Below, piece by piece: positions 1 to 64,000 of a DNA stretch of 64,000 bases. A program made the position numbers and the translations under genes. Within the stretch, counting starts at the first letter, position 1, and every line of letters begins with the position of its first letter. Source of the DNA: Paracoccaceae bacterium. GTDB taxonomy: Bacteria; Pseudomonadota; Alphaproteobacteria; Rhodobacterales; Rhodobacteraceae. Where the stretch lies: assembly GCA_021741245.1 (NCBI GenBank), contig JAIOYF010000011.1:1-64000 (forward strand), given 5' to 3'. The notes under the pieces are model-generated. The model did no database searches, was not told the origin of the DNA, and saw only the letters and a list, made by a program, of their open reading frames with translations.

Positions 1-646
1 GGCCCTTGAGACAACAACACACACAAATAACCATACCCAACAGAAACTTTGTTTCCCAGATTCCAGACAAAATTCCGCACAAAAACACACAGTGCAAAGA
101 CTCACGCCAGCCGGGCGCGGGGTGACCAGACACGGACCAGCAAAAGCGCCACTACGGCAGCCGCTGCCAAGTTTCCGGATCGATCCGCGCAGCGACCTTT
201 TGAGCAGCAAGCGGCATCCCGCCGCCAAAGGCATTCCAGTGCAGCGTGTCGCCCACCGATCGCAGGCCTGCGGCCAATAGATCATGGCGCACCGGTCACA
301 AGAAGTGGAAGAGAAGCGATCTGGAGCGTCCAGCAGATTGGCCCTTGCTATTGGGCTTCAACCGATACCCCCCTCTCTGGCATGCCCTATGTCAGGGTCT
401 CGCTTGCCTGCCAGAATGCGCGCCTCGCGTTCTGCGTCCTTGATCCGCGCCTTTTTTGGCGGATGTCCGGACGGGCCATTTGCTTCCATCACACTGACCT
501 GGCGCGCTCATACGCTAAAGGATCGCCCGATGAGTTCCGGGCGTCAGGTCAAAGTTCTAACGGCTGGCTGAATTCGCAGCATTGCTGGCAAGGATCGGCC
601 GCATAGGTCATAAGCCACGTTAGCATCCTAATCGAGCGTTCGCGCG
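1..646. other. Left edge, no supported gene
   Basis: The stretch left of flgD has several short overlapping open frames on the plus strand (for example 49-606), but their translations are basic, low in recognisable motifs and mutually overlapping, so none can be supported. The first 100 bases are A/C rich, the rest GC rich. It may hold the 3' untranslated region of the leftward flgD transcript or decayed coding sequence. Confidence 0.4.
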
Positions 647-1294
647 TCACGGCACCCGCAACGCGGTCACAGAGCTTGCGGAAACCTCAACTCCACCGCG
701 CAAAAGAAGTTTTGTGCCGCCAACACCGCCACGCGCCTCAAGAATTTGTGCATAGCTTTCAACTGGCCCTGTCGACAGCATGTCACCCTGAAAATAGCTC
801 TCAAGGCTCAGCGTATAGGTTGCGTGTTGCAAGGGGTCGCCCCTGATATCTGCGCCCAACCATTCGTACTGATCCTCGCCCAAGGGCACATCCTCGCGTG
901 AGACGATGGTTCCCGCCGCGTCGCGGACCACTAGGACCGCGCGGTCTGCGCTTGCGGCGGGTTTGAGCGACACCGTGACAGGCGCGCCATCCAGAAACAC
1001 TGGCGCAGCGGAGCGCGCTTCTTGCCCAACCCAACCTGCGAGCTGCGCCATTCCAAGCACATCGAATTGCGACTGCATCGCTTCCAGCAACTGGTTCGTT
1101 CGCACCGCTTGCTCCACCCCGGAAAAGGTCGCCAACTGAACCGCATAGTCAGCAGAATCAATGGGGTTGAGTGGATCTTGGTTTTGCATTTGGGTGGTCA
1201 GCATCTTTAGGAACGTCTCATAATCAGAGCTGATCTTTGGGGTACTGACTGATTGAGATATGGCTGGAGTGCTGGTGAACGGGGTCACGTCCAT
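647..1294 (-). CDS. flgD: Flagellar hook assembly protein FlgD
   Basis: 215 aa. FlgD is the scaffold that caps the growing hook and lets hook subunits polymerise. The N-terminal third carries the family signature: residues reading FLKMLTTQMQNQDPLNPID, followed by an FSGVEQAVRTNQLLE segment. A beta-rich C-terminal part with a VSLKPAA core resembles the FlgD tudor/FnIII-like domain. The ATG at 1294 has an AAGGGAC ribosome site just upstream. It lies 14 bp downstream of fliK on the same strand, so the two hook genes are one transcript. Confidence 0.93.
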   Translation of the reverse strand: MDVTPFTSTPAISQSVSTPKISSDYETFLKMLTTQMQNQDPLNPIDSADYAVQLATFSGVEQAVRTNQLLEAMQSQFDVLGMAQLAGWVGQEARSAAPVFLDGAPVTVSLKPAASADRAVLVVRDAAGTIVSREDVPLGEDQYEWLGADIRGDPLQHATYTLSLESYFQGDMLSTGPVESYAQILEARGGVGGTKLLLRGGVEVSASSVTALRVP

Positions 1295-1308
1295 GGCAAT
1301 GTCCCTTT

Positions 1309-4125
1309 CTAAAGACGCAAATCAAGCCGCCCATCGGCGGCAATCAGACGGGAATGAGGAAGAGATGGGGTGATGGCGGATTCGGAAGGGTCGATCCCAT
1401 CCGGGGATGCGGCCCGTTCCCCTTTTGCCTGTTCCCGTTGTGACCAGTTGCCAAAACTCAGGCTAGGTTGACCAAGGCCCGATTGGCGCAACTCCCCAAG
1501 CAACTGATCGACATTGCGCCGCAAGAGTTCCATCGTTTCGCCCCGTTCGACATAAAGGCTGATATGGAGCCGATCGCCTTTCGTTGTCATTTCGAATTGC
1601 ACGTGGCCAAGCTCTTCCGGACTGAGCGTCAGCTTGATCTGGTCTGCTGTTTCTTGACGAATAAGGGTCTGTAAACCCTGCGAAACCTGCACGAATAAGT
1701 GTCGTGGAGCGATCTGGGACGTCATGGAATGATGTAGGATGGGTTGCAAAAACCCAATGCCGCTTCCCGTCATGAACGCATTTTCCAGATCCCCCCGCTC
1801 AGAGTCCGGGGATATCAGCGGCATCGAAGGATCCGTGATCGGTGCCATCAAGGGGACCGCAGAACCAAGGTCGGAGGACGGTTTTGGCTTGGTCTGTCCT
1901 TTGCTGTTGGCCGTTTGCGATAGCTGCTGATCTTCGTCTGCGCCGGTTGAACTTGCGTTTCGGCCTGCCCTTGCTGGGGAGCCATGCTTTACTTGTGGCC
2001 GATCCGCCAATAGCCCAAGTTGTTCACTTTGCCTGGTCAAGCTGCCCCCTACAGCCATTTTTGTTGCAGCCGCAGGCAAATCGAGGATCGGTGCCGCCGT
2101 TTGGGGTTGGAGGACACCCTCTTCCCTTTTGTCCGGCAAAGCCGATGGCCGCTGATGATCCGCGCCGTCAGGTGGCATTGGTATAGCGGGTTTGGCTGCA
2201 ACGGGCGTCGTATCCTGCGCAGCAATGGATTTGGACGGGTTGGCCGTAGATGAGTTTTGCCCATCGTCTATGCCCCTGACGCCGGCCAGTTCAGCAACCG
2301 ACCTAGTGCCCGTAGGATCATCCACCGCGTGCAACATGAACGCTGTCACAAAGGACCGCTCTCCGCGCAGTTCGGTTGCTTTATCTGCCACGGAAAAGGG
2401 AACATCTGCGGAGTCTGTCACAGGGCGCACCCTGACGGTGGCCATAGGATGGAAGCTGTGCGGCATAGAGCGGGCCAAACTTTGATCTGCTGGAACGCGG
2501 AAAAGCAGATCTTGTGTTTCCTGATCAATCGCAAGGGGGGAGGTTATGGGAACGTTTCCTGCTGTCGATGTGGAAACACTGACCGCCCCCGCAGGGTCGA
2601 CGCGTTGCATCATGGGGCGGCGCAGATCGTCATCCCCCGGCGCATGCGCGGGCAGGCCTTGTCTTTCCTGCGGACCGGAAAGGGGCGATCTTTGAATCGT
2701 TTGTTGTCCAGACGCCGACGATGCCTCAATCGTTTCGATCAGAGCGGTCCGAAGCGGCATTGAGCGGTTTGACACCTGAAAAACAACTGGTCGAGCTATC
2801 GGGCTTAAGGTGTCCCCCAGAACCTGATCTGGGAGAACACCAGACCTTTGATTATCTGTCATAGAGGGTGTCTTGACCATTCCCACGACACCTTCGGGGT
2901 TCGGCCTAAATTGTTCTGGGGCCAGATCAGCTTGAGTACCTGACGACGGACTTTGGGATGGCGCCCCCGCAACGACTTTACTGTTCCCGACAGGGGTTGT
3001 CGCCATGCTTAGGGGAGGCTCCTGCAATGGTGAGGTAGCGGCCGATCCGTCCCTGTCTTGATTTGGCTGGTGATCAAAACGGGACCGATTATTCACCCCG
3101 CCACGAAAGGCCGCGGCAGTCAGGGGCCGTTCATCGCTGGATCCCGAACCGCCATGCGCCTTGGCTGCCACCTCTGCGCCCTGCTGTGAGGTAAGGCCTG
3201 GAACATGGGCTGTTGGTTGCCGTTCTATGACGAGACCGGGCGTCAGACCCCTATCTGAAACTGTTTTGCCCGCAGAATTCGTTTTCGATCCGTCATTGGA
3301 TGACACTTGACCCGGAAGCCGTTGAACGGTTTCCCGACCGTCTGGCATTTCAGTTTCTAGGCCCGCACCTTCGGGCCCAGTAGCCGCCGCAAGGCCGCCA
3401 TGGTTTGAGGCACTTGATAGATCGGCGCTTGAGCGGACAAAGGACTGCGCCACCGCGTTCAGCACGGGGGAATCGATGCCACTTTGACCGAGAGTATCCG
3501 GGTCTGAGTCCGGCTTTTGCTCCGCTGCACCAAAAGTATAACTGCCCGCTTCCATTGCCGATTGCGATTGTTGTGGCGGGATTGTGTTGCTGCCCAAAGA
3601 CGGTTCAACCAAAGCCTCTGGTTCACCCCCCGTCATGCGCCCCATCAAACCTGAGGTCTGATCGACTTCCGTGGGACTGTGTGGCCCCAGCCTTTCCGTT
3701 CGAACCGCCGACGCAGAAGGCACCGCAGTCAAAATTCGGGCCTGCGGTTCAGAGGTTGGGGACAGACCGCCGGATTCGATAACTGTCGCCTGTAAAATCC
3801 CAAGCGCTTGCCCGTCTGCGCCCTGTTGATCATCCCCAAAGGGTTCACTGTCGGACTTCCCCGCTTCTACAGGGGGCTCTGAACTCACCAAATTTGCCGA
3901 AAGATCGCGTGCCTCGGCGGAATCGGTCTTTGCGATGGGATTGCCGGACCCAATGACCTGTCCCTTCATGATCTCCAGCGCAGAGCGCTCAGGCAATGAC
4001 CTGTTTTCGGCCGCCATAAGGGCGGCAAAGTTTCCGTCCCCCGCCGCAGAAGGGCCCAAAGGGGTGCCAACGGGTTGGGCTTGGTTCTGCGTGGCGACAG
4101 ATGAGATTGGTCTGTGTATGTGCAT
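1309..4125 (-). CDS. fliK: Flagellar hook-length control protein FliK
   Basis: 938 aa. FliK is the secreted ruler that sets hook length and switches export specificity. The first ~780 residues are low-complexity, rich in Ser, Pro, Gln and Gly, as usual for the ruler part. The last ~120 residues form the conserved Flg_hook domain, with the diagnostic LTLSPEELGHVQFEM motif and the following LLRRNVDQLLGELRQSGL segment. The protein is longer than enterobacterial FliK (about 400 aa), consistent with the variable ruler. First gene of the leftward fliK-flgD pair. Confidence 0.9.
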   Translation of the reverse strand: MHIHRPISSVATQNQAQPVGTPLGPSAAGDGNFAALMAAENRSLPERSALEIMKGQVIGSGNPIAKTDSAEARDLSANLVSSEPPVEAGKSDSEPFGDDQQGADGQALGILQATVIESGGLSPTSEPQARILTAVPSASAVRTERLGPHSPTEVDQTSGLMGRMTGGEPEALVEPSLGSNTIPPQQSQSAMEAGSYTFGAAEQKPDSDPDTLGQSGIDSPVLNAVAQSFVRSSADLSSASNHGGLAAATGPEGAGLETEMPDGRETVQRLPGQVSSNDGSKTNSAGKTVSDRGLTPGLVIERQPTAHVPGLTSQQGAEVAAKAHGGSGSSDERPLTAAAFRGGVNNRSRFDHQPNQDRDGSAATSPLQEPPLSMATTPVGNSKVVAGAPSQSPSSGTQADLAPEQFRPNPEGVVGMVKTPSMTDNQRSGVLPDQVLGDTLSPIARPVVFQVSNRSMPLRTALIETIEASSASGQQTIQRSPLSGPQERQGLPAHAPGDDDLRRPMMQRVDPAGAVSVSTSTAGNVPITSPLAIDQETQDLLFRVPADQSLARSMPHSFHPMATVRVRPVTDSADVPFSVADKATELRGERSFVTAFMLHAVDDPTGTRSVAELAGVRGIDDGQNSSTANPSKSIAAQDTTPVAAKPAIPMPPDGADHQRPSALPDKREEGVLQPQTAAPILDLPAAATKMAVGGSLTRQSEQLGLLADRPQVKHGSPARAGRNASSTGADEDQQLSQTANSKGQTKPKPSSDLGSAVPLMAPITDPSMPLISPDSERGDLENAFMTGSGIGFLQPILHHSMTSQIAPRHLFVQVSQGLQTLIRQETADQIKLTLSPEELGHVQFEMTTKGDRLHISLYVERGETMELLRRNVDQLLGELRQSGLGQPSLSFGNWSQREQAKGERAASPDGIDPSESAITPSLPHSRLIAADGRLDLRL

Positions 4126-4238
4126 TCTGCATTCCGACTGCTGTCGTGATCAGCCTTCAAAATGACCGCCATTGCTTACCGACTGTTTACCCAACTTGGG
4201 GATAGTCAGAAAAATTCAACGGAAAATGGAATCATGTG
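4126..4238. promoter_or_regulatory. Divergent promoter region fliK / flgJ-like
   Basis: About 110 bp separate the starts of the leftward fliK and the rightward rod-binding gene, so both promoters should lie here. Short CCGACTG motifs occur twice (near 4134 and 4179). No convincing sigma-54 or CtrA box was recognised by eye. Confidence 0.45.
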
Positions 4239-4541
4239 ATGCAGAACGTTTTGACAGGCCCGCACCCTTTGGTCGTGCCCCAGCCCCAAGCACGTCCTGA
4301 CGGACCCGCGGGGTTGCGCGCCAAAGCGATGGAGCTTGAGGCTGCATTTCTTGCTGAAATGCTGTCCTACACCGGGCTGGGTGACGGTTCGACCTCGTTC
4401 GGGGGGGGGGTCGGAGAAGAGCAGTTCGCATCCTTTCTTCGGGGGGAGCAGGCAAAACTGATGGTCCAAAAGGGCGGTATCGGATTGGCGGAAACGATTT
4501 TTGATGCCTTGATCAAGGCAGAGGAACGCAAACATGATTGA
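4239..4541 (+). CDS. Rod-binding protein, FlgJ N-terminal domain type
   Basis: 100 aa from the ATG at 4239; a GTG directly in front at 4236 is an equally possible start. The sequence LRAKAMELEAAFLAEMLSYTGLG then FASFLRGEQAKLMVQKGGIGLAETIFDALIK matches the rod-binding domain of FlgJ, which caps the rod during assembly. It lacks the muramidase domain of enterobacterial FlgJ; that activity may come from the lytic transglycosylase gene at 18141. A run of ten G residues (4401-4410) sits inside the frame. It overlaps the next gene by 8 bp. Confidence 0.82.
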   Translation: MQNVLTGPHPLVVPQPQARPDGPAGLRAKAMELEAAFLAEMLSYTGLGDGSTSFGGGVGEEQFASFLRGEQAKLMVQKGGIGLAETIFDALIKAEERKHD

Positions 4542-4854
4542 AAACATACAAACCGTTCTGGATGATATGCGCGGAGCAATTGTCGCCGGGGATTATGAAA
4601 AGCTGACCGGACTTTTGCCCGCGCTGTCTGCGGCAGAAAAAAGCCTTGCCCCAACAGGCATGGCCGACCTTGCGGCCCTGCGCGCAAAGGCTGCGCAGAA
4701 TGCAGCCTGCCTTGACGCCGCGATTTCCGGGGTGAAATCAGCCCGTCGCCGCCTTCGTGAAATTGCACAGGCCGAAATGGGCCTGACAACATATGACCGC
4801 GAAGGCGCAAAGGCGGTGCACCTGGCAGCCCCCTCTAAGTCAAGACGCGTCTGA
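4534..4854 (+). CDS. FlgN-like flagellar chaperone candidate
   Basis: 106 aa, mostly helical: an N-terminal helix IENIQTVLDDMRGAIVAGDYEKL, then LAALRAKAAQNAACLDAAISGVKSARRRLREIAQ. Size, helical character and position directly after the rod-binding gene (8-bp overlap) fit FlgN-type chaperones, which deliver hook-filament junction proteins to the export gate. The match is by shape and context rather than a strong motif, so the name is tentative. Confidence 0.6.
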   Translation: MIENIQTVLDDMRGAIVAGDYEKLTGLLPALSAAEKSLAPTGMADLAALRAKAAQNAACLDAAISGVKSARRRLREIAQAEMGLTTYDREGAKAVHLAAPSKSRRV

Positions 4855-4992
4855 ATTGTCTCAAATCATCGGTGTATGGTCCTGCCTGATTCACCGATGC
4901 TTAGGGGTTAGAGGATTTGATCGGACTTGCGCCCCGAGGTCGGGGTGGCGCTGTGGGTCACACCCAAGGCAAAGGCAAGAATGCCCTTCCAG

Positions 4993-5006
4993 CCGTCTGC
5001 AGACGG
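4993..5006. promoter_or_regulatory. Perfect 14-bp palindrome upstream of flagellin
   Basis: CCGTCTGCAGACGG is a perfect palindrome about 45 bp before the flagellin ATG. It is either a protein operator or, in the mRNA, a hairpin in the 5' untranslated leader. In Caulobacter FlbT acts on the flagellin mRNA leader; linking this palindrome with FlbT is inference. Confidence 0.45.
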
Positions 5007-5051
5007 TAACTTATGCCGCGAAAAAGCGCGGTGCTTGCGAAGGAAACGAAC

Positions 5052-6341
5052 ATGTCCTCTATTCTGACCAACAACGGCGCGATGGTCGCATTGCAGACCA
5101 TGATGTCCATCAACAAGAACATGGGCAAAGTCCAATCTGAGATTTCCACGGGTAAATCGGTGGGCTCGGCAAAGGACAATGCGGCGGTCTGGGCCATTTC
5201 CAAGGTGATGGAATCTGATGTAAAGGGCTTCAAGGCAATCTCGGACAGCCTGTCGCTTGGCTCGTCGACCATTGCCGTTGCCCGCTCCGCCTCGGAACAG
5301 ATCACCGACCTTCTGACCGAGATCAAAGGCAAGATCGTCAACTCCCAGGAAGACAACGTTGACCGCACCAAGATTCAGGCCGACGTTTCTGCACTGCGCG
5401 ATCAGATCGGCTCCATTGTGGGCGCGGCACAGTTCAATGGTCTGAACCTGCTGTCGAACCGTCAGGGCGGCACCACGGTGGCCAATATCGTTGGCAACAC
5501 GGGCGCGGGTGCCGGGATCCTCGGATCCAGTGAGGTCAACGTCCTGTCCTCACTCGATCGCAGCTCTACCGGTGTCAAATCGTCCAGCATCTCTGTCGGC
5601 AAGGCGGATCTTGGCACGCAGCAACGCACGGCTGGGGCGGGCACGGATATCGCGTCGGCAACTGCTGCAACGGGTGCAGGTGCAATTGCAGCAGCTGCGT
5701 CGGGGACGATTGCGATTGTTGGTGATACGGGTACGGCTGCGCGCGGCGGAAACAAGGTCATCGCAGGCGACACCTATACCATCGCAGGCGTGACGGGCAT
5801 CTCGGCAACGCTGAACTATGTTGCGCGCGACGGTGACAGCACGACCGATATCGCCAAAGGACTGGTGGCCCGTGTCAATTTCGAGGCGAAGAAGGCCGGA
5901 TTGGCCTATACGGCAGAGCTTGACACCTCGGGCACGAACCCGGGCGTCAAGATTACCAACAACACCGCAGCCAGCATCACGACGACCTCTGCCGTAACAA
6001 CCGGCGGAACGGCTGGTGGTGGCCTTGAACTGCTGCGCGAAGTTGATGTCTCGACCTCGGCGGGTGCGGAAGCGGCACTTGCCGCCATCGAAGGCCTGAC
6101 CCAGACAGCCATTCAGGCCGCGTCTGACTTTGGTACCGCACAAAAGCGGATCGACGTTCAGCAGGACTTCGTGACCAGCCTTGTCGACTCGCTCAAATCA
6201 GGCATCGGCTCGATGGTTGATGCGAACATGGAAGAAGCCTCCGCGCGTCTGCAAGCGTTGCAAGTGCAGCAGCAGCTGGCCACACAATCCTTGTCGATTG
6301 CCAACCAGGCACCGCAGAACATTCTGGCACTCTTCCGCTAA
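5052..6341 (+). CDS. fliC: Flagellin
   Basis: 429 aa. The N terminus SSILTNNGAMVALQTMMSINKNMGKVQSEISTG and the C terminus ending QQQLATQSLSIANQAPQNILALFR are the conserved coiled-coil D0/D1 ends of flagellin; the middle (about residues 160-330) is variable, Ala/Gly/Thr-rich and surface exposed. The ATG at 5052 is preferred over an in-frame ATG at 5013 because the protein then starts with the usual flagellin N terminus and is preceded by AAGGAAACGAAC. flaF and flbT follow directly, the standard alphaproteobacterial arrangement. Confidence 0.95.
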   Translation: MSSILTNNGAMVALQTMMSINKNMGKVQSEISTGKSVGSAKDNAAVWAISKVMESDVKGFKAISDSLSLGSSTIAVARSASEQITDLLTEIKGKIVNSQEDNVDRTKIQADVSALRDQIGSIVGAAQFNGLNLLSNRQGGTTVANIVGNTGAGAGILGSSEVNVLSSLDRSSTGVKSSSISVGKADLGTQQRTAGAGTDIASATAATGAGAIAAAASGTIAIVGDTGTAARGGNKVIAGDTYTIAGVTGISATLNYVARDGDSTTDIAKGLVARVNFEAKKAGLAYTAELDTSGTNPGVKITNNTAASITTTSAVTTGGTAGGGLELLREVDVSTSAGAEAALAAIEGLTQTAIQAASDFGTAQKRIDVQQDFVTSLVDSLKSGIGSMVDANMEEASARLQALQVQQQLATQSLSIANQAPQNILALFR

Positions 6342-6347
6342 GGCATT

Positions 6348-6369
6348 GGGCCGGGGGCAACCCCGGCCC
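6348..6369 (+). terminator. Strong GC hairpin after flagellin
   Basis: A 9-bp perfect stem (GGGCCGGGG with CCCCGGCCC) closed by a GCAA tetraloop begins 6 bp after the flagellin stop. There is no T-run, so it may protect the abundant flagellin mRNA 3' end or reduce read-through into flaF rather than terminate fully. Confidence 0.65.
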
Positions 6370-6406
6370 CATCCCCTGATCAACACAGCAAAGCGAAGGA
6401 TTCGCC

Positions 6407-6784
6407 GTGAACGCGCTTATTCACCCGAAAACGGGTTATGCCCGACCGGATGCCACCCTGCGTCCCATGCGCAGCATCGAATATGAGGCCTTGGCCCGCG
6501 TGACGCGCAAGCTGTCCGCCGCATGGCCGCGCCGGAAAGATGACTTTCCAGCGCTCATCGCTGCCCTCAATGACAATCTGACACTTTGGTCGACCTTGGC
6601 GGCCGATGTGGCCCTGCCAGAAAACGGCCTTCCAGCGCCGCTGCGCGCACAATTGTTTTATCTTTATGAGTTTACGGATCATCACAGCCGCACGGTTCGC
6701 GATGGCAAGGCGACTGTGGATGTATTGATTGACGTCAACACGGCTGTCATGCGGGGTCTTCGCGGCCAAGGCGGTGAGCTATGA
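6407..6784 (+). CDS. flaF: Flagellar biosynthesis regulator FlaF
   Basis: 125 aa from a GTG start preceded by GCGAAGGATTCGCC. FlaF promotes flagellin synthesis and secretion in alphaproteobacteria, acting together with FlbT. The signature IEYEALARVTRKL, LIAALNDNLTLWSTLAADVA and LFYLYEFTDHHSRTVRDG is clear. Its stop codon overlaps the flbT start (ATGA), so the two are translationally coupled. Confidence 0.92.
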   Translation: MNALIHPKTGYARPDATLRPMRSIEYEALARVTRKLSAAWPRRKDDFPALIAALNDNLTLWSTLAADVALPENGLPAPLRAQLFYLYEFTDHHSRTVRDGKATVDVLIDVNTAVMRGLRGQGGEL

Positions 6785-7185
6785 GCGGCCTTGTCCTGAA
6801 GCTGGGCCCGCACGAGAGGGTCTTGATCAACGGAGCCGTGATCGAAAACGGGGATCGACGCTCTCGCCTCGCGATCATGACGCCCAATGCACATATCTTG
6901 CGCCTGCGGGACGCAATCCACCCCGAAGAGGTCAACACGCCAGTGCGCCGTGTGTGCTATATTGCACAGTTGGTCTTGTCTGGAGATACAGATGCCAAAG
7001 ACGCGCAGATGCAATTGTTGCGGGGTATCGAACAGCTTAGTCAGGTTCTTACCGATCCCGACAGCCGCCTTCAGCTGTCAATCGCAAGCAAGGCGGTTCT
7101 GGATAACCAGCACTATCAGGTTCTCAAGGCATTGAGGAGCCTTTTACCACGAGAAGAACGCCTGATGGCCGTGGGGGCAGCATGA
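6781..7185 (+). CDS. flbT: Flagellin translation regulator FlbT
   Basis: 134 aa. FlbT is the post-transcriptional regulator of flagellin mRNA in alphaproteobacteria. Family features are the N-terminal LVLKLGPHERVLINGAVIENGDRRSRLAI segment, the TPNAHILRLRDAI core and the C-terminal LKALRSLLPREERLM helix. It overlaps flaF by 4 bp in front and the DUF1217 gene by 4 bp behind, giving a tight flaF-flbT-DUF1217 unit. Confidence 0.92.
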   Translation: MSGLVLKLGPHERVLINGAVIENGDRRSRLAIMTPNAHILRLRDAIHPEEVNTPVRRVCYIAQLVLSGDTDAKDAQMQLLRGIEQLSQVLTDPDSRLQLSIASKAVLDNQHYQVLKALRSLLPREERLMAVGAA

Positions 7186-7982
7186 CATTCTCCCCCGTCT
7201 TGCCCATTGGCGGCTTTGCTGGCTATGCCTTTTTGAAGCGAACGATGGCGGCCCAAACGGCTGCCTTCACAGCCCAAGCCAGCGTAAAGCGCGATGAGGC
7301 CTACTTTCGGGACAAGATCGGAACGATCAACACGGCAGAAGAGCTTGTCAAAGATCAACGCCTGTTGCGCGTCTCGTTGGCGGCTTTCGGTCTGGAAGAC
7401 GATGTGCCGAACAAATACTTCATCCGAAAGGTGCTGGAGGACGGCACTTTGAAAACGGATTCATTGGCCAACAAGTTGACGGACAAACGCTATGCCAAGT
7501 TGGCGACGGCATTTTCCTTCAATTTGTCGACACCCCGCACAAAACTTTCCGACTTTGCCGACAAAATCCTGAAAGACTATGAAACCAAGCAGTTTGCGGT
7601 CGCTGTGGGCCAGCAGAATGAGGATATGCGCCTTGCCCTCAATGCCGAGCAAGAGCTGCCTGCTCTTGCCTCTTCGTCGTCCTCGGCCTCTGCCAAATGG
7701 TATTCGGTCCTTGGCAATGGTCCCCTGAGGACCGTTTTTGAGAAAGCCTTTGGACTGCCAAGTTCCTTTGGCGCCATCGATATCGATAAACAGGTTGAAA
7801 CGATGCAACGACGGGCAGAATCGCTGTTTGGGGCGAACACGGTTGATCAATTCAGCGATCCTGAAAAGGTGGACACATTGGTGCGCAAATTCCTGATCCG
7901 CTCAGAGGTTGAAAGCTACAACCTCGGTATGAGCCGTGGTCAAGTTGCGTTGACGCTTTTGCAAAATGCCAACTCCTTCTGA
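7182..7982 (+). CDS. DUF1217 flagellar-cluster protein
   Basis: 266 aa. The sequence contains the DUF1217 pattern: Phe-rich N terminus (GGFAGYAFLKRTM), then FRDKIGTINTAEELVKDQRLLRVSLAAFGLEDDVPNKYFIRKVLEDG and later YAKLATAFSFN. The family occurs in alphaproteobacterial flagellar loci; its molecular role is not established. The gene overlaps flbT by 4 bp and meets fliI tail to tail with no gap (7982/7983). Confidence 0.82.
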   Translation: MTFSPVLPIGGFAGYAFLKRTMAAQTAAFTAQASVKRDEAYFRDKIGTINTAEELVKDQRLLRVSLAAFGLEDDVPNKYFIRKVLEDGTLKTDSLANKLTDKRYAKLATAFSFNLSTPRTKLSDFADKILKDYETKQFAVAVGQQNEDMRLALNAEQELPALASSSSSASAKWYSVLGNGPLRTVFEKAFGLPSSFGAIDIDKQVETMQRRAESLFGANTVDQFSDPEKVDTLVRKFLIRSEVESYNLGMSRGQVALTLLQNANSF

Positions 7983-9293
7983 TTACATTTGCAGACAGGC
8001 CTGCAAACGGCGAAAGCTGCCCTGCACATTCCCTTCGGGCGCATCTTCGGCCAAGAATGCATCCAACGCCGGGAACAGACGGATCGCCTGATCGATCAGG
8101 GCGTCTGACCCTTTTTGATAAAGGCCGGCCTGAACCATCATCTCTGCGCGATCCCAAGCCGATATCAGACGCCTGGTCCGGGCGATGAGTTCATTTTCGG
8201 CCTCTGACGCAGCCCAAGGCAAGCTACGTGAGACAGAGCGCAAAAGATCAATGGCTGGATAGCGGCCCCGCTCTGCAATGCGGCGATCAAGGACGACATG
8301 GCCATCCAGCACCCCGCGCAAGATGTCGGCAACCGGTTCATCCATATCTGATCCGGCGACCAGAACCGAGAAGATAGCGGTGATATCGCCCTGCCCCTCG
8401 GCACCCGGACCCGCGCGTTCGGCCAACGCCATGATCGCATGTTGCAGCGACGGAGGATAGCCGCGCAGACTGGCGGGCTCACCAGCTGACAGGGCGATTT
8501 CACGATGCGCCTCGGCAAAGCGGGTGACGCTGTCGGCGAGCAAAAGCACATGCAATCCCTGTTCGCGGAAATGTTCGGCCACTGCCATCGCCGTGAAGGC
8601 ACAGCGGCGGCGCAAGAGCGGGGAGCGGTCCGAGGTGGCGGCCACCACGATACTGCGCGCCATGCCTGTCCTGCCAAGGATGGTTTCGGTGAATTCACGC
8701 AGCTCACGCCCACGTTCCCCGATCAGCGCAATGACCACAACATCCGCCTCCAGCGATCGGGCGAAGCTGCCCAGAAGACTTGATTTACCAACACCAGAAC
8801 CTGCAAAAAGGCCAATCCGCTGGCCGCGCACGATGGGCAGAACCGTGTCGAATGCGGCTTTTCCCGTGCTGAGCCTTTCGCCCAGCCTGCGGCGATGTGC
8901 CGGGTCTGGCGGGGCCGCACGCAAGGCGCGGGATGTGATGCCTGAAAAGATCGGGCGCCCGTCCAACGGGCGACCCAAAGGGTCAAGGACACGGCCAATC
9001 CAACTGTTGTCGGGTGCAATCTCGGCGGCCCCTGCAAGGGCGATTTCCGTCCCGATTGACAATCCTTCCATCCCATCATCGGGCAGGATCGTAAGCAGGT
9101 CTGGGCCGATGCTGACCACCTCTCCGCCGCTGCGATATGTGGCGCCGATCTGGACCCGGTCGCCCAGCGCCGCGCAATGCTGCAGCCCCCGCACGGCAAG
9201 GGTGCCACCGCCCATGGACACAACCCGACCAATGGGTCGCGAAACCCCGATCCGGGTGATTTCCTTGGCAAGCGGCGCGAAAATATCGGTCAT
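7983..9293 (-). CDS. fliI: Flagellum-specific export ATPase FliI
   Basis: 436 aa. FliI is the ATPase of the flagellar type III export machine. The Walker A sequence GLFAGSGVGKSSLL, the catalytic GERGRELREF segment and HVLLLADSVTRFAEAHREIALSAGEP are intact. The open frame extends upstream to 9569, but that part overlaps flgB on the other strand; the ATG at 9293 (MTDIFAPLAKEI) with GGGAGAATCCC before it is the start. No FliH or FliJ gene is adjacent. Confidence 0.95.
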   Translation of the reverse strand: MTDIFAPLAKEITRIGVSRPIGRVVSMGGGTLAVRGLQHCAALGDRVQIGATYRSGGEVVSIGPDLLTILPDDGMEGLSIGTEIALAGAAEIAPDNSWIGRVLDPLGRPLDGRPIFSGITSRALRAAPPDPAHRRRLGERLSTGKAAFDTVLPIVRGQRIGLFAGSGVGKSSLLGSFARSLEADVVVIALIGERGRELREFTETILGRTGMARSIVVAATSDRSPLLRRRCAFTAMAVAEHFREQGLHVLLLADSVTRFAEAHREIALSAGEPASLRGYPPSLQHAIMALAERAGPGAEGQGDITAIFSVLVAGSDMDEPVADILRGVLDGHVVLDRRIAERGRYPAIDLLRSVSRSLPWAASEAENELIARTRRLISAWDRAEMMVQAGLYQKGSDALIDQAIRLFPALDAFLAEDAPEGNVQGSFRRLQACLQM

Positions 9294-9377
9294 GGGATTC
9301 TCCCTTTGTTCGCTGATTACCCTTTCTAAAGGAATCAGCCCTAAGAACTGATGAAGGTGTTCGAGGGAGAAGCCCCG
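9294..9377. promoter_or_regulatory. Divergent fliI / flgB promoter region with hairpin
   Basis: The 84-bp gap between divergent fliI and flgB contains an inverted repeat at 9313-9338: outer arms CTGATT and AATCAG, inner arms CCTTT and AAAGG, with a 2-nt bulge. It could be an operator shared by both operons or a hairpin in the fliI leader. Confidence 0.5.
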
Positions 9378-9764
9378 ATGTTTGAAAAACTTGAGTTGAC
9401 CAGAATGGCACAGTCGCTTGCAGCCCATGCAGGCAACAGGTTGGGCGTGATTGCCCGGAATGTCGCCAATGCCGACACACCCGGATTTCAGGCTATGGAT
9501 GTGAAGGATTTCGCCAGCGTTTATGAGGGGAGCATTGCTTTTCCCATGCAGGCCACCCGCCCTGGCCACCTGACAGACCGCACCGGCGACACTGCTTCAG
9601 GTCTGATCCATTCCGGCTCTGGCATGGCACCCAATGGCAACGATGTCTCGCTTGATATGCAGATGATGAAGGCGGTTGAGGCACGGCAAAGCCATGAAAT
9701 GGCTCTTGCGGTCTATCGCAGCACCTCTGGGATCATCCGCGCCAGTCTTGGCCGAAATGGATAG
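9378..9764 (+). CDS. flgB: Flagellar rod protein FlgB
   Basis: 128 aa. FlgB is the proximal rod subunit. The family signature NRLGVIARNVANADTPGF lies near residues 20-40, and the C-terminal helix ends with MALAVYRSTSGIIRASLGR. The ATG at 9378 is chosen over 9351 because GAGGGAGAAG sits 5-15 bases upstream. First gene of the rightward rod/basal-body operon flgB-flgC-fliE-fliQ-flgF-flgG-flgA-flgH-fliL. Confidence 0.93.
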   Translation: MFEKLELTRMAQSLAAHAGNRLGVIARNVANADTPGFQAMDVKDFASVYEGSIAFPMQATRPGHLTDRTGDTASGLIHSGSGMAPNGNDVSLDMQMMKAVEARQSHEMALAVYRSTSGIIRASLGRNG

Positions 9765-9774
9765 GGGATAGACC

Positions 9775-10155
9775 ATGAGCGATCTGTTAAAGTCCCTTAC
9801 CCTCTCGGCCTCCGGCATGCAGGCACAGGCCAGTCGCCTCAGGCATGTGTCGGAAAACATCGCCAATGCCGATACGCCCGGCTACCACCGCAAAATGGTC
9901 TCGTTTCGCGAGGTGATGGACAGTGGCTCCGTTGTCACCGGCCCTGTGCGGCTGGACCAAAGCGAATTGCAGAAAATCCACGATCCCGGCCATCCTTTGG
10001 CCGACGATACCGGTCACTACGATGGATCGAATGTCGATCTGGTGGTCGAAATCGCTGACGCGCGCGAAGCGCAGCGCAGCTATGAGGCGAACCTCAAACT
10101 CTTCGATCAGGCCCGTCAAATGACGCAAAGCCTGTTCGATCTCATCCGTCGTTAG
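9775..10155 (+). CDS. flgC: Flagellar rod protein FlgC
   Basis: 126 aa. Proximal rod subunit. The N-terminal SGMQAQASRLRHVSENIANADTPGYHRK motif and the C-terminal DAREAQRSYEANLKLFDQARQMTQSLFDLI helix are typical of FlgC. It lies 10 bp after flgB and 11 bp before fliE. Confidence 0.95.
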   Translation: MSDLLKSLTLSASGMQAQASRLRHVSENIANADTPGYHRKMVSFREVMDSGSVVTGPVRLDQSELQKIHDPGHPLADDTGHYDGSNVDLVVEIADAREAQRSYEANLKLFDQARQMTQSLFDLIRR

Positions 10156-10166
10156 GGAGATCCAGA

Positions 10167-10457
10167 ATGGATATCAAGAAGTCCCTGGCCGCTCAGGCCT
10201 ATGCACAAACACGGTCGGCAGCCCCCCCTTCGGGGTTGCCGAATTCCGCCGAGGAAGGCGCCGCGCGGTTTCTGGGCAGTTTTGCCGAAACCCTGACGCG
10301 TGGCGAAGAAACTGCCCGGTCTGCCATGACCGGCGGCGCAGACCCCCATGCCTTGGTTGAGGCGCTGGCCTCGTCCCAAACAGCCGTCGAAACCGTGGTG
10401 ACGGTGCGCGACCGCGTGGTTGAAGCTTATCAGGAAATCCTGAGGATGCCGGTGTGA
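10167..10457 (+). CDS. fliE: Flagellar hook-basal body protein FliE
   Basis: 96 aa. FliE joins the MS ring to the rod. The conserved C-terminal half reads FLGSFAETLTRGEETARSAMTGGADPHALVEALASSQTAVETVVTVRDRVVEAYQEILRMPV, recognisable as FliE by its VRDRVVEAYQEILRMPV end. Overlaps the GTG start of fliQ by 4 bp. Confidence 0.93.
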   Translation: MDIKKSLAAQAYAQTRSAAPPSGLPNSAEEGAARFLGSFAETLTRGEETARSAMTGGADPHALVEALASSQTAVETVVTVRDRVVEAYQEILRMPV

Positions 10458-10732
10458 CCCAAGCCATCAGCGAAGGCGTCATCTTCGACATCTTGCGCCA
10501 AGGGCTTTGGATCGCCGTAACCATTTCCGCCCCAATGCTGATCACGGCCTTGGTGGCGGGGGTGACGGTGGGCCTGTTTCAGGCCCTCACCTCGGTTCAG
10601 GAAATGACCCTGACCTTTGTGCCAAAAGTCGGGGCCATGCTGCTCATCTTCTGGGTCTCGATGAGTTTCATGACCTCCACCCTCGTCACCTTTTTCACCG
10701 ACGGGATCATCCCGTTGATCGAAGGAAACTAA
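10454..10732 (+). CDS. fliQ: Flagellar export gate protein FliQ
   Basis: 92 aa, GTG start. Two transmembrane helices (about residues 15-40 and 53-78) with the FliQ/SctS pattern GLFQALTSVQEMTLTFVPK between them. Inner-membrane component of the export gate with FliR. Notably placed inside the rod operon while fliR, flhA and flhB are in the opposite-strand group at 14-18 kb. No fliP is seen in the window. Confidence 0.93.
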   Translation: MTQAISEGVIFDILRQGLWIAVTISAPMLITALVAGVTVGLFQALTSVQEMTLTFVPKVGAMLLIFWVSMSFMTSTLVTFFTDGIIPLIEGN

Positions 10733-10733
10733 G

Positions 10734-11444
10734 ATGGAAACCCCCGGCTATACGACGCTCACCCGGCAATCCGGTTTGATGCGGGAAATGCAGGTCATTG
10801 CCCATAACATCGCCAATGCCTCCACCACCGGATTCCGGCGCGAAGGCGTTGTTTTCTCGGAATTCGTGGCCCGACTTGGGGATGAGCCTTCACTATCCAT
10901 GGCCGATGGAAATGCCCGCTTGGTTGACCTGAGCCAAGCCGGTTTGACGCAGACCGGCGGCACCTACGATCTGGGAATTCAGGGGGAAGGGTTCTTTCTG
11001 ATTGCCACCCCCGATGGCGAACGTCTGACGCGGGCCGGCAGCTTTACCCCCTCGGCCGAAGGTTCTCTGGTCACCCCAGACGGTCACGCACTGCTGGATG
11101 CCGGGGGCGCCCCTGTTGCGGTGCCCGTGGGCGCGCGAACGGTGGCCATTTCTTCGGATGGCACGATGTCGGCCGATGGCACCCCCGTGGCCCAGATCGG
11201 CCTGTGGCAACCCGCCGATCCCATAAGCCTGCGCCATCAGGCGGGCACCCTGTTTTCCGCTGATGCTTTGGAACCGGCCGAGGCCGCCGTGCTGCGCCAA
11301 GGCTTTTTGGAGGAGAGCAACGTCCAACCCATCGCCGAGATCGCGCGCATGATCGAAGTGCAGCGCGCCTATGAGATGGGTCAAAAATTCCTCGATGCCG
11401 AAGATCAGCGGCAGCGCGGCGTCATTCAGACACTTGGCCGATAG
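10734..11444 (+). CDS. flgF: Flagellar rod protein FlgF
   Basis: 236 aa. Rod subunit with the N-terminal SGLMREMQVIAHNIANASTTGFRREGVVFSEF motif and the C-terminal GFLEESNVQPIAEIARMIEVQRAYEMGQKFLDAEDQRQR helix. The Ser/Thr-Gly-Phe form of the N-terminal motif and length separate it from the longer FlgG that follows 9 bp later. Confidence 0.93.
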   Translation: METPGYTTLTRQSGLMREMQVIAHNIANASTTGFRREGVVFSEFVARLGDEPSLSMADGNARLVDLSQAGLTQTGGTYDLGIQGEGFFLIATPDGERLTRAGSFTPSAEGSLVTPDGHALLDAGGAPVAVPVGARTVAISSDGTMSADGTPVAQIGLWQPADPISLRHQAGTLFSADALEPAEAAVLRQGFLEESNVQPIAEIARMIEVQRAYEMGQKFLDAEDQRQRGVIQTLGR

Positions 11445-11453
11445 GAGCGTTTC

Positions 11454-12239
11454 ATGAAAGCCCTACAGATCGCAGCGACTGGAATGAGCGCGCAGCAGAT
11501 GCGCGTCGACGTCATCTCCAACAACCTCGCGAATATGTCGACCACTGGCTACAACGCCCGCCGCGCCGACTTTGCTGACCTTCATTACCAGCAAATCGCC
11601 CGGCCCGGATCGGTGACAGCAGCGGATGGAACGATGCTGCCCACGGGCGTGCAGCTTGGCCTTGGCGTCCGGCCCTCGGCGATTTCGGTCATGCTGGCGC
11701 AGGGCTCTCTGACCCAGACCAATGGCGATCTGGATGTCGCGATTGAAGGGCGCGGCTATCTGGAGGTGACGATGCCGGGCGGCAGCGCGGGCTATACCCG
11801 TGATGGCGCACTCAAGCGGACAGGTGATGGCTTGATCGTCAACTCCGAAGGCTATCAGGTGGCCCCCGGGATCACCATTCCCTCTGACGCCCGTTCGCTT
11901 GCCGTCAACGCCGATGGCGAGGTCTATGCCTATTTCGCCGACCGCGTCGAACCCGAGCTCCTTGGTCAGATGTCCCTTATCGGCTTTACGAATGAAAAGG
12001 GGCTTGAGGCCGTGGGCTCGAACCTTTTTCTTGAGACGGAGGCATCGGGCCCACCCGTGCAGGGCACACCGGGGCAAGAGGGTTTGGGCACTTTGCGGCA
12101 GGGTTACCTGGAAGAAAGCTCCGTCGATGCGGTGCGCGAGGTGACAGAACTGATCAAGGCCCAGCGTGCATATGAGTTGAACGCAAAGGTGATCACGGCG
12201 GCCGATCAGATGTTGTCAGCCACCACACAGGTGCGCTGA
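11454..12239 (+). CDS. flgG: Flagellar distal rod protein FlgG
   Basis: 261 aa, the usual FlgG length. The N terminus MKALQIAATGMSAQQMRVDVISNNLANMSTTGY and the C terminus LEESSVDAVREVTELIKAQRAYELNAKVITAADQMLSATTQVR are canonical. Its stop overlaps the flgA start by one base. Confidence 0.96.
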   Translation: MKALQIAATGMSAQQMRVDVISNNLANMSTTGYNARRADFADLHYQQIARPGSVTAADGTMLPTGVQLGLGVRPSAISVMLAQGSLTQTNGDLDVAIEGRGYLEVTMPGGSAGYTRDGALKRTGDGLIVNSEGYQVAPGITIPSDARSLAVNADGEVYAYFADRVEPELLGQMSLIGFTNEKGLEAVGSNLFLETEASGPPVQGTPGQEGLGTLRQGYLEESSVDAVREVTELIKAQRAYELNAKVITAADQMLSATTQVR

Positions 12240-12673
12240 TGCGGTGGGTCCTGATTGGCCTTTTGATCTTGCCCGCCTTTGCGAATGCGGCCCTCGCCGA
12301 TGCCCTTGTCACCACCCGCGTCATCAAGGCAGGGACGATCATCCAACCAGATGACCTGACGGTGGTTAAGGCCGATATTCCCGGGGCAATTTCAGACCTG
12401 CTGACCGTCGCCGGGCAAGAGGCGCGCGTTGCCATCTACCCGGGCCGTCCCATTAGGTCGGATCAGCTTGGCCCCCCGGCCGTCGTGGACCGTAATCAGG
12501 TTGTTTCTCTTGGCTATATCGTGGGCGGCCTCTCCATCACGACAGAAGGCCGCGCCTTGGTACGCGGTGGTGTCGGTGACGTGATCCGCGTCCTCAACCT
12601 GTCATCTCGCAATACGGTTCTGGGGCAGGTTATGCCCGACGGCTCCGTCCGTGTAGGCCCCCCACAAGGATAA
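12239..12673 (+). CDS. flgA: Flagellar P-ring assembly chaperone FlgA
   Basis: 144 aa. Periplasmic chaperone for P-ring (FlgI) assembly. Signal peptide at residues 1-20 (WVLIGLLILPAFANAALA). The SAF-type domain follows: VTTRVIKAGTIIQPDDLTVVKADIPGA, ARVAIYPGRPIRSDQLGPPAVVDRNQVV, and C-terminal SSRNTVLGQVMPDGSVRVGP. Shorter than enterobacterial FlgA, as common in alphaproteobacteria. flgI itself is not in the window. Confidence 0.92.
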   Translation: MRWVLIGLLILPAFANAALADALVTTRVIKAGTIIQPDDLTVVKADIPGAISDLLTVAGQEARVAIYPGRPIRSDQLGPPAVVDRNQVVSLGYIVGGLSITTEGRALVRGGVGDVIRVLNLSSRNTVLGQVMPDGSVRVGPPQG

Positions 12674-12677
12674 TGAA

Positions 12678-13397
12678 ATGAGAACACCCCTGCTTGCCCT
12701 GATCCTGGTGACCGGCTGTGGTCGGTTGGATCAGGTCGGAAAAGCCCCCGATTTCAGCCCACTAGAGGGCAGCTATCAGCACCATGCGATGTACTCTTCC
12801 CCCATGCCAGAGCAAACAGATCCCAATGATCCGTCAGATGCATCCTCGCTGTGGACAGCAAACCGGGCGTCCCTTTTGGGGGATCGCCGCGCCGGGCACA
12901 GCGGCGATATCCTGACCGTTGTGATCGAGATCAACGACAGTGCGCAGATCTCCAATTCTTCGGGGCGGTCACGGACGGGAAGCCAATCGATGGGCATTTC
13001 CTCCCTGTTTGGAATTCCGCAACGTCTGGATCAAAAACTGCCTGAGGGTGCCTCGATGGCCGAGGCGGTTGCCACGGACTCAAGCTCAACTTTCTCTGGC
13101 AACGGCTCCGTCGCGCGGAACGAAAAGCTGACATTGCGGGTCGCGGCGACGGTGGTCGAGGAATTGCCGAACGGCGTCTTGCGGATTGAGGGGCAGCAAG
13201 AGGTTCGCGTGAATTTCGAACTTCGCGAGTTGATCGTCACGGGCTATGTTCGCCCTGCGGATGTGTCGCGGCAGAATGAAATCACTTATGACAAAATAGC
13301 CGGGGCCAGGATTTCCTATGGTGGGCGCGGCCAGATCACCGATGTGCAACAGCCACGTTATGGCCAGCAGATCACCGACATCCTCTTGCCATTCTGA
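12678..13397 (+). CDS. flgH: Flagellar L-ring protein FlgH
   Basis: 239 aa. Outer-membrane L-ring lipoprotein; the lipobox-like LALILVTGCGRL places the lipidated Cys at residue 14. The body carries the FlgH pattern LWTANRASLLGDRRAGHSGDILTVVIEINDSAQISNSSGRSR and the end SYGGRGQITDVQQPRYGQQITDILLPF. Confidence 0.95.
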   Translation: MRTPLLALILVTGCGRLDQVGKAPDFSPLEGSYQHHAMYSSPMPEQTDPNDPSDASSLWTANRASLLGDRRAGHSGDILTVVIEINDSAQISNSSGRSRTGSQSMGISSLFGIPQRLDQKLPEGASMAEAVATDSSSTFSGNGSVARNEKLTLRVAATVVEELPNGVLRIEGQQEVRVNFELRELIVTGYVRPADVSRQNEITYDKIAGARISYGGRGQITDVQQPRYGQQITDILLPF

Positions 13398-13402
13398 GCG
13401 CC

Positions 13403-13864
13403 ATGATCCGCAAACTCCTTCCCCTTGTCCTTGCCTTGATCGGCCTTGGCGCCGGTGCCGGTGCCGGACTTTTCCTGCGCCCTGCCCCAGATCCTGACCC
13501 TGCAGCAGAAGAGGTGGCGGCCCCGGTCGATCCGGCCTTGGTTCCAGATTATGTCAAGCTTTCCAATCAGTTCGTGGTGCCCTTGGTGGAGAAGGACCGC
13601 ATCACGGCGATGGTGATCCTGACCCTGTCGCTGGAGGTCAAGCAAGGCACCTCGGAACAGGTCTATGCACGGGAGCCAAAATTGCGGGACGCATTCTTGC
13701 AGCTTTTGTTCGATCACGCCAATACGGGCGGCTTTCGCGGCTCCTTCACCGATGCCGCAAATCTTGTCATCTTGCGCGAGGGCCTGCGCGAGATTGCCCA
13801 AAAACTGCTTGGTGACAGTGTGACGGATGTCTTGATAACCGATATCGTTCGCCAAGACAGCTAG
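13403..13864 (+). CDS. fliL: Flagellar basal body-associated protein FliL
   Basis: 153 aa. One N-terminal transmembrane segment (KLLPLVLALIGLGAGAGAGLFL) followed by a periplasmic domain with YVKLSNQFVVPLVEKDRITAMVILTLSLEV. The length and single-pass topology fit FliL, which supports stator function. Last gene of the flgB-fliL operon; it converges with the next gene, 3 bp apart. Confidence 0.85.
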   Translation: MIRKLLPLVLALIGLGAGAGAGLFLRPAPDPDPAAEEVAAPVDPALVPDYVKLSNQFVVPLVEKDRITAMVILTLSLEVKQGTSEQVYAREPKLRDAFLQLLFDHANTGGFRGSFTDAANLVILREGLREIAQKLLGDSVTDVLITDIVRQDS

Positions 13865-13867
13865 CCG

Positions 13868-14197
13868 CTACTTTTTCCCCAGCAATGACTGCACGACTTG
13901 GGCGCGGCCAAAGGCCTTTTGCGCCGCGTCCCGTGCGATGATCCAACTTGCGGTGTCCCGGGCCAGTTGTTGGTTGAGGACAATGCGCCTGTTTGAGGTC
14001 CACAGGCCATAGCGTTCCACGACCAAAGCCACCGCCGCAGGGCCAAGGTCCGCTGGCTGTGATGTCTGGTCCAAGGCCCGCAGCAGCGCTTCGGTTCTGG
14101 CCTTTTGGGACTGCGCTTTGCTCAGTTGGGCAATATCGCGGTCGCTCAGCATATCGGCAATCTGCTTCAAGGCCCGCAGGCGCGCGGCGTCGTTCAT
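13868..14197 (-). CDS. Small helical protein downstream of flhB
   Basis: 109 aa, almost wholly helical (LRALKQIADMLSDRDIAQLSKAQSQKARTEALLRALDQTSQ ... WIIARDAAQKAFGRAQVVQSLL). It overlaps flhB by 4 bp and ends the flhA-fliR-flhB transcript. The position and coiled-coil character suggest a FliJ-like export chaperone, since no other fliJ is seen, but no diagnostic motif was found. Confidence 0.65.
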   Translation of the reverse strand: MNDAARLRALKQIADMLSDRDIAQLSKAQSQKARTEALLRALDQTSQPADLGPAAVALVVERYGLWTSNRRIVLNQQLARDTASWIIARDAAQKAFGRAQVVQSLLGKK

Positions 14198-15282
14198 CTC
14201 AGGCTTCCCTTCGCGCGTTTGCGCATGGCTTCTGCAAATCGGATGGCTGCGGCCACTGCACGATAATGATCGGGGCGGATCGACTTTCCCAGATCAACAC
14301 TGGCATGGATCGCGCGGGCCGTTGGCGGATCGGAATGAATTGGCACGCCATGTTCGGCTGCGCGCTCCCGGATCTTCCGGGCGACTTCATCCACGCCTTT
14401 GGCGACAAGAAGAGGAGCCGACCGCGCCCCGCGCTGCCATTTCAGGGCCACTGCATAGTGCGTTGGGTTGACGATCACGACATTGGCCTTTTCAACCTCG
14501 GCCAACATCTGGTTCATCGCGATCTCTTGGCCACGCTGACGGCGTTGCGCCTTGGTATGGGGATCGCCCTCGCTATCCTTCATTTCATCCAGCATTTCTT
14601 GGCGAGACATGCGATTGCGCTGCATCAACGCATGGCGCTGCCACAGAAAATCAAGGGCGCCAATCGCAAAGGTCATGACGATCACGATTGCCAGAAACCC
14701 GCCCAGCAGCCCAAAAAGCGAGAGGATCCCAAGTCGAGGGTCCGTTGCAGCAGAGGCCAGAATGGTTTCGGAATTGCTTACCAAGAAATAGGCAAGCACG
14801 ATCGACACAAGGACCATTTTGACAAAGCTCTTGGCGAACTCAAACAGACCCTCGGCACCGAACTTCTGTTTGGCCATCGAAAGCGGGGATATGCGCGAAA
14901 GCTTTGGCTTCAGCTTGTCCGGGGCAAAGACAATGCCCCGCTGCGCCAAAAGCGCCCCAAGGCTGCAGACGGCGGGCACCACAAGGAATAAGGTCAGGGG
15001 CAAGATTGTGGAGATGAGCAACCCACCCACCACTGGGTGCGCGCCCGTGCCAGCCAGCAGTGCCAAGTCGGGGGCCTGATCCAACATCACAACGCCGGTC
15101 GAGGCGGCTGTCGTGACAACGCCGCCGCCCATAAGTGCCGCGATCATCAGCCCGCTATAGGCCGCCGCCGCAGATAGTTCTGTCGATTTAGCGATATCGC
15201 CCTGGCGGCGCGCATCATCGAGCTTTTTTTGCGAGGGGGCGTGCTCCTTGTCGCCCGGACTTTTCTCGTCTGACCCGCTCAT
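14194..15282 (-). CDS. flhB: Flagellar export gate protein FlhB
   Basis: 362 aa. Four membrane helices in the N-terminal ~215 residues, then the cytoplasmic switch domain with the autocleavage site NPTH in VVIVNPTHYAVALKWQRG. FlhB controls the export switch from hook to filament substrates together with FliK. Starts with the typical SEEKS-like GSDEKSPGDKEHAPSQKKLDDARRQGDIAKSTEL segment. Confidence 0.96.
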   Translation of the reverse strand: MSGSDEKSPGDKEHAPSQKKLDDARRQGDIAKSTELSAAAAYSGLMIAALMGGGVVTTAASTGVVMLDQAPDLALLAGTGAHPVVGGLLISTILPLTLFLVVPAVCSLGALLAQRGIVFAPDKLKPKLSRISPLSMAKQKFGAEGLFEFAKSFVKMVLVSIVLAYFLVSNSETILASAATDPRLGILSLFGLLGGFLAIVIVMTFAIGALDFLWQRHALMQRNRMSRQEMLDEMKDSEGDPHTKAQRRQRGQEIAMNQMLAEVEKANVVIVNPTHYAVALKWQRGARSAPLLVAKGVDEVARKIRERAAEHGVPIHSDPPTARAIHASVDLGKSIRPDHYRAVAAAIRFAEAMRKRAKGSLR

Positions 15283-15291
15283 CGCATCACC

Positions 15292-16062
15292 TTAAGGAAG
15301 GGTCACGAAAGGTGCGGCCAGAAAGTTGTTCATGGCACCAAGCCAGACCACCAAGGCCAAAGGGCAGACCAGCGCAAGAAGGACGAGCCCCCCGAGGCTA
15401 AGCGCCGGGGCACCCACCAACGAGACCATAAGTTGCGGCATGGCGCGATTTATGACCCCGAGGGCCACGTTGTAAAGCAAGGAGGCGATGACAAAAGGCA
15501 TCGCAATCATAAAGGCCAGCGAAAAGGCATTGGCCGATTGTGAAATGCTGAGCTGTGCGAGAACAGCAGTTTGGGGCCATTGGCCCGCAGGCATCAGGTC
15601 ATAGGACAGGATCAGATATTCGATTAATCGCAGATGCAGATCGCTTTGCACTGCAAGCGCGAGGCCCGTTACAACCAATAGCTGTGAAATGGCAGGCTGC
15701 GGTTCGGCGCCGCTGGGAAAAAGTTGTGAAAGCGACGTTGCATTGGCCGCGATGGTGCCCGCGGTCATCAAGGCAAGAACAAACAGCCGGATCGATAGGC
15801 CCAGAAACAGGCCGATCATGACCTCGGGAAGGAAACTCTCCTCCAGGGTGGTGCCCTGCAAACCGGTCAGAAGGGTCGGCGCAATCGCTGCGGTGAACAC
15901 AAGGGCGATGATCAAGCGAATCCGTGCTGGAATGGTCTGCTCGCCAAAGGCGGGAAGGGCCGCCATTGCCGCGCCGATGCGCAAGAAAAGGATCGCGGCC
16001 CCTTCGGCTTGTGCCGCAAGGGCCGACTGATACTGGAGGATCAGGTCAAAAAGCTGGTTCAT
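15292..16062 (-). CDS. fliR: Flagellar export gate protein FliR
   Basis: 256 aa, five to six membrane segments. The FliR family pattern is clear: FLRIGAAMAALPAFGEQTIPARIRLIIALVFTAAIAP near the N terminus and LLYNVALGVINRAMPQLMVSLVGAPALSLGGLVLLALV near the end. Lies 9 bp upstream of flhB and overlaps flhA by 4 bp. Confidence 0.95.
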   Translation of the reverse strand: MNQLFDLILQYQSALAAQAEGAAILFLRIGAAMAALPAFGEQTIPARIRLIIALVFTAAIAPTLLTGLQGTTLEESFLPEVMIGLFLGLSIRLFVLALMTAGTIAANATSLSQLFPSGAEPQPAISQLLVVTGLALAVQSDLHLRLIEYLILSYDLMPAGQWPQTAVLAQLSISQSANAFSLAFMIAMPFVIASLLYNVALGVINRAMPQLMVSLVGAPALSLGGLVLLALVCPLALVVWLGAMNNFLAAPFVTLP

Positions 16063-18134
16063 TGGGTCACCAATCCCACAATCGCGGGCCGCGCTTCCAG
16101 CCCGATTTCCTCATAAGACAGGACCGGTGCCGTCAGGCCCTTGGCGGAAAGCACCGTGCGCAAGAACCGCCTGCGCAGGGTTGACGTGACGACGGCGGCG
16201 GAAATTCCGCTTTCCGCAGCCCGGTTCAACCGCTCGGCCAAAAGGCTGGCAAGGCGCGCGAACTGATCCGGCGGAAGGGCGACATCGCGGTGGCCACGCT
16301 CTCCATCCACCTGATAATCCTGAAACGTTCGTTCCCATTCCGGCGCGATCTGAATCAACGGAATCGTCCCATCCCCACGCTTCAGATCAGCCACCAATTG
16401 GAAGCCGATCCTTTGACGCACATGTTCACAGATTGCCTCGGGCGAGGGCATGCCCCGCCCCTCGGCGATGGCTTCAAGGATCAGGGGCAGATTGCGGATG
16501 GAAACGCGCTCCTCGAGCAGCAGGCGCAAGACGGCAAGCAATAGATCGACGGGAACCTTGTCGGGGATCAGCTCATCCAGCAGTTTGCGGTTCGCCTCTG
16601 CACGCGAGGGTTCGGAGACATTCACAAACTCATCCATCAAACGGCGAAGGCTGCGCATCGACAAAAGCCGCGAGAGGTTGGCCCGGATCACCTCCAGCAA
16701 ATGGGTGGCCAGAACCTCGGGCGCGGAAACCACGGTCAGCCCTGAAATTGCCGCCTCCTCTTGCTGATCGGCAAGAATCCAGCGTGCGGGTGTGCCGTAT
16801 ACCGGTTCGGCCACATCAATCCCGTCAGGGGCCGGAACGCCATCGGTCAACAGCACCAAGGCACGCTCAGGCATCAGCCGGTTCGTCACCCGCTCAACCC
16901 CTTGAATGCGGATGCGGTAGGTGCCGTTTGGCAGGCTCGCCTCATCCGTCAGGCGGATTTCCGGCAAGATGACCCCAAAGGAAGACGCCACATGGTTGCG
17001 CATATTGCCAATGCGCCCGTCCAATCCTGTTGCCGGGTCCAAGACCATCGAGACAAGGTCATTGGAGAATTCCAGATGAATCTCATCAAAATCAAGAACA
17101 TCACCAAGCGGGCGCTTGCGCACAGGTTCAGGCACGGTGTCCGGCGCAACCTGTCCTTTGGCATTGCGCTGACTGACCCACCATGAGGTGCCACCCAAAA
17201 CGACGGCCCCAATGATAAAGGGGAAGAACGGCATGCCGGGAACAAGGGCAAACAGCGCCATCAGAAGGGCCACCGTGCCCAGCGCCCCGGGATAGCGACC
17301 AAGCTGCGCAAAAAACGAAATGTCCGCCGCCCCCTTGGAGCCGCCCCGCGCCAACAAGAGCGCCGCCGCGACCGAGATCACGACCGCCGGGATCTGGCTG
17401 ACCAGACCATCGCCAACGGTCAGGATGGCATAGGTTTCAAAGGCACGGCCAATAGGCATGTCATGGACAAACACCCCCATGACCAGCCCCATGATGATGT
17501 TCAAAAGCGTGATCAAAAGCCCCGCCACCGCATCGCCCTTGACGAATTTGGACGCCCCATCAAGCGAGCCGAAAAAGTTCGTCTCAGCCAGTTCACGTTC
17601 GCGCCGCTCTTTCGCTTCGGCATGATCAATGGCACCGGCGGCCATATCCGCGTCAATGGCAAGCTGCCGGCCGGGCATCCCATCCAGCGCAAAGCGGGCC
17701 CCCACCTCGGCCATACGACCGGCACCTTTGGTGATGACCATAAAGTTCACGATCAACAACACGCAAAAAATCACCAGCCCCAACAGCACGTTGCCGCCCA
17801 TGATAAAGCTGGCGAACCCTTCAATCACGGCACCGGCGGCATCGGTTCCAGTATGCCCCTCGCCTATGATCAGCTTGGTCGAGGAGACGTTGAGGGAAAG
17901 CCGGAGCATCAGGGAGGACAACAAGATCGTCGGAAAGGCCGAGAAATCCAAGGGTCGCTCAATGAAAAGGGTGACCGTCAGCATCAAAATGGCCAAGGCG
18001 AAAGACAGGGCCAGACCAAGGTCAAGAACCCAAGAGGGGACTGGCAGCACCATCATCACGATGATGCTCATCAGCGCGAGGGCAAGCAGGATCGTCGGTC
18101 GGAAAAGCTCTGAAATCCGAAAGTTCTGAGGCAT
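16059..18134 (-). CDS. flhA: Flagellar export gate protein FlhA
   Basis: 691 aa. Eight membrane helices in the first ~320 residues with the FHIPEP-type segment around KGAGRMAEVGARFALDGMPGRQLAIDADMAAG, then the large cytoplasmic domain that binds export chaperones (LEVIRANLSRLLSMRSLRRLMDEF, GLEARPAIVGLVTQ end). Full length. Confidence 0.97.
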   Translation of the reverse strand: MPQNFRISELFRPTILLALALMSIIVMMVLPVPSWVLDLGLALSFALAILMLTVTLFIERPLDFSAFPTILLSSLMLRLSLNVSSTKLIIGEGHTGTDAAGAVIEGFASFIMGGNVLLGLVIFCVLLIVNFMVITKGAGRMAEVGARFALDGMPGRQLAIDADMAAGAIDHAEAKERRERELAETNFFGSLDGASKFVKGDAVAGLLITLLNIIMGLVMGVFVHDMPIGRAFETYAILTVGDGLVSQIPAVVISVAAALLLARGGSKGAADISFFAQLGRYPGALGTVALLMALFALVPGMPFFPFIIGAVVLGGTSWWVSQRNAKGQVAPDTVPEPVRKRPLGDVLDFDEIHLEFSNDLVSMVLDPATGLDGRIGNMRNHVASSFGVILPEIRLTDEASLPNGTYRIRIQGVERVTNRLMPERALVLLTDGVPAPDGIDVAEPVYGTPARWILADQQEEAAISGLTVVSAPEVLATHLLEVIRANLSRLLSMRSLRRLMDEFVNVSEPSRAEANRKLLDELIPDKVPVDLLLAVLRLLLEERVSIRNLPLILEAIAEGRGMPSPEAICEHVRQRIGFQLVADLKRGDGTIPLIQIAPEWERTFQDYQVDGERGHRDVALPPDQFARLASLLAERLNRAAESGISAAVVTSTLRRRFLRTVLSAKGLTAPVLSYEEIGLEARPAIVGLVTQ

Positions 18135-18140
18135 GTGCTG

Positions 18141-18857
18141 TTACCGCAAAAGGGATGTGGTCGACGAGGCGTGGCGGGTCGACACCAAGGATCCGGGCAT
18201 TCGGCCAGCGCCGGGCCGGGCGAGGAGCAGCGGATAGCGGTTTTCGGGTGTCTGCGCGACGGTTTGCCGAGACGGCTCTGCGCCGATCTGGTCCGGCAGG
18301 CGGCCCCCCGCAACGGCGGAAACCTTTTTCAGATACTCTGCCGCTGCGATGTCGCGGCGGGAATGATAGGCCCCGATTGCCCCATCCCAACTGCCCTCTT
18401 TGTCAAAAAGCCGTTGCAGATAGCGGGCGGCATAAAGCGCATTTTCTTCGGGATCAAACATCGCCGCCAGAGTGGCAAATTCCGCCCCATGCCAGCGATA
18501 GCTGATCTGAAAGCATCCGATATCAATGTTGGTTTCGCCATTTTGCACGGCTAGGGCCACGTGGTTGAAGGCCTCTGGCGCTGATTGAAACCACGCACCT
18601 TGCCCGCTTTGATTGACAGTCCATGGCCAAGGGCCATAGCGACCCGCGACCGTGCGCCCCGTTTCAACGCGCGCAATGGCGAGAAGAACGTTGCGCGGAA
18701 CGCCCGTCACCTGTGCCGCCCGCACGGCCGCAAGATCACAAAGCTGGGCATTTTCCGCAGGTTTGCTGGCAAAAGCGGGATAGATGGCAAGCAAAGTGGC
18801 CAGCACAAAAAGACCAGCGCCCATCGGACGCGCAAGGAAGTGCAACTTTTTCATCAT
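18141..18857 (-). CDS. Lytic transglycosylase (SLT domain), flagellar cluster
   Basis: About 238 aa from the ATG pair at 18857/18854. A signal peptide (KLHFLARPMGAGLFVLATLLAIYPAFA) precedes a soluble lytic transglycosylase domain: LLAIARVETGRTVAGRYGPWPWTVNQSG with the catalytic Glu in VETG, then IGCFQISYRWHG and PEENALYAARYLQRLF. It likely opens peptidoglycan for the rod, replacing the missing muramidase domain of the FlgJ-like protein. First gene of the leftward flhA-fliR-flhB unit. An upstream extension to 18962 lacks a ribosome site. Confidence 0.85.
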   Translation of the reverse strand: MMKKLHFLARPMGAGLFVLATLLAIYPAFASKPAENAQLCDLAAVRAAQVTGVPRNVLLAIARVETGRTVAGRYGPWPWTVNQSGQGAWFQSAPEAFNHVALAVQNGETNIDIGCFQISYRWHGAEFATLAAMFDPEENALYAARYLQRLFDKEGSWDGAIGAYHSRRDIAAAEYLKKVSAVAGGRLPDQIGAEPSRQTVAQTPENRYPLLLARPGAGRMPGSLVSTRHASSTTSLLR

Positions 18858-19048
18858 GGGATTCACCCGTTTGCCATGCCACAGATTCTTGCGGCTATGA
18901 CCGACGATAGGAGTTGAACCTTTCCAATTCGGTAATGATGCTGCAATGGCTTTGGGTGACATGTCGCGGGGTTGACCCTGCCCCCCACCTCGCTACCCTG
19001 TGGCAGACTCAAGTGGCCGTTTGGTCACCTTATGATTGGAGCTTTCAA

Positions 19049-19294
19049 GTGACGCAGCGCCTGCACCTCGTTTTCGGTGGCGATCTGATCGACCCGTCTG
19101 AAACTGTTTTCAAGGACGTGAACGATATTCATATCGTTGGGATGTTTCCCGATTACGATAGCGCCCACAAAGCATGGAAGGCCGAGGCACAGCGCACGGT
19201 CGACAATGCCCATACCCGCTATTTCATTGCGCATATCCACCGTCTTCTCGATGAAGAGCAACCGGGTTCGGCAACTCAAGCACTGGGCACGTGA
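19049..19294 (+). CDS. DUF4170 protein
   Basis: 81 aa from a GTG at 19049 with TTGGAGC eight bases upstream; the frame is open further upstream but that part (from 18914) lacks family similarity. The sequence TQRLHLVFGGDLIDPSETVFKDVNDIHIVGMFPDYDSAHKAWKAEAQRTVDNAHTRYFIAHIHRLLDEE is the complete DUF4170 family, a small alphaproteobacterial protein of unknown role, located here next to lipid A genes. Confidence 0.85.
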   Translation: MTQRLHLVFGGDLIDPSETVFKDVNDIHIVGMFPDYDSAHKAWKAEAQRTVDNAHTRYFIAHIHRLLDEEQPGSATQALGT

Positions 19295-19307
19295 CACATA
19301 GGGCAGT

Positions 19308-20504
19308 ATGGTTCATTCCCTTGGTCTGACCCTTTACAACCTGCGAACCCGACGTGATGCGCCGGACCAGACAACGCGACCAGACCGTCCGCCGGGTCGT
19401 CTGATCTGGCTCCATGCGCCATCTGCGGATACGTCACGGGGCTTGCTTGAACTTGCACGGCGGTTGATCGAAGAAGACGGCCTAAGCATCCTGATGACCT
19501 GCGACAGCGATCTGCCCCCCCAAAAGGGGATGATCGCACAGCCTGCACCCGGCGACAGCCCCATCGACGCACGGGCGTTTCTGGATCACTGGCGGCCGGA
19601 ATTAGGCGTGTTTTCGGATGGGGAGTTGCGCCCCTCGATCCTGCACGAAGCGGCAGAGCGGGGGATCCCCCTGATTTTGGTAGACGGTCGCAGCCCCCGT
19701 TTGATGCGGCAAAATGATGGCTGGTATCCGGGGCTGATGCGAAGTGCGATGCAGGCCTTTCGCCATGTGGTGACCCTTGACGAGGCATCCGCACGGGCTT
19801 TTCGGCGATCCGGCGCGCTGCTTTCCGGGGTGCAGCCCATTGGCCGCCTTGAAGAGGAAAGCGCAGCCCCCCCGTGCCTTGAGGCGGAACGTGCTGCGCT
19901 TGCGCGCTTGCTTGCCACGCGCCCCGTTTGGTTGGCGGCGGGTCTGCCGGAGTCAGAAGAACAAGCCGTGATCACAGCCCATCGTGCGGCCCAGAACCTC
20001 GCGCATCGCCTTTTGCTGATCATTGCGCCCGAAACCCCCGAACGCGCTGCCCCGCTTTCCAAACTTTTGGCGGAACGTGAGGGGTGGATTGTCGGTGAAC
20101 GGGGTGCGGATGAGGAACCGGAGCCTGATGTAGACGTCTATGTGGCTGACGGGATGGCAGAGCTTGGTTTGTGGTATCGGTTGGCGCCCATCACTTTTTT
20201 GGGCGGAAGCCTTTCCGGAAACGGCTGTGTGCGCAACCCGATGGAGGCGGCCTCGCTTGGGTCGGCCATTCTCTATGGGCCGCGGCCGGGCAAATTTGGC
20301 GGCATGTTCGGGCGCTTGGGTGCTGCACGTGCAGCCCGGGCCATTGGCAGCGCCGTTGATTTGGGCGAGGCCGTGTCGGACCTTATGTCACCTGACCGGG
20401 CCGCAAAGCTGGCGCAGGCGGCTTGGGATGTGGCAACCGAAGGCGCCGATGTGACCGAGCATGTCATTGGCCTTGTGCGGACGCTCACGGATGGTGGCAC
20501 GTGA
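19308..20504 (+). CDS. waaA: Kdo transferase WaaA-like glycosyltransferase
   Basis: 398 aa. WaaA/KdtA adds Kdo sugars to lipid A precursor on the inner membrane. The N-terminal glycosyltransferase fold (LIWLHAPSADTSRGLLELARRLIEEDGLSILMTCDSDLP, then ELGVFSDGELRPSILHEAAERGIPLILVDGR) and C-terminal part (YRLAPITFLGGSLSGNGCVRNPMEAASLGSAILYGP) match the family. The usual catalytic Glu of the HAxSVGE motif is not there (reads HAPSADT). It overlaps lpxK by one base, supporting a lipid A role. Confidence 0.78.
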   Translation: MVHSLGLTLYNLRTRRDAPDQTTRPDRPPGRLIWLHAPSADTSRGLLELARRLIEEDGLSILMTCDSDLPPQKGMIAQPAPGDSPIDARAFLDHWRPELGVFSDGELRPSILHEAAERGIPLILVDGRSPRLMRQNDGWYPGLMRSAMQAFRHVVTLDEASARAFRRSGALLSGVQPIGRLEEESAAPPCLEAERAALARLLATRPVWLAAGLPESEEQAVITAHRAAQNLAHRLLLIIAPETPERAAPLSKLLAEREGWIVGERGADEEPEPDVDVYVADGMAELGLWYRLAPITFLGGSLSGNGCVRNPMEAASLGSAILYGPRPGKFGGMFGRLGAARAARAIGSAVDLGEAVSDLMSPDRAAKLAQAAWDVATEGADVTEHVIGLVRTLTDGGT

Positions 20505-21505
20505 TGCGCCCTCCGGCCTTTTGGCAGCAAAAACCAGGGCTTCTGGCGTGGGCTTTGTGGCCGCTTGGCGCGCTTTATGCGGCGGCCACGGCGCGGCGGC
20601 TGAAAGGCATTGGATACTGCGCCGCAATCCCGGTGATTTGCATTGGAAACCTGAATGCCGGGGGAACGGGCAAGACCCCGACAGCCATCGCGCTTTTGCT
20701 GCGGCTTTCAGGCAAAGGGCTGACCTGTCATGTCGTCACCCGCGGTCATGGTGGTTCCTTGATCGGCCCTGTCTTGGTCGATCCGAACAGCCATAGCGCC
20801 GACCAGACCGGGGATGAACCGCTTTTGATGGCCGCCTTTGCCCCAACATGGGTTGCCAAGGATCGCGCAGCAGGGGTCCGGGAAGCGGAAGCGGCAGGCG
20901 CGCACGTGATCTTGCTCGATGACGGCTTTCAGAACCCCGGCGTGGTCAAGGACCTGTCGCTTGTCGTGGTGGATGCCGAGCGTGGCTTTGGCAACGGCTT
21001 TTGCCTGCCTGCCGGGCCATTGCGCGAACCGGTCAAGGCGGGGCTACGACGGGCCGATCTGGTGCTGAGCATCGGGACGGATGAGGCCCAACAGGGGTTT
21101 GACGATCAATGGGCCGCGCAAATAACGCAGCCTCGTCTGCGCGGGCGGATAGAACCCCTGCGTATGGGGATGGATTGGCAGGGGCAACGGGTGCTTGCCT
21201 TTGCAGGGATCGGCTACCCCGAAAAGTTCTTTGCCAGCCTTCGGGCCGAGGGTGCACAGATCGTCAAGGCCGTTGCACTGGATGACCATCAACCGCTGAC
21301 AGACAGCCTGTTGCGGCGGTTGGCGGGTGAGGCCGCTGCCCTTGATGCGCAATTGGTGACCACCGAAAAGGATCAGGTCCGCTTGCCGCCCGCCTATCGC
21401 CAAAACGTGCTGGCGATGGTGGTGCGGTTGCACATCACGGATTGGGGGCCGCTGGATCTGGCCTTGGCAAAGCTCGGGCTTTGGCCCCAAACTAAGGGTA
21501 GCTAG
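20504..21505 (+). CDS. lpxK: Tetraacyldisaccharide 4'-kinase LpxK
   Basis: 333 aa. LpxK phosphorylates the 4' position of the lipid A disaccharide. The P-loop is in VICIGNLNAGGTGKTPTAIALLLRL, followed by VVTRGHGGS and HVILLDDGFQNPGVVKDLSLVVVDAERGFGNGFCLPAGPLREPV. The ATG at 20504 overlaps the waaA stop (TGATG); an upstream in-frame ATG at 20423 lies within waaA and is rejected. Confidence 0.95.
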   Translation: MRPPAFWQQKPGLLAWALWPLGALYAAATARRLKGIGYCAAIPVICIGNLNAGGTGKTPTAIALLLRLSGKGLTCHVVTRGHGGSLIGPVLVDPNSHSADQTGDEPLLMAAFAPTWVAKDRAAGVREAEAAGAHVILLDDGFQNPGVVKDLSLVVVDAERGFGNGFCLPAGPLREPVKAGLRRADLVLSIGTDEAQQGFDDQWAAQITQPRLRGRIEPLRMGMDWQGQRVLAFAGIGYPEKFFASLRAEGAQIVKAVALDDHQPLTDSLLRRLAGEAAALDAQLVTTEKDQVRLPPAYRQNVLAMVVRLHITDWGPLDLALAKLGLWPQTKGS

Positions 21506-22629
21506 TCCCGCAGATCGGCCTGATGTTCCCCAAGCTTCGGGGCCGGACGATCTAGGGAAAGATCTGCGCCCGAAAAGCGGAACGGGGCCCGCACGCCGGG
21601 GATGCCATCTGGCGCGATCTGCATGCCACGCGCGATGATCTGCGGATCGGCAAACACCTCGGCCAGATCGTTGATCGGCCCGGCGGGAACGCCAGCACCC
21701 TCACAAGCGGCAAGCAGATCGGCCTTGGCCCATGTGCGGGTGGCCGCCGTGATCCGCGCCGTCATCTCTGCCCGATTGGCGACCCTGTCGGCGTTGGTCA
21801 CAAAGGCAGTGGCCTTTGCCATATCGTCCAGACCCAAGATCGCGCACAGCCGCTGATATTGCCCATCATTCCCCGTTGCGAGGATCAGCCAGCCATCTGC
21901 ACAATCGAACACGGCATAGGGGGCAAGGTTCGGATGGGCATTGCCCATCTTTTGCGGCGCTATGCCCGTGGTCAGATAGTTCATCGCCTGATTGGCCATG
22001 ATACTGGCCGCCACATCCATCAGGGCCATGTCGATCTGCTGGCCCATGCCCGTGGTCTGGCGCTGATGCAGGGCCGCCAGAATGGCTGTCGCGGCGTAAA
22101 CCCCGGTAAAGATATCGGTGACGGCCACCCCCACCTTTTGCGGCTGACCATCGGGCTCGCCCGTCACGCTCATCAACCCGGCCATGCCTTGGATGATGAA
22201 GTCATAGCCCGCGCGATGCGCATAGGGGCCGTCTTGCCCAAACCCTGTGATCGAACAATAGATCAGACGCGGGTTAACTTGGCTCAACGCGGCGTAATCC
22301 AGCCCGTATTTGGCAAGCCCGCCCACCTTGAAATTCTCGATCACCACATCTGCATCGGCCACCAGCCGACGCACGGTTTCCTGACCCTCCGCCGTGCGGA
22401 AATCACAAGTCACAGACCGTTTGCCGCGATTGGTGGCGTGGAAATAGGCGGCGGATCGGTCGCCGTCACGCTCGATAAACGGGGGGCCCCAGCGGCGTGT
22501 ATCATCGCCTTCGGGGGCCTCAACCTTCAGCACATCCGCCCCAAGATCTGCAAGCGTCTGTCCGGCCCAAGGCCCGGCAAGGATCCGGGCCAGCTCTATG
22601 ACTTTCACACCGGCAAGGGGGGTCGTCAT
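21502..22629 (-). CDS. Family III CoA-transferase (CaiB/BaiF type)
   Basis: 375 aa. Full-length class III CoA-transferase: N-terminal PLAGVKVIELARILAGPWAGQTLADLGADVLKVEAPEGDDTRRWGPPF, NRGKRSVTCDFRTAEG, and the catalytic Asp expected in the VADADVVIENFKVGG to LIYCSITGFGQDGPY region. The CoA donor and acceptor cannot be told. It converges with lpxK (4-bp overlap) and follows the dsbA-like gene directly. Confidence 0.88.
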   Translation of the reverse strand: MTTPLAGVKVIELARILAGPWAGQTLADLGADVLKVEAPEGDDTRRWGPPFIERDGDRSAAYFHATNRGKRSVTCDFRTAEGQETVRRLVADADVVIENFKVGGLAKYGLDYAALSQVNPRLIYCSITGFGQDGPYAHRAGYDFIIQGMAGLMSVTGEPDGQPQKVGVAVTDIFTGVYAATAILAALHQRQTTGMGQQIDMALMDVAASIMANQAMNYLTTGIAPQKMGNAHPNLAPYAVFDCADGWLILATGNDGQYQRLCAILGLDDMAKATAFVTNADRVANRAEMTARITAATRTWAKADLLAACEGAGVPAGPINDLAEVFADPQIIARGMQIAPDGIPGVRAPFRFSGADLSLDRPAPKLGEHQADLRD

Positions 22630-23307
22630 TTACTTGGCAAGCTCGGCGTCGAGGATCACCTTGAGGTCGGCATAGTTCATGTTGGAATGGATCGTGCCGT
22701 TGATCACAAGGGTCGGTGTGCCCTTGATGTCATATTCCTTCATGTTCGCCTCATAGTGATTGATCAAGGCCTGCGCGGTTGCGCCATCTTTCAGGCAGGC
22801 ATCAAGCTGGGCGTCGTCCATCCCCGCAGTCCGACCGATTTTCTTGAGGTTGCCAACAACCACGTTCGGATCGTCCGAACCTGCCCATTCCTTCTGGGTG
22901 GTATACAGGATGTCGGACACCCCGAAATACTTCATCTCGCCGCCACAACGGGCGACCATCGCGCCCCAAAGGCCATAGCGGTCAAAATACACTTCGCGGT
23001 AGATGAACTGAACCTTGCCAGTGTCGATGTAATCTTTCTTGAGGTCCTTGAAGACCGTCGAGTGGAAATTCGCACAATGCGGGCAGGTGAAGGACGCGTA
23101 TTCCATCACCTTTACCTTGGCATCAGGATTTCCAAGGGTCATGTCAGCCACTTCAACGGCCTGCACCTCCGCCGTTGTCGCCTGCGCCTCGGCGGCACCC
23201 ACGGGCAAAAGGGTCTGTGCGGTTTTTGCGGGCATCAGGGCAAAGGCGCCAAGGCCTGCGACTGCAACAACCGCCAAAGCGGCAAGTGAGGATTTAAGGG
23301 ACATCAT
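22630..23307 (-). CDS. DsbA family thiol-disulfide oxidoreductase
   Basis: 225 aa. A signal peptide or membrane anchor (residues 1-27, LKSSLAALAVVAVAGLGAFALMPA) is followed by a thioredoxin fold with the active site CPHC in EYASFTCPHCANFHSTVFKDL, and the cis-Pro region GTPTLVING. It probably acts on periplasmic disulfides. It overlaps the DUF721 gene start by 4 bp, suggesting co-transcription. Confidence 0.9.
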   Translation of the reverse strand: MMSLKSSLAALAVVAVAGLGAFALMPAKTAQTLLPVGAAEAQATTAEVQAVEVADMTLGNPDAKVKVMEYASFTCPHCANFHSTVFKDLKKDYIDTGKVQFIYREVYFDRYGLWGAMVARCGGEMKYFGVSDILYTTQKEWAGSDDPNVVVGNLKKIGRTAGMDDAQLDACLKDGATAQALINHYEANMKEYDIKGTPTLVINGTIHSNMNYADLKVILDAELAK

Positions 23308-23843
23308 GATTTGCCTTCTTTCGTCTTGCGACGGTTTAGAATGTTTTCAGCCAAAGCTTCAAGGGCTGCGCGCAATCCGGGGTCATGGATCGGTGCGGCG
23401 GTTTCGGCGGCGGCTGCGCGAATGGCGGGATCGACGGGTTTGGGCGCCTTTGGCGCGGGGGTGAATTCGGCCTGACCTTCGGCAAAGCCGATGGGGGCGG
23501 TTTGGGTCAGGACCACCCGCGAAATGGCGTTATAGCCATAGATTGCGTTAACGCGGGCGCGGATCTTTTCCTTTTGCATTTCGATCATCGGGGCCATGGC
23601 CCCTGTGGTCAGCAAAGTCAGCGTGGCCCCAAAACCTTCGCGCCCATAGCCCACCTTGACGGGTCGGGTCGCCCGCGCGAGGTCTTCGCCCACCACCTCG
23701 GCCCAGTGGGTCAGCAGACGGGCAACGGCAAACCCCCGAGACTCCCCCGCAACGCGCACAGGCTCTTTCATCAGGCCAAAGGCGGGTTCAAACCCGCGCA
23801 TTCGGCGTGAGGGGCCAGAGGATGGGACTGGGCTGCGGGGCAT
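23304..23843 (-). CDS. DUF721 / DciA-like protein
   Basis: 179 aa. The core RGFAVARLLTHWAEVVGEDLARATRPVKVGYGREGFGATLTLLTTGAMAPMIEMQKEKIRARVNAIYGYNAISRVVLTQTAP is the DUF721 pattern, shared with DciA proteins that load the replicative helicase. The C-terminal 60 residues are variable. Neighbouring mutY diverges. Confidence 0.82.
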   Translation of the reverse strand: MPRSPVPSSGPSRRMRGFEPAFGLMKEPVRVAGESRGFAVARLLTHWAEVVGEDLARATRPVKVGYGREGFGATLTLLTTGAMAPMIEMQKEKIRARVNAIYGYNAISRVVLTQTAPIGFAEGQAEFTPAPKAPKPVDPAIRAAAAETAAPIHDPGLRAALEALAENILNRRKTKEGKS

Positions 23844-23924
23844 CTGGTCTCCTGACAGGTTATCGCTATCTTACCCGTGCTGACTGACGGCGCCAGAGGC
23901 AAGCAGCTGTAAAGGGGATAAAGA

Positions 23925-25001
23925 TTGCGTTATGAAGGCCGTGAAGAGGCGCTGCGCGCCAGATTGTTGCACTGGTATGACGCCCATGCACGGGTGATGC
24001 CGTGGCGCACCGCCCCTGCAGACCGCGCGGTGGGGGTGTTGCCCGATCCCTATCGGGTCTGGTTGTCTGAGGTGATGTTGCAGCAAACCACCGTGGCGGC
24101 CGTAAAGGACTACTTCCACCGCTTTACCGCACGATGGCCCACTGTGGGTGATCTGGCAGCGGCGGCCGATGCAGATGTGATGGGCGAATGGGCCGGGCTT
24201 GGCTATTATGCACGGGCGCGCAACTTGCTGAAATGCGCGCGGGCCGTTGTGGCCGATCATGGCGGTGTGTTTCCCGCCACGCGCGACGGTTTGCTGACCT
24301 TGCCGGGAATTGGCCCCTATACGGCGTCGGCCGTTGCCGCCATCGCCTATGATGAGGCGGCAACCGTGGTGGATGGCAATGTCGAGCGGGTGATGGCGCG
24401 GCTGCACCATGTGGAAACCCCGCTGCCAACCGCCAAGCAAGAGTTGACCGAACTGGCCGCCTCCCTGACCCCACAGGTGCGGCCCGGTGATTACGCGCAG
24501 GCGGTGATGGACCTTGGTGCCACGATCTGCACCCCACGCAAACCTGCGTGTGGCATTTGCCCTTGGATGGCGGATTGCGCGGCCCGTGCCGCCGGTGTGC
24601 AGGCCGAACTGCCGCGCAAACTGGCAAAGCCGGAAAAGCCCACGCGACACGGCACCGTATGGCTCGCCTATCGCGGGCAGGACTGGCGCGGGCAGGACTG
24701 GCTTTTGGAAACACGGCCCGAACGTGGCCTTTTGGGCGGGATGCTGGGCTTTCCCGGTGATGGCTGGGATGGTGCGGGTGGGCAAGCCCCGCTGCCCCTT
24801 GCATGGGAAAGGGTGGCCGAGGTGCGCCACACCTTTACCCATTTCCACCTGATTCTTGATGTTCATTTGGCCAAAGCACCAGAGGATGCCCAGCCAAGCC
24901 GAGGCACCTTTGTTCCGCATCGGCAGTTTCGGCCCGCGGATCTTCCAACCGTCATGCGAAAGGCCTATGACCTTGCGTCATCCGTAATTTTGACGCGTTG
25001 A
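23925..25001 (+). CDS. mutY: A/G-specific adenine glycosylase MutY
   Basis: 358 aa with a TTG start (AAGGGGATAAAGA upstream). MutY removes adenine mispaired with 8-oxoguanine. Catalytic Glu is in SEVMLQQTTVAAVKDYF, the helix-hairpin-helix is LLTLPGIGPYTASAVAAIAYDE, the catalytic Asp follows in VVDGNVERVMARL, and the 4Fe-4S cluster motif is C-X6-C-X2-C-X5-C in ICTPRKPACGICPWMADC. A NUDIX-like C-terminal domain recognises 8-oxoG. Confidence 0.96.
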   Translation: MRYEGREEALRARLLHWYDAHARVMPWRTAPADRAVGVLPDPYRVWLSEVMLQQTTVAAVKDYFHRFTARWPTVGDLAAAADADVMGEWAGLGYYARARNLLKCARAVVADHGGVFPATRDGLLTLPGIGPYTASAVAAIAYDEAATVVDGNVERVMARLHHVETPLPTAKQELTELAASLTPQVRPGDYAQAVMDLGATICTPRKPACGICPWMADCAARAAGVQAELPRKLAKPEKPTRHGTVWLAYRGQDWRGQDWLLETRPERGLLGGMLGFPGDGWDGAGGQAPLPLAWERVAEVRHTFTHFHLILDVHLAKAPEDAQPSRGTFVPHRQFRPADLPTVMRKAYDLASSVILTR

Positions 25002-25049
25002 TCCGTTATGGACATTGGCTATTGTTTTGCAAACAGCCCAAGGAAGTTC

Positions 25050-26189
25050 ATGACGACCGCAACACAGACGCCCTATGCCGCCGTTGGCAGCGCTTTGCCG
25101 TTTTGGCTGTCGCTGGGGATGATGCCCGTGGCGTTGATTGGCGTGGGCGTGGGCGGGTGGGCTACAGCTTTGCTTCCACTTTATTCGTGGGGCTTGTTTT
25201 CACTTTTGGATGCCATTGGCGGGCTGAACACAGCCAACGCCAACCCCGAGACGGATGAAGACGACATTTTCCTGCATACCTTGCTGACGCAGATCTGGTT
25301 TCCCCTACAGTTTTTGCTTTTGTGCGGGATGCTGTGGTTTGTGCCCCGCGCCAATGATCTGGGCATGGCCGAGAAGATCACGTTGTTTTTCGGCATGGGT
25401 GTGGTGTCTGGCACGATCGGGATCAACTACAGCCACGAATTGATGCACCAGAAATCAAAAGTGGAGCGATGGTGCGCGGACCTTCTGTTGGCGACCGTGC
25501 TTTACAGCCATTTCCGGTCCGAGCATCTGCGGGTTCATCACCTGTATGTCGCGACCCCGCGCGATCCTGTCTCGGCACGCTATAACGAAGGTTTTCACAG
25601 GTTTTTCCCCCGCGTCTTGCGGCAATGCCATGTATCGGCATGGCGGGCCGAGGTGGCGATGCTGGCCCGCAAATCGCGCCCTTGGTATCACCGAGCAAAC
25701 CCTTATTGGCGCTATGCCGCCTTGCAAGGGGCGATGCTGGTCCTTGCCTATGCGCTTGGCGGTTGGATGGGGCTTGGGCTGTTCTTGTTTCAGGCCTTCA
25801 TTGCCATCTGGCAGTTGGAGCTGGTCAATTATATCGAGCATTACGGCCTGACCCGCCGGCATCTGGGTGGCGGCAAGTACGAACACGTCCTGCCGCGCCA
25901 TTCGTGGAACGCAGCCCATCGGGCGTCAAACTGGTTGCTGATCAATCTGCAGCGCCACTCGGACCACCACTACAAGCCGGATCGCCGCTTTCCGTTGCTA
26001 CAGACCTATAGCGCGGCAGAGGCTCCGCAACTGCCCTATGGCTATCCGGTCATGACGATGATCGCGATGGTGCCAACACTGTGGAAGCGCGTCATGAACC
26101 CGCGTGTGCGGGCATGGCGCAAGGCGTTCTATCCCGACATTACGGACTGGCACGCCTACAACAAGGCGCTTAATCCGCTGCCGCGTTAG
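25050..26189 (+). CDS. alkB: Alkane 1-monooxygenase, AlkB family
   Basis: 379 aa from the ATG at 25050, which has AGGAAG upstream. Integral-membrane di-iron hydroxylase that makes terminal alcohols from n-alkanes; it needs rubredoxin, which is not seen here. The three His boxes are present: HELMH in NYSHELMHQKSK, HLRVHH in SEHLRVHHLYVATPRDPVSARYNEGF, and HSDHH in NLQRHSDHHYKPDRRF, plus NYIEHYGLTRR. About six membrane segments. Confidence 0.92.
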   Translation: MTTATQTPYAAVGSALPFWLSLGMMPVALIGVGVGGWATALLPLYSWGLFSLLDAIGGLNTANANPETDEDDIFLHTLLTQIWFPLQFLLLCGMLWFVPRANDLGMAEKITLFFGMGVVSGTIGINYSHELMHQKSKVERWCADLLLATVLYSHFRSEHLRVHHLYVATPRDPVSARYNEGFHRFFPRVLRQCHVSAWRAEVAMLARKSRPWYHRANPYWRYAALQGAMLVLAYALGGWMGLGLFLFQAFIAIWQLELVNYIEHYGLTRRHLGGGKYEHVLPRHSWNAAHRASNWLLINLQRHSDHHYKPDRRFPLLQTYSAAEAPQLPYGYPVMTMIAMVPTLWKRVMNPRVRAWRKAFYPDITDWHAYNKALNPLPR

Positions 26190-27439
26190 GCTTTCAATCG
26201 CGTTTCATTGCGCCCGGTGATGCGGGCGGACACAATCTGCCCCTCGGGCTGATCGGCGGCGAAATCCACTTCTGTGAATTGTGCCGTGCGGCCCATGCGG
26301 GCACTTTCCATCAGGATCTGATGTGTCACACCCTCCTGAGCGGCCAGATGACGGACAAGGGCCGCGTCACCCTCGGCGCGCAGCCGGGCGGCGCGGGATT
26401 TGATCTCGGGGCCCTTGAGTTGCGGCATCCGTGCGGCAGGCGTGCCCTTGCGCGGGCTAAAGGGGAAGACGTGCAGAAAGGTCAGATCGCAATCGGTGAT
26501 CAACCTTATGCTGTTGGCAAACATCTCTTCGGTTTCGGTCGGAAACCCTGCGATGATATCGGCACCAAAGACAATATCAGGGCGCAGGCGACGCGCCTCT
26601 TGGCAAAAGGCAATCGCATCATCGCGCAAATGCCGGCGCTTCATCCGTTTCAGGATCATGTCATCGCCCGCCTGAAGCGACAGGTGCAGATGCGGCATCA
26701 GACGCGGTTCGGTGGCGATGGCCAACATCAGATTGTCATCCGCCTCGATCGAATCGATGGAGCTGATCCGCAGCCGGGGCAGGTCTGGCACCAACCGCAA
26801 GATGCGCATCACCAGATCGCCAAGACGCGGCTCGCCGGGCAAATCTGCGCCCCATGAGGTCAGATCAACCCCGGTCAGCACAACCTCCAGAAACCCCTTG
26901 TCCACAAGGCGCTTGATCTGCTCCACCACCACCCCTGCCGGAACCGAGCGCGAGTTGCCACGACCGTAAGGGATGATGCAAAAGGTGCAGCGGTGATCGC
27001 AGCCATTTTGCACCTGAACATAGGCGCGGTGGCGACCGAACCCGTCGATCAGATGGCCTGCTGTTTCGCGCACCGACATGATGTCATCGACCTGCACCTT
27101 TTCGGTGCTGCCGATCAGATCAGGCACGGCGAGCCCAGACCACGTTTCGGCCTGCATCTTTTCATGGTTGCCGATCACCCGCGTTACCTCGGCCATAGCG
27201 GCAAAAGTCTCGGGTTCTGTCTGCGCGGCGCAGCCTGTCACGATGATGGGCGCACCGGGGTTTTCGCGCGACAGGCGGCGGATTTCTTGCTTGGCCTTGC
27301 GCACAGCCTCGGCCGTCACGGCGCAGGTGTTCACGATCACCGCGTTCGACAGGCCCGCACCCTCGGCCAGTTCTTTCATCGCCTCCGTCTCATAGGCGTT
27401 GAGGCGGCAGCCAAGTGTTGCGAAAACGGGCGCGTTCAT
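26186..27439 (-). CDS. mtaB: tRNA t6A37 methylthiotransferase MtaB
   Basis: 417 aa. Radical-SAM enzyme converting t6A37 to ms2t6A37 in tRNA. The MTTase N-terminal domain supplies three Cys ([27 protein letters not shown]), the radical SAM Cys triad is in [17 protein letters not shown], and GVDLTSWG and [12 protein letters not shown] are conserved. Overlaps dapF by 4 bp in ATGA fashion, an arrangement common in alphaproteobacteria. Confidence 0.94.
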
Positions 27440-28290
27440 GGATGGGCCGCCAGAAATTCGGGCGTCAGCCAGCCGTCAAAGACATGCGCCGTGGGGCCTG
27501 TCATCCAAACGCCATCGTCGCGCCAGTCAATCTCCAGCACGCCACCATCCAGATCAAGCGTGACCCGCCGCCCGGTCAGGCCCCGCAGATGGGCTGCAAC
27601 CGCCGTGGCACAGGCACCCGAGCCGCAGGCAAGGGTGATCCCCGCCCCGCGCTCCCATACCCGCATGCGAAAGCGATCCGGCCCAGTCAGGCTGGCGAAT
27701 TCAACATTGGTGCGTTGGGGATATAGCGGGTCATGTTCAAACCGGGGGCCAAGACCCGGCAGATCAATCGCCTCGGCATCCGCCACAAAAAACACGCAAT
27801 GCGGATTGCCCATGCCCACAGCCGCCGGATCGCCGGGCAAGGGCAGGTGCAACGTATCCAACGCATGCGCCAGCGGCACCTCGGCCCAATCCAGCTGTGG
27901 CGCGCCCATATTCACGCTGACACGGCCATCGGGCAGCCGCACAGCCGCCAATCCACCCCGCGAGGTGGTCAGCCGCACCGCATCCAGCCCAAGGCCCGCC
28001 ATCACGTAATCCGACACGCAGCGGGTGGCGTTGCCGCAGGCTCCCGCACGGGTGCCGTCGTTGTTCCAGAAATCGAGGGTGAAATCGGCACCATCGCCAT
28101 CGCGAATCTCTGCCAATTGGTCAAACCCAACACCGCGGTTACGATCGCCCAGCGCAAGGGCCAGCGCAGGCGTGACAACAGCACCCGCAAGACCGCGCGA
28201 GTCGATGACAACGAAGTCATTACCAGCGCCATGCATTTTCATGAAGCGCAGGCCATTTATGGCAGTCTGTGTGGATTTGTTCATCGTCAT
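27436..28290 (-). CDS. dapF: Diaminopimelate epimerase DapF
   Basis: About 284 aa from the ATG at 28290 (one at 28284 is also possible). DapF converts LL- to meso-diaminopimelate for lysine and peptidoglycan. The catalytic Cys pair is present: GACGNATRC and ACGSGACAT, with the N-terminal [17 protein letters not shown] motif. A further upstream extension to 28356 is unlikely. Confidence 0.95.
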
Positions 28291-28388
28291 GGCGGGCGAT
28301 ATACGCTCTCGCAGATAAATTTGCCAGAGGGCTACCTTTTTTGCCCTTGACCCCATCCGCCCTTGCCCGTAATCACCGCCCTCGTTGT

Positions 28389-28464
28389 GGGCCGGTAGCT
28401 CAGTTGGTAGAGCAGCTGACTTTTAATCAGCGGGTCATGGGTTCGAATCCCGTCCGGCTCACCA
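28389..28464 (+). tRNA. tRNA-Lys(TTT)
   Basis: A 76-nt cloverleaf. The acceptor stem GGGCCGG pairs with CCGGCTC (one G-T), D-arm GCTCAGTTGGTAGAGC, anticodon loop CTTTTAA (TTT), T-arm GGTTCGAATCC, and encoded CCA end. Anticodon TTT reads lysine codons. Confidence 0.97.
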
Positions 28465-28482
28465 CTTCATCTAAATGTTGTC

Positions 28483-28513
28483 AAAAAAACCACCCCTCTT
28501 GGGTGGGATTTTT
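28483..28513 (+). terminator. Rho-independent terminator after tRNA-Lys
   Basis: A CCACCC / GGGTGG stem with a 5-nt loop, flanked by a run of A on the left and ATTTTT on the right, 18 bp after the tRNA. It is symmetrical enough to stop transcription from either side. Confidence 0.8.
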
Positions 28514-28610
28514 GCATGTGCAGACACCAGACACTGGATGTACAGATGTCAGACGCAAGATGCACTGACGCCAGACACTGGCATCAATCGCTATGATGTG
28601 AGGAAGGGGT
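28514..28610. repeat. Intergenic stretch with 11-bp direct repeat
   Basis: Between the tRNA-Lys terminator and the island edge, CCAGACACTGG occurs twice (28527-28537 and 28571-28581, 44 bp apart), surrounded by looser CAGAC/GTCAGAC variants. No gene is supported. Confidence 0.5.
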
Positions 28611-28657
28611 TGGTGATCCCGACAGGACTTGAACCTGTAACCTGCCCCTTAGGAGGG
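28611..28657 (-). pseudogene. Displaced 3' half of tRNA-Arg
   Basis: Read on the minus strand this is a tRNA from the anticodon loop (CCTCCTAAG) through T-arm and acceptor 3' strand to CCA, differing from the corresponding part of the tRNA-Arg at 41543-41589 at five positions. It has no 5' half. It is the chromosomal tRNA end pushed away when the island inserted. Confidence 0.88.
28639..28657. repeat. Left attachment site core (attL/attR)
   Basis: AACCTGCCCCTTAGGAGGG, 19 bp, identical to 41571-41589. It lies in the anticodon-stem-loop part of tRNA-Arg, the usual crossover place for tyrosine integrases. The integrase stop codon lies only 3 bp beyond it. Confidence 0.9.
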
Positions 28658-28659
28658 AT

Positions 28660-29766
28660 TCATTCATTTTCCTGATCTTTATTTGTTTTCTTGTGCTTGG
28701 GCTTTTCGTCAGGGGTCGGCTGTACATAGTTTGTACGAAACCGCTCCCTGACATCGGCCTCGTCAGTCTCTGCATGGGCGTAAATCCGCATCGGCAAAGT
28801 GGCGTCTGACCACCGTCCCGCCTTAGCCGCGGTGACCGGATCGACGCCTTGGCGCACCACCAGTTCGGTATAAAAGCTGTGTCGTCCTGCGCGGTGCGCG
28901 GATAGATACGGGATGCCCGCGTCTTTGCAGATGGTCTTCCAGCGGTTGTTGTAGCCGGTCGGGCTGCCATAGCCGAAGACGCGCGGTGACAGGAGCCTCC
29001 CGGTCTTGAGGTTCTTGGGCCGCTTGGGCTTCAGCGCTATCAACTCTGCCATCATCTGCGGCGAAACGGTGATCCAACCCTCGGGGTGGCCTTTCTGGGC
29101 CTTGATCTTGACCTCGCATGTGGCTGGCCTCAGATCGCGCGGTTCAATGGATACCGCCTGATCGATCCGCGCTGCCGTTTCGAACATGAACCGTAGCATC
29201 GCGGCGTTATAAGGGTCGGCGGCGGCACAGAACGCCTCGATCCAAGTGCGGGTTGCAGGGGTGCGTTCGATCCGGCTGGTTTTGCCGCGCCGCTCGTCCT
29301 GCGCGATCCGCTCGAACTTGTCATAGCGCTTGACCGTCAGATGCGGCGTTCCTTTGTGCTCATGCGCATGGTTGATGACCGCCCGCGCCGGGGTCACGAT
29401 CTCGCGCCACCAGGTATCGGTGCAGCCTCTCGGCTTCATCTTGGGGCCAAGGCTTTTCAGCAGCGCCCCGGTGATGGCCCCCAGCGGCATATCCCCGATC
29501 TGATCGAGGATCGGCAGAAGCTGCCTCGCATCGTTGGGCGTTGCCGGGTAGAAATTGACAGCATCCGCGAACCGCAAGCTGTGCTCTTCCCCGACAAGGT
29601 GCCTGCGGATCTGCAGCTGCGTTTCGTCGTTTATCCAGTCCCGCGCGCCAGCTTCAGTAGTCGCTCGCGTGCTTTGGCGGTATGGACCGGCGATCGGCCT
29701 GCCATTGTATTCGACCCAGCCCTTGACCCAGAAGACGGAGCCACGCTTGTAAATTTCGAGCGGCAT
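28660..29766 (-). CDS. Tyrosine-type site-specific integrase
   Basis: 368 aa. Catalyses insertion and excision of the island. The C-terminal catalytic domain has Arg200 in MFETAARIDQAV, Arg295 with His296 in HRAGRHSFYTEL, Trp319 in AGRWSDATL and the nucleophile Tyr329 in RIYAHAETDE. The N-terminal part contains an Arm-type beta segment (VFWVKGWVEYNGRP). The gene ends at the left att core and its 3' end contains a candidate arm-type site. Confidence 0.93.
   Translation of the reverse strand: MPLEIYKRGSVFWVKGWVEYNGRPIAGPYRQSTRATTEAGARDWINDETQLQIRRHLVGEEHSLRFADAVNFYPATPNDARQLLPILDQIGDMPLGAITGALLKSLGPKMKPRGCTDTWWREIVTPARAVINHAHEHKGTPHLTVKRYDKFERIAQDERRGKTSRIERTPATRTWIEAFCAAADPYNAAMLRFMFETAARIDQAVSIEPRDLRPATCEVKIKAQKGHPEGWITVSPQMMAELIALKPKRPKNLKTGRLLSPRVFGYGSPTGYNNRWKTICKDAGIPYLSAHRAGRHSFYTELVVRQGVDPVTAAKAGRWSDATLPMRIYAHAETDEADVRERFRTNYVQPTPDEKPKHKKTNKDQENE
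28721..28736. promoter_or_regulatory. Candidate left arm-type integrase site
   Basis: TGTACATAGTTTGTAC, 64 bp inside the left core and within the integrase reading frame. The same TGTACAnnnTTTGTAC layout is found at 41424-41439 near the right core, and nowhere else was it noticed. Confidence 0.5.
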
Positions 29767-29978
29767 GCCTGTCCTTCCTCGAAGATGGTGTCAATTTGGG
29801 CGGGCGTGATCAGCATCGTGCGCCCCAGCCGGAAGAAGGCGCCGGTGTCGTTGGCCTTCTCGCGCAGCGTCCGCTCTGAAATCTCGATACCGTGTGTGGC
29901 CATGATCTCGACCCACTGTGCAGGAGTCTTGCCGATGGTCAGGATCTGGGACTGCTCCGCGTGTTCGGTGTTCATCAT
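29631..29978 (-). CDS. Excisionase-like DNA-binding protein
   Basis: About 115 aa from the Met pair at 29978/29975 (the frame stays open to 30044). The first 65 residues, QILTIGKTPAQWVEIMATHGIEISERTLREKANDTGAFFRLGRTMLITPAQIDTIFEE, look like a winged-helix or HTH recombination-directionality factor. The 3' third overlaps the 5' end of the integrase by about 135 bp, so the two may be translationally linked. Function is inferred from position. Confidence 0.6.
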   Translation of the reverse strand: MMNTEHAEQSQILTIGKTPAQWVEIMATHGIEISERTLREKANDTGAFFRLGRTMLITPAQIDTIFEEGQACRSKFTSVAPSSGSRAGSNTMAGRSPVHTAKARERLLKLARGTG

Positions 29979-29982
29979 CCCC

Positions 29983-30201
29983 TCACCCCTTCCGACCGCT
30001 ACGGGCAGTCTTGCGTTCAGCCGTGACGGTGAACTGCGAGACATACTTCTCCCAGGCCCCGCTCGGGATCTTCGGATTGCGTTTGCCGGGGGCCGTGTAG
30101 ATGTGATCCAGCATATCTTCGCGGATCAGGTAGCGGATGTTGGTCACCGGAATGCCCACCCGGTCCGCCAGTTCCTTGGGTGTTTCGAGAAGTTTGGTCA
30201 T
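29983..30201 (-). CDS. Small HTH protein, excisionase/AlpA-like
   Basis: 72 aa from the ATG at 30201. TKLLETPKELADRVGIPVTNIRYLIREDMLDHIYTAPGKRNPKIPSGAWEKYV is the DNA-binding layout of MerR-type excisionases. It begins the leftward unit leading into the integrase and sits 4 bp before the next gene. The longer frame to 30270 has no ribosome site and enters the operator region. Confidence 0.68.
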   Translation of the reverse strand: MTKLLETPKELADRVGIPVTNIRYLIREDMLDHIYTAPGKRNPKIPSGAWEKYVSQFTVTAERKTARSGRKG

Positions 30202-30376
30202 GCTTCGCGCCCTTCTGTTCTGCTCACAAAACAAGGCGATAGATTTCGTTTTGCGTTCAGAAAGAAACAAAACTACGCTGATCTTTGATGAATCACGCGT
30301 GTCGCCATCGTTCGTGTCACTATCAGATAGATATGATTACAAATGAGGTCAACACAAATACAAACGAAAGTTGCAC
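30202..30376. promoter_or_regulatory. Divergent control region of the island
   Basis: AT-rich gap between the leftward excisionase-integrase genes and the rightward repressor. CAAAAC at 30227 and 30268 and its inverse GTTTTG at 30248 are spaced 20-21 bp apart (two helical turns), and ACAAA words recur at 30340-30366. This is the expected position of repressor operators and both promoters. Confidence 0.5.
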
Positions 30377-30811
30377 ATGGCTATTGTTGGCCTTGGAAAC
30401 CGCCTTGCTGCCGTCAGAAACACGGCGCGGCTCTCCCAAGAGGAGATGTCGCAGCGCCTTGGCATCAGTCGGAGCGCCTATCAGAACTACGAACGTGGCC
30501 AGCGGGACCTGACGGCCCAGCTGCTGTTGGTGATCTATGAAGAGTTCGACGTGGACCCTCTCTGGATGTTGGAGGGTGACACGGAGACCGGAAAGAGCCG
30601 TCACCATGAAGAGGCCGCTGTTGCCTACCGCAAGATCGGTATCGCGGTCGAGCATCGGATCATCGAGCGCGGCCTGACCATAACCCCCGAAAAGAAGTGG
30701 GACGCCATCGAGTTTCTGTTCGATGAGGCCCTGAACGCTGACGCCCTAAGCCCTGAAAGTGAGGGGCCGGACACAACAAGAATCGACAGTATTCTAAGGC
30801 TGGTGAGCTGA
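30377..30811 (+). CDS. Phage-type repressor, XRE family
   Basis: 144 aa from the ATG at 30377 (30371 is an alternative). The N-terminal HTH reads LGNRLAAVRNTARLSQEEMSQRLGISRSAYQNYERGQRDLTAQLLLVIYEEFDVDPLWMLEG. The C-terminal part is helical and lacks an S24 peptidase domain, so induction would not be by RecA cleavage. Divergent from the integrase unit, like a lysogeny switch. Confidence 0.82.
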   Translation: MAIVGLGNRLAAVRNTARLSQEEMSQRLGISRSAYQNYERGQRDLTAQLLLVIYEEFDVDPLWMLEGDTETGKSRHHEEAAVAYRKIGIAVEHRIIERGLTITPEKKWDAIEFLFDEALNADALSPESEGPDTTRIDSILRLVS

Positions 30812-31368
30812 TGTTCGACGACGAATTTCCGGAAGAAGTGAGAAGGCTGAAGCCGCGCAAGGTGCGGTTCAGTCGAGATGTCGAACGGCTGCTGGGAAGC
30901 GTGCGGTCTGCCCGGACGGATGACGCTAAGCGCACGCCGCAGGCCCTGCGCCCAGAGCCCGGGTGCCAGAATTCGATCTGCTGCGCAGCCTGTGGCCAGT
31001 CCGAGTATCTGTCCCGTCCATATTGCAGATGCGGGCACTACCTGCATGGCCAGATCGAAGACGAGTATCTGGTTTGGGAACGTGACCTACGCGAGATGCA
31101 TGAGATCATTGCCCGCGACGCGGAACGGAAGCTTAAACCACTTCGCTGGTTGGCGCTCGTCGCTATGCCCTTCCTGATTGGGCCAATGCTAATTGCGTTC
31201 CTTTCAACAACACCGTCTGTCACCACGTTCCTATGGTGGCTCCCGGGCTTTGCCATCCTCGGCGGCACTGTTTTGGCCGATAAGTTTATCGCGCGGCATA
31301 AGGCCGAAAGCTCCGCGTTCCTTGAAAACGCTAACTTTGAAACCTTCCTTCTGGTCCGCAATGTGTAA
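30811..31368 (+). CDS. Zinc-ribbon protein with two membrane helices
   Basis: 185 aa, overlapping the repressor stop by one base. A charged N-terminal ~45 residues, then a Cys cluster CCAACGQSEYLSRPYCRCG (zinc-ribbon like), a helix EDEYLVWERDLREMHEIIARDAERK, and two adjacent membrane segments (WLALVAMPFLIGPMLIAFL and FLWWLPGFAILGGTVLA). No family recognised. It may be a membrane effector or superinfection factor co-expressed with the repressor; this is inference. Confidence 0.7.
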   Translation: MFDDEFPEEVRRLKPRKVRFSRDVERLLGSVRSARTDDAKRTPQALRPEPGCQNSICCAACGQSEYLSRPYCRCGHYLHGQIEDEYLVWERDLREMHEIIARDAERKLKPLRWLALVAMPFLIGPMLIAFLSTTPSVTTFLWWLPGFAILGGTVLADKFIARHKAESSAFLENANFETFLLVRNV

Positions 31369-31408
31369 GCTATTGCTTGACATGTGTAAGCAAATAAACT
31401 ACATACTG
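31361..31408 (+). promoter_or_regulatory. higBA promoter/operator
   Basis: TTGACA at 31377-31382 is a -35 candidate, with weak -10 words (TACATA or CATACT) about 17-19 bp later. ATGTGTAAGC occurs twice, at 31361-31370 and 31382-31391, exactly 21 bp apart, overlapping the promoter; HigA dimers on the same DNA face are the likely binder. Confidence 0.55.
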
Positions 31409-31410
31409 AG

Positions 31411-31686
31411 ATGATAAAGACGTTCACGAATAAGCAGCTGAAGGCCCTCTGGGAAACGGGGAAGTCCAAGATCGACGCACGGTTTCACAAGCGCATCCTG
31501 CGGCGGCTCGACGCCCTTGACGCCGCCACCGCGCCCGAGGACATGAACCTTCCCGGTTTCGACTTTCATGCACTGCGAGGTCACAACCCGACGCGTTACA
31601 CGGTCCATGTAAACGGGCCTTGGTGCATTACGTTCGAGTTCAGAGATGGCGATGCCTATGTGCTGGATTTCGAGCAATACCATTAG
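31411..31686 (+). CDS. higB: HigB-type toxin (RelE superfamily)
   Basis: 91 aa. MIKTFTNKQLKALWETGKSKIDARFHKRILRRLDALDAA and FDFHALRGHNPTRYTVHVNGPWCITFEFRDGDAYVLDFEQYH match the plasmid-maintenance (RelE/HigB) ribonuclease toxins, which cut ribosome-bound mRNA. Toxin gene first, antitoxin 9 bp later, the usual higBA order. Confidence 0.93.
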   Translation: MIKTFTNKQLKALWETGKSKIDARFHKRILRRLDALDAATAPEDMNLPGFDFHALRGHNPTRYTVHVNGPWCITFEFRDGDAYVLDFEQYH

Positions 31687-31695
31687 GAGGCACGC

Positions 31696-31995
31696 ATGAG
31701 CCGCAACCCCGACCGCTGCCCGACGCATCCGGGCGAATTGCTCCGGGAGGACGTGATCCCCGAGACCGGCAAATCCAAGGCAGAGATCGCGCGGATGCTG
31801 GGTATCTCGCGCCAACATCTGCACGACGTCTTGGCGGAGCGCAAACCGGTTAGCCCAGAGGTCGCCGTGCGCCTGGCAAAGCTGTTCGGGAACGAGCCCC
31901 TTTTCTGGATCAGGATGCAAGGTGCCTATGACGCTTGGCACGCATCTCGGGAAGTGGATGTTTCCGGCGTGCCTACGCTGTTTGCTGCGGAATAG
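31696..31995 (+). CDS. higA: HigA-type antitoxin
   Basis: 99 aa. RCPTHPGELLREDVIPETGKSKAEIARMLGISRQHLHDVLAERKPVSPEVAVRLAKLFGNEPLFWIRMQGAYDAWHA is the HigA (VapI) HTH antitoxin family. An AGGAGG-like site precedes the ATG. Likely autorepresses the operon through the repeats at 31361-31391. Confidence 0.94.
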   Translation: MSRNPDRCPTHPGELLREDVIPETGKSKAEIARMLGISRQHLHDVLAERKPVSPEVAVRLAKLFGNEPLFWIRMQGAYDAWHASREVDVSGVPTLFAAE

Positions 31996-32202
31996 CTGGG
32001 GCAAACCGACTGGCTTTTGCAGTTCACATGTGGCGCCACCGGCCGATACCAGTCAATCGTGAAAGATGCAGCAGATGACTGGTCTTAGGCCTAGGGCCAC
32101 ATGCAACAGAAAAGCCTATTCTCTTGGAGAGTGGGCGAGATCTATGCAATTAGTCAAATATGCTGGGCGATGGAACAAGACCCAGCTCAGAGGGCACGAG
32201 GC
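31996..32202. other. Leader of the NTPase gene
   Basis: About 200 bp between higA and the chosen NTPase start. In-frame ATGs exist at 32101 and 32170, neither with a good ribosome site. No terminator hairpin or clear promoter was recognised. Confidence 0.35.
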
Positions 32203-35200
32203 ATGGGTCACAACTACAAACCAACCGCAATCACAAGAGTTGGCTTCGAGTACCAGGACTTGGTTGCCGCAGAGACACTGCTTGACTTCTATCGTAACCC
32301 CAAAAAATATTCGTGGGTGCAGGTAGAAGCATCCGACCCGTCATTCCGGGCCGTAGATGACGTGGTTGCGTGCCTAGCTGACGGGCGGTTTGAAGTCACA
32401 CAAGTCAAATTTGCTGTCGATCCGGAAAACCTAAAGACAGCCCTTGATTGGGAATGGCTCTTAGGCGCGAAGCCCAAAGGAAAGTCTTTTCTTCAGCACT
32501 GGGCTGTGCCGGTCTTGAAGATTTTGGATGATGGTTTTCTGGCGAATGCTCGTCTGATGACGGATCGAAAACCGGATTCGGAATTTTCTAAATCTTTGAA
32601 GGGCAGCCGCGTAAATTATTCAAAAATCCCTTTGCCAATTCTCACGAGGATTATTGCACAGCTTGGATCGGCTGCGGCCGCTCAAAAGTTCTTTAAAAAC
32701 TTTGACTTCATTCACTCTCAGCCCATACTTGAGGATCTTGAAGCTACTCTCTGGGCGCGTATAGCATCTGACACGGACAGCGCTGGCTGGGCTTTATTCC
32801 AGAAACAGCTCCAACTTTGGGCGACCCAAAAAAATCGGCCTGGCCCTGACGGGCGTATTCGCTATGTCCATCTCCAGCAAGCTTTTTCCCCCGAAAGAGC
32901 CAGGCCCCTTCCCCAAGATTTCACGGTGCCAGAAGACTACCGCGTGCCGGACAAGAGCTTTTCCGACGATTTCTTTTCGCGGGTACTCAATGACGATGGC
33001 GTCACGGTTCTTTGGGCCCCTCCAGGGCGTGGGAAAAGTACTTTTCTCAGCCACTTTAAGTCGAAACTCGATGCTAAAAAGGTTGTGTGTATACGGCACC
33101 ACTACTTCCTTAGCCTCGATGACAGATCTGAGGGAAGGTTCCACGTCCAAGCTATTGCACGTTCGCTAGAAGCCCAACTTCAAGATGCGATGCCTGACTT
33201 GAGAGTGCGGAAGCATAGTACTTTGGGCGAAACGATCGAACAGGCGGCCCAGAAAGTCGTCGCGGAAGGAAGGCGCCTTATCGTGATCATCGACGGACTC
33301 GATCACGTCTGGCGAGAAGGCCATGATCGCGAGCACGCCGAAGAACTCTTTAACGCGCTTATCCCCGTCGTACCGGGTACCCATCTGGTAGTTGGGACGC
33401 AGAAGATTGCGGAAAAGCACCTCCCAACAAGGATGCTGGTTGCAGCGCCGATGGAAGGCTGGGTCGAACTTCCTCTCATGAACCGCGCTGCTGTTGAAGG
33501 CTGGATTGCATCACAACACCGCGCTGGAAGGCTAAATCTCTTCCACTGGCCTCACCAATCGAAAGCGAAAGCGCTCGCTGCGGTTTCTGATGCTTTCTTC
33601 GACATCTCCAAAGGCTTGCCTCTGCATATGATTTATTCATTCGAGGCCGTTGCCCGTGTCGGCAATGAAGTGACGCCAGACCTAGTTCGAGCGCAGCCGG
33701 CCTGCCCCAGTGGAGACATCCGGGATTACTACGCAGGGTTTATGTTGCAGCTTTCTCCACGCGGGAAGGCAATTCTGCACGTCCTAGCTGGTCTCGACTT
33801 CAGTCCGCCGCCATTTGCTCTCAACAACTGCTTCGGCGTGGACGATCAGAGCATCTTGGGGCTGGCGGAGATCGGTCATCTCCTCGACTTTCGAGAGATG
33901 GAAGTGCGCCCATTTCACGGCAGCTTGTTCGCCTTTCTTCGAAATGATCCCATTCACCATTCAACTTTCATGGCCAACAGCGCGCCGACTTTGGCATGGC
34001 TGGAAACAGAAGCGCCTCCCTACTGGCGAGAGGCGTGGCTATGGATCACTCAGGCAACACGCGGGAACGCACAGAACCTAATCAAGGGACCTTCCCGTGA
34101 GTGGGCGTTGTCCTTCGTCACTGCGGGGTACCCGATCGACCGCTTGATCAATGTATTGAATCATGCCGAACAGGCCGCTTTCGAAGTATTTGATTTGGCA
34201 AGCGTCGCGCGTCACCGACTTGTAAAGATTCGTGCGATAAATGCCGATGAGCTGCAGCACGATGAACTAGCCCAAGTTTGGTATGTTGCCGCCGCTTTAA
34301 GTGGCGACATTTTTGTCCCGGCCGTCCTTCGCGCCGACTTGGGTAACTTGCCTCCCTCGCTAATCCCGGCGCTCGTCCAGATGACCGATGAGAGTCAGCG
34401 AGATGCGCTTGTCGACCGAGCTGTTGAGGAGCTTAACGGACGCATCACCCAGAACCGTCACAACGAATATATCAGCAATGACCAGCAAGGCGAACTTGCT
34501 CGGGCTGTGGTTTCTGTCGTTGCTACAAGCAAGAAGAACGAGGTTGCTCGGGTGCTGCGTTTCGCGCGCGGTTCTGGTCAAGCGGACCCTATCGTTGCCG
34601 CTTTCGCTCAAAGCGCGCGCCTTGTCGGAAATGTTAGTTCCGTCTTCCAAGCGGGCAAGAGCTTCACGGGGGGCGAATTCGACCAGGAACTGTTCGTTTG
34701 CCTATGTCTCGAAGGGCTCTCACCTGCGAGCCAAACTCCGTTAATGGCAGGAAAGCACCCCGCTATTCGCTGCTTGGGGATTGCCAAGGGCGACGCGGTA
34801 AAAGGCAGCAGCTCAGGCAAAAACCTGTCAGCACTTTTCGCGGGCGCTGACGGCCCGGAAGATCGTCACCAGACGAATATCCGAGGGATCGTTTACAATA
34901 ATTTCATGTCCGCACTAGCGGCTGCTCTGGCGGGAAAGCCAACAGAAAGCTGGGTAAAGATCCCGGATCATGCATCGGAAAGCTGGCTCGCGGGCGCAGT
35001 ACGTGCCTTTGAAAAACTCGCACGACGCATCGCCGCACACTGGGCTAACGCAAGGCATTGGCCAACTCTCGGTGACGTGTTTAGTTGGTATGATGGGCAA
35101 CCTTGCCACGAGCGAGGTTACGACGCTCAACGCTGTTTCATTGCGGTGCGCCTTGCGCTTATCGACGCCGCTTTCGACCTCTGCCTCATCGGCCGAGGGC

Positions 35201-36555
35201 TAGATGCTGCATATCAGATCGACGATATTGCCCTTTCTAAGGCGCGGACATCGCCTTTCTGGCTAGACGAACTTTGGCTGGAAAAGCTCACAACACGCCG
35301 GGTATCATTGCATGACCCAGCTAGCGCTGAGAGGTTCATTGCGACTTACATGGACGAACTCAGGCAGTCCGTGACTGTGTTCAACGAGCGAGCTGCTACC
35401 TTCGGCAAGCTGGCTCTTGCTGCGCACGACCACAACAAACTTCAGCTCGCAGCCCAGGCATTGAGACATGCTGTGGATTGTTTATTTGGGTATGGCTGGC
35501 GGAAGGATGCTTTTGCAGACGATGTGCTTACCGCGTTGGGAATGATGATCGAAGCTGGGGATCAGGACGCCAAGCAAACCCTCTTGGCTCTAGCTGGCGC
35601 GTTTCACCGCATCACCGACTATACCGACGGTGATGGAACGAACCATATCCGTAGCGAATATTACACTGCTGTTGCAAGGCATTATCCTGAACGCATCGCG
35701 CCCATGCTGAACGATCTAATCAGGGCTGAGGACTGGCACTATGCCGAAGGTTTGTACAAGGAGCTTCCCTCGCTCCCTTTGGCCCAGAGCGTCGAAGGCG
35801 CTGCACTTTTTTCCACTTTCATCATGCCTAGCGAACGGATCGCCGTTGAGAAAGCCAACCTAGCGTTGGACATCGCGAAGACTCTCCGCCACAAAGTCGG
35901 GCCCAACTTCGAACACGCTCGTAAGGCAGATCGATACGCCACCGAGAGTCATCAGGATTCGGAAAAGGAAAATGCAGAAGCTCCTAAACCTGACGATTTC
36001 CCCCCAGGAAAGCTTTCGGAGTTGATTGCTGAGCGTAGACGCCTGAATCTTTACGATAGCTCTAGATCGACCGTCACTGAATGGCTTAATTATTGGAATG
36101 CTAAGGGACGGGGTGTAGCGGCGCTGGCTGATTTGGAGGTTGGGCTGTCCGAACCACGACTTAACCTAGAAATCGAAAGCGGCCTCGATACCGCGGCTGA
36201 AATGGCGGCGAAGCTTCAAGGTCGCAGCGAAGCATTCAAGTGGTTGGTGCGCGCCCACATCGCGCGCTATGGCTGGCAAAAATATTTCACAAGCAAGGAC
36301 GAGGCGGAAGCTCGGCTTGGGCTTGTCGCTCGCGACTACAGGGCGCGTTGGAAGGACTTTGTCCGCGAGACCAGCAAACCCGCGCTCAACCTTCGAGAGA
36401 GTAGAAACGGATTGGTGATCGGCTTCACGCGGCTCATCTATTTCCTCATCCAGATAGGCGAGCTTGAACTCGCCAAAGCCCATACCAAAGCGCTAGTCGA
36501 CGCTTTCATGGAGGAAGTTGCGCAGCAGCCACTGGATAAACCTTCATGGTCATAG
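32203..36555 (+). CDS. Nuclease-STAND NTPase, Avs-like defence candidate
   Basis: About 1450 aa from ATG 32203 (CACGAGGC in front); a start at 32101 would add 34 residues. Residues ~15-130 resemble the Cap4/DUF4297 nuclease fold: GFEYQDLVAAETLLDF, then Glu42, Asp52-Asp53 and Gln67-Val-Lys69 in the E...D...QVK pattern of PD-(D/E)xK enzymes. A P-loop ATPase follows, with Walker A PPGRGKST (residues ~273-280) and Walker B LIVIIDGLDH (Asp364, Asp367) as in STAND/NACHT proteins. The remaining ~1000 residues are helical, repeat-like and a probable sensor. This is the layout of Avs-type antiviral NTPases, which cleave DNA upon sensing a phage protein. It overlaps its partner gene by 10 bp. Confidence 0.8.
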   Translation: MGHNYKPTAITRVGFEYQDLVAAETLLDFYRNPKKYSWVQVEASDPSFRAVDDVVACLADGRFEVTQVKFAVDPENLKTALDWEWLLGAKPKGKSFLQHWAVPVLKILDDGFLANARLMTDRKPDSEFSKSLKGSRVNYSKIPLPILTRIIAQLGSAAAAQKFFKNFDFIHSQPILEDLEATLWARIASDTDSAGWALFQKQLQLWATQKNRPGPDGRIRYVHLQQAFSPERARPLPQDFTVPEDYRVPDKSFSDDFFSRVLNDDGVTVLWAPPGRGKSTFLSHFKSKLDAKKVVCIRHHYFLSLDDRSEGRFHVQAIARSLEAQLQDAMPDLRVRKHSTLGETIEQAAQKVVAEGRRLIVIIDGLDHVWREGHDREHAEELFNALIPVVPGTHLVVGTQKIAEKHLPTRMLVAAPMEGWVELPLMNRAAVEGWIASQHRAGRLNLFHWPHQSKAKALAAVSDAFFDISKGLPLHMIYSFEAVARVGNEVTPDLVRAQPACPSGDIRDYYAGFMLQLSPRGKAILHVLAGLDFSPPPFALNNCFGVDDQSILGLAEIGHLLDFREMEVRPFHGSLFAFLRNDPIHHSTFMANSAPTLAWLETEAPPYWREAWLWITQATRGNAQNLIKGPSREWALSFVTAGYPIDRLINVLNHAEQAAFEVFDLASVARHRLVKIRAINADELQHDELAQVWYVAAALSGDIFVPAVLRADLGNLPPSLIPALVQMTDESQRDALVDRAVEELNGRITQNRHNEYISNDQQGELARAVVSVVATSKKNEVARVLRFARGSGQADPIVAAFAQSARLVGNVSSVFQAGKSFTGGEFDQELFVCLCLEGLSPASQTPLMAGKHPAIRCLGIAKGDAVKGSSSGKNLSALFAGADGPEDRHQTNIRGIVYNNFMSALAAALAGKPTESWVKIPDHASESWLAGAVRAFEKLARRIAAHWANARHWPTLGDVFSWYDGQPCHERGYDAQRCFIAVRLALIDAAFDLCLIGRGLDAAYQIDDIALSKARTSPFWLDELWLEKLTTRRVSLHDPASAERFIATYMDELRQSVTVFNERAATFGKLALAAHDHNKLQLAAQALRHAVDCLFGYGWRKDAFADDVLTALGMMIEAGDQDAKQTLLALAGAFHRITDYTDGDGTNHIRSEYYTAVARHYPERIAPMLNDLIRAEDWHYAEGLYKELPSLPLAQSVEGAALFSTFIMPSERIAVEKANLALDIAKTLRHKVGPNFEHARKADRYATESHQDSEKENAEAPKPDDFPPGKLSELIAERRRLNLYDSSRSTVTEWLNYWNAKGRGVAALADLEVGLSEPRLNLEIESGLDTAAEMAAKLQGRSEAFKWLVRAHIARYGWQKYFTSKDEAEARLGLVARDYRARWKDFVRETSKPALNLRESRNGLVIGFTRLIYFLIQIGELELAKAHTKALVDAFMEEVAQQPLDKPSWS

Positions 36556-37943
36556 CGGTGCATTCAATAGATATCCTGCTGACTCGGCTTCTTTGGCCTG
36601 TCCCCCGTGTTCGATTGGAAGCCGCGAGAGCTCTAGCGGAGCTGATCAGGGCTGGTGATCACAATGCCGCCGACCGCCTGCTGGAGTGGATCAGCCAAAA
36701 GAAGTTTGAAAGTGAGGTAATCCTTGGCCTCAATATCATTGAGGCATTTAACTTGGGAGCCCATTTCGCGTTTGATGAGGTGCGGAACTCCGTGAATGCC
36801 GCGTCACACCTATCTGACTGGCTTGTGAAGGCAAACTTTACCCAAGCCGATAGGCTCTTTCCATTCAGATACGCTTACGCTCCCCCAAAGAGAGCGGAAT
36901 TGCCGGAGGCAGTGCGCCGTTCGTTTTCGGCCTTCAATGGTGTGCCGCAGATGTTTCATTCTCACCTTTCTCATCTGGAGGAACAATCGGGACTGCCCTT
37001 CTGTAAGCGATGGCAACATGAGTGGGAGTGGCTCCAAGCAGGGGAGTTTCGGAGTCAGGGCAATCCTTCCTACTTCTTCCAGGGCAACCGCGAGATAACC
37101 GGGCAGTTCGACTTCGCTGATCGTGAGACCTACGTTTCGGCATATTTGCGGACGCTCTCCTTTGCCGCTTCCGAATGGGGGCTTCCTCATTCTATAGCCG
37201 AGCAACATTCGCGTGCGGCTCTAACTTTGAATCGCGGCCTCGCCGGGGTTGCGCCAGTGGAGCGACCCGGATGGTCGGATGGCATTCTGCTCGGCGAGCG
37301 TGACCCCAAGTCGGTGGCATCATCCATTTGGGCTGCGGCTTCTTCAAGTGCCGCTCCGGGTCAAATGCTCACGGCTCTACGCGCCGTCGAGGTGGGCGAA
37401 ACCGGCTATGCGGTGGTCGAGTTTGATGTTGTAACCGGCAGCGCCGCTGCATTAGCAAGTTCAGATGAGCCTGATGATTGTCGATGCTCTTTTCTGGCTA
37501 ACCCTGCTCGCTACGAAGGCGGCTTCTATTCCAGTCCAGATATCGGTTTCAAACCAAAACCAAGAAGGCTTTGCGGCAATGCCATGGCGCTTGATGTTGG
37601 GCGCGCTTTGGTGGACCTCGTTCCGCATGTGCACCTACCTTCGCCTCACGCGGATCAGCCACGATCGGAGGTTGTCTGCCTTGAATGCGGAATAGAGATG
37701 CAGGTTGGTGGATCACCTATCGGCTTCTGGGAGCACTGGTATAGCGATTGGGAGCCCGCCTGTTCTCGTGAAGCGCATAATCTAGTTGGTTACAAGACCA
37801 CTGTGAAACGTGATTTCATCGAGGCTTTTTGCGAACGAAATTCTCTCAAGGCCGCTGTATGGTGCAGCGTGAAGTCAGGCACACGGCAATACCGCTACAC
37901 AGAGTTTCAGGATCGGGAAGAAAAATTCTGGATCGACGCCTAA
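36546..37943 (+). CDS. Unknown partner protein of the STAND NTPase
   Basis: 465 aa, ATG overlapping the NTPase gene by 10 bp, so coupled translation is expected. The N terminus (ILLTRLLWPVPRVRLEAARALAELIRAGDHNAADRLLEWISQKKFESEVILGLNIIEAF) looks like HEAT repeats. The middle is Trp/Phe rich. Near the C terminus there is a CLEC pair (EVVCLECGIEM) and PACSREAHN, which could bind zinc. No known family was recognised. It may be a target-recognition or regulatory subunit; that is inferred from coupling only. Confidence 0.75.
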   Translation: MVIAVHSIDILLTRLLWPVPRVRLEAARALAELIRAGDHNAADRLLEWISQKKFESEVILGLNIIEAFNLGAHFAFDEVRNSVNAASHLSDWLVKANFTQADRLFPFRYAYAPPKRAELPEAVRRSFSAFNGVPQMFHSHLSHLEEQSGLPFCKRWQHEWEWLQAGEFRSQGNPSYFFQGNREITGQFDFADRETYVSAYLRTLSFAASEWGLPHSIAEQHSRAALTLNRGLAGVAPVERPGWSDGILLGERDPKSVASSIWAAASSSAAPGQMLTALRAVEVGETGYAVVEFDVVTGSAAALASSDEPDDCRCSFLANPARYEGGFYSSPDIGFKPKPRRLCGNAMALDVGRALVDLVPHVHLPSPHADQPRSEVVCLECGIEMQVGGSPIGFWEHWYSDWEPACSREAHNLVGYKTTVKRDFIEAFCERNSLKAAVWCSVKSGTRQYRYTEFQDREEKFWIDA

Positions 37944-38150
37944 TTTAGAGGAATTTTCCCTTAACCGGCCATTCGCACGTACTGCAGCTTTCCGCCCTTT
38001 GTGACGTTGGTCTCTCAGCGGAACGCTGCAGGAACCATGAATTTAGGGCGCAAGCCCTCGACCTGATTTCTATAGCTTAGGGACTATTTTGTAGTTTTAT
38101 AGGCCCTGTACTATATTGACAAAATATCGCCGCTGGGCTATTAAAGTGCC
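37944..38150 (+). promoter_or_regulatory. hipBA promoter region
   Basis: AT-rich gap before hipB. TTGACA at 38116-38121, a 17-bp spacer and TATTAA at 38139-38144 make a good sigma-70-type promoter. The hipB ATG is only 7 bp after the -10 box, so the mRNA may be leaderless. Upstream words such as TATAG, CTATA, GGGACTA and TAGGCCC form imperfect inverted repeats (38070-38115), likely HipB operators. Confidence 0.6.
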
Positions 38151-38399
38151 ATGGACACCTTGCCCGCATACCCTATTCGAAGCCTCCGACAGGCTGGGGC
38201 CGTGCTGCGGGCGCGGCGAGCGGCGCACAAGATCAGCCAGATGCAGCTTGGCGAGATGACAGGCACCGCCCAATCCACCATTTCCGACATCGAAAACGGA
38301 GTCGTGTCCGTCAGCCTCGATGTCTACCTGCGCCTTCTTGAGGCCCTTGGTGCAGAACTGTCCGCGACGGATCGTATAGCCGACCCGGGGCAGCACTAA
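38151..38399 (+). CDS. hipB: HipB-type antitoxin
   Basis: 82 aa. XRE-type HTH: SLRQAGAVLRARRAAHKISQMQLGEMTGTAQSTISDIENGVVSVSLDVYLRLLEALGAEL. It neutralises HipA and represses the operon. The gene is followed after 1 bp by hipA. No ribosome site is seen, in agreement with a leaderless start. Confidence 0.93.
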   Translation: MDTLPAYPIRSLRQAGAVLRARRAAHKISQMQLGEMTGTAQSTISDIENGVVSVSLDVYLRLLEALGAELSATDRIADPGQH

Positions 38400-38400
38400 A

Positions 38401-39726
38401 ATGGCACGGATCGCCCGTGCTGGTCGCCGCACACGCCAAAGCAAGACAGCCGTCTGGCATGAAAGGGCGAGGGTGGGCACGCTGACCCGCGCAACGGATG
38501 GCGCCATCGCATTCACCTATGATCCTGGCTGGCTCGCATCCGAAGCCGCTTTTCCGGTTGCCAGCGCCCTGCCGCTGTCCAAGCTCAAATGGCAGGGCGA
38601 TCCGGTTGTCGCCGCCTTCGACAACCTCTTGCCCGATGCCGAAGGCGAGCTGCGCGAAAAGATCGCCGCGCGCGTCGGGGCGCAGGGCAAGGATATGTTC
38701 TCTCTGTTGTCTGTGCTGGGGCGCGACTGTGTCGGCGCGCTGCAATTCCTGCCAGTGGACGAGGCACCGTCCGAGCAGGACATGCACTATCGCGTCATTT
38801 CGGAAGAGGAGATGGTCGCCGACCTGAAAAACCTCGCCGCCGCGCCGCTCGCCCTCGGTGAAGATGAGGATTTCCGGATTTCCATCGCAGGCGCGCAGGA
38901 GAAGACGGCCTATCTGCGTATCGACGGACAATGGGCCAAGCCGCGCGGCATCACGCCGACCAGCCATATCTTCAAGACGCCGATGGGCATCCTGCCCGGC
39001 CCGGATCAGATTGACCTGAGCGACAGTGTCGAGAACGAATTGTTCTGCATGGCACTGGCCCACGAAATCGGGCTGCCTGCCGCGCATGTCGAGAAGGTCA
39101 CCCTTCCGGGGCAGGTGGTGCTGTCGGTTGAACGGTTCGACCGGGTCTGGCAGGGCGACACCCTGAAACGCTTGCCGCAGGAAGACATTTGCCAGTCGTT
39201 GGGCTACCCCTCGGCGATGAAATACCAGAAGCTTGGTGGCCCCGGCATCGCGGAGATCATGGAGCTTCTGCGAGAATCCGATACGCCGATAGAAGATCGG
39301 GAGACGTTCTTTCAGGCGCAGATACTCTTTTTCCTGATCGGCGCGTCGGATGGGCATGCCAAGAATTTCAGCCTGCGTCTTGGGCGTCGCGGACGGTTCA
39401 GGCTCGCACCGCTCTATGACATCTTGAGCATTGCCCCAGTCGTGCGCGCCGGACGCTTGCAGCGGAAGCGCTACCGCCTCGCCATGTCGATCGATGGCCA
39501 TTACGGCATCGACGAGATCGTGCCACGCCACTTCGAGGCCGAGGGGCGCGCTGTAGGCCTGCCCAAGGGCCGCGCTTTGGAGCTGTTGCAGGACATGACG
39601 GATCGGCTGGGCCCTGCGCTGGAGCGCACGCTTCTGGCGGTGGGCGATCAGGTCCCGGAGGCGGTCAGCGAACCGATCGCAAACGATGCGATGCAGCGGG
39701 CGGGGCAGATGCAGGACCTACTTTAG
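38401..39726 (+). CDS. hipA: HipA-type serine/threonine kinase toxin
   Basis: 441 aa, full length. N-terminal subdomain with GTLTRATDGAIAFTYDPGWLASEAAFPVASALPL, the kinase part with FRISIAGAQEKTAYLR, and the catalytic loop FFLIGASDGHAKNFSLRL. HipA phosphorylates glutamyl-tRNA synthetase in E. coli, causing growth arrest; the target here is unknown. It converges with the MobC-like gene (4-bp overlap). Confidence 0.95.
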   Translation: MARIARAGRRTRQSKTAVWHERARVGTLTRATDGAIAFTYDPGWLASEAAFPVASALPLSKLKWQGDPVVAAFDNLLPDAEGELREKIAARVGAQGKDMFSLLSVLGRDCVGALQFLPVDEAPSEQDMHYRVISEEEMVADLKNLAAAPLALGEDEDFRISIAGAQEKTAYLRIDGQWAKPRGITPTSHIFKTPMGILPGPDQIDLSDSVENELFCMALAHEIGLPAAHVEKVTLPGQVVLSVERFDRVWQGDTLKRLPQEDICQSLGYPSAMKYQKLGGPGIAEIMELLRESDTPIEDRETFFQAQILFFLIGASDGHAKNFSLRLGRRGRFRLAPLYDILSIAPVVRAGRLQRKRYRLAMSIDGHYGIDEIVPRHFEAEGRAVGLPKGRALELLQDMTDRLGPALERTLLAVGDQVPEAVSEPIANDAMQRAGQMQDLL

Positions 39727-40298
39727 GGCTCCGGTACCTTTGCATCCAACCCTGCCAGCGCCTTGTCGACCTCGCGCGTCATCGCGGCCTGCTGTGCCTC
39801 CCACAAGATTCGGAACTCCTCGGCAAATTCGACCAAGCCCCCCGCGAAGGTGCGGATCGTGGTCATGTCGTCATCCGTGAACGGGATCGGGCGGCCGCGC
39901 AGCTTCGCCTCGTTAAGCTTGCGGGCGATGTGGTTGACTGCGGCACCATCCGTCGCGACCTGTGTGCCCCAGGCTTGCAGATGGTCGAGAACGACTGCGT
40001 CTGCCGGACGCAGCAGGATGTCGGCCGAACCCATTAGGCGGCGCAGGGCGGCGGGTTGGTCGGTGATGCCGCGACGTGCCAGCGCGGCCTGAAGCGCCGC
40101 AAGCTGGCGCGCGCTCAGGCGCATGCTGATCGTCGTTGTCGGGCCAGGGCGCGCGCCGTCGGCCCGGCTCAGCGTGTTGTAGATCGTCCGGGTCGAGACG
40201 CCGAACCGGTGGGCCAGCAGAGCCGCAGGGGTGCCCCCGGCGCGCGCCTTGACGATCTGGCGGCGTTCTTCGTCGGTCAGTTTGCGATGGTGGCGCAT
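39723..40298 (-). CDS. HTH / MobC-like mobilisation protein
   Basis: 191 aa. Residues 1-50 form a resolvase-type HTH (LTDEERRQIVKARAGGTPAALLAHRFGVSTRTIYNTLSR). Residues ~60-150 contain ribbon-helix-helix-like ISMRLSARQLAALQAALARRGITDQPAALRRLM and the MobC-like AAVNHIARKLNEAKLRG. MobC proteins help relaxases at oriT, but no relaxase is encoded on the island, so it could be a mobilisable element using a helper in trans. Confidence 0.65.
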   Translation of the reverse strand: MRHHRKLTDEERRQIVKARAGGTPAALLAHRFGVSTRTIYNTLSRADGARPGPTTTISMRLSARQLAALQAALARRGITDQPAALRRLMGSADILLRPADAVVLDHLQAWGTQVATDGAAVNHIARKLNEAKLRGRPIPFTDDDMTTIRTFAGGLVEFAEEFRILWEAQQAAMTREVDKALAGLDAKVPEP

Positions 40299-40424
40299 GT
40301 GAAGTTTACGTTCCTATTTCTTGCCAACTTCATCCAAGCTTCCCGCCTCTCAGCGTTAGCGGAGGCGGATCAGAGGCTTGGATTCAATTTCGATGATTTT
40401 GCGAGTTGAGGCGGGATGCAGGGG

Positions 40425-40545
40425 ACGTGATGCGGGAAACGCGATGCTTGAAACCCGGAGCACGAGACGGGGTGCAAAGGACGCGATGCGCGGTACAAAC
40501 TGCACGGCGCAAAGGACGCGAGACGCGATGCGCGATGCAACCTAC
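40425..40545. repeat. Phased iteron-like repeat array
   Basis: ACGCGATGC occurs at 40439, 40481 and 40523, spaced exactly 42 bp, with a variant ACGTGATGC at 40425. A 13-bp repeat GCAAAGGACGCGA occurs at 40474-40486 and 40509-40521. The 261-bp gap between the MobC-like gene and the HTH gene otherwise shows no gene. A replication or transfer origin is possible. Confidence 0.6.
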
Positions 40546-40559
40546 ACAGAACGCGCCAC

Positions 40560-41387
40560 TCATGCCGCGAGCCCCGCCGCGCGCAGCTGGCCATCGGTCA
40601 CCAGCCCGGCCGCTACCAGCGCTGTGACCTGCGGGGCGGTGATGTGTTTGCACATCGGGCTGCGGTCGCGCACCCACGCGGCCAGCCGTGCGTGGTGGTC
40701 GGCTGCGAGGGCAGTCTGCGTCTGCCGCTCCTCGGCCATCGCCTCAAGGAACCTTTGCCAGCGACGGTCAGCGAACCAATTATCCGAGAAACAGACCTTT
40801 GACCGGGTAAACCCCTCGCTCTCGGTGGCGTAGTCCTGCACGGCGCGCAGCAGGTCGTCGGAGTCTATCCCCTCCTTCACGGCCTCTGCGATCCGGGCAA
40901 GGCACGCAGCTTTGCCACGCCGGCGATCCCTCGGGTAGGCCGTCCAGATCTTCTCAAATCTTTCATCCTCCACCGCCGCCACCGCTTCCGCACGCTTGCG
41001 CGTAGGTGGTTTATGGATGGTTTTAGGGTGGTTTGGGGTCCACCCTGGACCCCGTACCCCGTCCACTGTGGACCCCGTCCCATCATCGGGTTCCGACATC
41101 GATTCCAGCGTCATCACGCGGGCCAACACGATGCGGTAGATCACGGTAAATCCGTTCTTGCAGGGGCGGCGTCCGGTCTCGATCAGGATGCCCTCTTTCA
41201 GGAAATCGCTGATCGTTCGCTTCACGGTGCTTTCGCCCAGCTCGGTGTGCCGCTGGATCGTGCCTTTGGAGCACCAGATGCCCGAGCCGTCATCGCTCGC
41301 CTTGTCGGCCAGGAACATGATGATCTGCTTGCGCGCGGCGCTGCCGAAGCGGCGGTCGGCGCATTCATTCGCGACGCGCCAACTCAT
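40560..41387 (-). CDS. HTH replication-type protein
   Basis: 275 aa. The N terminus (ADRRFGSAARKQIIMFLADKASDDGSGIWCSKGTIQRHTELGESTVKRTISDFLKEGILIETGRR) is the helix-turn-helix found in phage and plasmid replication initiators. The second half (ERFEKIWTAYPRDRRRGKAACLARIAEAVKEGI ... SDNWFADRRWQRFLE) resembles the conserved tail of such proteins. It is the gene nearest to the tRNA-Arg end of the island. Confidence 0.7.
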   Translation of the reverse strand: MSWRVANECADRRFGSAARKQIIMFLADKASDDGSGIWCSKGTIQRHTELGESTVKRTISDFLKEGILIETGRRPCKNGFTVIYRIVLARVMTLESMSEPDDGTGSTVDGVRGPGWTPNHPKTIHKPPTRKRAEAVAAVEDERFEKIWTAYPRDRRRGKAACLARIAEAVKEGIDSDDLLRAVQDYATESEGFTRSKVCFSDNWFADRRWQRFLEAMAEERQTQTALAADHHARLAAWVRDRSPMCKHITAPQVTALVAAGLVTDGQLRAAGLAA

Positions 41388-41423
41388 TGCAGGGCCTCGC
41401 CATGTCCGAAACCGGCGTCAACT

Positions 41424-41439
41424 TGTACAGGTTTTGTAC
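41424..41439. promoter_or_regulatory. Candidate right arm-type integrase site
   Basis: TGTACAGGTTTTGTAC, 131 bp inside the right core, in the 155-bp gap between the HTH gene and the tRNA. It has the same layout and orientation as the left site at 28721-28736 (13 of 16 bases identical). Confidence 0.5.
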
Positions 41440-41542
41440 AGAAATCCAGCCTGCCGCCCCAGATTTCCTCGGGAATCAAACGTGCGTTTCTGCAACCGCC
41501 TTTGCAAGCCCCTGACAAAACGCCATAATTTACTGGGTTTTC

Positions 41543-41619
41543 TGGTGACCCCGGCAGGATTCGAACCTGCAACCTGCCCCTTAGGAGGGGGCTGCTCTAT
41601 CCAGTTGAGCCACGGGACC
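41543..41619 (-). tRNA. tRNA-Arg(CCT), island-completed
   Basis: 77-nt cloverleaf on the minus strand: acceptor GGTCCCG, D-arm GGCTCAACTGGATAGAGC, anticodon loop CTCCTAA (CCT), T-arm GCAGGTTCGAATCCTGC, CCA encoded. The 3' half from the anticodon loop onward was supplied by the island. The acceptor contains a T3-G70 wobble that the displaced half at 28611-28657 would pair as T-A. Confidence 0.95.
41571..41589. repeat. Right attachment site core
   Basis: Identical 19 bp to 28639-28657. It sits in the anticodon loop and 3' anticodon stem of the intact tRNA-Arg. Confidence 0.9.
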
Positions 41620-41683
41620 ACAGAGCTTTCATGGGCAAAAACGGCCAAGAACGCAAGTATCGGGGATGTCATGCTCTAAAAGA

Positions 41684-41720
41684 AAAGGGGGAGTGAAGTT
41701 TGGCCCACCACTCCCCCTTT
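41684..41720 (-). terminator. Strong 12-bp hairpin between tRNA-Arg and lacI
   Basis: Perfect 12-bp stem (AAAGGGGGAGTG / CACTCCCCCTTT) with a 13-nt loop. On the minus strand it is followed by TTTTCTTTT-like sequence, so it should stop leftward transcription before tRNA-Arg; rightward it ends without a T-run. Confidence 0.7.
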
Positions 41721-41833
41721 GGGTCCATTGCGTCTGGGTTGAGAGCTTGCAGGACGCTTTGGATATCGCCAACCACCGATAAAAGGATGGCCGTTAGCGG
41801 TAACATAACAAGTAAACTTGGCTTGGACAAGGG

Positions 41834-42919
41834 GTGGCTTTGGCGCTAACAAGAAAAAAAGACTTAGCGCAAAAGGCCCCACCCTTGAACAGACCCCCTC
41901 CCGCTGATCCACGCCGCACACTGACCCTACGGGACGTCTCCGAAGCCTCGGGCGTCAGCGAAATGACCGTGAGTCGGGTTTTGCGCAATCGTGGCGATGT
42001 GTCCGAAACCACGCGCGAGCGTGTGCTAGAGGCGGCACGGGCCCTGGGCTATGTGCCCAACAAGATCGCAGGGGCCCTTGCCAGCCAGCGGGTCAACCTT
42101 GTGGGGGTCATCATCCCGTCTCTGTCCAACATGGTTTTCCCCGAAGTTTTGACCGGCATCTCGGAAGTTCTGGAAGACACCGGGCTGCAACCCGTTGTTG
42201 GCGTTACGAATTACTCTCCGGAACGGGAAGAGACGGTTTTGTATGAAATGCTAAGCTGGCGCCCTTCGGGGGTGATCCTTGCTGGTCTGGAACACACCGA
42301 GGCAAGTCAAGCCATGTTGGCACAGGCGGGCATCCCGATTGTCGAGATCATGGATATCGACGGCACACCCGTGGATAGCGCCGTAGGCATTTCACACGTT
42401 CGGGCCGGAAGGCAGATGGCCGAAGCCATTTTGGCGGCAGGCTATCGGCGGATTGCCTTTCTGGGCACCCAGATGCCAAATGACCACCGCGCCAAAAAGC
42501 GCCTCGCCGGATTTGAAGAGGCTCTGGCAAAGGCGGGCGTCACGTTGGCAGACCGGGAATTCTATTCAGGCGGCTCTGCTCTGCTCAAGGGCCGCGAGAT
42601 GACCGCCGCCGTTTTAAACAGAACGCCGGATGTCGATTTTCTGTATTACTCGAATGACATGATTGGTGCGGGCGGTTTGCTTTATTGCCTAGATGCCGGG
42701 ATCGACGTTCCCGGCAAGGTCGGTTTGGCAGGGTTCAACGGTGTTGAACTGTTGGACGGTTTGCCCCGGAAACTTGCCACAATGGATGCCTGCCGCCTCG
42801 AAATCGGCCGCGCTGCAGCTGAAATCATCGGAGGAAAACGCCCGAAGGGGATCGTTGGAGGCGAGGTGATTGAACTGACACCCACCCTCCAACAAGGCGA
42901 TACGATTCGGAAGATCTGA
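41834..42919 (+). CDS. LacI/GalR family transcription regulator
   Basis: 361 aa from a GTG at 41834 with ACAAGGG before it. DNA-binding domain LTLRDVSEASGVSEMTVSRVLRNRGDVSETTRERVLEAARALGYVPNKIAGALASQ, then a periplasmic-binding-like sugar sensor (VGVIIPSLSNMVFPEVLTGISEVLEDTGLQPVVG). It resembles gluconate-type GntR regulators of the LacI family. No sugar operon is next to it, so the target is unknown. Confidence 0.9.
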   Translation: MALALTRKKDLAQKAPPLNRPPPADPRRTLTLRDVSEASGVSEMTVSRVLRNRGDVSETTRERVLEAARALGYVPNKIAGALASQRVNLVGVIIPSLSNMVFPEVLTGISEVLEDTGLQPVVGVTNYSPEREETVLYEMLSWRPSGVILAGLEHTEASQAMLAQAGIPIVEIMDIDGTPVDSAVGISHVRAGRQMAEAILAAGYRRIAFLGTQMPNDHRAKKRLAGFEEALAKAGVTLADREFYSGGSALLKGREMTAAVLNRTPDVDFLYYSNDMIGAGGLLYCLDAGIDVPGKVGLAGFNGVELLDGLPRKLATMDACRLEIGRAAAEIIGGKRPKGIVGGEVIELTPTLQQGDTIRKI

Positions 42920-42938
42920 TTCCTTATGGCTTTGCGCC

Positions 42939-43553
42939 TCAGGGCACAAAACGCTTGATTGCGGCCACGTGGTCGGCGCTGGCACCCACGGCATCAGCGG
43001 CGAGGGCGCGCGCCTCGGGCAAAAGTGTTTCGGGCGCGTAGATCCGATCAACAAGGCCCCAGGACAACGCTTCCTCCGCGTCGATGCGCACCCCAGCCAT
43101 CAGCAGCATCTTGGCGCGGGCTGGGCCGACGATGGCGGCAAGGCGGCGTGGGTCCGACGGTTGGGGCAGGAAACCCAGCTTCATCACCGGATAAAAGAAC
43201 TTGGCCCCCGGCACACAAACACGGAAGTCGCACGCCAGCGCCATCCCCATCGCACCGCCTGCCAAGGTGCCATTCAGGGCGGCAATCGTCAGGCAGGGCA
43301 AACTTGCAATGCGCGCCGACAGGCGTTCCCAGACCGGGTCTGTGGCAAGGCCTGCCCGCGCATCTTCCAGATCGGCACCGGCAGAAAACACATTCCCTGC
43401 CCCCGTCAGGATCACAGCCCGCACGCCCTTCATCTCGGCTTGGGCGACGGCGGCGTCCATCTCTTCCAGCATAAGGCGCGTGAGGGAATTCGCCTTTTCC
43501 GTCCGGTTTACCGTGAGCGTCAGAATGCGCCCTTCGACTTCAACATTGATCAT
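42939..43553 (-). CDS. Enoyl-CoA hydratase/isomerase family protein
   Basis: 204 aa, shorter than the usual ~260. The crotonase core is present: ANSLTRLMLEEMDAAVAQAEMKGVRAVILTGAGNVFSAGADLEDA and the oxyanion-hole region LPCLTIAALNGTLAGGAMGMALACDFRVCVPGAKFFYPVMKLGFLP. The C-terminal trimerisation helices are reduced. Overlaps the SDR gene by 4 bp, so the two likely act in one acyl-CoA or alcohol pathway. Confidence 0.88.
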   Translation of the reverse strand: MINVEVEGRILTLTVNRTEKANSLTRLMLEEMDAAVAQAEMKGVRAVILTGAGNVFSAGADLEDARAGLATDPVWERLSARIASLPCLTIAALNGTLAGGAMGMALACDFRVCVPGAKFFYPVMKLGFLPQPSDPRRLAAIVGPARAKMLLMAGVRIDAEEALSWGLVDRIYAPETLLPEARALAADAVGASADHVAAIKRFVP

Positions 43554-44296
43554 TCAATCACTCCGATGTTGCGGCGAATTCCTTCATCCCGCAGGCTGAT
43601 TTCCTTGCCCAACCATTCATCGGACCCCGGTCCGCACATCCACAAAAGGCATTTTGCCGGCCAGTCGGCGGGGATATGCACGGTCGGATCAAGCTGGCTG
43701 ATTGGGTTGACGCCGCTTGCCTTGATCTTCACCTGCATTTCCGTTGCCACCGTTCCGGGTGACAGCCCCATGATGCGCAAACCGTTGGCTCCTTCCTCCA
43801 GATGGGCGGCGCGGGTCAGCATTGCGGCCCCGGCCTTGGCGGAACAATACGCGCTCCATCCTTCCAAAGGGTTATGAGCGGCACCGGAACTGACGGTAAT
43901 AATCGTGCCCGCACCTTGGCGCTTCATCACTGGAAGAACGGCCCGCATGCCATGAAGCACACCTTTGAGGTTGATGTCGATTGCCCGCCCCCATTGGGCA
44001 GGGTCTACCTCTTCGATCCGCGCAATCGGCTCGATCACACCGGCATTGCCGATCCAGGCATCCAGCCTGCCGAACCGCGCGACGATGCTTTGGACAGCCG
44101 CGTTGACCGAAGCCCAATCCGACACATCGCAGGGCAAAGCCATCGCATCGGCCCCGATGTCTTGCGCAAGGGCCGCGATATCGGTTTCGCTCCGGGCCAA
44201 AAGCGCCACGCGCCAACCGGCTTTGGCAAAGACCTTGGCCGCAGCCGCCCCAATGCCACGGCTTGCGCCGGTAATTGCCACCACTTTTTGGGTCAT
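43550..44296 (-). CDS. Short-chain dehydrogenase/reductase
   Basis: 248 aa, classical SDR. Cofactor motif VVAITGASRGIGAAAAKVF (TGxxxGIG), NAG motif IGNAGVIEPI, active-site Ser in IITVSSGAAHN and the Tyr-x-x-x-Lys in WSAYCSAKAGAAM. Substrate unknown. First gene of the leftward SDR-crotonase pair. Confidence 0.92.
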   Translation of the reverse strand: MTQKVVAITGASRGIGAAAAKVFAKAGWRVALLARSETDIAALAQDIGADAMALPCDVSDWASVNAAVQSIVARFGRLDAWIGNAGVIEPIARIEEVDPAQWGRAIDINLKGVLHGMRAVLPVMKRQGAGTIITVSSGAAHNPLEGWSAYCSAKAGAAMLTRAAHLEEGANGLRIMGLSPGTVATEMQVKIKASGVNPISQLDPTVHIPADWPAKCLLWMCGPGSDEWLGKEISLRDEGIRRNIGVIE

Positions 44297-44421
44297 CTGC
44301 CATCCTCCGCACTAGACACCTGTCTGTGTTATCGACACGCAGGTCGAACGGAAAGCCTTGACCGGCTCTCAAAGCATGATGAGGATGCTGCCAAGCAAAT
44401 TTTCCGTTGAAGGAGTTCGTT

Positions 44422-45918
44422 ATGAAATCGTGGGGTTTGGCGGGATCAACCGCTGTTCTGGCCGCCATTTATGCAGTTTCTGCACAGGCACAGGTCACAC
44501 CTGAAGAGGTCTGGCAAAACTGGCAAAAGCTGAGCGCGACCTATGGCCAGGCCCTTGTGGCCGATTCGGTGACGCGCAACGGCGATACGCTGGTGGTCAG
44601 CGGCATGTCGATCAGCATGGATCAAGATGGTGCAAAGCTGAACGGAAAGATGGATGAGGTGCGCTTTCGCGATATTGGCGACGGGAAGGTGGAGGTGACA
44701 ATGTCTGACACCTATCCAATCACCATGACCATGCCGAATGAAAGCGGTGGCACAGAGGATCTGGCAATCACCATCACGCAGCCGGGCCTGACACTTATCG
44801 CGGGCGGCAGTGCGACCGAAACCTCCTATGTCTTCAACGGCCCCTCGATCGGAATCGCCACAAAGGCCATAGAGGGCGGGAAGACCTTGGCCGATATTTC
44901 GGCCACGCTGACAGGATTGCAGGGCAACTATCTGGTCGCGGATGTCGACGGACTCAGTTCGTTGGAGTCAAACCTCGAGGCGCAAACGCTGTCGTTTTCG
45001 GTTCAGGCGAACAACGAAAGTGGAGGCCTTGATATGACTGGCAACCTTGCCGGTTTGCGGATGGAACAAAGCGGCGATTTTCTTGGGGTCGCGGCCATGG
45101 AAAATATGGCTCAGGCGCTCCGCGATGGTTTTGCGGCGGATGGCAAGTTCAGCTATGGCGCGGGCAGTTTTTCCATCGATGCGATCGAGAATGGTGTTCC
45201 AACCAAAGTCACCGCCACCAATGAGACCGGCTTTTTCAACTTTGGTCTGAATGGCCAGAACATGTCCTATGGTGCCGGGGGAACGGGCGTCAATATGGCG
45301 ATCTCGGGCGCTCAGATCCCGTTTCCCGAGTTGAAGATCACCTATGGCGAGGCGTCCTTTGACATCTTGATCCCCGTCGCAAAGACTTCGGCGCCAACAG
45401 ATTTCTCTTTCCTGACGCGGATCGTTGATCTGAGCATTTCGGACGAAATCTGGGGGATGTTCGATCCAACAGCCGCCTTGCCGCGCGATCCGGCCACGCT
45501 GATCATCGACACCAAGGGTACGGCAATGCTGGCCAATGACTTGATGGATGAAAAAGCGATGGCGACTTTGGGCGACGCCCCTCCGGGAGAGTTGCATTCC
45601 CTTGAAATAACCGAGTTGCGGGCAAAGGTTGGCGGCGCAGACCTGAGCGGCACCGGGTCATTCACCTTTGACAATTCGGACCTGACCACCTTTGACGGCG
45701 TTCCAGCCCCGACCGGAAAGATCGATCTGGTGCTTGCAGGGGGCAATGGCCTGCTCGACAAGCTGGTGTCCATGGGGCTGATCCCGCAAGATCAGGCGAT
45801 GGGTGCGCGGATGATGATGGCGATGTTCGCCAAACCGGGCGAAGGGCAGGACGTGCTGAATTCAACGCTGGAATTCAAGGACAAAGGCTTTTTCGCAAAT
45901 GGTCAGCGCCTGAAATAA
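44422..45918 (+). CDS. DUF2125 secreted protein
   Basis: 498 aa from the ATG at 44422 (GAAGGAGTTCGTT upstream; an ATG-like start at 44407 precedes the ribosome site and is rejected). Signal peptide KSWGLAGSTAVLAAIYAVSAQAQ. The long beta-rich body (ALVADSVTRNGDTLVVSGMSISMDQDG, VSMGLIPQDQAMGARMMMAMFAKPGEGQDVLNSTLEFKDKGFFANGQRLK) fits the DUF2125 family of periplasmic proteins of unknown role. Confidence 0.8.
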   Translation: MKSWGLAGSTAVLAAIYAVSAQAQVTPEEVWQNWQKLSATYGQALVADSVTRNGDTLVVSGMSISMDQDGAKLNGKMDEVRFRDIGDGKVEVTMSDTYPITMTMPNESGGTEDLAITITQPGLTLIAGGSATETSYVFNGPSIGIATKAIEGGKTLADISATLTGLQGNYLVADVDGLSSLESNLEAQTLSFSVQANNESGGLDMTGNLAGLRMEQSGDFLGVAAMENMAQALRDGFAADGKFSYGAGSFSIDAIENGVPTKVTATNETGFFNFGLNGQNMSYGAGGTGVNMAISGAQIPFPELKITYGEASFDILIPVAKTSAPTDFSFLTRIVDLSISDEIWGMFDPTAALPRDPATLIIDTKGTAMLANDLMDEKAMATLGDAPPGELHSLEITELRAKVGGADLSGTGSFTFDNSDLTTFDGVPAPTGKIDLVLAGGNGLLDKLVSMGLIPQDQAMGARMMMAMFAKPGEGQDVLNSTLEFKDKGFFANGQRLK

Positions 45919-45934
45919 GCGACCGTTTCAAGAA

Positions 45935-45966
45935 CAAAGGCCCCCGGCGCGGCTTGGGGGCCTTTG
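45935..45966 (+). terminator. Rho-independent-type hairpin after DUF2125 gene
   Basis: An 11-bp perfect stem (CAAAGGCCCCC / GGGGGCCTTTG) with a 10-nt loop, 16 bp after the stop codon. It ends in a short CTTTG rather than a long T-run. Confidence 0.75.
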
Positions 45967-46030
45967 TCATGCCTTGCGCCCCGGGGGTTCACGGACTACC
46001 TCCGTTTCATGCCCCATAAAGGACAACGCC

Positions 46031-47371
46031 ATGACTGACCTTTCCCGCCTGACCGATGCCCTGATCACGGCGGCCAAACGCGCCGGTGCGGAGCAGGCCG
46101 ATGCCTTGGCGGTGGAGGGGACCTCCATCTCTATCGACATTCGCGCGGGCAAGCTGGAACAGGCCGAGCGCGCTGAGGGAACCGAGATTGGGCTGCGGGT
46201 CTTGATCGGTGGCCGTCAGGCCTGTGTCTCTGCCTCTGATATATCCGACGCCACCATTGCGCGACTGGCCGAGCGTGCCGTGGCAATGGCGCGCGAAGCG
46301 CCGGCAGACCCCCATGTGGGACTTGCCGACGAAAGCCAGATCGCCCGCGATTGGAATTTGGCTGACTATGAAATGACAGATCCCGCGCCTGAACCCGATG
46401 CACAAATGCTGGAGGCATCGGCCCGCGCGGTTGAAAATGCGGCAATGGCGGTCAAGGGGATCACGCAGGTAGAGGCCTCGGCCGCTTATGCCCAGCGCAA
46501 GATGCATCTGGCCGCGTCCAACGGCTTTGCAGGTGGTTATGGCCGCACGTCTCATTCCCTCTCGGCAGTGGCCTTTACGGGTGAAGGCACCGCGATGGAG
46601 CGCGATTGGGCCGCTGAGGGGCGGATTTTCGCGGCCGATATGCCGGGGCCGGATGGGATCGGGGCCTTGGCGGCAGAGCGCGCATTGCAACGCGCCGGGG
46701 CCGTCAAACCCCGCACAGGAACCTTTCCGGTGCTGTTTGATGAACGCGTCGCCTCTTCGCTGATCGGACATCTGTTGTCGGCCTCGAACGGGGCGGCAAT
46801 TGCACGTGGGGCGTCGTGGTTGCGCGATGCACTGGGCACGCAGGTCCTGCCAAAGGGGATGTCGGTGATCGAAGACCCACACCGCCCCCGCATCTCGGCC
46901 AGCCGCCCCTTTGATGGCGAAGGGCTGCCAACGGCCCGGCGTCTGATCGTGGATGACGGCGTCTTGATGGGATGGACACTTGATCTGGCCACGGGGCGCA
47001 AGCTGGGCATGCCCTCTACCGCCAATGCCGCGCGCGGTGTTTCCTCGCCGCCGTCGCCCGCCACATCGAACATCGATCTTAGCCCCGGCGCGCTGACCCG
47101 TGACGATCTGATTGCACAGATGGGAACGGGTCTGCTTGTCACCTCGATGATCGGATCGACGATCAACCCGACGACGGGGGATTATTCGCGGGGGGCGGCG
47201 GGCTTCTGGGTGGAAAACGGCCAAATCAGCCATCCGGTCAACGAATGCACCATCGCCGGAAACCTGCGGGACATGCTGTTGCGGATCATCGCGGCCAATG
47301 ATGCGCGCGCGCATCTGTCAACCCGCGTGCCCTCTTTGCTGATCGAGGGCATGACGCTTGCTGGTGCCTGA
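46031..47371 (+). CDS. pmbA: PmbA/TldD family metalloprotease subunit
   Basis: 446 aa from the ATG at 46031 (AAAGGACAACGCC upstream). Family features: TSISIDIRAGKLEQAERAEGTEIGLRVLIGGRQ, the central FDERVASSLIGHLLSASNGAAIARGASWL and the C-terminal GTGLLVTSMIGSTINPTTGDYSRGAAGFWVENGQI. PmbA acts with TldD in peptide maturation and degradation; it lacks the metal site, which sits in TldD, absent here. Confidence 0.93.
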   Translation: MTDLSRLTDALITAAKRAGAEQADALAVEGTSISIDIRAGKLEQAERAEGTEIGLRVLIGGRQACVSASDISDATIARLAERAVAMAREAPADPHVGLADESQIARDWNLADYEMTDPAPEPDAQMLEASARAVENAAMAVKGITQVEASAAYAQRKMHLAASNGFAGGYGRTSHSLSAVAFTGEGTAMERDWAAEGRIFAADMPGPDGIGALAAERALQRAGAVKPRTGTFPVLFDERVASSLIGHLLSASNGAAIARGASWLRDALGTQVLPKGMSVIEDPHRPRISASRPFDGEGLPTARRLIVDDGVLMGWTLDLATGRKLGMPSTANAARGVSSPPSPATSNIDLSPGALTRDDLIAQMGTGLLVTSMIGSTINPTTGDYSRGAAGFWVENGQISHPVNECTIAGNLRDMLLRIIAANDARAHLSTRVPSLLIEGMTLAGA

Positions 47372-48146
47372 GGATCGGACCGCGACCGCAGATCTGACCC
47401 TGATCGCCGAGGCCGCCCGTGAGGCAGCAACCATCGCCATGCGGTATTGGCGGCACGATCCACAGGTCTGGGACAAGGGTGATCAAGGCCCCGTGTCCGA
47501 GGCTGATCTTGCCGTAAATGCCATGCTGACCGCCACATTGCGCGCCGCCCGCCCAGACTATGGCTGGTTGTCCGAGGAATCCCCGGATGATCCGGCACGG
47601 CTATCTGCCCAGCGTGTGTTCATCATTGATCCCATCGACGGCACACGCGCCTTTATCGCGGGTGAGGATAATTTCGCCGTATCTATCGCCGTAGCGGATC
47701 AGGGCAAAGTTGTGGCGGGTGCGGTGATCCTTCCCGCCAAAAATAGGCTCTATACAGGCGAAATCGGCGGGCCAGCCCTGTGCGACGGGCTGTCTATTCA
47801 GGCCTCAGACCGCAGCGATCTCACGGGGGCCGGTATCCTTGCAACCAAATCGAACATGACAGCCGATCATTGGCCCGGCGGTGTGCCGGACCTGCAGCGC
47901 AGCTTCCGCACCTCGCTGGCCTATCGGCTGTGTCTGGTGGCAGAGGGGCGCTATGACGGGATGCTGACCTTTCGCGACGCGTGGGAATGGGACATCGCGG
48001 CGGGTTCGCTGATCTGTGAATGTGCAGGGGCGACTGTGACGGATCAACGGGGGGCAGCCCTGCGCTTTAATGCGCCGCACCCGCAAACAGCCGGGGTGAT
48101 CGCGACCACCCCCGGATTGCACAACGCGATCATGGCCCGGCTTTAA
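47358..48146 (+). CDS. Inositol monophosphatase/CysQ family phosphatase
   Basis: 262 aa from a TTG overlapping the pmbA end by 14 bp. Mg-dependent phosphatase: Glu in WLSEESPDDPARL, metal site DPIDGTRAFIAGEDNFAVSIA, and the second Asp in WEWDIAAGSLICECAGATVTD. It may act as a 3'(2'),5'-bisphosphate nucleotidase (CysQ) or an inositol monophosphatase; the sequence does not decide. Confidence 0.88.
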   Translation: MLVPEDRTATADLTLIAEAAREAATIAMRYWRHDPQVWDKGDQGPVSEADLAVNAMLTATLRAARPDYGWLSEESPDDPARLSAQRVFIIDPIDGTRAFIAGEDNFAVSIAVADQGKVVAGAVILPAKNRLYTGEIGGPALCDGLSIQASDRSDLTGAGILATKSNMTADHWPGGVPDLQRSFRTSLAYRLCLVAEGRYDGMLTFRDAWEWDIAAGSLICECAGATVTDQRGAALRFNAPHPQTAGVIATTPGLHNAIMARL

Positions 48147-48259
48147 GGGCAGCGGCCCGACCCAAAAACCTGTGGCCGCTTAGAGCGTATCGCCACATTC
48201 CCAACGGCTTGCCTGTCTTGGATCGCGTTCAATCTGGATCAGACTGATCGCGATCAGCG

Positions 48260-48667
48260 CTAGCATCCGGCGTTGTTGATTGACCCATCTGGCATGGTCG
48301 TCTTGCAATAGATCACGCCCGCTGTCTTTGCCCCATCCAATACCGCACCAAGCAAGGTGGCCCCGTGCAGGTCTGCCCAACTCAGATCAGCGCCTTGCAG
48401 ATTTGCGCCACTCAGGTCGGCCCCCTCCAGATTGGCCCCGAAAAGGTTTGCCCCGGACAGATTTGAATCACGAAGCTTGCCGTTCACAAGGTTCGCCGCC
48501 CCGGCAAGCTCTGCCCCAGAGACATTCGCCCATCTAAGGTCAGCGCCGCTCAGATCACACCCGATGCAGGCGCCGGTTTGCTTCAAGATCTGAACCGCAG
48601 CGCCATCCATTGCCAAGACACCCATCGGGCACGCAACTATGAACGAAAGCGCCAAAAGCCTTATCAT
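48260..48667 (-). CDS. Secreted pentapeptide-repeat protein, copy 1
   Basis: 135 aa from the ATG at 48667. Signal peptide [18 protein letters not shown], then a [11 protein letters not shown] start of the repeat region, A(D/N)LxG pentapeptides such as [36 protein letters not shown], and a C-terminal [15 protein letters not shown] tail. A right-handed beta helix is expected. The two CxxC/C...C ends also occur in the second copy at 53601, so the genes are paralogues. Confidence 0.85.
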
Positions 48668-48818
48668 GCCATGCCCCCCACCGAGGCAATCAGCATACCA
48701 TCCGATCCTGTTCCAGACGAGCCGGAATCTTGGGGAAAAGGGCAATCTGCACTATTCGCTTGATCGGGCGGCCAAGTGGTCCTCTAAATCCGGCAAAGAC
48801 TTCCCCCATTGGGCGCTT

Positions 48819-50198
48819 GTGAGAATTGTGATCAATCGTTCCATCCTTTGGCTTGTGACGCTGTTTTGCTGCGCGCAAACAGCCGGTGCGCAGATGGCCG
48901 CGGTCGATTGCAAGATCGCGCTTGGCGATTGCCTGATCCAGGAGGCAAAAGAAATCGCGGAATCTATCCCCGATCCTGACCAAAGCGACGAGGCCTTCTT
49001 TGCCGTCGCCATAACGCAAGCCGCCGTTGGTCAGATCGCCGAGGCGCTTGCAAACGTCGACGCGATCACCAATGAGCGGACAAAGGCAGAAGCCTTGGCC
49101 GAACTGGTGGGTGCCGAGGCGCGGCTGGGTCATTTCGACAGCGCCCACAGAATTGCGCTTGGCATTCTTGATTCACGCAGTCGCTCCACCCGCGTCAACG
49201 CGCTTGAATATCTGGCGGCCGAACAGGCGCGGCGCGGTGAGATTGACGCCGCCTTTGAAACGGTCATCGCAATAGACAACCCCTATCGTCGATCCGAGGC
49301 ACAGGCAGCGATTGCCACCGCCGTCGCGCGGTCAGGCAACATTTCCGGGGCGATCCAAACGGCCAGCAAGATTGCGACCGACTATTGGTTCAAAAGCGAT
49401 CAGCACAGTCTGAAGGTTGCCAGCGGTCTGGTCTCCCGCGCTGGGGAGTTTGACGATTTCTGGTTTTTTGAGGCGCTTGGCAACATCTCGGACATTCAGG
49501 CGCGGGGTGGTGATATTCGCGGGGCCCTGAAAACGGCAAGGGCGATCCCGGACGTCTCTGGACGGACCCGCGCCTATAACCGGATTGCAGCGGTTCAAGC
49601 CCGCAACGGTGATCTTGAGGGTGCGATGAAAACCGCAGGTCGCATCGAATCTGCCTTCGGGGATCTTCCCGCACTTGTGGCCATCGTTGGCGCGATGGCG
49701 GCACAGGGGAGTTTCGACGCCGCGATTGAACTCGCGGGCAATGTTGAGGCCGCCTATGGCGATGATACCGGCTTTGTCGCCGTGGCCGTAGAAATGGCGC
49801 GACAGGACCAGCTTGAAGCCGGGCTTGGGCATGCCAAAGCACTTGCCAGTGCAAAGGACCGCACGCGGGCCTTTTCCGACATTGCCGTTGTGTTGGCGCA
49901 AAAGGGGGGGGTTGAGGATGCTTTGCGCATAACCTCGCTTATTCCCGATCGCCGCGATCAGGCGCAGGCGCTGCACGCCGTCGCAACCGCCCTTGCCGTC
50001 GGGGGTGACAGCGCGCGCGCGCTGCAGGTTGCGGCAACCACGCCCGACCCTATCGACCTGAACGCTTTGGTCGTGGACATTGCCTTGGCGCAGGCCCAGT
50101 CCGGCGATACACAGGGGGCCATTGCAACAGCGCGTCTTGTCGATGACAGCATGTCGCGGGCAATTGCCTTGTCTGGGATCGCACGCGTCTTGCCATAA
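48819..50198 (+). CDS. Secreted helical-repeat (TPR-like) protein
   Basis: About 459 aa from a GTG at 48819 (GTG at 48828 is an alternative); the frame is open to 48639 but that part runs over the divergent gene. Signal peptide INRSILWLVTLFCCAQTAGAQ, then ~12 helical repeats of about 35 residues with the pattern A...G....A...A..I.D...R..A...IA, for example GDIRGALKTARAIPDVSGRTRAYNRIAAVQARNG. It is a likely periplasmic protein-protein interaction scaffold of unknown partner. Confidence 0.75.
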   Translation: MRIVINRSILWLVTLFCCAQTAGAQMAAVDCKIALGDCLIQEAKEIAESIPDPDQSDEAFFAVAITQAAVGQIAEALANVDAITNERTKAEALAELVGAEARLGHFDSAHRIALGILDSRSRSTRVNALEYLAAEQARRGEIDAAFETVIAIDNPYRRSEAQAAIATAVARSGNISGAIQTASKIATDYWFKSDQHSLKVASGLVSRAGEFDDFWFFEALGNISDIQARGGDIRGALKTARAIPDVSGRTRAYNRIAAVQARNGDLEGAMKTAGRIESAFGDLPALVAIVGAMAAQGSFDAAIELAGNVEAAYGDDTGFVAVAVEMARQDQLEAGLGHAKALASAKDRTRAFSDIAVVLAQKGGVEDALRITSLIPDRRDQAQALHAVATALAVGGDSARALQVAATTPDPIDLNALVVDIALAQAQSGDTQGAIATARLVDDSMSRAIALSGIARVLP

Positions 50199-50224
50199 GC
50201 TTGCTGGGGCATATGGCGGGTGGG

Positions 50225-51217
50225 CTAAAATGCTACCGTTGATCCATCATTGCGCCAAAGAATTGCCCGTGAATTTGGGTAACCTGCCAAAAGGCCCGGT
50301 GCAGCCGCCTCGCCCGCGACATAGATCGCCGTAGACAAGGCATCGGCCCAGACCGCTTTTGGCGATGTGACTGCCACTTGCGTCAAACGGTTGGCGCTTT
50401 GCCCCGTTGCGGGATCGAGAATGTGATGCGTCCCGGCGCGGTCCAGTTGCATGCCATACCCACCCGAAACCGAAAGCGCGGCATTGCGGAGCAAAACATC
50501 TTGCGCGATGAAACCGGGCGCAAGGGGATCGACCACGCCGATGGCAAAGGGTTCGCCATTGGGCGTGGCCCCAAGGGCACGAGTTTCCCCCAGTTCGATC
50601 ACTGCGTTCTCAAAGCCCTCATTTCCCAGAATTTCCGTGATCCTGTCGGTAATGTAACCCTGCGCGATGCCATTGAGGCTGATTGCCAGACCTGCCTTTT
50701 CAAAGCGTATTTCACGCGGGCTTGCGGAAATGGCGGCGTGGTCGATCAACGCAACTGCCGCTGCCCGCTGCGCCCGATCTTGCGCCGAGAACACGCCGGG
50801 GGACCGCAACCCGCGCTTTGAGTAGAACTGCCACAGCGTCTGTATGGTGGGATCAAATGCGCCGCCACTGGCCTCGGCGATCTGGCGGCTATGGTCCAGC
50901 ACCGTGACCAGATCGCGCGAGGGCTGCGCAAGATGCCCGTCAAGGTTCAGCCGGGTGATCTCGCTATGGTCACGGTAAACGCTGAGCACGCTTTCCAGAC
51001 GATCAACCTCAACCAGCATCTGATTTATCGCGCGGCGGGCAACTTTGGGGTCGGTGTGCCAAAGGGTCATGCTGGACACGGCCCCCAACGTCTCGCCAGA
51101 CCAGCGCACGGGTTCAGGCAGACCGGGGATCGCGCGAAGGGCCAAGATACCCAGTGGCAGTGCCATCCCCGCCCCCATGATCTTGAGCGCATTGCGGCGT
51201 GTCAGACCCCGGGTCAT
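50225..51217 (-). CDS. apbE: FAD:protein FMN transferase ApbE
   Basis: 330 aa from the ATG at 51217, which gives a twin-arginine signal (LTRRNALKIMGAGMALPLGILAL). ApbE attaches FMN covalently to Thr of periplasmic-facing flavoproteins. Motifs include NGIAQGYITDRITEIL, NAVIELGETRALG and the C-terminal HHILDPATGQSANRLTQVAVTSPKAVWADALSTAIYVAG. It overlaps the upstream NosR-like gene by 4 bp; that protein has a fitting FMN-attachment site. Confidence 0.93.
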   Translation of the reverse strand: MTRGLTRRNALKIMGAGMALPLGILALRAIPGLPEPVRWSGETLGAVSSMTLWHTDPKVARRAINQMLVEVDRLESVLSVYRDHSEITRLNLDGHLAQPSRDLVTVLDHSRQIAEASGGAFDPTIQTLWQFYSKRGLRSPGVFSAQDRAQRAAAVALIDHAAISASPREIRFEKAGLAISLNGIAQGYITDRITEILGNEGFENAVIELGETRALGATPNGEPFAIGVVDPLAPGFIAQDVLLRNAALSVSGGYGMQLDRAGTHHILDPATGQSANRLTQVAVTSPKAVWADALSTAIYVAGEAAAPGLLAGYPNSRAILWRNDGSTVAF

Positions 51218-53616
51218 GGGTTCAGTCCTTCTGGGATTGTCAGGCCGATGCGAGCGCCATCCTTGACCGCCATCCTTTCGCGCAGCTTTCTGGCCTGCGC
51301 CAGTGGCGGGCAACGTTTGTCATCATAGTATTCAACCTGACAATCGAGGCACTGGAAGCATTCCGCCATCTTGATCTTGCCCGACGTTTCAATTGCACGC
51401 ACCGGGCAGGACCGCTCGCACAAATGGCAAGGGCTGCCGCATTCGGGGCGGCGCTTGAGCATGTCCAACAGGTGAAGCCTGTCAAGAATGGCAAGCGCAC
51501 CACCCAATGGGCACAGAAAGCGGCAAAATGCCCGTTCGGTGAACAGCCCGATGCCAAGCAGGATCGTCGCGTAGATCACATAGGGCAGGCCGCGCACGAA
51601 CATGGCGGTGATTGCGGTCTTGAACGGCTCTATCTCTTCGGCAATTGCCGCCAATGCGGGATCAATCACGATCAACGCCAAGATCGTGGCCAGCGAAATA
51701 TACTTCCCCATCCAGAGGTGTCGCTGCACACCCTCACTCGGGTTCCATTGCGGCAGTTTCAGCGCCCGCGCAGTTTGTGCCAAAAGCTCCTGCAGCGCCC
51801 CGAAGGGGCAAAGCCAGCCGCAAAAGACGCCACGGCCCAGCAGCACAAGCGACACCGCCGTATAAATCGTCAAGATGACGATCAGCGGCTCGGCCAGATA
51901 AAAGGCGAAACCCAACTGATCAAACGGCGCCCGAAGGTAGTTGATCAGGTGCACGATAGACAGCTGTGCGCTGGCGATCCAGCCGATCCAGACCAGCGTG
52001 AACAACAAGAACCCGTTGCGCACCAGCCGATGCACGGCACGGCGGCGGCTCAGCTTGGCCTGAAACGCAAGGATCAGGGTCAAAACCGCCAGACTGGCAC
52101 AGAGGATGGCAATATCCACCCGCCCCTCTTTCCAAGGTTCCAGCCAGGCATAGCCATAGCTAACTTCGGGCATGAGTATGTACTTTTGCGGCAAGACATA
52201 GTCTGCGCCCGCAAGAACAAAGGGTTGCAGCGCCCCATCGGGCCGCATGGCAAAGGCATGCAGGTCCACATGCCACGGCTGCATGGGATCAAACCCGCTG
52301 TCGGCGGGCAAGATCAGCAGATCCGCGATCTTGCCCATGGAAAAGACTGCATCGGATTTCACGAACTTAAAGCTGTGCTCGCCCTGCGAAACCGTCACCC
52401 GATCCAGCCGGAACTGGTGCGACAGGTTGTTGAACTTGGTCCCCCGGTGGTCATAAACCCCACCAAGGGAGCCTACGAAGATTGCCTTTGTGCCTTCGGG
52501 CATCCCGCTGGCCAGCTTGTCAAAGGGATCTTGCCCGACACCGTTGCGGCCGATCGTGGGAGGGTTGGCGTAGCCCGCAACAAAATCGATATAAAGATCA
52601 TTCGGTCCACCAGAGATCGGCACCTCTGGCAAAAGATCAGCCAGACCTGCCCGCTCCATCGCGGCAAAAAGTTCGGAATTGGTGACACGCGCCCGCACCA
52701 GCCCGCCATCGGCAACCAGTTCATCCGCGCTTTTGGGTCTGAAGTTGATCGTATCGATTGTGGGTTCGGTCACGATGATATCTTCGGTGCGGAACCGAAG
52801 GACCATCCGCGCGCCCTCCAGCACCGCATTGCGCATTGCCCGGGCCGAGATCGTGGCACCCGATACAAAGGACGGCTGATAGCCCCCCTCTGCCCCCAGC
52901 CGCCCCTCAACCCCCTTCAACGTGCCCAGAAACTCTACCAGTCGGGCTGTGCGGCGCTCATCATTCAGCAGATAGGGTTCGCGGTGAAACAGCACCACGG
53001 CCCCTGTCACCTGCCCCTCCAATGTCACCCCGGCCACGACATCGAATGGCACGCTGGAATAACCGGGCGCGCGCAGCACATCGAGGGTGGAAAACACATA
53101 GCCCACCATCACGTCATTTGCATAGGCGGCGGCGGCCACGGGGCCGTCATCTTCCACCATGGCGACCCGGTCTGCACCCGCGAAGACAGCGTTCAGAACA
53201 TCGGGGGTAAGCCGATCCAACAATGGCTGCGGCGCCTTGCTGACATCAGTGGAAATCAGGTCCATCGCGGTGCCAGTTTTCTTGCCACCTTTTGCCTGCA
53301 CTTCTTTGGGCAAGGGGGATGGGGCTGGCGGTGGCGCGGCAGCGTCTGGCCTGATGTAGGCATCCTCTTCGGGATTTGGCTCCACCCATGAGGGGGAGTT
53401 CATCTCTTCTTCGCTGACCGCCCTGACGGCTGGTGGTGTCTGCGCCTCTTCTTCAGGGTTTTCCTGCGCCAAAGTGGGCGAGGACGACACGGCACAGATC
53501 AGCAGGACGGCAAGTAAAAAACCCCAAGTACCATCAGGCAATATTGCCATGCGGCTGAGCCGTGGGCCATGCCGGGCAGTGGATCTGGAAATTGCACTCT
53601 TCAATTGTCTCCACAT
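51214..53616 (-). CDS. NosR/NirI-type membrane flavo-iron-sulfur protein
   Basis: 800 aa. N-terminal signal/membrane segment (WGFLLAVLLICAVSSSPTLA), a low-complexity linker, a periplasmic FMN-binding domain with the attachment site SGAT (Thr255), a middle domain, five to six membrane helices, two CxxxCP motifs (CGWLCPFG and CRFLCPLG) and two ferredoxin-type clusters (CGSPCHLCERSCPVRAI and CFQCLDCQVEYYDDKRC). NosR moves electrons to the periplasm for nitrous oxide reductase, but no nosZ is in the window. ATG 53616 overlaps the pentapeptide gene by 16 bp. Confidence 0.9.
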   Translation of the reverse strand: MWRQLKSAISRSTARHGPRLSRMAILPDGTWGFLLAVLLICAVSSSPTLAQENPEEEAQTPPAVRAVSEEEMNSPSWVEPNPEEDAYIRPDAAAPPPAPSPLPKEVQAKGGKKTGTAMDLISTDVSKAPQPLLDRLTPDVLNAVFAGADRVAMVEDDGPVAAAAYANDVMVGYVFSTLDVLRAPGYSSVPFDVVAGVTLEGQVTGAVVLFHREPYLLNDERRTARLVEFLGTLKGVEGRLGAEGGYQPSFVSGATISARAMRNAVLEGARMVLRFRTEDIIVTEPTIDTINFRPKSADELVADGGLVRARVTNSELFAAMERAGLADLLPEVPISGGPNDLYIDFVAGYANPPTIGRNGVGQDPFDKLASGMPEGTKAIFVGSLGGVYDHRGTKFNNLSHQFRLDRVTVSQGEHSFKFVKSDAVFSMGKIADLLILPADSGFDPMQPWHVDLHAFAMRPDGALQPFVLAGADYVLPQKYILMPEVSYGYAWLEPWKEGRVDIAILCASLAVLTLILAFQAKLSRRRAVHRLVRNGFLLFTLVWIGWIASAQLSIVHLINYLRAPFDQLGFAFYLAEPLIVILTIYTAVSLVLLGRGVFCGWLCPFGALQELLAQTARALKLPQWNPSEGVQRHLWMGKYISLATILALIVIDPALAAIAEEIEPFKTAITAMFVRGLPYVIYATILLGIGLFTERAFCRFLCPLGGALAILDRLHLLDMLKRRPECGSPCHLCERSCPVRAIETSGKIKMAECFQCLDCQVEYYDDKRCPPLAQARKLRERMAVKDGARIGLTIPEGLNP

Positions 53617-54176
53617 CCCGAATCTGAAACCTCACCATCTGGCAAGATCGTATTGCACTGTGTTGCGGCATCCAAATTGGCCCCGGCGGTCATCGCGCCC
53701 AAAAGCGTCGCGTCATAAAGATAGGCGCTTGCAAGGTTTGCAGCCTTCAGATCGGCCCCACTCAGATTGGCCCCGTAAAGATCGGCCCCACCCAAATCCG
53801 CGTCCGCAAGGTTGGCCCCGGATAAATTCGCGCCAACCAGATTGGCCCCGCTTAAATCTGCGCCACCAAGGTTGGCCCCTGCTAGGTCCGCATAGAAAAG
53901 GCTGGCCCCCCGAAGATCCGCTTTTCCAAGGTTCGCCCCGGAAAGCGTGGCCCCGATCAGGCTGCTGTACAACAACCGCGCCTCGCTTAGGTCAGCCCCG
54001 TTCAATTTGGCCGCGCGCAAGTCCATCTTGACCAGATTGGCCCCGGCAAGGTCGCACAGGCCGCATGACATGGACCCAAGAAATCGGTCCAGGTGACCCG
54101 CATCCCACGCCACAGATGGCGCAGGCACGAATGCCACGAATGCAGCCACGATTACCTTCTTCAAGGCGTCCATCAT
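53601..54176 (-). CDS. Secreted pentapeptide-repeat protein, copy 2
   Basis: 191 aa from the ATG at 54176 (54173 also possible). Signal peptide LKKVIVAAFVAFVPAPSVA, CGLCDLAGANLVKMDLRAAKLNG opening, about 25 pentapeptides of the A(N/D)LxG type, and a C-terminal CNTILPDGEVSDSGCGDN tail. Same architecture as the 48260 gene but longer. It is the first gene of a leftward unit with the NosR-like protein and apbE. Confidence 0.87.
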   Translation of the reverse strand: MMDALKKVIVAAFVAFVPAPSVAWDAGHLDRFLGSMSCGLCDLAGANLVKMDLRAAKLNGADLSEARLLYSSLIGATLSGANLGKADLRGASLFYADLAGANLGGADLSGANLVGANLSGANLADADLGGADLYGANLSGADLKAANLASAYLYDATLLGAMTAGANLDAATQCNTILPDGEVSDSGCGDN

Positions 54177-54595
54177 TTGAATATTTCGAAAATAGCCCGT
54201 TTCAGCTTCACATGGACCTGTCGCAAGTTGAGGGCAGAGTAAGCCGCAATTGATTTGCGACGCAAGCAGTGCAAATGGGACTGGCAACGGGTCATTTCAT
54301 TCGCCGGGGCACTTTTCCCTTGTTAGACAATACTTCACCCACAAAATAATGACTATGCTGACCGGTAGATTGATGTCATTGGTTTATTCAATAGATAATC
54401 CCGTCGTTTTCCAATCTGAAGCATTGGCGCACCCAACTAAGGATTTTCGCGCAATGGTACTGATACGGCCGGACGCCGGGGGATGTGACATTGGACGACA
54501 ACGGTTTTGCATCCGGGAATGTGGTGTGCTGCCGCCTTTTGGGGAGACGACCACCGAAACCCTAGGTGTGAAACGCAAAAAAGATTTGGTGCCAG
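54177..54595. promoter_or_regulatory. Divergent gap, pentapeptide operon / lysR
   Basis: About 420 bp, more AT-rich than its flanks at 54310-54420. It should carry promoters for the leftward pentapeptide-nosR-apbE unit and the rightward lysR gene. An open frame on the plus strand (54250-54606) shows no coding character. Sequence around 54376-54400 (ATTGGTTTATTCAATAGAT) contains T-N11-A patterns typical of LysR sites, too weak to assert. Confidence 0.4.
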
Positions 54596-55624
54596 ATGAG
54601 CGATGACAAATACAAGATCACCCTGAAACAGCTTGAAATCTTTCAGGCGATCGTGCTTGCAGGATCGTTCACAAGGGCGACCGCGCTGACCAATCTTGCG
54701 CAACCGACCCTGTCACAGCAGCTTGCCAACCTTGAGAAGGAGCTCAAAACCCAACTGATCAAACGCGGCAAGAAATCATCCATCGAGATCACCCCGGCCG
54801 GAGATTTCTGGCTAACCAGAGCCGCAGAAATCTTGAACCTTGTCGAGTCGGCCTTGACAACGCATCAGGCGATTTATGTGGATCAGGGCATCACCATAGG
54901 CTTCGGGACCACCCCCAGCCTTCAAGGGCGGTTTGACGAACTTATCTCAACGGCTGCCCTTAATATCCCTGAAATCAAAGCCTTGAACATCCATAGCTTC
55001 CTGAATTCGCGTCAGGTGGCAGAGGCATTGCTGTCCCACCGCATCAATCTGGGCATTGCCAGCCGTGAGACATTGGACGAGCAGAAGTCATCGCTGAATG
55101 TGGTCAAACTTTATGACGACAAGATCGTCTGGGCCGTGCCGCGGGCGATCCCGATCAGCGATGTGGTGGAAACCATCAGGCGCGGAAAATGCGTGGGCGG
55201 CCACACCGGTCTGGAACGCTATGTTACACTTGGTCAGACGGTTCCATGGCACAAGCGCACGACGGACTGGTACCGCAGCAGATTGCCTTTCGCGCAACCC
55301 TTTTTTGGCGTGGCCACGCATCTTTCGGCCGTCCAGATCGCTGCGTCGGGTTTTGCCACCTGTCACACGCCGATGACGCTTATTCCCAACCTGCCAAACA
55401 ACATTCTGAGAAGACTGACGTTTTACGACATCGGCGAGTTGGCGCGCGAAGTCTGCATGGCCTATCCCAAGCACTTGATGAGCATCAAGTCTTTCGTCAA
55501 TTATTCGCGAGAAGTTCAGCGCATCATTGACTCGGAGTTCACTGACACGACTGACTTTATCTCACTTGAAACCGAGTTGGCGGCGGCCGTGCGAACGGCA
55601 GCAGAAACGGAGAAGGACGGATGA
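54596..55624 (+). CDS. LysR family transcription regulator
   Basis: 342 aa. The N-terminal HTH reads ITLKQLEIFQAIVLAGSFTRATALTNLAQPTLSQQLANLEKELKTQLIKRGKKSSIEITPAG; the rest is the LysR substrate-binding fold. It overlaps the small secreted protein gene by 4 bp and lies upstream of the iorAB genes, which it may regulate together with the divergent pentapeptide operon. Confidence 0.92.
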   Translation: MSDDKYKITLKQLEIFQAIVLAGSFTRATALTNLAQPTLSQQLANLEKELKTQLIKRGKKSSIEITPAGDFWLTRAAEILNLVESALTTHQAIYVDQGITIGFGTTPSLQGRFDELISTAALNIPEIKALNIHSFLNSRQVAEALLSHRINLGIASRETLDEQKSSLNVVKLYDDKIVWAVPRAIPISDVVETIRRGKCVGGHTGLERYVTLGQTVPWHKRTTDWYRSRLPFAQPFFGVATHLSAVQIAASGFATCHTPMTLIPNLPNNILRRLTFYDIGELAREVCMAYPKHLMSIKSFVNYSREVQRIIDSEFTDTTDFISLETELAAAVRTAAETEKDG

Positions 55625-55929
55625 GGACACTTTCGCGATCCCAATTGGCCCTGTGCGCTGGCCTCGCCTTTCTGAACCTGGGCGGGCAGGCATCGGCCGG
55701 CACCATCAAGGCAAACTGCACTGGAATGCTGAATTTTGATATCTATACCTTTGATTCAGAAAAAGAATCTCAGGATGTTCAGGGGATAGGGACATCCCAA
55801 TTCACCCAAGCTGATGGTTTCATCACATTGGCTGGTGACTTTGGGGAATACAAATTCGATCTTTCCGCGGGCACACTTTATCTGAACGGCAATGATACGG
55901 GCGTGTACTGCACCTATACTGGCCTTTGA
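55621..55929 (+). CDS. Small secreted protein of unknown function
   Basis: 102 aa. Signal peptide TLSRSQLALCAGLAFLNLGGQASA, then a short beta-rich domain with two Cys (NCTGMLNFDIYTFD ... NDTGVYCTYTGL), probably a disulfide. Overlaps lysR by 4 bp. No family recognised. Confidence 0.7.
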   Translation: MRTLSRSQLALCAGLAFLNLGGQASAGTIKANCTGMLNFDIYTFDSEKESQDVQGIGTSQFTQADGFITLAGDFGEYKFDLSAGTLYLNGNDTGVYCTYTGL

Positions 55930-56272
55930 TAAATTCGGCAAAAGAGCCATCCAAGACATGGTTTGATTGGGCAGTCCCCCATCGCCATGCGCAATACTCT
56001 GCATTGCGACGAACGCTTTGGGGATGCCCCATCGCAACGATTGATCATTGAGTTTAGCAATAAGATATATTGGCCCCACAAGCCGCTATTAATGTTGAGG
56101 GGAAGCACTTGTCGACTAGGCTTTGTGCAGGGTTTGCCCGGGAGGAATTCATTCGCTCACTGATGCGCAGCCGGGGTTTTCAAACCCCGGTGCTGTCTTT
56201 GGTGCTCTCTCAGGCATTCGCCCCGGAGGTTCGCAATCATGGCCCGCGAAGGGCCAAAGCGGAGGGAGAGAT
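55930..56272 (+). promoter_or_regulatory. Leader of iorAB with perfect inverted repeat
   Basis: 343-bp gap before the iorA-like gene. At 56171-56190 there is a 9-bp perfect inverted repeat (CCGGGGTTT / AAACCCCGG) with a 2-nt centre, about 80 bp before the start codon: operator or attenuator. The rest shows no gene; reading frames here (for example from 56123) lack similarity to the enzyme. Confidence 0.5.
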
Positions 56273-56734
56273 ATGGCGCTTACACTCAACATCAATGGTC
56301 GGGACTACGAGATAGATGCCGACCCGCAGATGCCGTTGCTTTGGGCAATTCGCGAAAAGGCAGGGCTTGTCGGCACGAAATTCGGCTGCGGCATCGCCCA
56401 GTGCGGGGCATGCACCGTCATCGTTGACGGCAATGCCGTCCGGTCATGCAATACGCCTGCGGCCACCGCCGTCGGCAAGGCCATCCGCACGATTGAAGGC
56501 GTGTCGGAAAACAATGATCACCCTGTCCAGCAGGCTTGGCAGGAACTGACGGTTCCACAGTGCGGCTATTGCCAGTCTGGGCAGATCATGTCGGCTGTCG
56601 CGCTACTTGAGAAAAGCGCAGATCCCTCTGACAACGAAATCGACAAGGCCATGGCAGGCAATATTTGCCGCTGCGGCACCTATCCCCGTATTCGCGCGGC
56701 CATTCATCGGGCTGCCGAAATCAGCAAGTCCTAG
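56273..56734 (+). CDS. Molybdenum hydroxylase 2Fe-2S subunit (IorA type)
   Basis: 153 aa from the ATG at 56273, with GGAGGGAGAG in front. Two 2Fe-2S clusters: the plant-type motif [17 protein letters not shown] and the C-terminal [17 protein letters not shown] with [15 protein letters not shown]. Full-length small subunit of isoquinoline 1-oxidoreductase or periplasmic aldehyde oxidoreductase type enzymes. It is followed after 11 bp by the large subunit. There is no FAD subunit, so electrons probably go to a cytochrome c. Confidence 0.94.
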
Positions 56735-56745
56735 GAGGTGATGTC

Positions 56746-58926
56746 ATGAACAAGATGAACTTCACGAGGCGCGATTTCTTCAAGGTGACCACCTCTGCTG
56801 CTGGCGGTCTGTTGATCGGCTTTCACTTCCCTGTCATGGCCGAAGCCGCCGCCGACAGTTCCGCTGTTGAGGTGAACGCATGGCTTACGATTGATCCCAA
56901 CAATATCGTCAGCATTGTCACGCCGCAGACCGAAATGGGCCAAGGCGCGTTTACGGCTGTTCCGATGATGGTCGCCGAAGAGCTGGACATCCCGTGGGAA
57001 AATGTTCGCCATGTCTTTGCCGATGCCAACCGGCATGTGAACAACGACAACCTTTACACCACCACCTCCACGGGCGGCTCTACCACCGTTTCGCGGCGCC
57101 ATCCCTATATTATGCAGGCGGGCGCCTCGGCACGTGAGCGTCTGCGGGTGGCGGCAGCAAACCGCTGGGGCGTTGCGGTTGATCAGGTCGTCGCCAAGCA
57201 AGGTATGCTGACCTCTGGCAGCAACCAAGGCACTTATGGTGAGTTCGCTGCGGACGCAGCGGCGGTGACCCTTGAGGCCGAACCCGCCATCAAAGCCTAT
57301 GGGGACTGGTGGCTTTTGGGCGGCGACATCAAACGCCTTGATGTCCCGTTGAAAACAAACGGAACGGCTGTTTATCCCATCGACGTCTCGGTGCCCGGAA
57401 TGGTCTATGCGGCTGTTCAGGCCTGCCCCGTGCCAGAAGGTAAATTGGTCAGCTTTGACTTTGAGGCGGTCAAGGCGATGCCCGGCGTTATTGCGGCGGT
57501 GGAACTGAAACAGGTCAAGGACGTGCCTGCCTTTACCGATTTGCGCAGCGCCATCGCGATTGTTGCCGAAAGCTGGTATCAGGCCAAGAACGCCCTCGCG
57601 GTCATGCCGATCGTCTGGGATTTTGGCCGTGGCGCGACGATCAGCTATGAAAGCCAGACCGCCGAAGCGCTTGGGCTGCTGGCAGGCGCCGGAACCGTTC
57701 TGAAAAACGAAGACGGCAATATCGGCAAAAACCTCGATACCGGCGTGAATCAGGATGCGGTGCCCGACCTGATCGCGGCATCAGGCAAAGTTGTGGCGGG
57801 CGAGGTCTATTCCCGCCCGTTTGAAGCCCACGCAACAATGATGCCCCCCTGCGCGCTGGCGGATGTAAAGGATGATCGGGTTGATATCTGGACCTTTACC
57901 CAAGATATCGGTCGTTCGCTGAACGAGGTTGCTGATCAACTTGGCCGTGACACAAAGAACGTCTTCTTGCATCAGACCTATCTGGGCGGCGGCTTTGGCG
58001 GCGGCTACAACATGGATGTGCACCGTCAGGCAGCGGCCATTTCGGCAGCTGTTGGAAAACCCGTAAAGGTTATTCGCAGCCGCGAAGAAGATATCGCACA
58101 AGACTCGCAGCGCCCACCGATTTGGGGCACGTACAAGGCGGCCTTGGGGGATGATGGTCTGCCCGTTGCGCTGGTGACCCATTTTGTTGGCGAAGAAAAG
58201 CAGCCCGTCTTCTCGCAACGGGGCGTGGCAAACATGCCGTATCTCGTGCCAAATCGCCGGCATGAATACAGCGTGGTGCAAAACCACATCCCGATTGGCT
58301 ATCACCGTGCGCCGGGCGCCAACTCCAACGGCTTTATCGTGGAACAGATGGTCGACGAACTGGCACAGGCTGGTGGTTGGGATCCGCTGGAATGGCGGAT
58401 CAAGATGACCGAAGGCAACGAACCATGGCAGCGCATCTTGCTTGCCATGAAGGAAAAGTCGGGCTGGACGACCGACCTTGGCCAAGGCGAAGGCATGGGC
58501 TGCGCTGTGGTTGAATCGCACGGCACCATTGCGGGTTGTGTGGCCACGGTTTCGGTCAGCAGACGTGGCCAAGTCTATGTCGACCGGCTGCAGTATTTCC
58601 TTAACAGTGGCTATGTGATCAACCCGCTTGCGGCGCGTGAACAGGCAGAAAGCTCAGCGATCTGGGAACTGGGCCATGCCATGATGGGCGGGCTTGAAAT
58701 GCGCGATGGTCGGATCGTCAATACGAACTTCGACTCCTACTCCATCATCCGCATGCCCGACCAACCACCGGTCATTGATGTGAACCTTGAGATGTCACAG
58801 AACCAGTGGTGGGGCGGCCTTGGGGAGCCTGCTGGCCCGCCAACACCGCCTGCCGTTGCCAACGCGATTTTCTACGCGACCGGCACGCGGGTCCGGACAA
58901 CGCCGATTTCGAAGGCAGAACTGTAG
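56746..58926 (+). CDS. Molybdenum hydroxylase large subunit (IorB type)
   Basis: 726 aa from the ATG at 56746 (CTAGGAGGTGATGTC upstream). Twin-arginine signal FTRRDFFKVTTSAAGGLLIGF, so it is exported folded with its Mo cofactor. Family segments: TPQTEMGQGAFTAVPMMVAEELDIPWENV, HQTYLGGGFGGGYNMDVHRQAAAIS, GYHRAPGANSNGFIVEQMVDELAQ and the end GGLGEPAGPPTPPAVANAIFYATG with the catalytic Glu in GEP. The substrate, an aldehyde or N-heterocycle, is unknown. Confidence 0.93.
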   Translation: MNKMNFTRRDFFKVTTSAAGGLLIGFHFPVMAEAAADSSAVEVNAWLTIDPNNIVSIVTPQTEMGQGAFTAVPMMVAEELDIPWENVRHVFADANRHVNNDNLYTTTSTGGSTTVSRRHPYIMQAGASARERLRVAAANRWGVAVDQVVAKQGMLTSGSNQGTYGEFAADAAAVTLEAEPAIKAYGDWWLLGGDIKRLDVPLKTNGTAVYPIDVSVPGMVYAAVQACPVPEGKLVSFDFEAVKAMPGVIAAVELKQVKDVPAFTDLRSAIAIVAESWYQAKNALAVMPIVWDFGRGATISYESQTAEALGLLAGAGTVLKNEDGNIGKNLDTGVNQDAVPDLIAASGKVVAGEVYSRPFEAHATMMPPCALADVKDDRVDIWTFTQDIGRSLNEVADQLGRDTKNVFLHQTYLGGGFGGGYNMDVHRQAAAISAAVGKPVKVIRSREEDIAQDSQRPPIWGTYKAALGDDGLPVALVTHFVGEEKQPVFSQRGVANMPYLVPNRRHEYSVVQNHIPIGYHRAPGANSNGFIVEQMVDELAQAGGWDPLEWRIKMTEGNEPWQRILLAMKEKSGWTTDLGQGEGMGCAVVESHGTIAGCVATVSVSRRGQVYVDRLQYFLNSGYVINPLAAREQAESSAIWELGHAMMGGLEMRDGRIVNTNFDSYSIIRMPDQPPVIDVNLEMSQNQWWGGLGEPAGPPTPPAVANAIFYATGTRVRTTPISKAEL

Positions 58927-58977
58927 GTGGGTGGATAAGGCTCGTCTTGGCCTCATCCAAAGCCGACAAAGAACGTC

Positions 58978-59003
58978 AAAGGGGCCCGCAAGGGCCCCTT
59001 TTT
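58978..59003. terminator. Bidirectional-type terminator between iorB and cytochrome gene
   Basis: Perfect 7-bp GGGGCCC / GGGCCCC stem with GCAA loop and T5 tail, preceded by A3, between convergent genes. It overlaps the end of the cytochrome gene by one base. Confidence 0.88.
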
Positions 59004-60316
59004 CAATGGGCTTTCGCGTGTTCCACCGCAGCTTTGGCTGCCGCGTTCAAATCCGACCACGCCGGTTTGGCGCTAAAGCGCCACCGCACAAAGCCTGCAA
59101 CGGCAGCTAGGTCTTCAGCCGACAGGCTGATCGGTTGCATCCGGCGCGCGCTTGACCCCAGCGGCGGCTCGATGCCCTTCAGAACCACGTTGAACAGGTT
59201 GGTCGGTGCGGGTGCATTGACCGCATAGGTCAGGCCAAGCGAGATTGGCTGCCCCTTTGCCACACGTTCCTTATGGCATTTCAGGCAGTTGGTCTTGAAG
59301 ACCTGCCCCCCTGCCAGTATCGCCTCGGGCACCGTCTGGCCCGGAAAGGCGAAATCAAAACTCTCGGGGAAATCGAGGGCCGCAATCTCGGTCGCGCGCG
59401 CCTCACGCTCTGCCGGGTCGACCGCTGGCGTGATCTTGGCAAGCCAAGTTGCGATGGCAAAGACGTCATCCTCATTCGCATCATGCAGGTTGTCGACGAC
59501 CTCTGTCATCGGGCCCGCAGCGATGCCGTGACGCTCACTCCAACCGTCAAACAGGTAATCGGCATAGTCGTCAACATCCCAACCGACTGGCGCGATGGAG
59601 GCAGACCCAAGGGGGGGGATCAGCCAGCCTTCGGCCGCGCCACCCGCCAGATATGCTGATTTCTTGACTGCGCCGAGTATGTTTCGTGGGCTGTGGCAGG
59701 CAGAGCAATGGCCAAGCGTCTCAGCCAGATAGGCGCCCCTGTTTTCTTCGTCGGTAAAGTCTGGATTTGGTGAAAACGGTTCTTGCCGATGGAACAACAG
59801 CTTCCAACCCGCAAGGATTGGACGGAAGGAAAACGGAAAGCGCAGCGTATTCGCCACGGGCTCTGAAGCAACGGGGTCCTGTGTCATCAGATATTGATAG
59901 AGCGCGTCAAGGTCATCATCGGTGACAGCGGCGAAATGGTCATAGGGGAAGGCCGGATAAAGATGATTTCCCTTGCGATCGACCCCTTCACGCATGGCGC
60001 GCACAAAGGCCTCATGGGACCACGAGCCGATGCCTGTCGCCACATCCGGCGTGATATTGGTGGAATAGATCGTTCCAAAGGGCGTGGGCAGGGCAACACC
60101 GCCCGACATGGCTTGGGTCCCTGCTGGTTTGTGACAGGCCGCGCAGTCACCCAAAAGGGAAAGGTTCTCGCCCAAATCAATCTGATCACTTGAGAAGCTC
60201 GCCTGGTCGATCTGCTCGATTGGTGCCAATTCGCGCGGAAACACATCCACGACAACCGCCCCCACCACCACGATTGCGGCCAGAGAGACCCCGGTCAATA
60301 CATGCCAGCGCTTCAT
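59003..60316 (-). CDS. Triheme c-type cytochrome (dehydrogenase subunit type)
   Basis: 437 aa. N-terminal anchor VLTGVSLAAIVVVGAVVVDVF, then three haem sites: CAACH (58-62), CSACH (204-208) and CLKCH (344-348). The architecture is that of the cytochrome subunit of alcohol/aldehyde dehydrogenases that accept electrons from molybdenum or PQQ enzymes. It converges with iorAB and is the likely electron acceptor, although transcribed toward it from the sox side. Confidence 0.9.
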   Translation of the reverse strand: MKRWHVLTGVSLAAIVVVGAVVVDVFPRELAPIEQIDQASFSSDQIDLGENLSLLGDCAACHKPAGTQAMSGGVALPTPFGTIYSTNITPDVATGIGSWSHEAFVRAMREGVDRKGNHLYPAFPYDHFAAVTDDDLDALYQYLMTQDPVASEPVANTLRFPFSFRPILAGWKLLFHRQEPFSPNPDFTDEENRGAYLAETLGHCSACHSPRNILGAVKKSAYLAGGAAEGWLIPPLGSASIAPVGWDVDDYADYLFDGWSERHGIAAGPMTEVVDNLHDANEDDVFAIATWLAKITPAVDPAEREARATEIAALDFPESFDFAFPGQTVPEAILAGGQVFKTNCLKCHKERVAKGQPISLGLTYAVNAPAPTNLFNVVLKGIEPPLGSSARRMQPISLSAEDLAAVAGFVRWRFSAKPAWSDLNAAAKAAVEHAKAH

Positions 60317-60370
60317 CGTTGATCCTTCATTATTTGCATTTTCGTTGTGTATAGGGCGGCTGAGACTTTC

Positions 60371-61135
60371 TCATCGTCTGACCCCCGGTGCTTCCATGGG
60401 CAGGCCATTTCCCCGAACCGCCAGAAAGAATTCCAGCGCCAGATACTCATCCGAACCGGGGGCATAGGGCTCTGACCGTATGGACTCCATGCACCATGTG
60501 AACATCCTGTGTCGCGACCCCGCCTCACCCCATGTCAGCCGGAAAATCGGAAAGGCGTTGATCTGCCCCTGACTGATCGTATCACCCCGCAGCTTTTCGC
60601 CCCAATGGTTCTGATGACAATCCTCGCAAGACAAGTTCAACTGCCCGCGCTTGGTCTCAAAAATCTCTTGTCCACGGACAAGCCAGTCTTTTGTTTCATC
60701 GGTCACATCCACCGACATTGGCATTTGCCGCGACTGCAGGCCAATCAAGGCCGTGAATGCCAGCAGATCTTCGGAACCATAGGCAAGGGGAGTGCTGCCC
60801 AGCTTCTCCACGATTTCGCTGTTGATCTTCATCTCAAGATTCATCAACCGCGACTGGCCGACATCATAGTGCGGATAGCGGGCGGCCACCCCTCGCATGT
60901 CGTCTTCGATTGTCTGATGACATGATCGGCACGACAGACCGGTGTTTGGCGCGGGCTGATCCCAAAGGGTCAGCCCCCTGTCGATCAGAAAGAAGGCGGG
61001 GTTCAGAAAATCATCGTCCTGGAGCTCACGCGTCGAAGGTTCCATGAACGCATATCCCGAAATCGGGGCAAGCGCGTCCTCGGCGGCGGCGGCCGTCGCA
61101 AAAAGAAGCGAAAGGGTGGCAATCAGCGGCTTCAT
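60371..61135 (-). CDS. soxA: Sulfur-oxidation cytochrome SoxA
   Basis: 254 aa. Signal peptide KPLIATLSLLFATAAAA. Two haem motifs, CRSCH in TGLSCRSCHQTIEDD and CEDCH in LSCEDCHQNHWGEKLRGDTISQGQINAFPIFRLTW, plus the cysteine of MFTWCMESIRSEPY that serves as axial ligand in SoxA. SoxAX attaches thiosulfate sulfur to the SoxYZ carrier. The gene follows soxX by 1 bp; soxYZ do not lie between, unlike the common soxXYZA order. Confidence 0.93.
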   Translation of the reverse strand: MKPLIATLSLLFATAAAAEDALAPISGYAFMEPSTRELQDDDFLNPAFFLIDRGLTLWDQPAPNTGLSCRSCHQTIEDDMRGVAARYPHYDVGQSRLMNLEMKINSEIVEKLGSTPLAYGSEDLLAFTALIGLQSRQMPMSVDVTDETKDWLVRGQEIFETKRGQLNLSCEDCHQNHWGEKLRGDTISQGQINAFPIFRLTWGEAGSRHRMFTWCMESIRSEPYAPGSDEYLALEFFLAVRGNGLPMEAPGVRR

Positions 61136-61136
61136 C

Positions 61137-61562
61137 TTAATCAGTCAACGTCAACAGAAAGGCCACAACATCTTCGACCTCCTGCGCCTGATAGATCGTT
61201 GTGCCCGACCATTTTGCACCGACGCGATAGAGCCCTTCTGTCGAAAAATAGGGGGGCATGATCGTCTTGGGCGAAGATTGCCGGGCATCCACAATCCGCT
61301 GGCGCAACTGATCGGCGGTATAGGCCGTGCCAACACCATCCAACGGGGGCCCCAGACGCCCCTGATCTCGGTCTGGCAGGGCGGTGATGCTGTGGCAAAT
61401 CAGGCAGCTTGCCTTGGCCGGGTCACGCATGGTCGCAAGGCCCCGGTCCGGGTCACCGGGGCTGTCTGTCAGGGGTTGCGAAAGATCGTTTGGCCAAGCG
61501 CAATTGGCTGCAAACACCAATGCAGTCACAAGAACCTGAAACTGATGCCTTCTTTGCAACAC
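61137..61562 (-). CDS. soxX: Sulfur-oxidation cytochrome SoxX
   Basis: 141 aa from a GTG. Signal peptide QFQVLVTALVFAANCAWP. One haem site (CLICH in KASCLICHSITALPDRDQGRLGPPLDGVG), Met ligand expected in SSPKTIMPPYFSTEGLYRVG, and C-terminal AQEVEDVVAFLLTLTD. Partner of SoxA. A 6-bp gap separates it from the flavoprotein gene upstream. Confidence 0.92.
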   Translation of the reverse strand: MLQRRHQFQVLVTALVFAANCAWPNDLSQPLTDSPGDPDRGLATMRDPAKASCLICHSITALPDRDQGRLGPPLDGVGTAYTADQLRQRIVDARQSSPKTIMPPYFSTEGLYRVGAKWSGTTIYQAQEVEDVVAFLLTLTD

Positions 61563-61568
61563 GGTGGC

Positions 61569-62843
61569 CTAGCCAAAAAGATAAGTCGTCATATTGGCAT
61601 ACCAGCTTTTGGCGTAGGCGGCCTCTGAAACTCTGAAATCGTCGCTTGCCCCTGTCGGACTGGTGCCGCCCGTGCCTTCGACCGATTTCAACCGCCCCTC
61701 TGCGTTGACGCGGTAAACCCCGGCAACCGAAATGCCATACTCTGGTCCAACCAGACTATAGCAAGTGTTCAGCAACACGCCCTGCTGCGGCGGTTCCCCC
61801 TGCAAAAGTGCCGCCACGACATGGGCGCAGACACCGCCCTGAACGGAGGCAGAAAACCCGCTTTTTGGCATATCGCCCACAATGGCCGCATCCCCCAGCA
61901 CATGAACGCCGGGCGCAAAGGGGGATTCAAAGGTCGCCTGATCAATCGGGCACCATTCCCCATCACCGCCAAGGCCGGCCTGCAACAACAGTTGGGGCGC
62001 CCGTTGGGGCGGGATCAGGTTGACCACATCCCCGGCAAAAGTCTCAAACGCTGTTGTGACGGTCAGCGCTTCTGGATCCACCTCTATCACGCCGCCATTG
62101 TCGGAAAAGGGCACATGCGTGATCATGCCGGGATAGAGGTGGTCCCACGCCTCGGTAAACAAGGCTTGCTTGGAAAAGCTATCCTTGCCGTCGACGATGA
62201 TGATCTTTGCGGTTGGGTTGTTCTTTTTGAAGAAATGGGCAACCAAACCGGCCCGCTCATAGGGACCGGGTGGGCAGCGATAGGGGTTGTTGGGCACAGA
62301 CATCACAAAGGTGCCGCCCTGACGCATCGCGGCAATCTGATCGCGCAGCAAGACGGTCTGCGCCCCTGCCTTCCACGCATGCGGCATCCGATCTTGTAGC
62401 GCTTCATCATAGCCCGGAATGTCGGTATATTTCAGTTCGATCCCCGGTGAGACGATCAAACGATCATAGGCGACCTTGGTGCCGTCCTCCATAACCACGA
62501 CCTGTCCACTGGTCTGCAGTTCGATCGCCCGGCCAATGACAATCTGCACCCCACGCGCGGCAAGGCCGTCATAGCCAAAGGTGATCGCCTCGAACGGGCG
62601 TTCGCCCGCGATGACCATGTTGGAAAACGGGCAGGTGCTGAACTGGGCGGCTTCCGTGATCAAGATAACGTCGAAATCCGGCTCAATCTGTCGCAACGTC
62701 CGTGCGGCAGAGGCCCCGCCAAAACCACCGCCAACAATCACGACCCGCGGCCGCCCCTGTGCCTTGGCGGGGGCGGCAAGAAGGCTGCCCGTGACGAATG
62801 AAGTGGAAATTGCCAAAGTCTCGCGTCGGCTGAACCGTTTCAT
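61569..62843 (-). CDS. Flavocytochrome c sulfide dehydrogenase flavoprotein
   Basis: 424 aa. Twin-arginine signal FSRRETLAISTSFVTGSLLAAPAKA. FAD-binding PRVVIVGGGFGGASAARTLRQ, the redox Cys in VPNNPYRCPPGPYERAGL and a second Cys in LNTCYSLVGPEYGISVAGVYR, the pair expected in FccB/SoxF. Oxidises sulfide or polysulfide and passes electrons to the cytochrome encoded upstream with a 4-bp overlap. Confidence 0.93.
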   Translation of the reverse strand: MKRFSRRETLAISTSFVTGSLLAAPAKAQGRPRVVIVGGGFGGASAARTLRQIEPDFDVILITEAAQFSTCPFSNMVIAGERPFEAITFGYDGLAARGVQIVIGRAIELQTSGQVVVMEDGTKVAYDRLIVSPGIELKYTDIPGYDEALQDRMPHAWKAGAQTVLLRDQIAAMRQGGTFVMSVPNNPYRCPPGPYERAGLVAHFFKKNNPTAKIIIVDGKDSFSKQALFTEAWDHLYPGMITHVPFSDNGGVIEVDPEALTVTTAFETFAGDVVNLIPPQRAPQLLLQAGLGGDGEWCPIDQATFESPFAPGVHVLGDAAIVGDMPKSGFSASVQGGVCAHVVAALLQGEPPQQGVLLNTCYSLVGPEYGISVAGVYRVNAEGRLKSVEGTGGTSPTGASDDFRVSEAAYAKSWYANMTTYLFG

Positions 62844-63139
62844 CGGGAAACGCCCTCCAATCCGGAAATGTAGCGCGCAAGACTGTCACGCTCTTCGGGC
62901 GTCAAGCCACCCACAAACCGGTGCATGATTGTCGTGCCGGGGTTTTGGCCCGAGAAACTGGCCAGTGATTGCACTAGACCCTCATAGGGTTTGCCCTGAA
63001 TGACCGGCATCATCCCCGCCGAGTCGGTTTGGCCATGGCACATCTGACACGACAAGAACGTGATTTCATCGCTTGTCGATTGCGCCAACACAGGGGTGCA
63101 GGCAACCGCAAACCCAACAGCCAATAAATATCTGTGCAT
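62840..63139 (-). CDS. Monoheme cytochrome partner of sulfide dehydrogenase
   Basis: 99 aa from the ATG at 63139 (63193 is an in-frame alternative without a signal peptide at its start). Signal peptide HRYLLAVGFAVACTPVLAQ; one haem site CQMCH in LSCQMCHGQTDSAGMMPVIQGKPY, Met ligand in TTIMHRFVGGLTPEE. It is the FccA/SoxE-type subunit that accepts electrons from the flavoprotein; monoheme rather than diheme. Confidence 0.88.
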   Translation of the reverse strand: MHRYLLAVGFAVACTPVLAQSTSDEITFLSCQMCHGQTDSAGMMPVIQGKPYEGLVQSLASFSGQNPGTTIMHRFVGGLTPEERDSLARYISGLEGVSR

Positions 63140-63328
63140 GTCCGCCAGCGCCAAATTCCCAGTTCGCAGGGTCAATCTGGCACAAAAGGGCATCGCAAAT
63201 TGTGATCTATACTATTTGCCTTTCCAATATTTTTGCCGCTTCCTTTTGGGCCGATTTCCTCCAGACTATGCGCCGTCAAGCCTTTGGCATTCAAATGGAT
63301 CATCGGGAATTTGAAGCGTCCTAACATC
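63140..63328. promoter_or_regulatory. Divergent promoter region of the sulfur cluster
   Basis: About 190 bp between the leftward fcc-soxXA-cytochrome unit and the rightward SoxYZ-like gene. It includes AT-rich stretches (63195-63240). No box could be named with confidence. Confidence 0.45.
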
Positions 63329-64000
63329 ATGGTCAAACCGAATGGGAACGGCCCGACGCGGCGCGCAATCTTGGCCTATGCGCCATCTGTATTGGCGTTC
63401 TCATTGCCCTCGGTCGCCCTCGCCTCGGACGAAGGTGTGCGTATAGCCATCATGGAAGATTTCGGCACAGCCGATATCTCTGACGGTGACGTGCTGATCG
63501 ACATGCCCGACTACTCTGATTCCGGAAAATCCGTGCCGCTGACGCTGACAGTTCCTTGCACGATGGAGGGGTTGGATTATCCCGAGGCGATTGGAATCTA
63601 TGCCGCGCGAAACCCCCGTCCGCGTGTCGCACGGGTCTATTTCACCCCAGCATGCAGTAGCGCCGTCTTTTCAACCCGTGTCAGGCTGGATTCCTATCAA
63701 GACATTACCGTTGTGGTCAGGATGGCCTCTGGACAGATATTCAAGGGAACAAAGAAGGTTGATGTGACCTATGGGGCCTGTGAAGATGCGGTTGCGAATG
63801 AACAGTTTCCCCCCGGTTGGGCCCCCCGCATCAGGGTGGCCGTGCCCAAGACAGCTGCCGTGGGCGATGCGGTCGAGGTGCGCACAATCATCGGCCATCC
63901 GATGGAGACGGGCCTTCGGCACAATTCAAAGGGTTTGATCGTTCCGGTTCGTATCGCTGAATGGTTTTATTGCTATGTGAATGGCCAACTCGCCTTTTCG
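63329..64000 (+). CDS. SoxY-SoxZ fusion carrier, truncated by window end
   Basis: 224 codons from ATG 63329 to the window end without a stop. A twin-arginine-like signal (TRRAILAYAPSVLAFSLPSVALA) is followed by a SoxY-like domain (DGDVLIDMPDYSDSGKSVPLTLTV, NPRPRVARVYFTP, FSTRVRLDSYQDITVVVRM) and, from residue ~165, a SoxZ domain (RIRVAVPKTAAVGDAVEVRTIIGHPMETGLR). SoxYZ carries the sulfur intermediate on a terminal Cys in GGCGG. Here the corresponding place reads YGACEDA (Cys151), internal. Resembles fused SoxYZ-like carriers; partner of soxAX nearby. Confidence 0.85.
   Translation, partial: MVKPNGNGPTRRAILAYAPSVLAFSLPSVALASDEGVRIAIMEDFGTADISDGDVLIDMPDYSDSGKSVPLTLTVPCTMEGLDYPEAIGIYAARNPRPRVARVYFTPACSSAVFSTRVRLDSYQDITVVVRMASGQIFKGTKKVDVTYGACEDAVANEQFPPGWAPRIRVAVPKTAAVGDAVEVRTIIGHPMETGLRHNSKGLIVPVRIAEWFYCYVNGQLAFS

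What the first reader, a model, noticed from the sequence alone, without database searches (positions are those of the whole stretch)
32203..37943. Two-gene nuclease-STAND NTPase defence candidate with an unrecognised coupled partner
The island carries a very large protein with an N-terminal Cap4/DUF4297-like PD-(D/E)xK nuclease pattern (Glu42, Asp52-53, Gln67-Val-Lys69), a STAND/NACHT P-loop ATPase (GRGKST, LIVIIDGLDH) and ~1000 residues of helical repeats. A 465-aa HEAT-like protein with possible zinc-binding cysteines follows with a 10-bp overlap. Avs-type antiviral NTPases are generally known as single large genes, so a coupled second gene suggests a distinct subtype in which sensing or regulation is on a separate subunit. 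It sits between two toxin-antitoxin modules on a tRNA-integrated island, a classic defence-island context.
Basis: partly seen in the sequence, partly recalled or inferred. Interest (0 to 1): 0.85.

Follow-up and report, generated by a model that had tools for sequence, protein, structure and literature searches.

The report
Split Avs3-like phage-sensing nuclease pair
Two overlapping genes in this bacterium appear to encode one antiviral alarm protein made in two pieces, a DNA-cutting switch and its probable detector end, and related bacteria carry the same two pieces either apart or fused into one gene.

Summary
Gene A (32203-36555, 1450 aa) has a Cap4-type PD-(D/E)xK nuclease, a NACHT/STAND ATPase and helical repeats. 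Gene B (36546-37943, 465 aa) starts 10 bp before A stops. The partner is conserved: of 80 relatives fetched, 71 could be judged and all 71 have B, as a separate gene after A (46) or in one ORF with A's end (25). B is not an unrelated regulator. Its predicted fold has Avs3 as its only significant PDB match (E 9.2e-8, next other protein 0.086), and profiles place it on the Avs3 C-terminal domain; A matches Avs3's nuclease and STAND parts. So this is a split Avs3-like system, but not AVAST type 3 as NCBI models it (no NF041816 match, separate clade). Split looks ancestral, with about six fusions. The mobile unit is A+B (about 32040-37988); the flanking toxin-antitoxin genes are not part of it. 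The proposed zinc cysteines are not conserved, and Avs systems are not generally single genes (Avs3a/Avs3b overlap). Antiphage function and terminase sensing are inferred, not shown.

The parts
32040..37988 (+). transferred unit: leader of about 160 bp, gene A, gene B, short tail
   Evidence: blastn against L016, L017, L020, L004: one match of 5.94-5.96 kb each at 86-91% DNA identity, start 32028-32057, end 37987-37988, no other match in the flanks at E 1e-10
32203..36555 (+). gene A: 1450-aa nuclease-NACHT-helical repeat protein (like Avs3a without its C-terminal domain)
   Evidence: ORF, Pfam/PADLOC, profile and fold match to Avs3
32203..32892 (+). nuclease domain, residues 1-230 (E42, D52-D53, Q67-V68-K69)
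   Evidence: PADLOC Effector 9e-11; D53/Q67/K69 71 of 71; predicted helix-strand-strand-strand-helix-strand order, D53 just before a strand and Q67/K69 in the next; nuclease-nuclease hhalign to Avs3a 2.2e-8
32953..34122 (+). NACHT/STAND ATPase region, residues 251-640
   Evidence: Pfam NACHT 3.1e-8; GRGKST and DGLDHVWR; Foldseek to Avs3 and CED-4
34123..36552 (+). C-terminal helical repeat region of A
   Evidence: collinear with Avs3a in the whole-profile alignment; alone only weak, p 0.0051
36546..36555 (+). 10-bp overlap of A stop and B start (same overlap in L004, L016, L017; same position with GTG in L020)
36546..37943 (+). gene B: 465 aa, counterpart of the Avs3 C-terminal domain
   Evidence: AF2 pLDDT 91.5; Foldseek 8dgc Avs3 9.2e-8; hhalign to Avs3a C-terminal part 1.3e-5
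36546..37340 (+). helical half of B, residues 1-265
37353..37940 (+). beta-rich half of B, residues 270-465, the most diverged of the four segments measured
   Evidence: mean identity to window 19.7% against 39.0% (nuclease), 40.1% (STAND) and 30.3% (helical half) over 61 loci
28639..28657 (+). left attachment core (19 bp) inside a diverged copy of the tRNA-Arg 3' part
41571..41589 (+). right attachment core in the intact tRNA-Arg(CCT) gene (41543-41619, minus strand)
28660..29766 (-). tyrosine integrase of the island
   Evidence: Pfam Phage_integrase 3.6e-8

Best explanation
A split Avs3-like bacterial NLR. Gene A supplies the nuclease effector, the NACHT switch and the repeat arm. Gene B supplies the C-terminal recognition domain, which in Avs3 is on the same chain. 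The overlap couples their translation, so both chains are made together and assemble into one receptor. Inferred working: A-B rests in an inactive state; a conserved phage protein, by analogy with Avs3 most likely the large terminase subunit, is held by the repeats of A and by B; ATP binding then drives oligomerisation, the nuclease domains come together and cut DNA, and the infected cell dies or the infection aborts. Shown here: domains, conserved residues, a partner present in every assessable relative, fused forms, homology of both chains to consecutive parts of Avs3. Inferred: coupling, complex formation, target, oligomerisation, DNA cleavage, antiphage effect.
For: B present in 71 of 71 assessable loci of 80, 46 as a separate gene and 25 in one ORF with A's end. 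In 52 of 52 split loci examined (window, 5 plasmids, 46 genome loci) a possible B start (ATG, GTG or TTG) lies at or before the last base of A's stop codon. A and B distances correlate, r 0.938 over 40 split rows, shuffled maximum 0.163. Segment-by-segment hhalign is diagonal: nuclease-nuclease 2.2e-8, STAND-STAND 3.2e-8, repeats-repeats 0.0051, B (67-row profile) with the Avs3a C-terminal part 1.3e-5 (score 51.4; maximum 18.8 in 30 column shuffles); off-diagonal pairs 0.048 or worse. Foldseek top hits of both models are Avs3 8dgc. D53/Q67/K69 and Walker A invariant in 71 of 71. Neighbours of relatives include defence and mobility genes: GajA-type ATPases (best 3e-253), GmrSD, TIR, integrases.
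Against: No function or interaction was tested. PDB sequence searches with seven queries did not list Avs3. The structural superpositions are loose (B: TM 0.41 by query, rmsd 12.4; A: TM 0.26, rmsd 30.5). For B the whole-profile hhalign probability is 57% and the default run aligned only 77 columns at the C-terminal end; the full-length range comes from a permissive setting in my script. With the 19-row fused alignment the B part gives only p 0.0027, and the fused-family alignment to Avs3a stops before B, at position 1499 of 1938 (position 1499 is about 40 columns into the C-terminal part). The repeat segment alone is weak. Divergence of B fits a sensor but also weak constraint. The neighbourhood scan has no control, and its ATPase models cross-match. 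The relatives were picked by similarity to A, best 80 of 122, so more distant forms are not counted. In two of the 71 loci B itself is broken (L031, L046), and in several A is interrupted (L023, L041, L054, L063, L083).
Confidence: 0.76

Rival explanations
1. Same split receptor, but B recognises something other than the large terminase subunit (for instance portal, another phage protein, or a host protein that the phage disturbs).
For: The beta half of B is the most diverged segment (15.0% identity in 52 distant loci against 34.1% and 35.1% for nuclease and STAND). Related receptors use other cues: bNACHT25 needs host DnaJ (PMC12169576, passages); Avs5 responds most strongly to a phage protein called JADA (PMC12931631, passages).
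Against: The nearest solved relative of both A and B is Avs3 in complex with terminase.
Confidence: 0.4
2. B is a regulator that holds A inactive, an antitoxin-like subunit, rather than the detector.
For: Overlapping genes keep the two chains in step, as expected also for an inhibitor.
Against: B is homologous to a part of Avs3 and shares an ORF with A's end in 25 of 71 relatives, which suits a structural receptor part better than a removable inhibitor.
Confidence: 0.12
3. The split is a sequencing error or a decaying gene, the true protein being one chain.
For: Fused forms exist; B is in the -1 frame of A in 46 of 52 split loci, as a single indel would give.
Against: The split recurs in 46 genome loci of several phyla, near one place in the protein, with possible starts in the overlap; 6 of 52 have the other frame; the rooted tree puts the split state at the base. 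In-frame slippery heptamers occur within 90 nt before A's stop in only 2 of 52, so programmed frameshifting is not general either.
Confidence: 0.03
4. Not antiviral: a plasmid or island maintenance system or a stress regulator.
For: The unit travels on plasmids and islands and lies between HigBA and HipBA here.
Against: Domain order and both chains match Avs3; neighbours of relatives include defence genes (no control). The TA genes are not part of the shared unit.
Confidence: 0.08

Closest known systems
AVAST type 3, Avs3a/Avs3b (SeAvs3, PDB 8dgc)
   Same: PD-(D/E)xK nuclease, STAND ATPase, repeats and C-terminal domain in the same order; best structural hit for A (E 4.5e-18) and B (E 9.2e-8); profile E 6.2e-16 for the fused family against Avs3a relatives.
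   Different: C-terminal domain on its own gene; no NF041816 (Avs3a) match in this genome; no Avs3b gene found in the family's loci, although 3 of my 9 Avs3a relatives (L098, L103, L105) have none by this profile either; separate clade.
bNACHT25/bNACHT32 (clade 6 bacterial NLR-related proteins)
   Same: N-terminal PD-(D/E)xK nuclease plus NACHT; mutation of a conserved active-site Asp48 abolishes defence (PMC12169576, passages).
   Different: NCH1 domain after NACHT; no second gene mentioned in the passages I saw; not compared by sequence here.
AVAST type 1, Avs1b
   Same: STAND region matches: PADLOC in 6 of 9 members of A1, best 3.9e-11; NCBIfam best 5.8e-12 in L059.
   Different: Only the STAND part matches; NCBI names Avs1b a protease, whereas the N-terminus here is a nuclease.
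CBASS Cap4 effector and Lamassu LmuA nucleases
   Same: Same nuclease type at the N-terminus.
   Different: The CBASS effector match in A stops at residue 127 (profile position 130 of 489), so no SAVED sensor was found.

Membership tests
AVAST type 3 (Avs3) | N-terminal PD-(D/E)xK nuclease | tested here: met
   segment hhalign 2.2e-8; invariant D53/Q67/K69
AVAST type 3 (Avs3) | central STAND ATPase | tested here: met
   Pfam NACHT 3.1e-8; segment hhalign 3.2e-8
AVAST type 3 (Avs3) | Avs3-type C-terminal domain | tested here: met
   on gene B: Foldseek 9.2e-8, hhalign 1.3e-5 (67-row profile) but 0.0027 with the 19-row one
AVAST type 3 (Avs3) | all domains in one Avs3a chain of about 2080 aa | tested here: not met
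   split at 36546-36555; NF041816 model length 2083
AVAST type 3 (Avs3) | match to NCBIfam NF041816 above its cut-off | tested here: not met
   no match in the window's own genome at E 0.001 (nothing rang in its control genomes, but the same model found L098 at 1e-188 elsewhere)
AVAST type 3 (Avs3) | companion avs3b gene | tested here: not met
   7-row Avs3b profile: no hit up to E 1 in the 81 split or fused loci held; its 7 hits are its own rows. Not decisive: 3 of 9 Avs3a relatives lack a hit too
AVAST type 3 (Avs3) | activation by phage large terminase | not testable with these tools
   needs experiment
CBASS Cap4 | Cap4 nuclease fused to SAVED | tested here: not met
   PADLOC match ends at residue 127 of A; no SAVED domain hit in A or B in Pfam
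CBASS Cap4 | adjacent nucleotidyltransferase (CD-NTase) | tested here: inconclusive
   none among the ten island proteins scanned; at least 39723-40298 was not scanned
Lamassu | LmuA with an SMC-like LmuB | tested here: not met
   only an N-terminal LmuA match; the second gene resembles the Avs3 C-terminal domain
bNACHT clade 6 | NCH1 domain after NACHT | tested here: inconclusive
   no such Pfam hit; whether the library holds an NCH1 model was not checked
STAND/NLR-type receptor | NACHT or related P-loop module between an effector and a repeat/sensor region | tested here: met

The most novel reading that the evidence does not exclude
An old, separate family of bacterial NLR-like receptors is built from two co-translated chains, effector-switch and detector, whose detector was fused back to the switch about six times. 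Its members recognise their own set of phage proteins through the fast-changing beta half of B, and the free subunit adds a control step (assembly or stoichiometry) that single-chain Avs proteins lack.
Probability: 0.35. Interest if true: 0.72.

Novelty: new variant of a known kind. Interest (0 to 1): 0.56.

Why it matters
The family is widespread (122 relatives in one species-representative scan; 7 plasmid records matching A over at least 80% of its length, of 33 with any match). In the records I saw it is annotated only as 'ATP-binding protein', 'NACHT domain-containing protein', 'AAA family ATPase', 'hypothetical protein' or, for B, 'multidrug DMT transporter permease'. Nature has already separated the probable detector of an Avs3-like receptor from its switch, at about one place. 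That makes a standing question directly testable: which part of an Avs receptor recognises the phage protein, and whether recognition or assembly triggers oligomerisation. Fused copies in 4 of 5,426 E. coli genomes give a convenient second test case.

Tried and rejected
Zinc finger in B: rejected, no cysteine is shared by more than 24 of 67 sequences.

B as an Avs3b relative: rejected, hhalign E 0.22 and 0.17. One row of my first Avs3b alignment A6 (L105:9118-9798) looks by eye like an HNH nuclease gene (motif recalled) and lies about 540 nt beyond its avs3a, so the test was repeated without it. Hits of the profile to its own rows are by construction.

Programmed frameshift making an A-B fusion: not supported. 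In-frame slippery heptamers within 90 nt before A's stop in 2 of 52 split loci, and the frame differs in 6 of 52 (L018, L033, L059, L070, L075, L078).

HigBA/HipBA as parts of the system: rejected, they lie outside the unit shared with L016, L017, L020 and L004.

Integration in the tRNA-Lys: rejected; the 19-bp repeat is that of tRNA-Arg(CCT).

A conserved third gene: none found among ORFs of 90 aa or more within 4 kb; the largest neighbour cluster spans 6 of 81 loci and was not identified.

Gene B in the window's class: 2 of 385 genomes, one being the own genome and the other a weak 100-residue match with a stop inside, so the system is sporadic. No match to either protein in 50,697 phage records. 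No viral predicted structure matches B at E 0.001.

Rows dropped: from the B alignment A3, of 71 split or fused genome loci, L031, L046 and L068 failed my length filter and L075 and L078 were left out as near copies of L059. For A4, 71 rows were available and L075 was left out. A7 holds 19 of 25 fused genome loci. The trees hold 79 rows of the family, 73 of them with a known state. The neighbour scan used 112 of 119 proteins that fitted the size limit, of 176 candidates, without a control; only 25 of 264 matched PADLOC families were shown. 9 of 80 loci were not assessable for B: L019, L032, L042, L051, L082, L085, L093 at contig ends, and L028 and L084, internally truncated copies of A with no B found.

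Literature: Gao 2020, Gao 2022 and Kibby 2023 are not held and are only recalled. Of PMC12169576, PMC12931631, PMC9122126, PMC13236601 and PMC11249213 I saw passages only. Searches listed no paper that I could recognise as describing this split family; most subscription papers are not covered.
Full report
OBSERVATION. Gene A is 32203-36555 (+), 1450 aa, and gene B is 36546-37943 (+), 465 aa. The ORF of A opens at 32101, but the start aligned with relatives is 32203. A carries a NACHT ATPase (Pfam 3.1e-8) and a weak Pfam Cap4 nuclease match (0.0025, below cut-off), with a stronger PADLOC match to the CBASS endonuclease effector (9e-11, residues 7-127) that 9 of 9 members of A1 share. B has no significant family match, nor have its eight relatives in A2 in Pfam.

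IS THE PARTNER CONSERVED? In the plasmid collection 17 records match B, and 33 match A, 7 of these over at least 80% of A; the weakest listed matches are to the ATPase part only. In Roseibium, Cupriavidus, Klebsiella, Azonexus and Pseudomonas plasmids A and B are adjacent overlapping genes; in Serratia, another Klebsiella and Pseudoalteromonas they form a single ORF of about 1920 aa. A scan of species-representative genomes with the 9-row alignment A1 gave 122 relatives, of which the best 80 were kept. Of these 80, 46 have B as a separate gene after A, 25 have B in the same ORF as A's end, and 9 cannot be judged (7 at contig ends, 2 internally truncated A). So B is present in 71 of 71 assessable loci; in L031 and L046 it is broken, and in L023, L041, L054, L063 and L083 A is interrupted. 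In 52 of 52 split loci examined (46, the window and 5 plasmids) a possible start codon of B (ATG, GTG or TTG) lies at or before the last base of A's stop codon; B is in the -1 frame in 46 and the other frame in 6. Slippery heptamers are rare (2 of 52). The simple reading is stop-start translational coupling, which is inferred.

A and B descend together: distance matrices correlate with r 0.938 for 40 split rows (shuffled maximum 0.163) and 0.979 for 22 fused rows (shuffled maximum 0.522). That argues against free exchange of B between systems.

WHAT IS B? The AlphaFold model of B from 67 sequences is confident (pLDDT 91.5, pTM 0.91): a helical half (1-265) and a beta-rich half (270-465). Its only PDB matches below E 0.001 are the two chains of Avs3 bound to phage terminase (8dgc; 9.2e-8 and 3.7e-7; next 0.086). 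The model of A residues 1-720 (pLDDT 88.6) also has Avs3 as top hit (4.5e-18; first other protein CED-4 at 6.7e-9). Both superpositions are loose (TM 0.41 and 0.26 by query length).

To locate the match I obtained an Avs3a relative (L098: NF041816 E 1e-188, below that model's cut-off; phmmer to SeAvs3 1.3e-105) and eight plasmid relatives, two of them annotated avs3a (alignment A5). The fused family against A5 gives E 6.2e-16 over 1350 columns, collinear, ending near the start of B at position 1499 of 1938; A's first 720 residues give 2.1e-15 over 652 columns. Cut into segments, each part matches best its own counterpart: nuclease 2.2e-8, STAND 3.2e-8, repeats 0.0051; B gives 1.3e-5 against the Avs3a C-terminal part with the 67-row profile and 0.0027 with the 19-row fused one; every other pairing is 0.048 or worse; 30 column shuffles reach at most 18.8 against a score of 51.4. 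With a permissive alignment setting B spans Avs3a profile positions 1540-2069 of 2102; the default run shows only 77 columns, 1982-2061, at probability 57%. Seven PDB sequence searches did not list Avs3. The fold match and the profile match of B do not depend on the ATPase, and agree on the same partner, which is why I accept the homology.

IS IT AVS3? Not by membership. The NCBI Avs3a model finds nothing in this genome (its control genomes gave nothing either, but the model did find L098). Two annotated Avs3 records carry avs3b overlapping the end of avs3a, and four unannotated relatives have the same arrangement; a 7-row Avs3b profile finds no gene in the 81 split or fused loci of this family. 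That is not decisive, since 3 of my 9 Avs3a relatives (L098, L103, L105) also lack it. B is not like Avs3b. With the nine Avs3a sequences as outgroup the 79 family rows form one clade (SH-aLRT 100) whose most parsimonious ancestral state is split, with 6 changes (unrooted count also 6, at least 5 forced by well-supported branches, shuffled mean 22). These are quick trees with long branches, so the rooting is provisional. Avs3a itself is single-chain, so the direction of the first change is open.

HOW IT WORKS (inferred). Avs1-Avs4 are described as having nuclease effectors that cut phage and host genomes after recognising terminase, portal or another phage protein (PMC12931631, passages). By homology, A would be effector, switch and part of the binding surface, B the end of the recognition surface. 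B's beta half is the most diverged segment (19.7% mean identity to the window over 61 loci, against 39.0% and 40.1% for nuclease and STAND), as expected for a detector under an arms race, though weak constraint would look the same. The nuclease residues D53, Q67, K69 are invariant in 71 sequences; in bNACHT25 mutation of a conserved active-site Asp48 abolished defence (PMC12169576, passages; its equivalence to D53 was not checked). That Avs3 touches terminase with its C-terminal domain is my recollection of the 8dgc paper, which is not held.

SURROUNDINGS. The island lies between a 19-bp repeat at 28639-28657 and 41571-41589, the second inside an intact tRNA-Arg(CCT) gene (41543-41619, minus), the first inside a diverged copy of its 3' part next to an integrase. 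Inside it are HigBA-like (31411-31995) and HipBA-like (38151-39726) genes. Four close relatives (Rhodobacter, Pseudorhodobacter, Meridianimarinicoccus, a Roseibium plasmid) share with the window only about 32040-37988, at 86-91% DNA identity, so A+B with a short leader is the mobile unit. Among 112 neighbour proteins of relatives, the PADLOC families listed are mainly the cross-matching ATPase models GajA, AriA, OLD and PtuA, each in 2-4 proteins and probably the same few (best GajA 3e-253); Pfam adds integrases (5), resolvases (2), GmrSD (2) and TIR (2), beside ordinary metabolic genes. There is no matched control, so this is descriptive.

NOVELTY. Neither the two-gene nor the fused form matches a model of PADLOC 2.0.0 or NCBIfam over its length. 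Searches of open papers listed no description that I could recognise. It is best called a new variant of a known kind: an Avs3-like receptor family, split in most of the members sampled.

Noticed in passing
window 28639-28657 and 41571-41589: 19-bp attachment repeat in tRNA-Arg(CCT); the island is about 12.9 kb and is not in the nearer tRNA-Lys (28389-28464).
   Followed up: yes
window 31411-31995 and 38151-39726: HigB/HigA-like and HipB/HipA-like modules flank the A+B unit inside the island.
   Followed up: partly
window 39723-40298 and 40560-41387 (minus): Two further island genes; the first reads like a mobilisation accessory protein (by eye, not searched), the second has only a weak HTH_36 match.
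   Followed up: no
L099, L100, L101, L102, L104, L106: Avs3-type loci are two overlapping genes (avs3a and a small avs3b); four of these six are not annotated as such.
   Followed up: partly
L107:8103-9816 (Fibrella plasmid): A free Avs3a C-terminal piece followed by avs3b, with an IS3 transposase just upstream: probably a truncated Avs3.
   Followed up: no
L011, L014 (Moraxella plasmids); L028, L084: Broken or truncated copies of gene A in which no B was found.
   Followed up: no
L059, L075 (Chloroflexi) and L078 (Micrarchaeota MAG): The 61-nt A/B junction is the same in L075 and L078 and differs from L059 by one base; the archaeal contig may be a binning contaminant.
   Followed up: no
PDB chain 9n00_A against alignment A4: A solved 1523-aa 'AAA family ATPase' (9n00, 9n01, 9yix) weakly resembles the nuclease start of A (whole-chain E 0.034); what system it is was not found out.
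   Followed up: no
L108:8016-13784 (E. coli 1517k): Fused copy in 4 of 5,426 E. coli genomes, annotated AAA family ATPase or ATP-binding protein.
   Followed up: partly
plasmid hits H3-H6, H8, H9, H16: Relatives of gene B are annotated 'multidrug DMT transporter permease', which the predicted fold of B does not suggest.
   Followed up: yes
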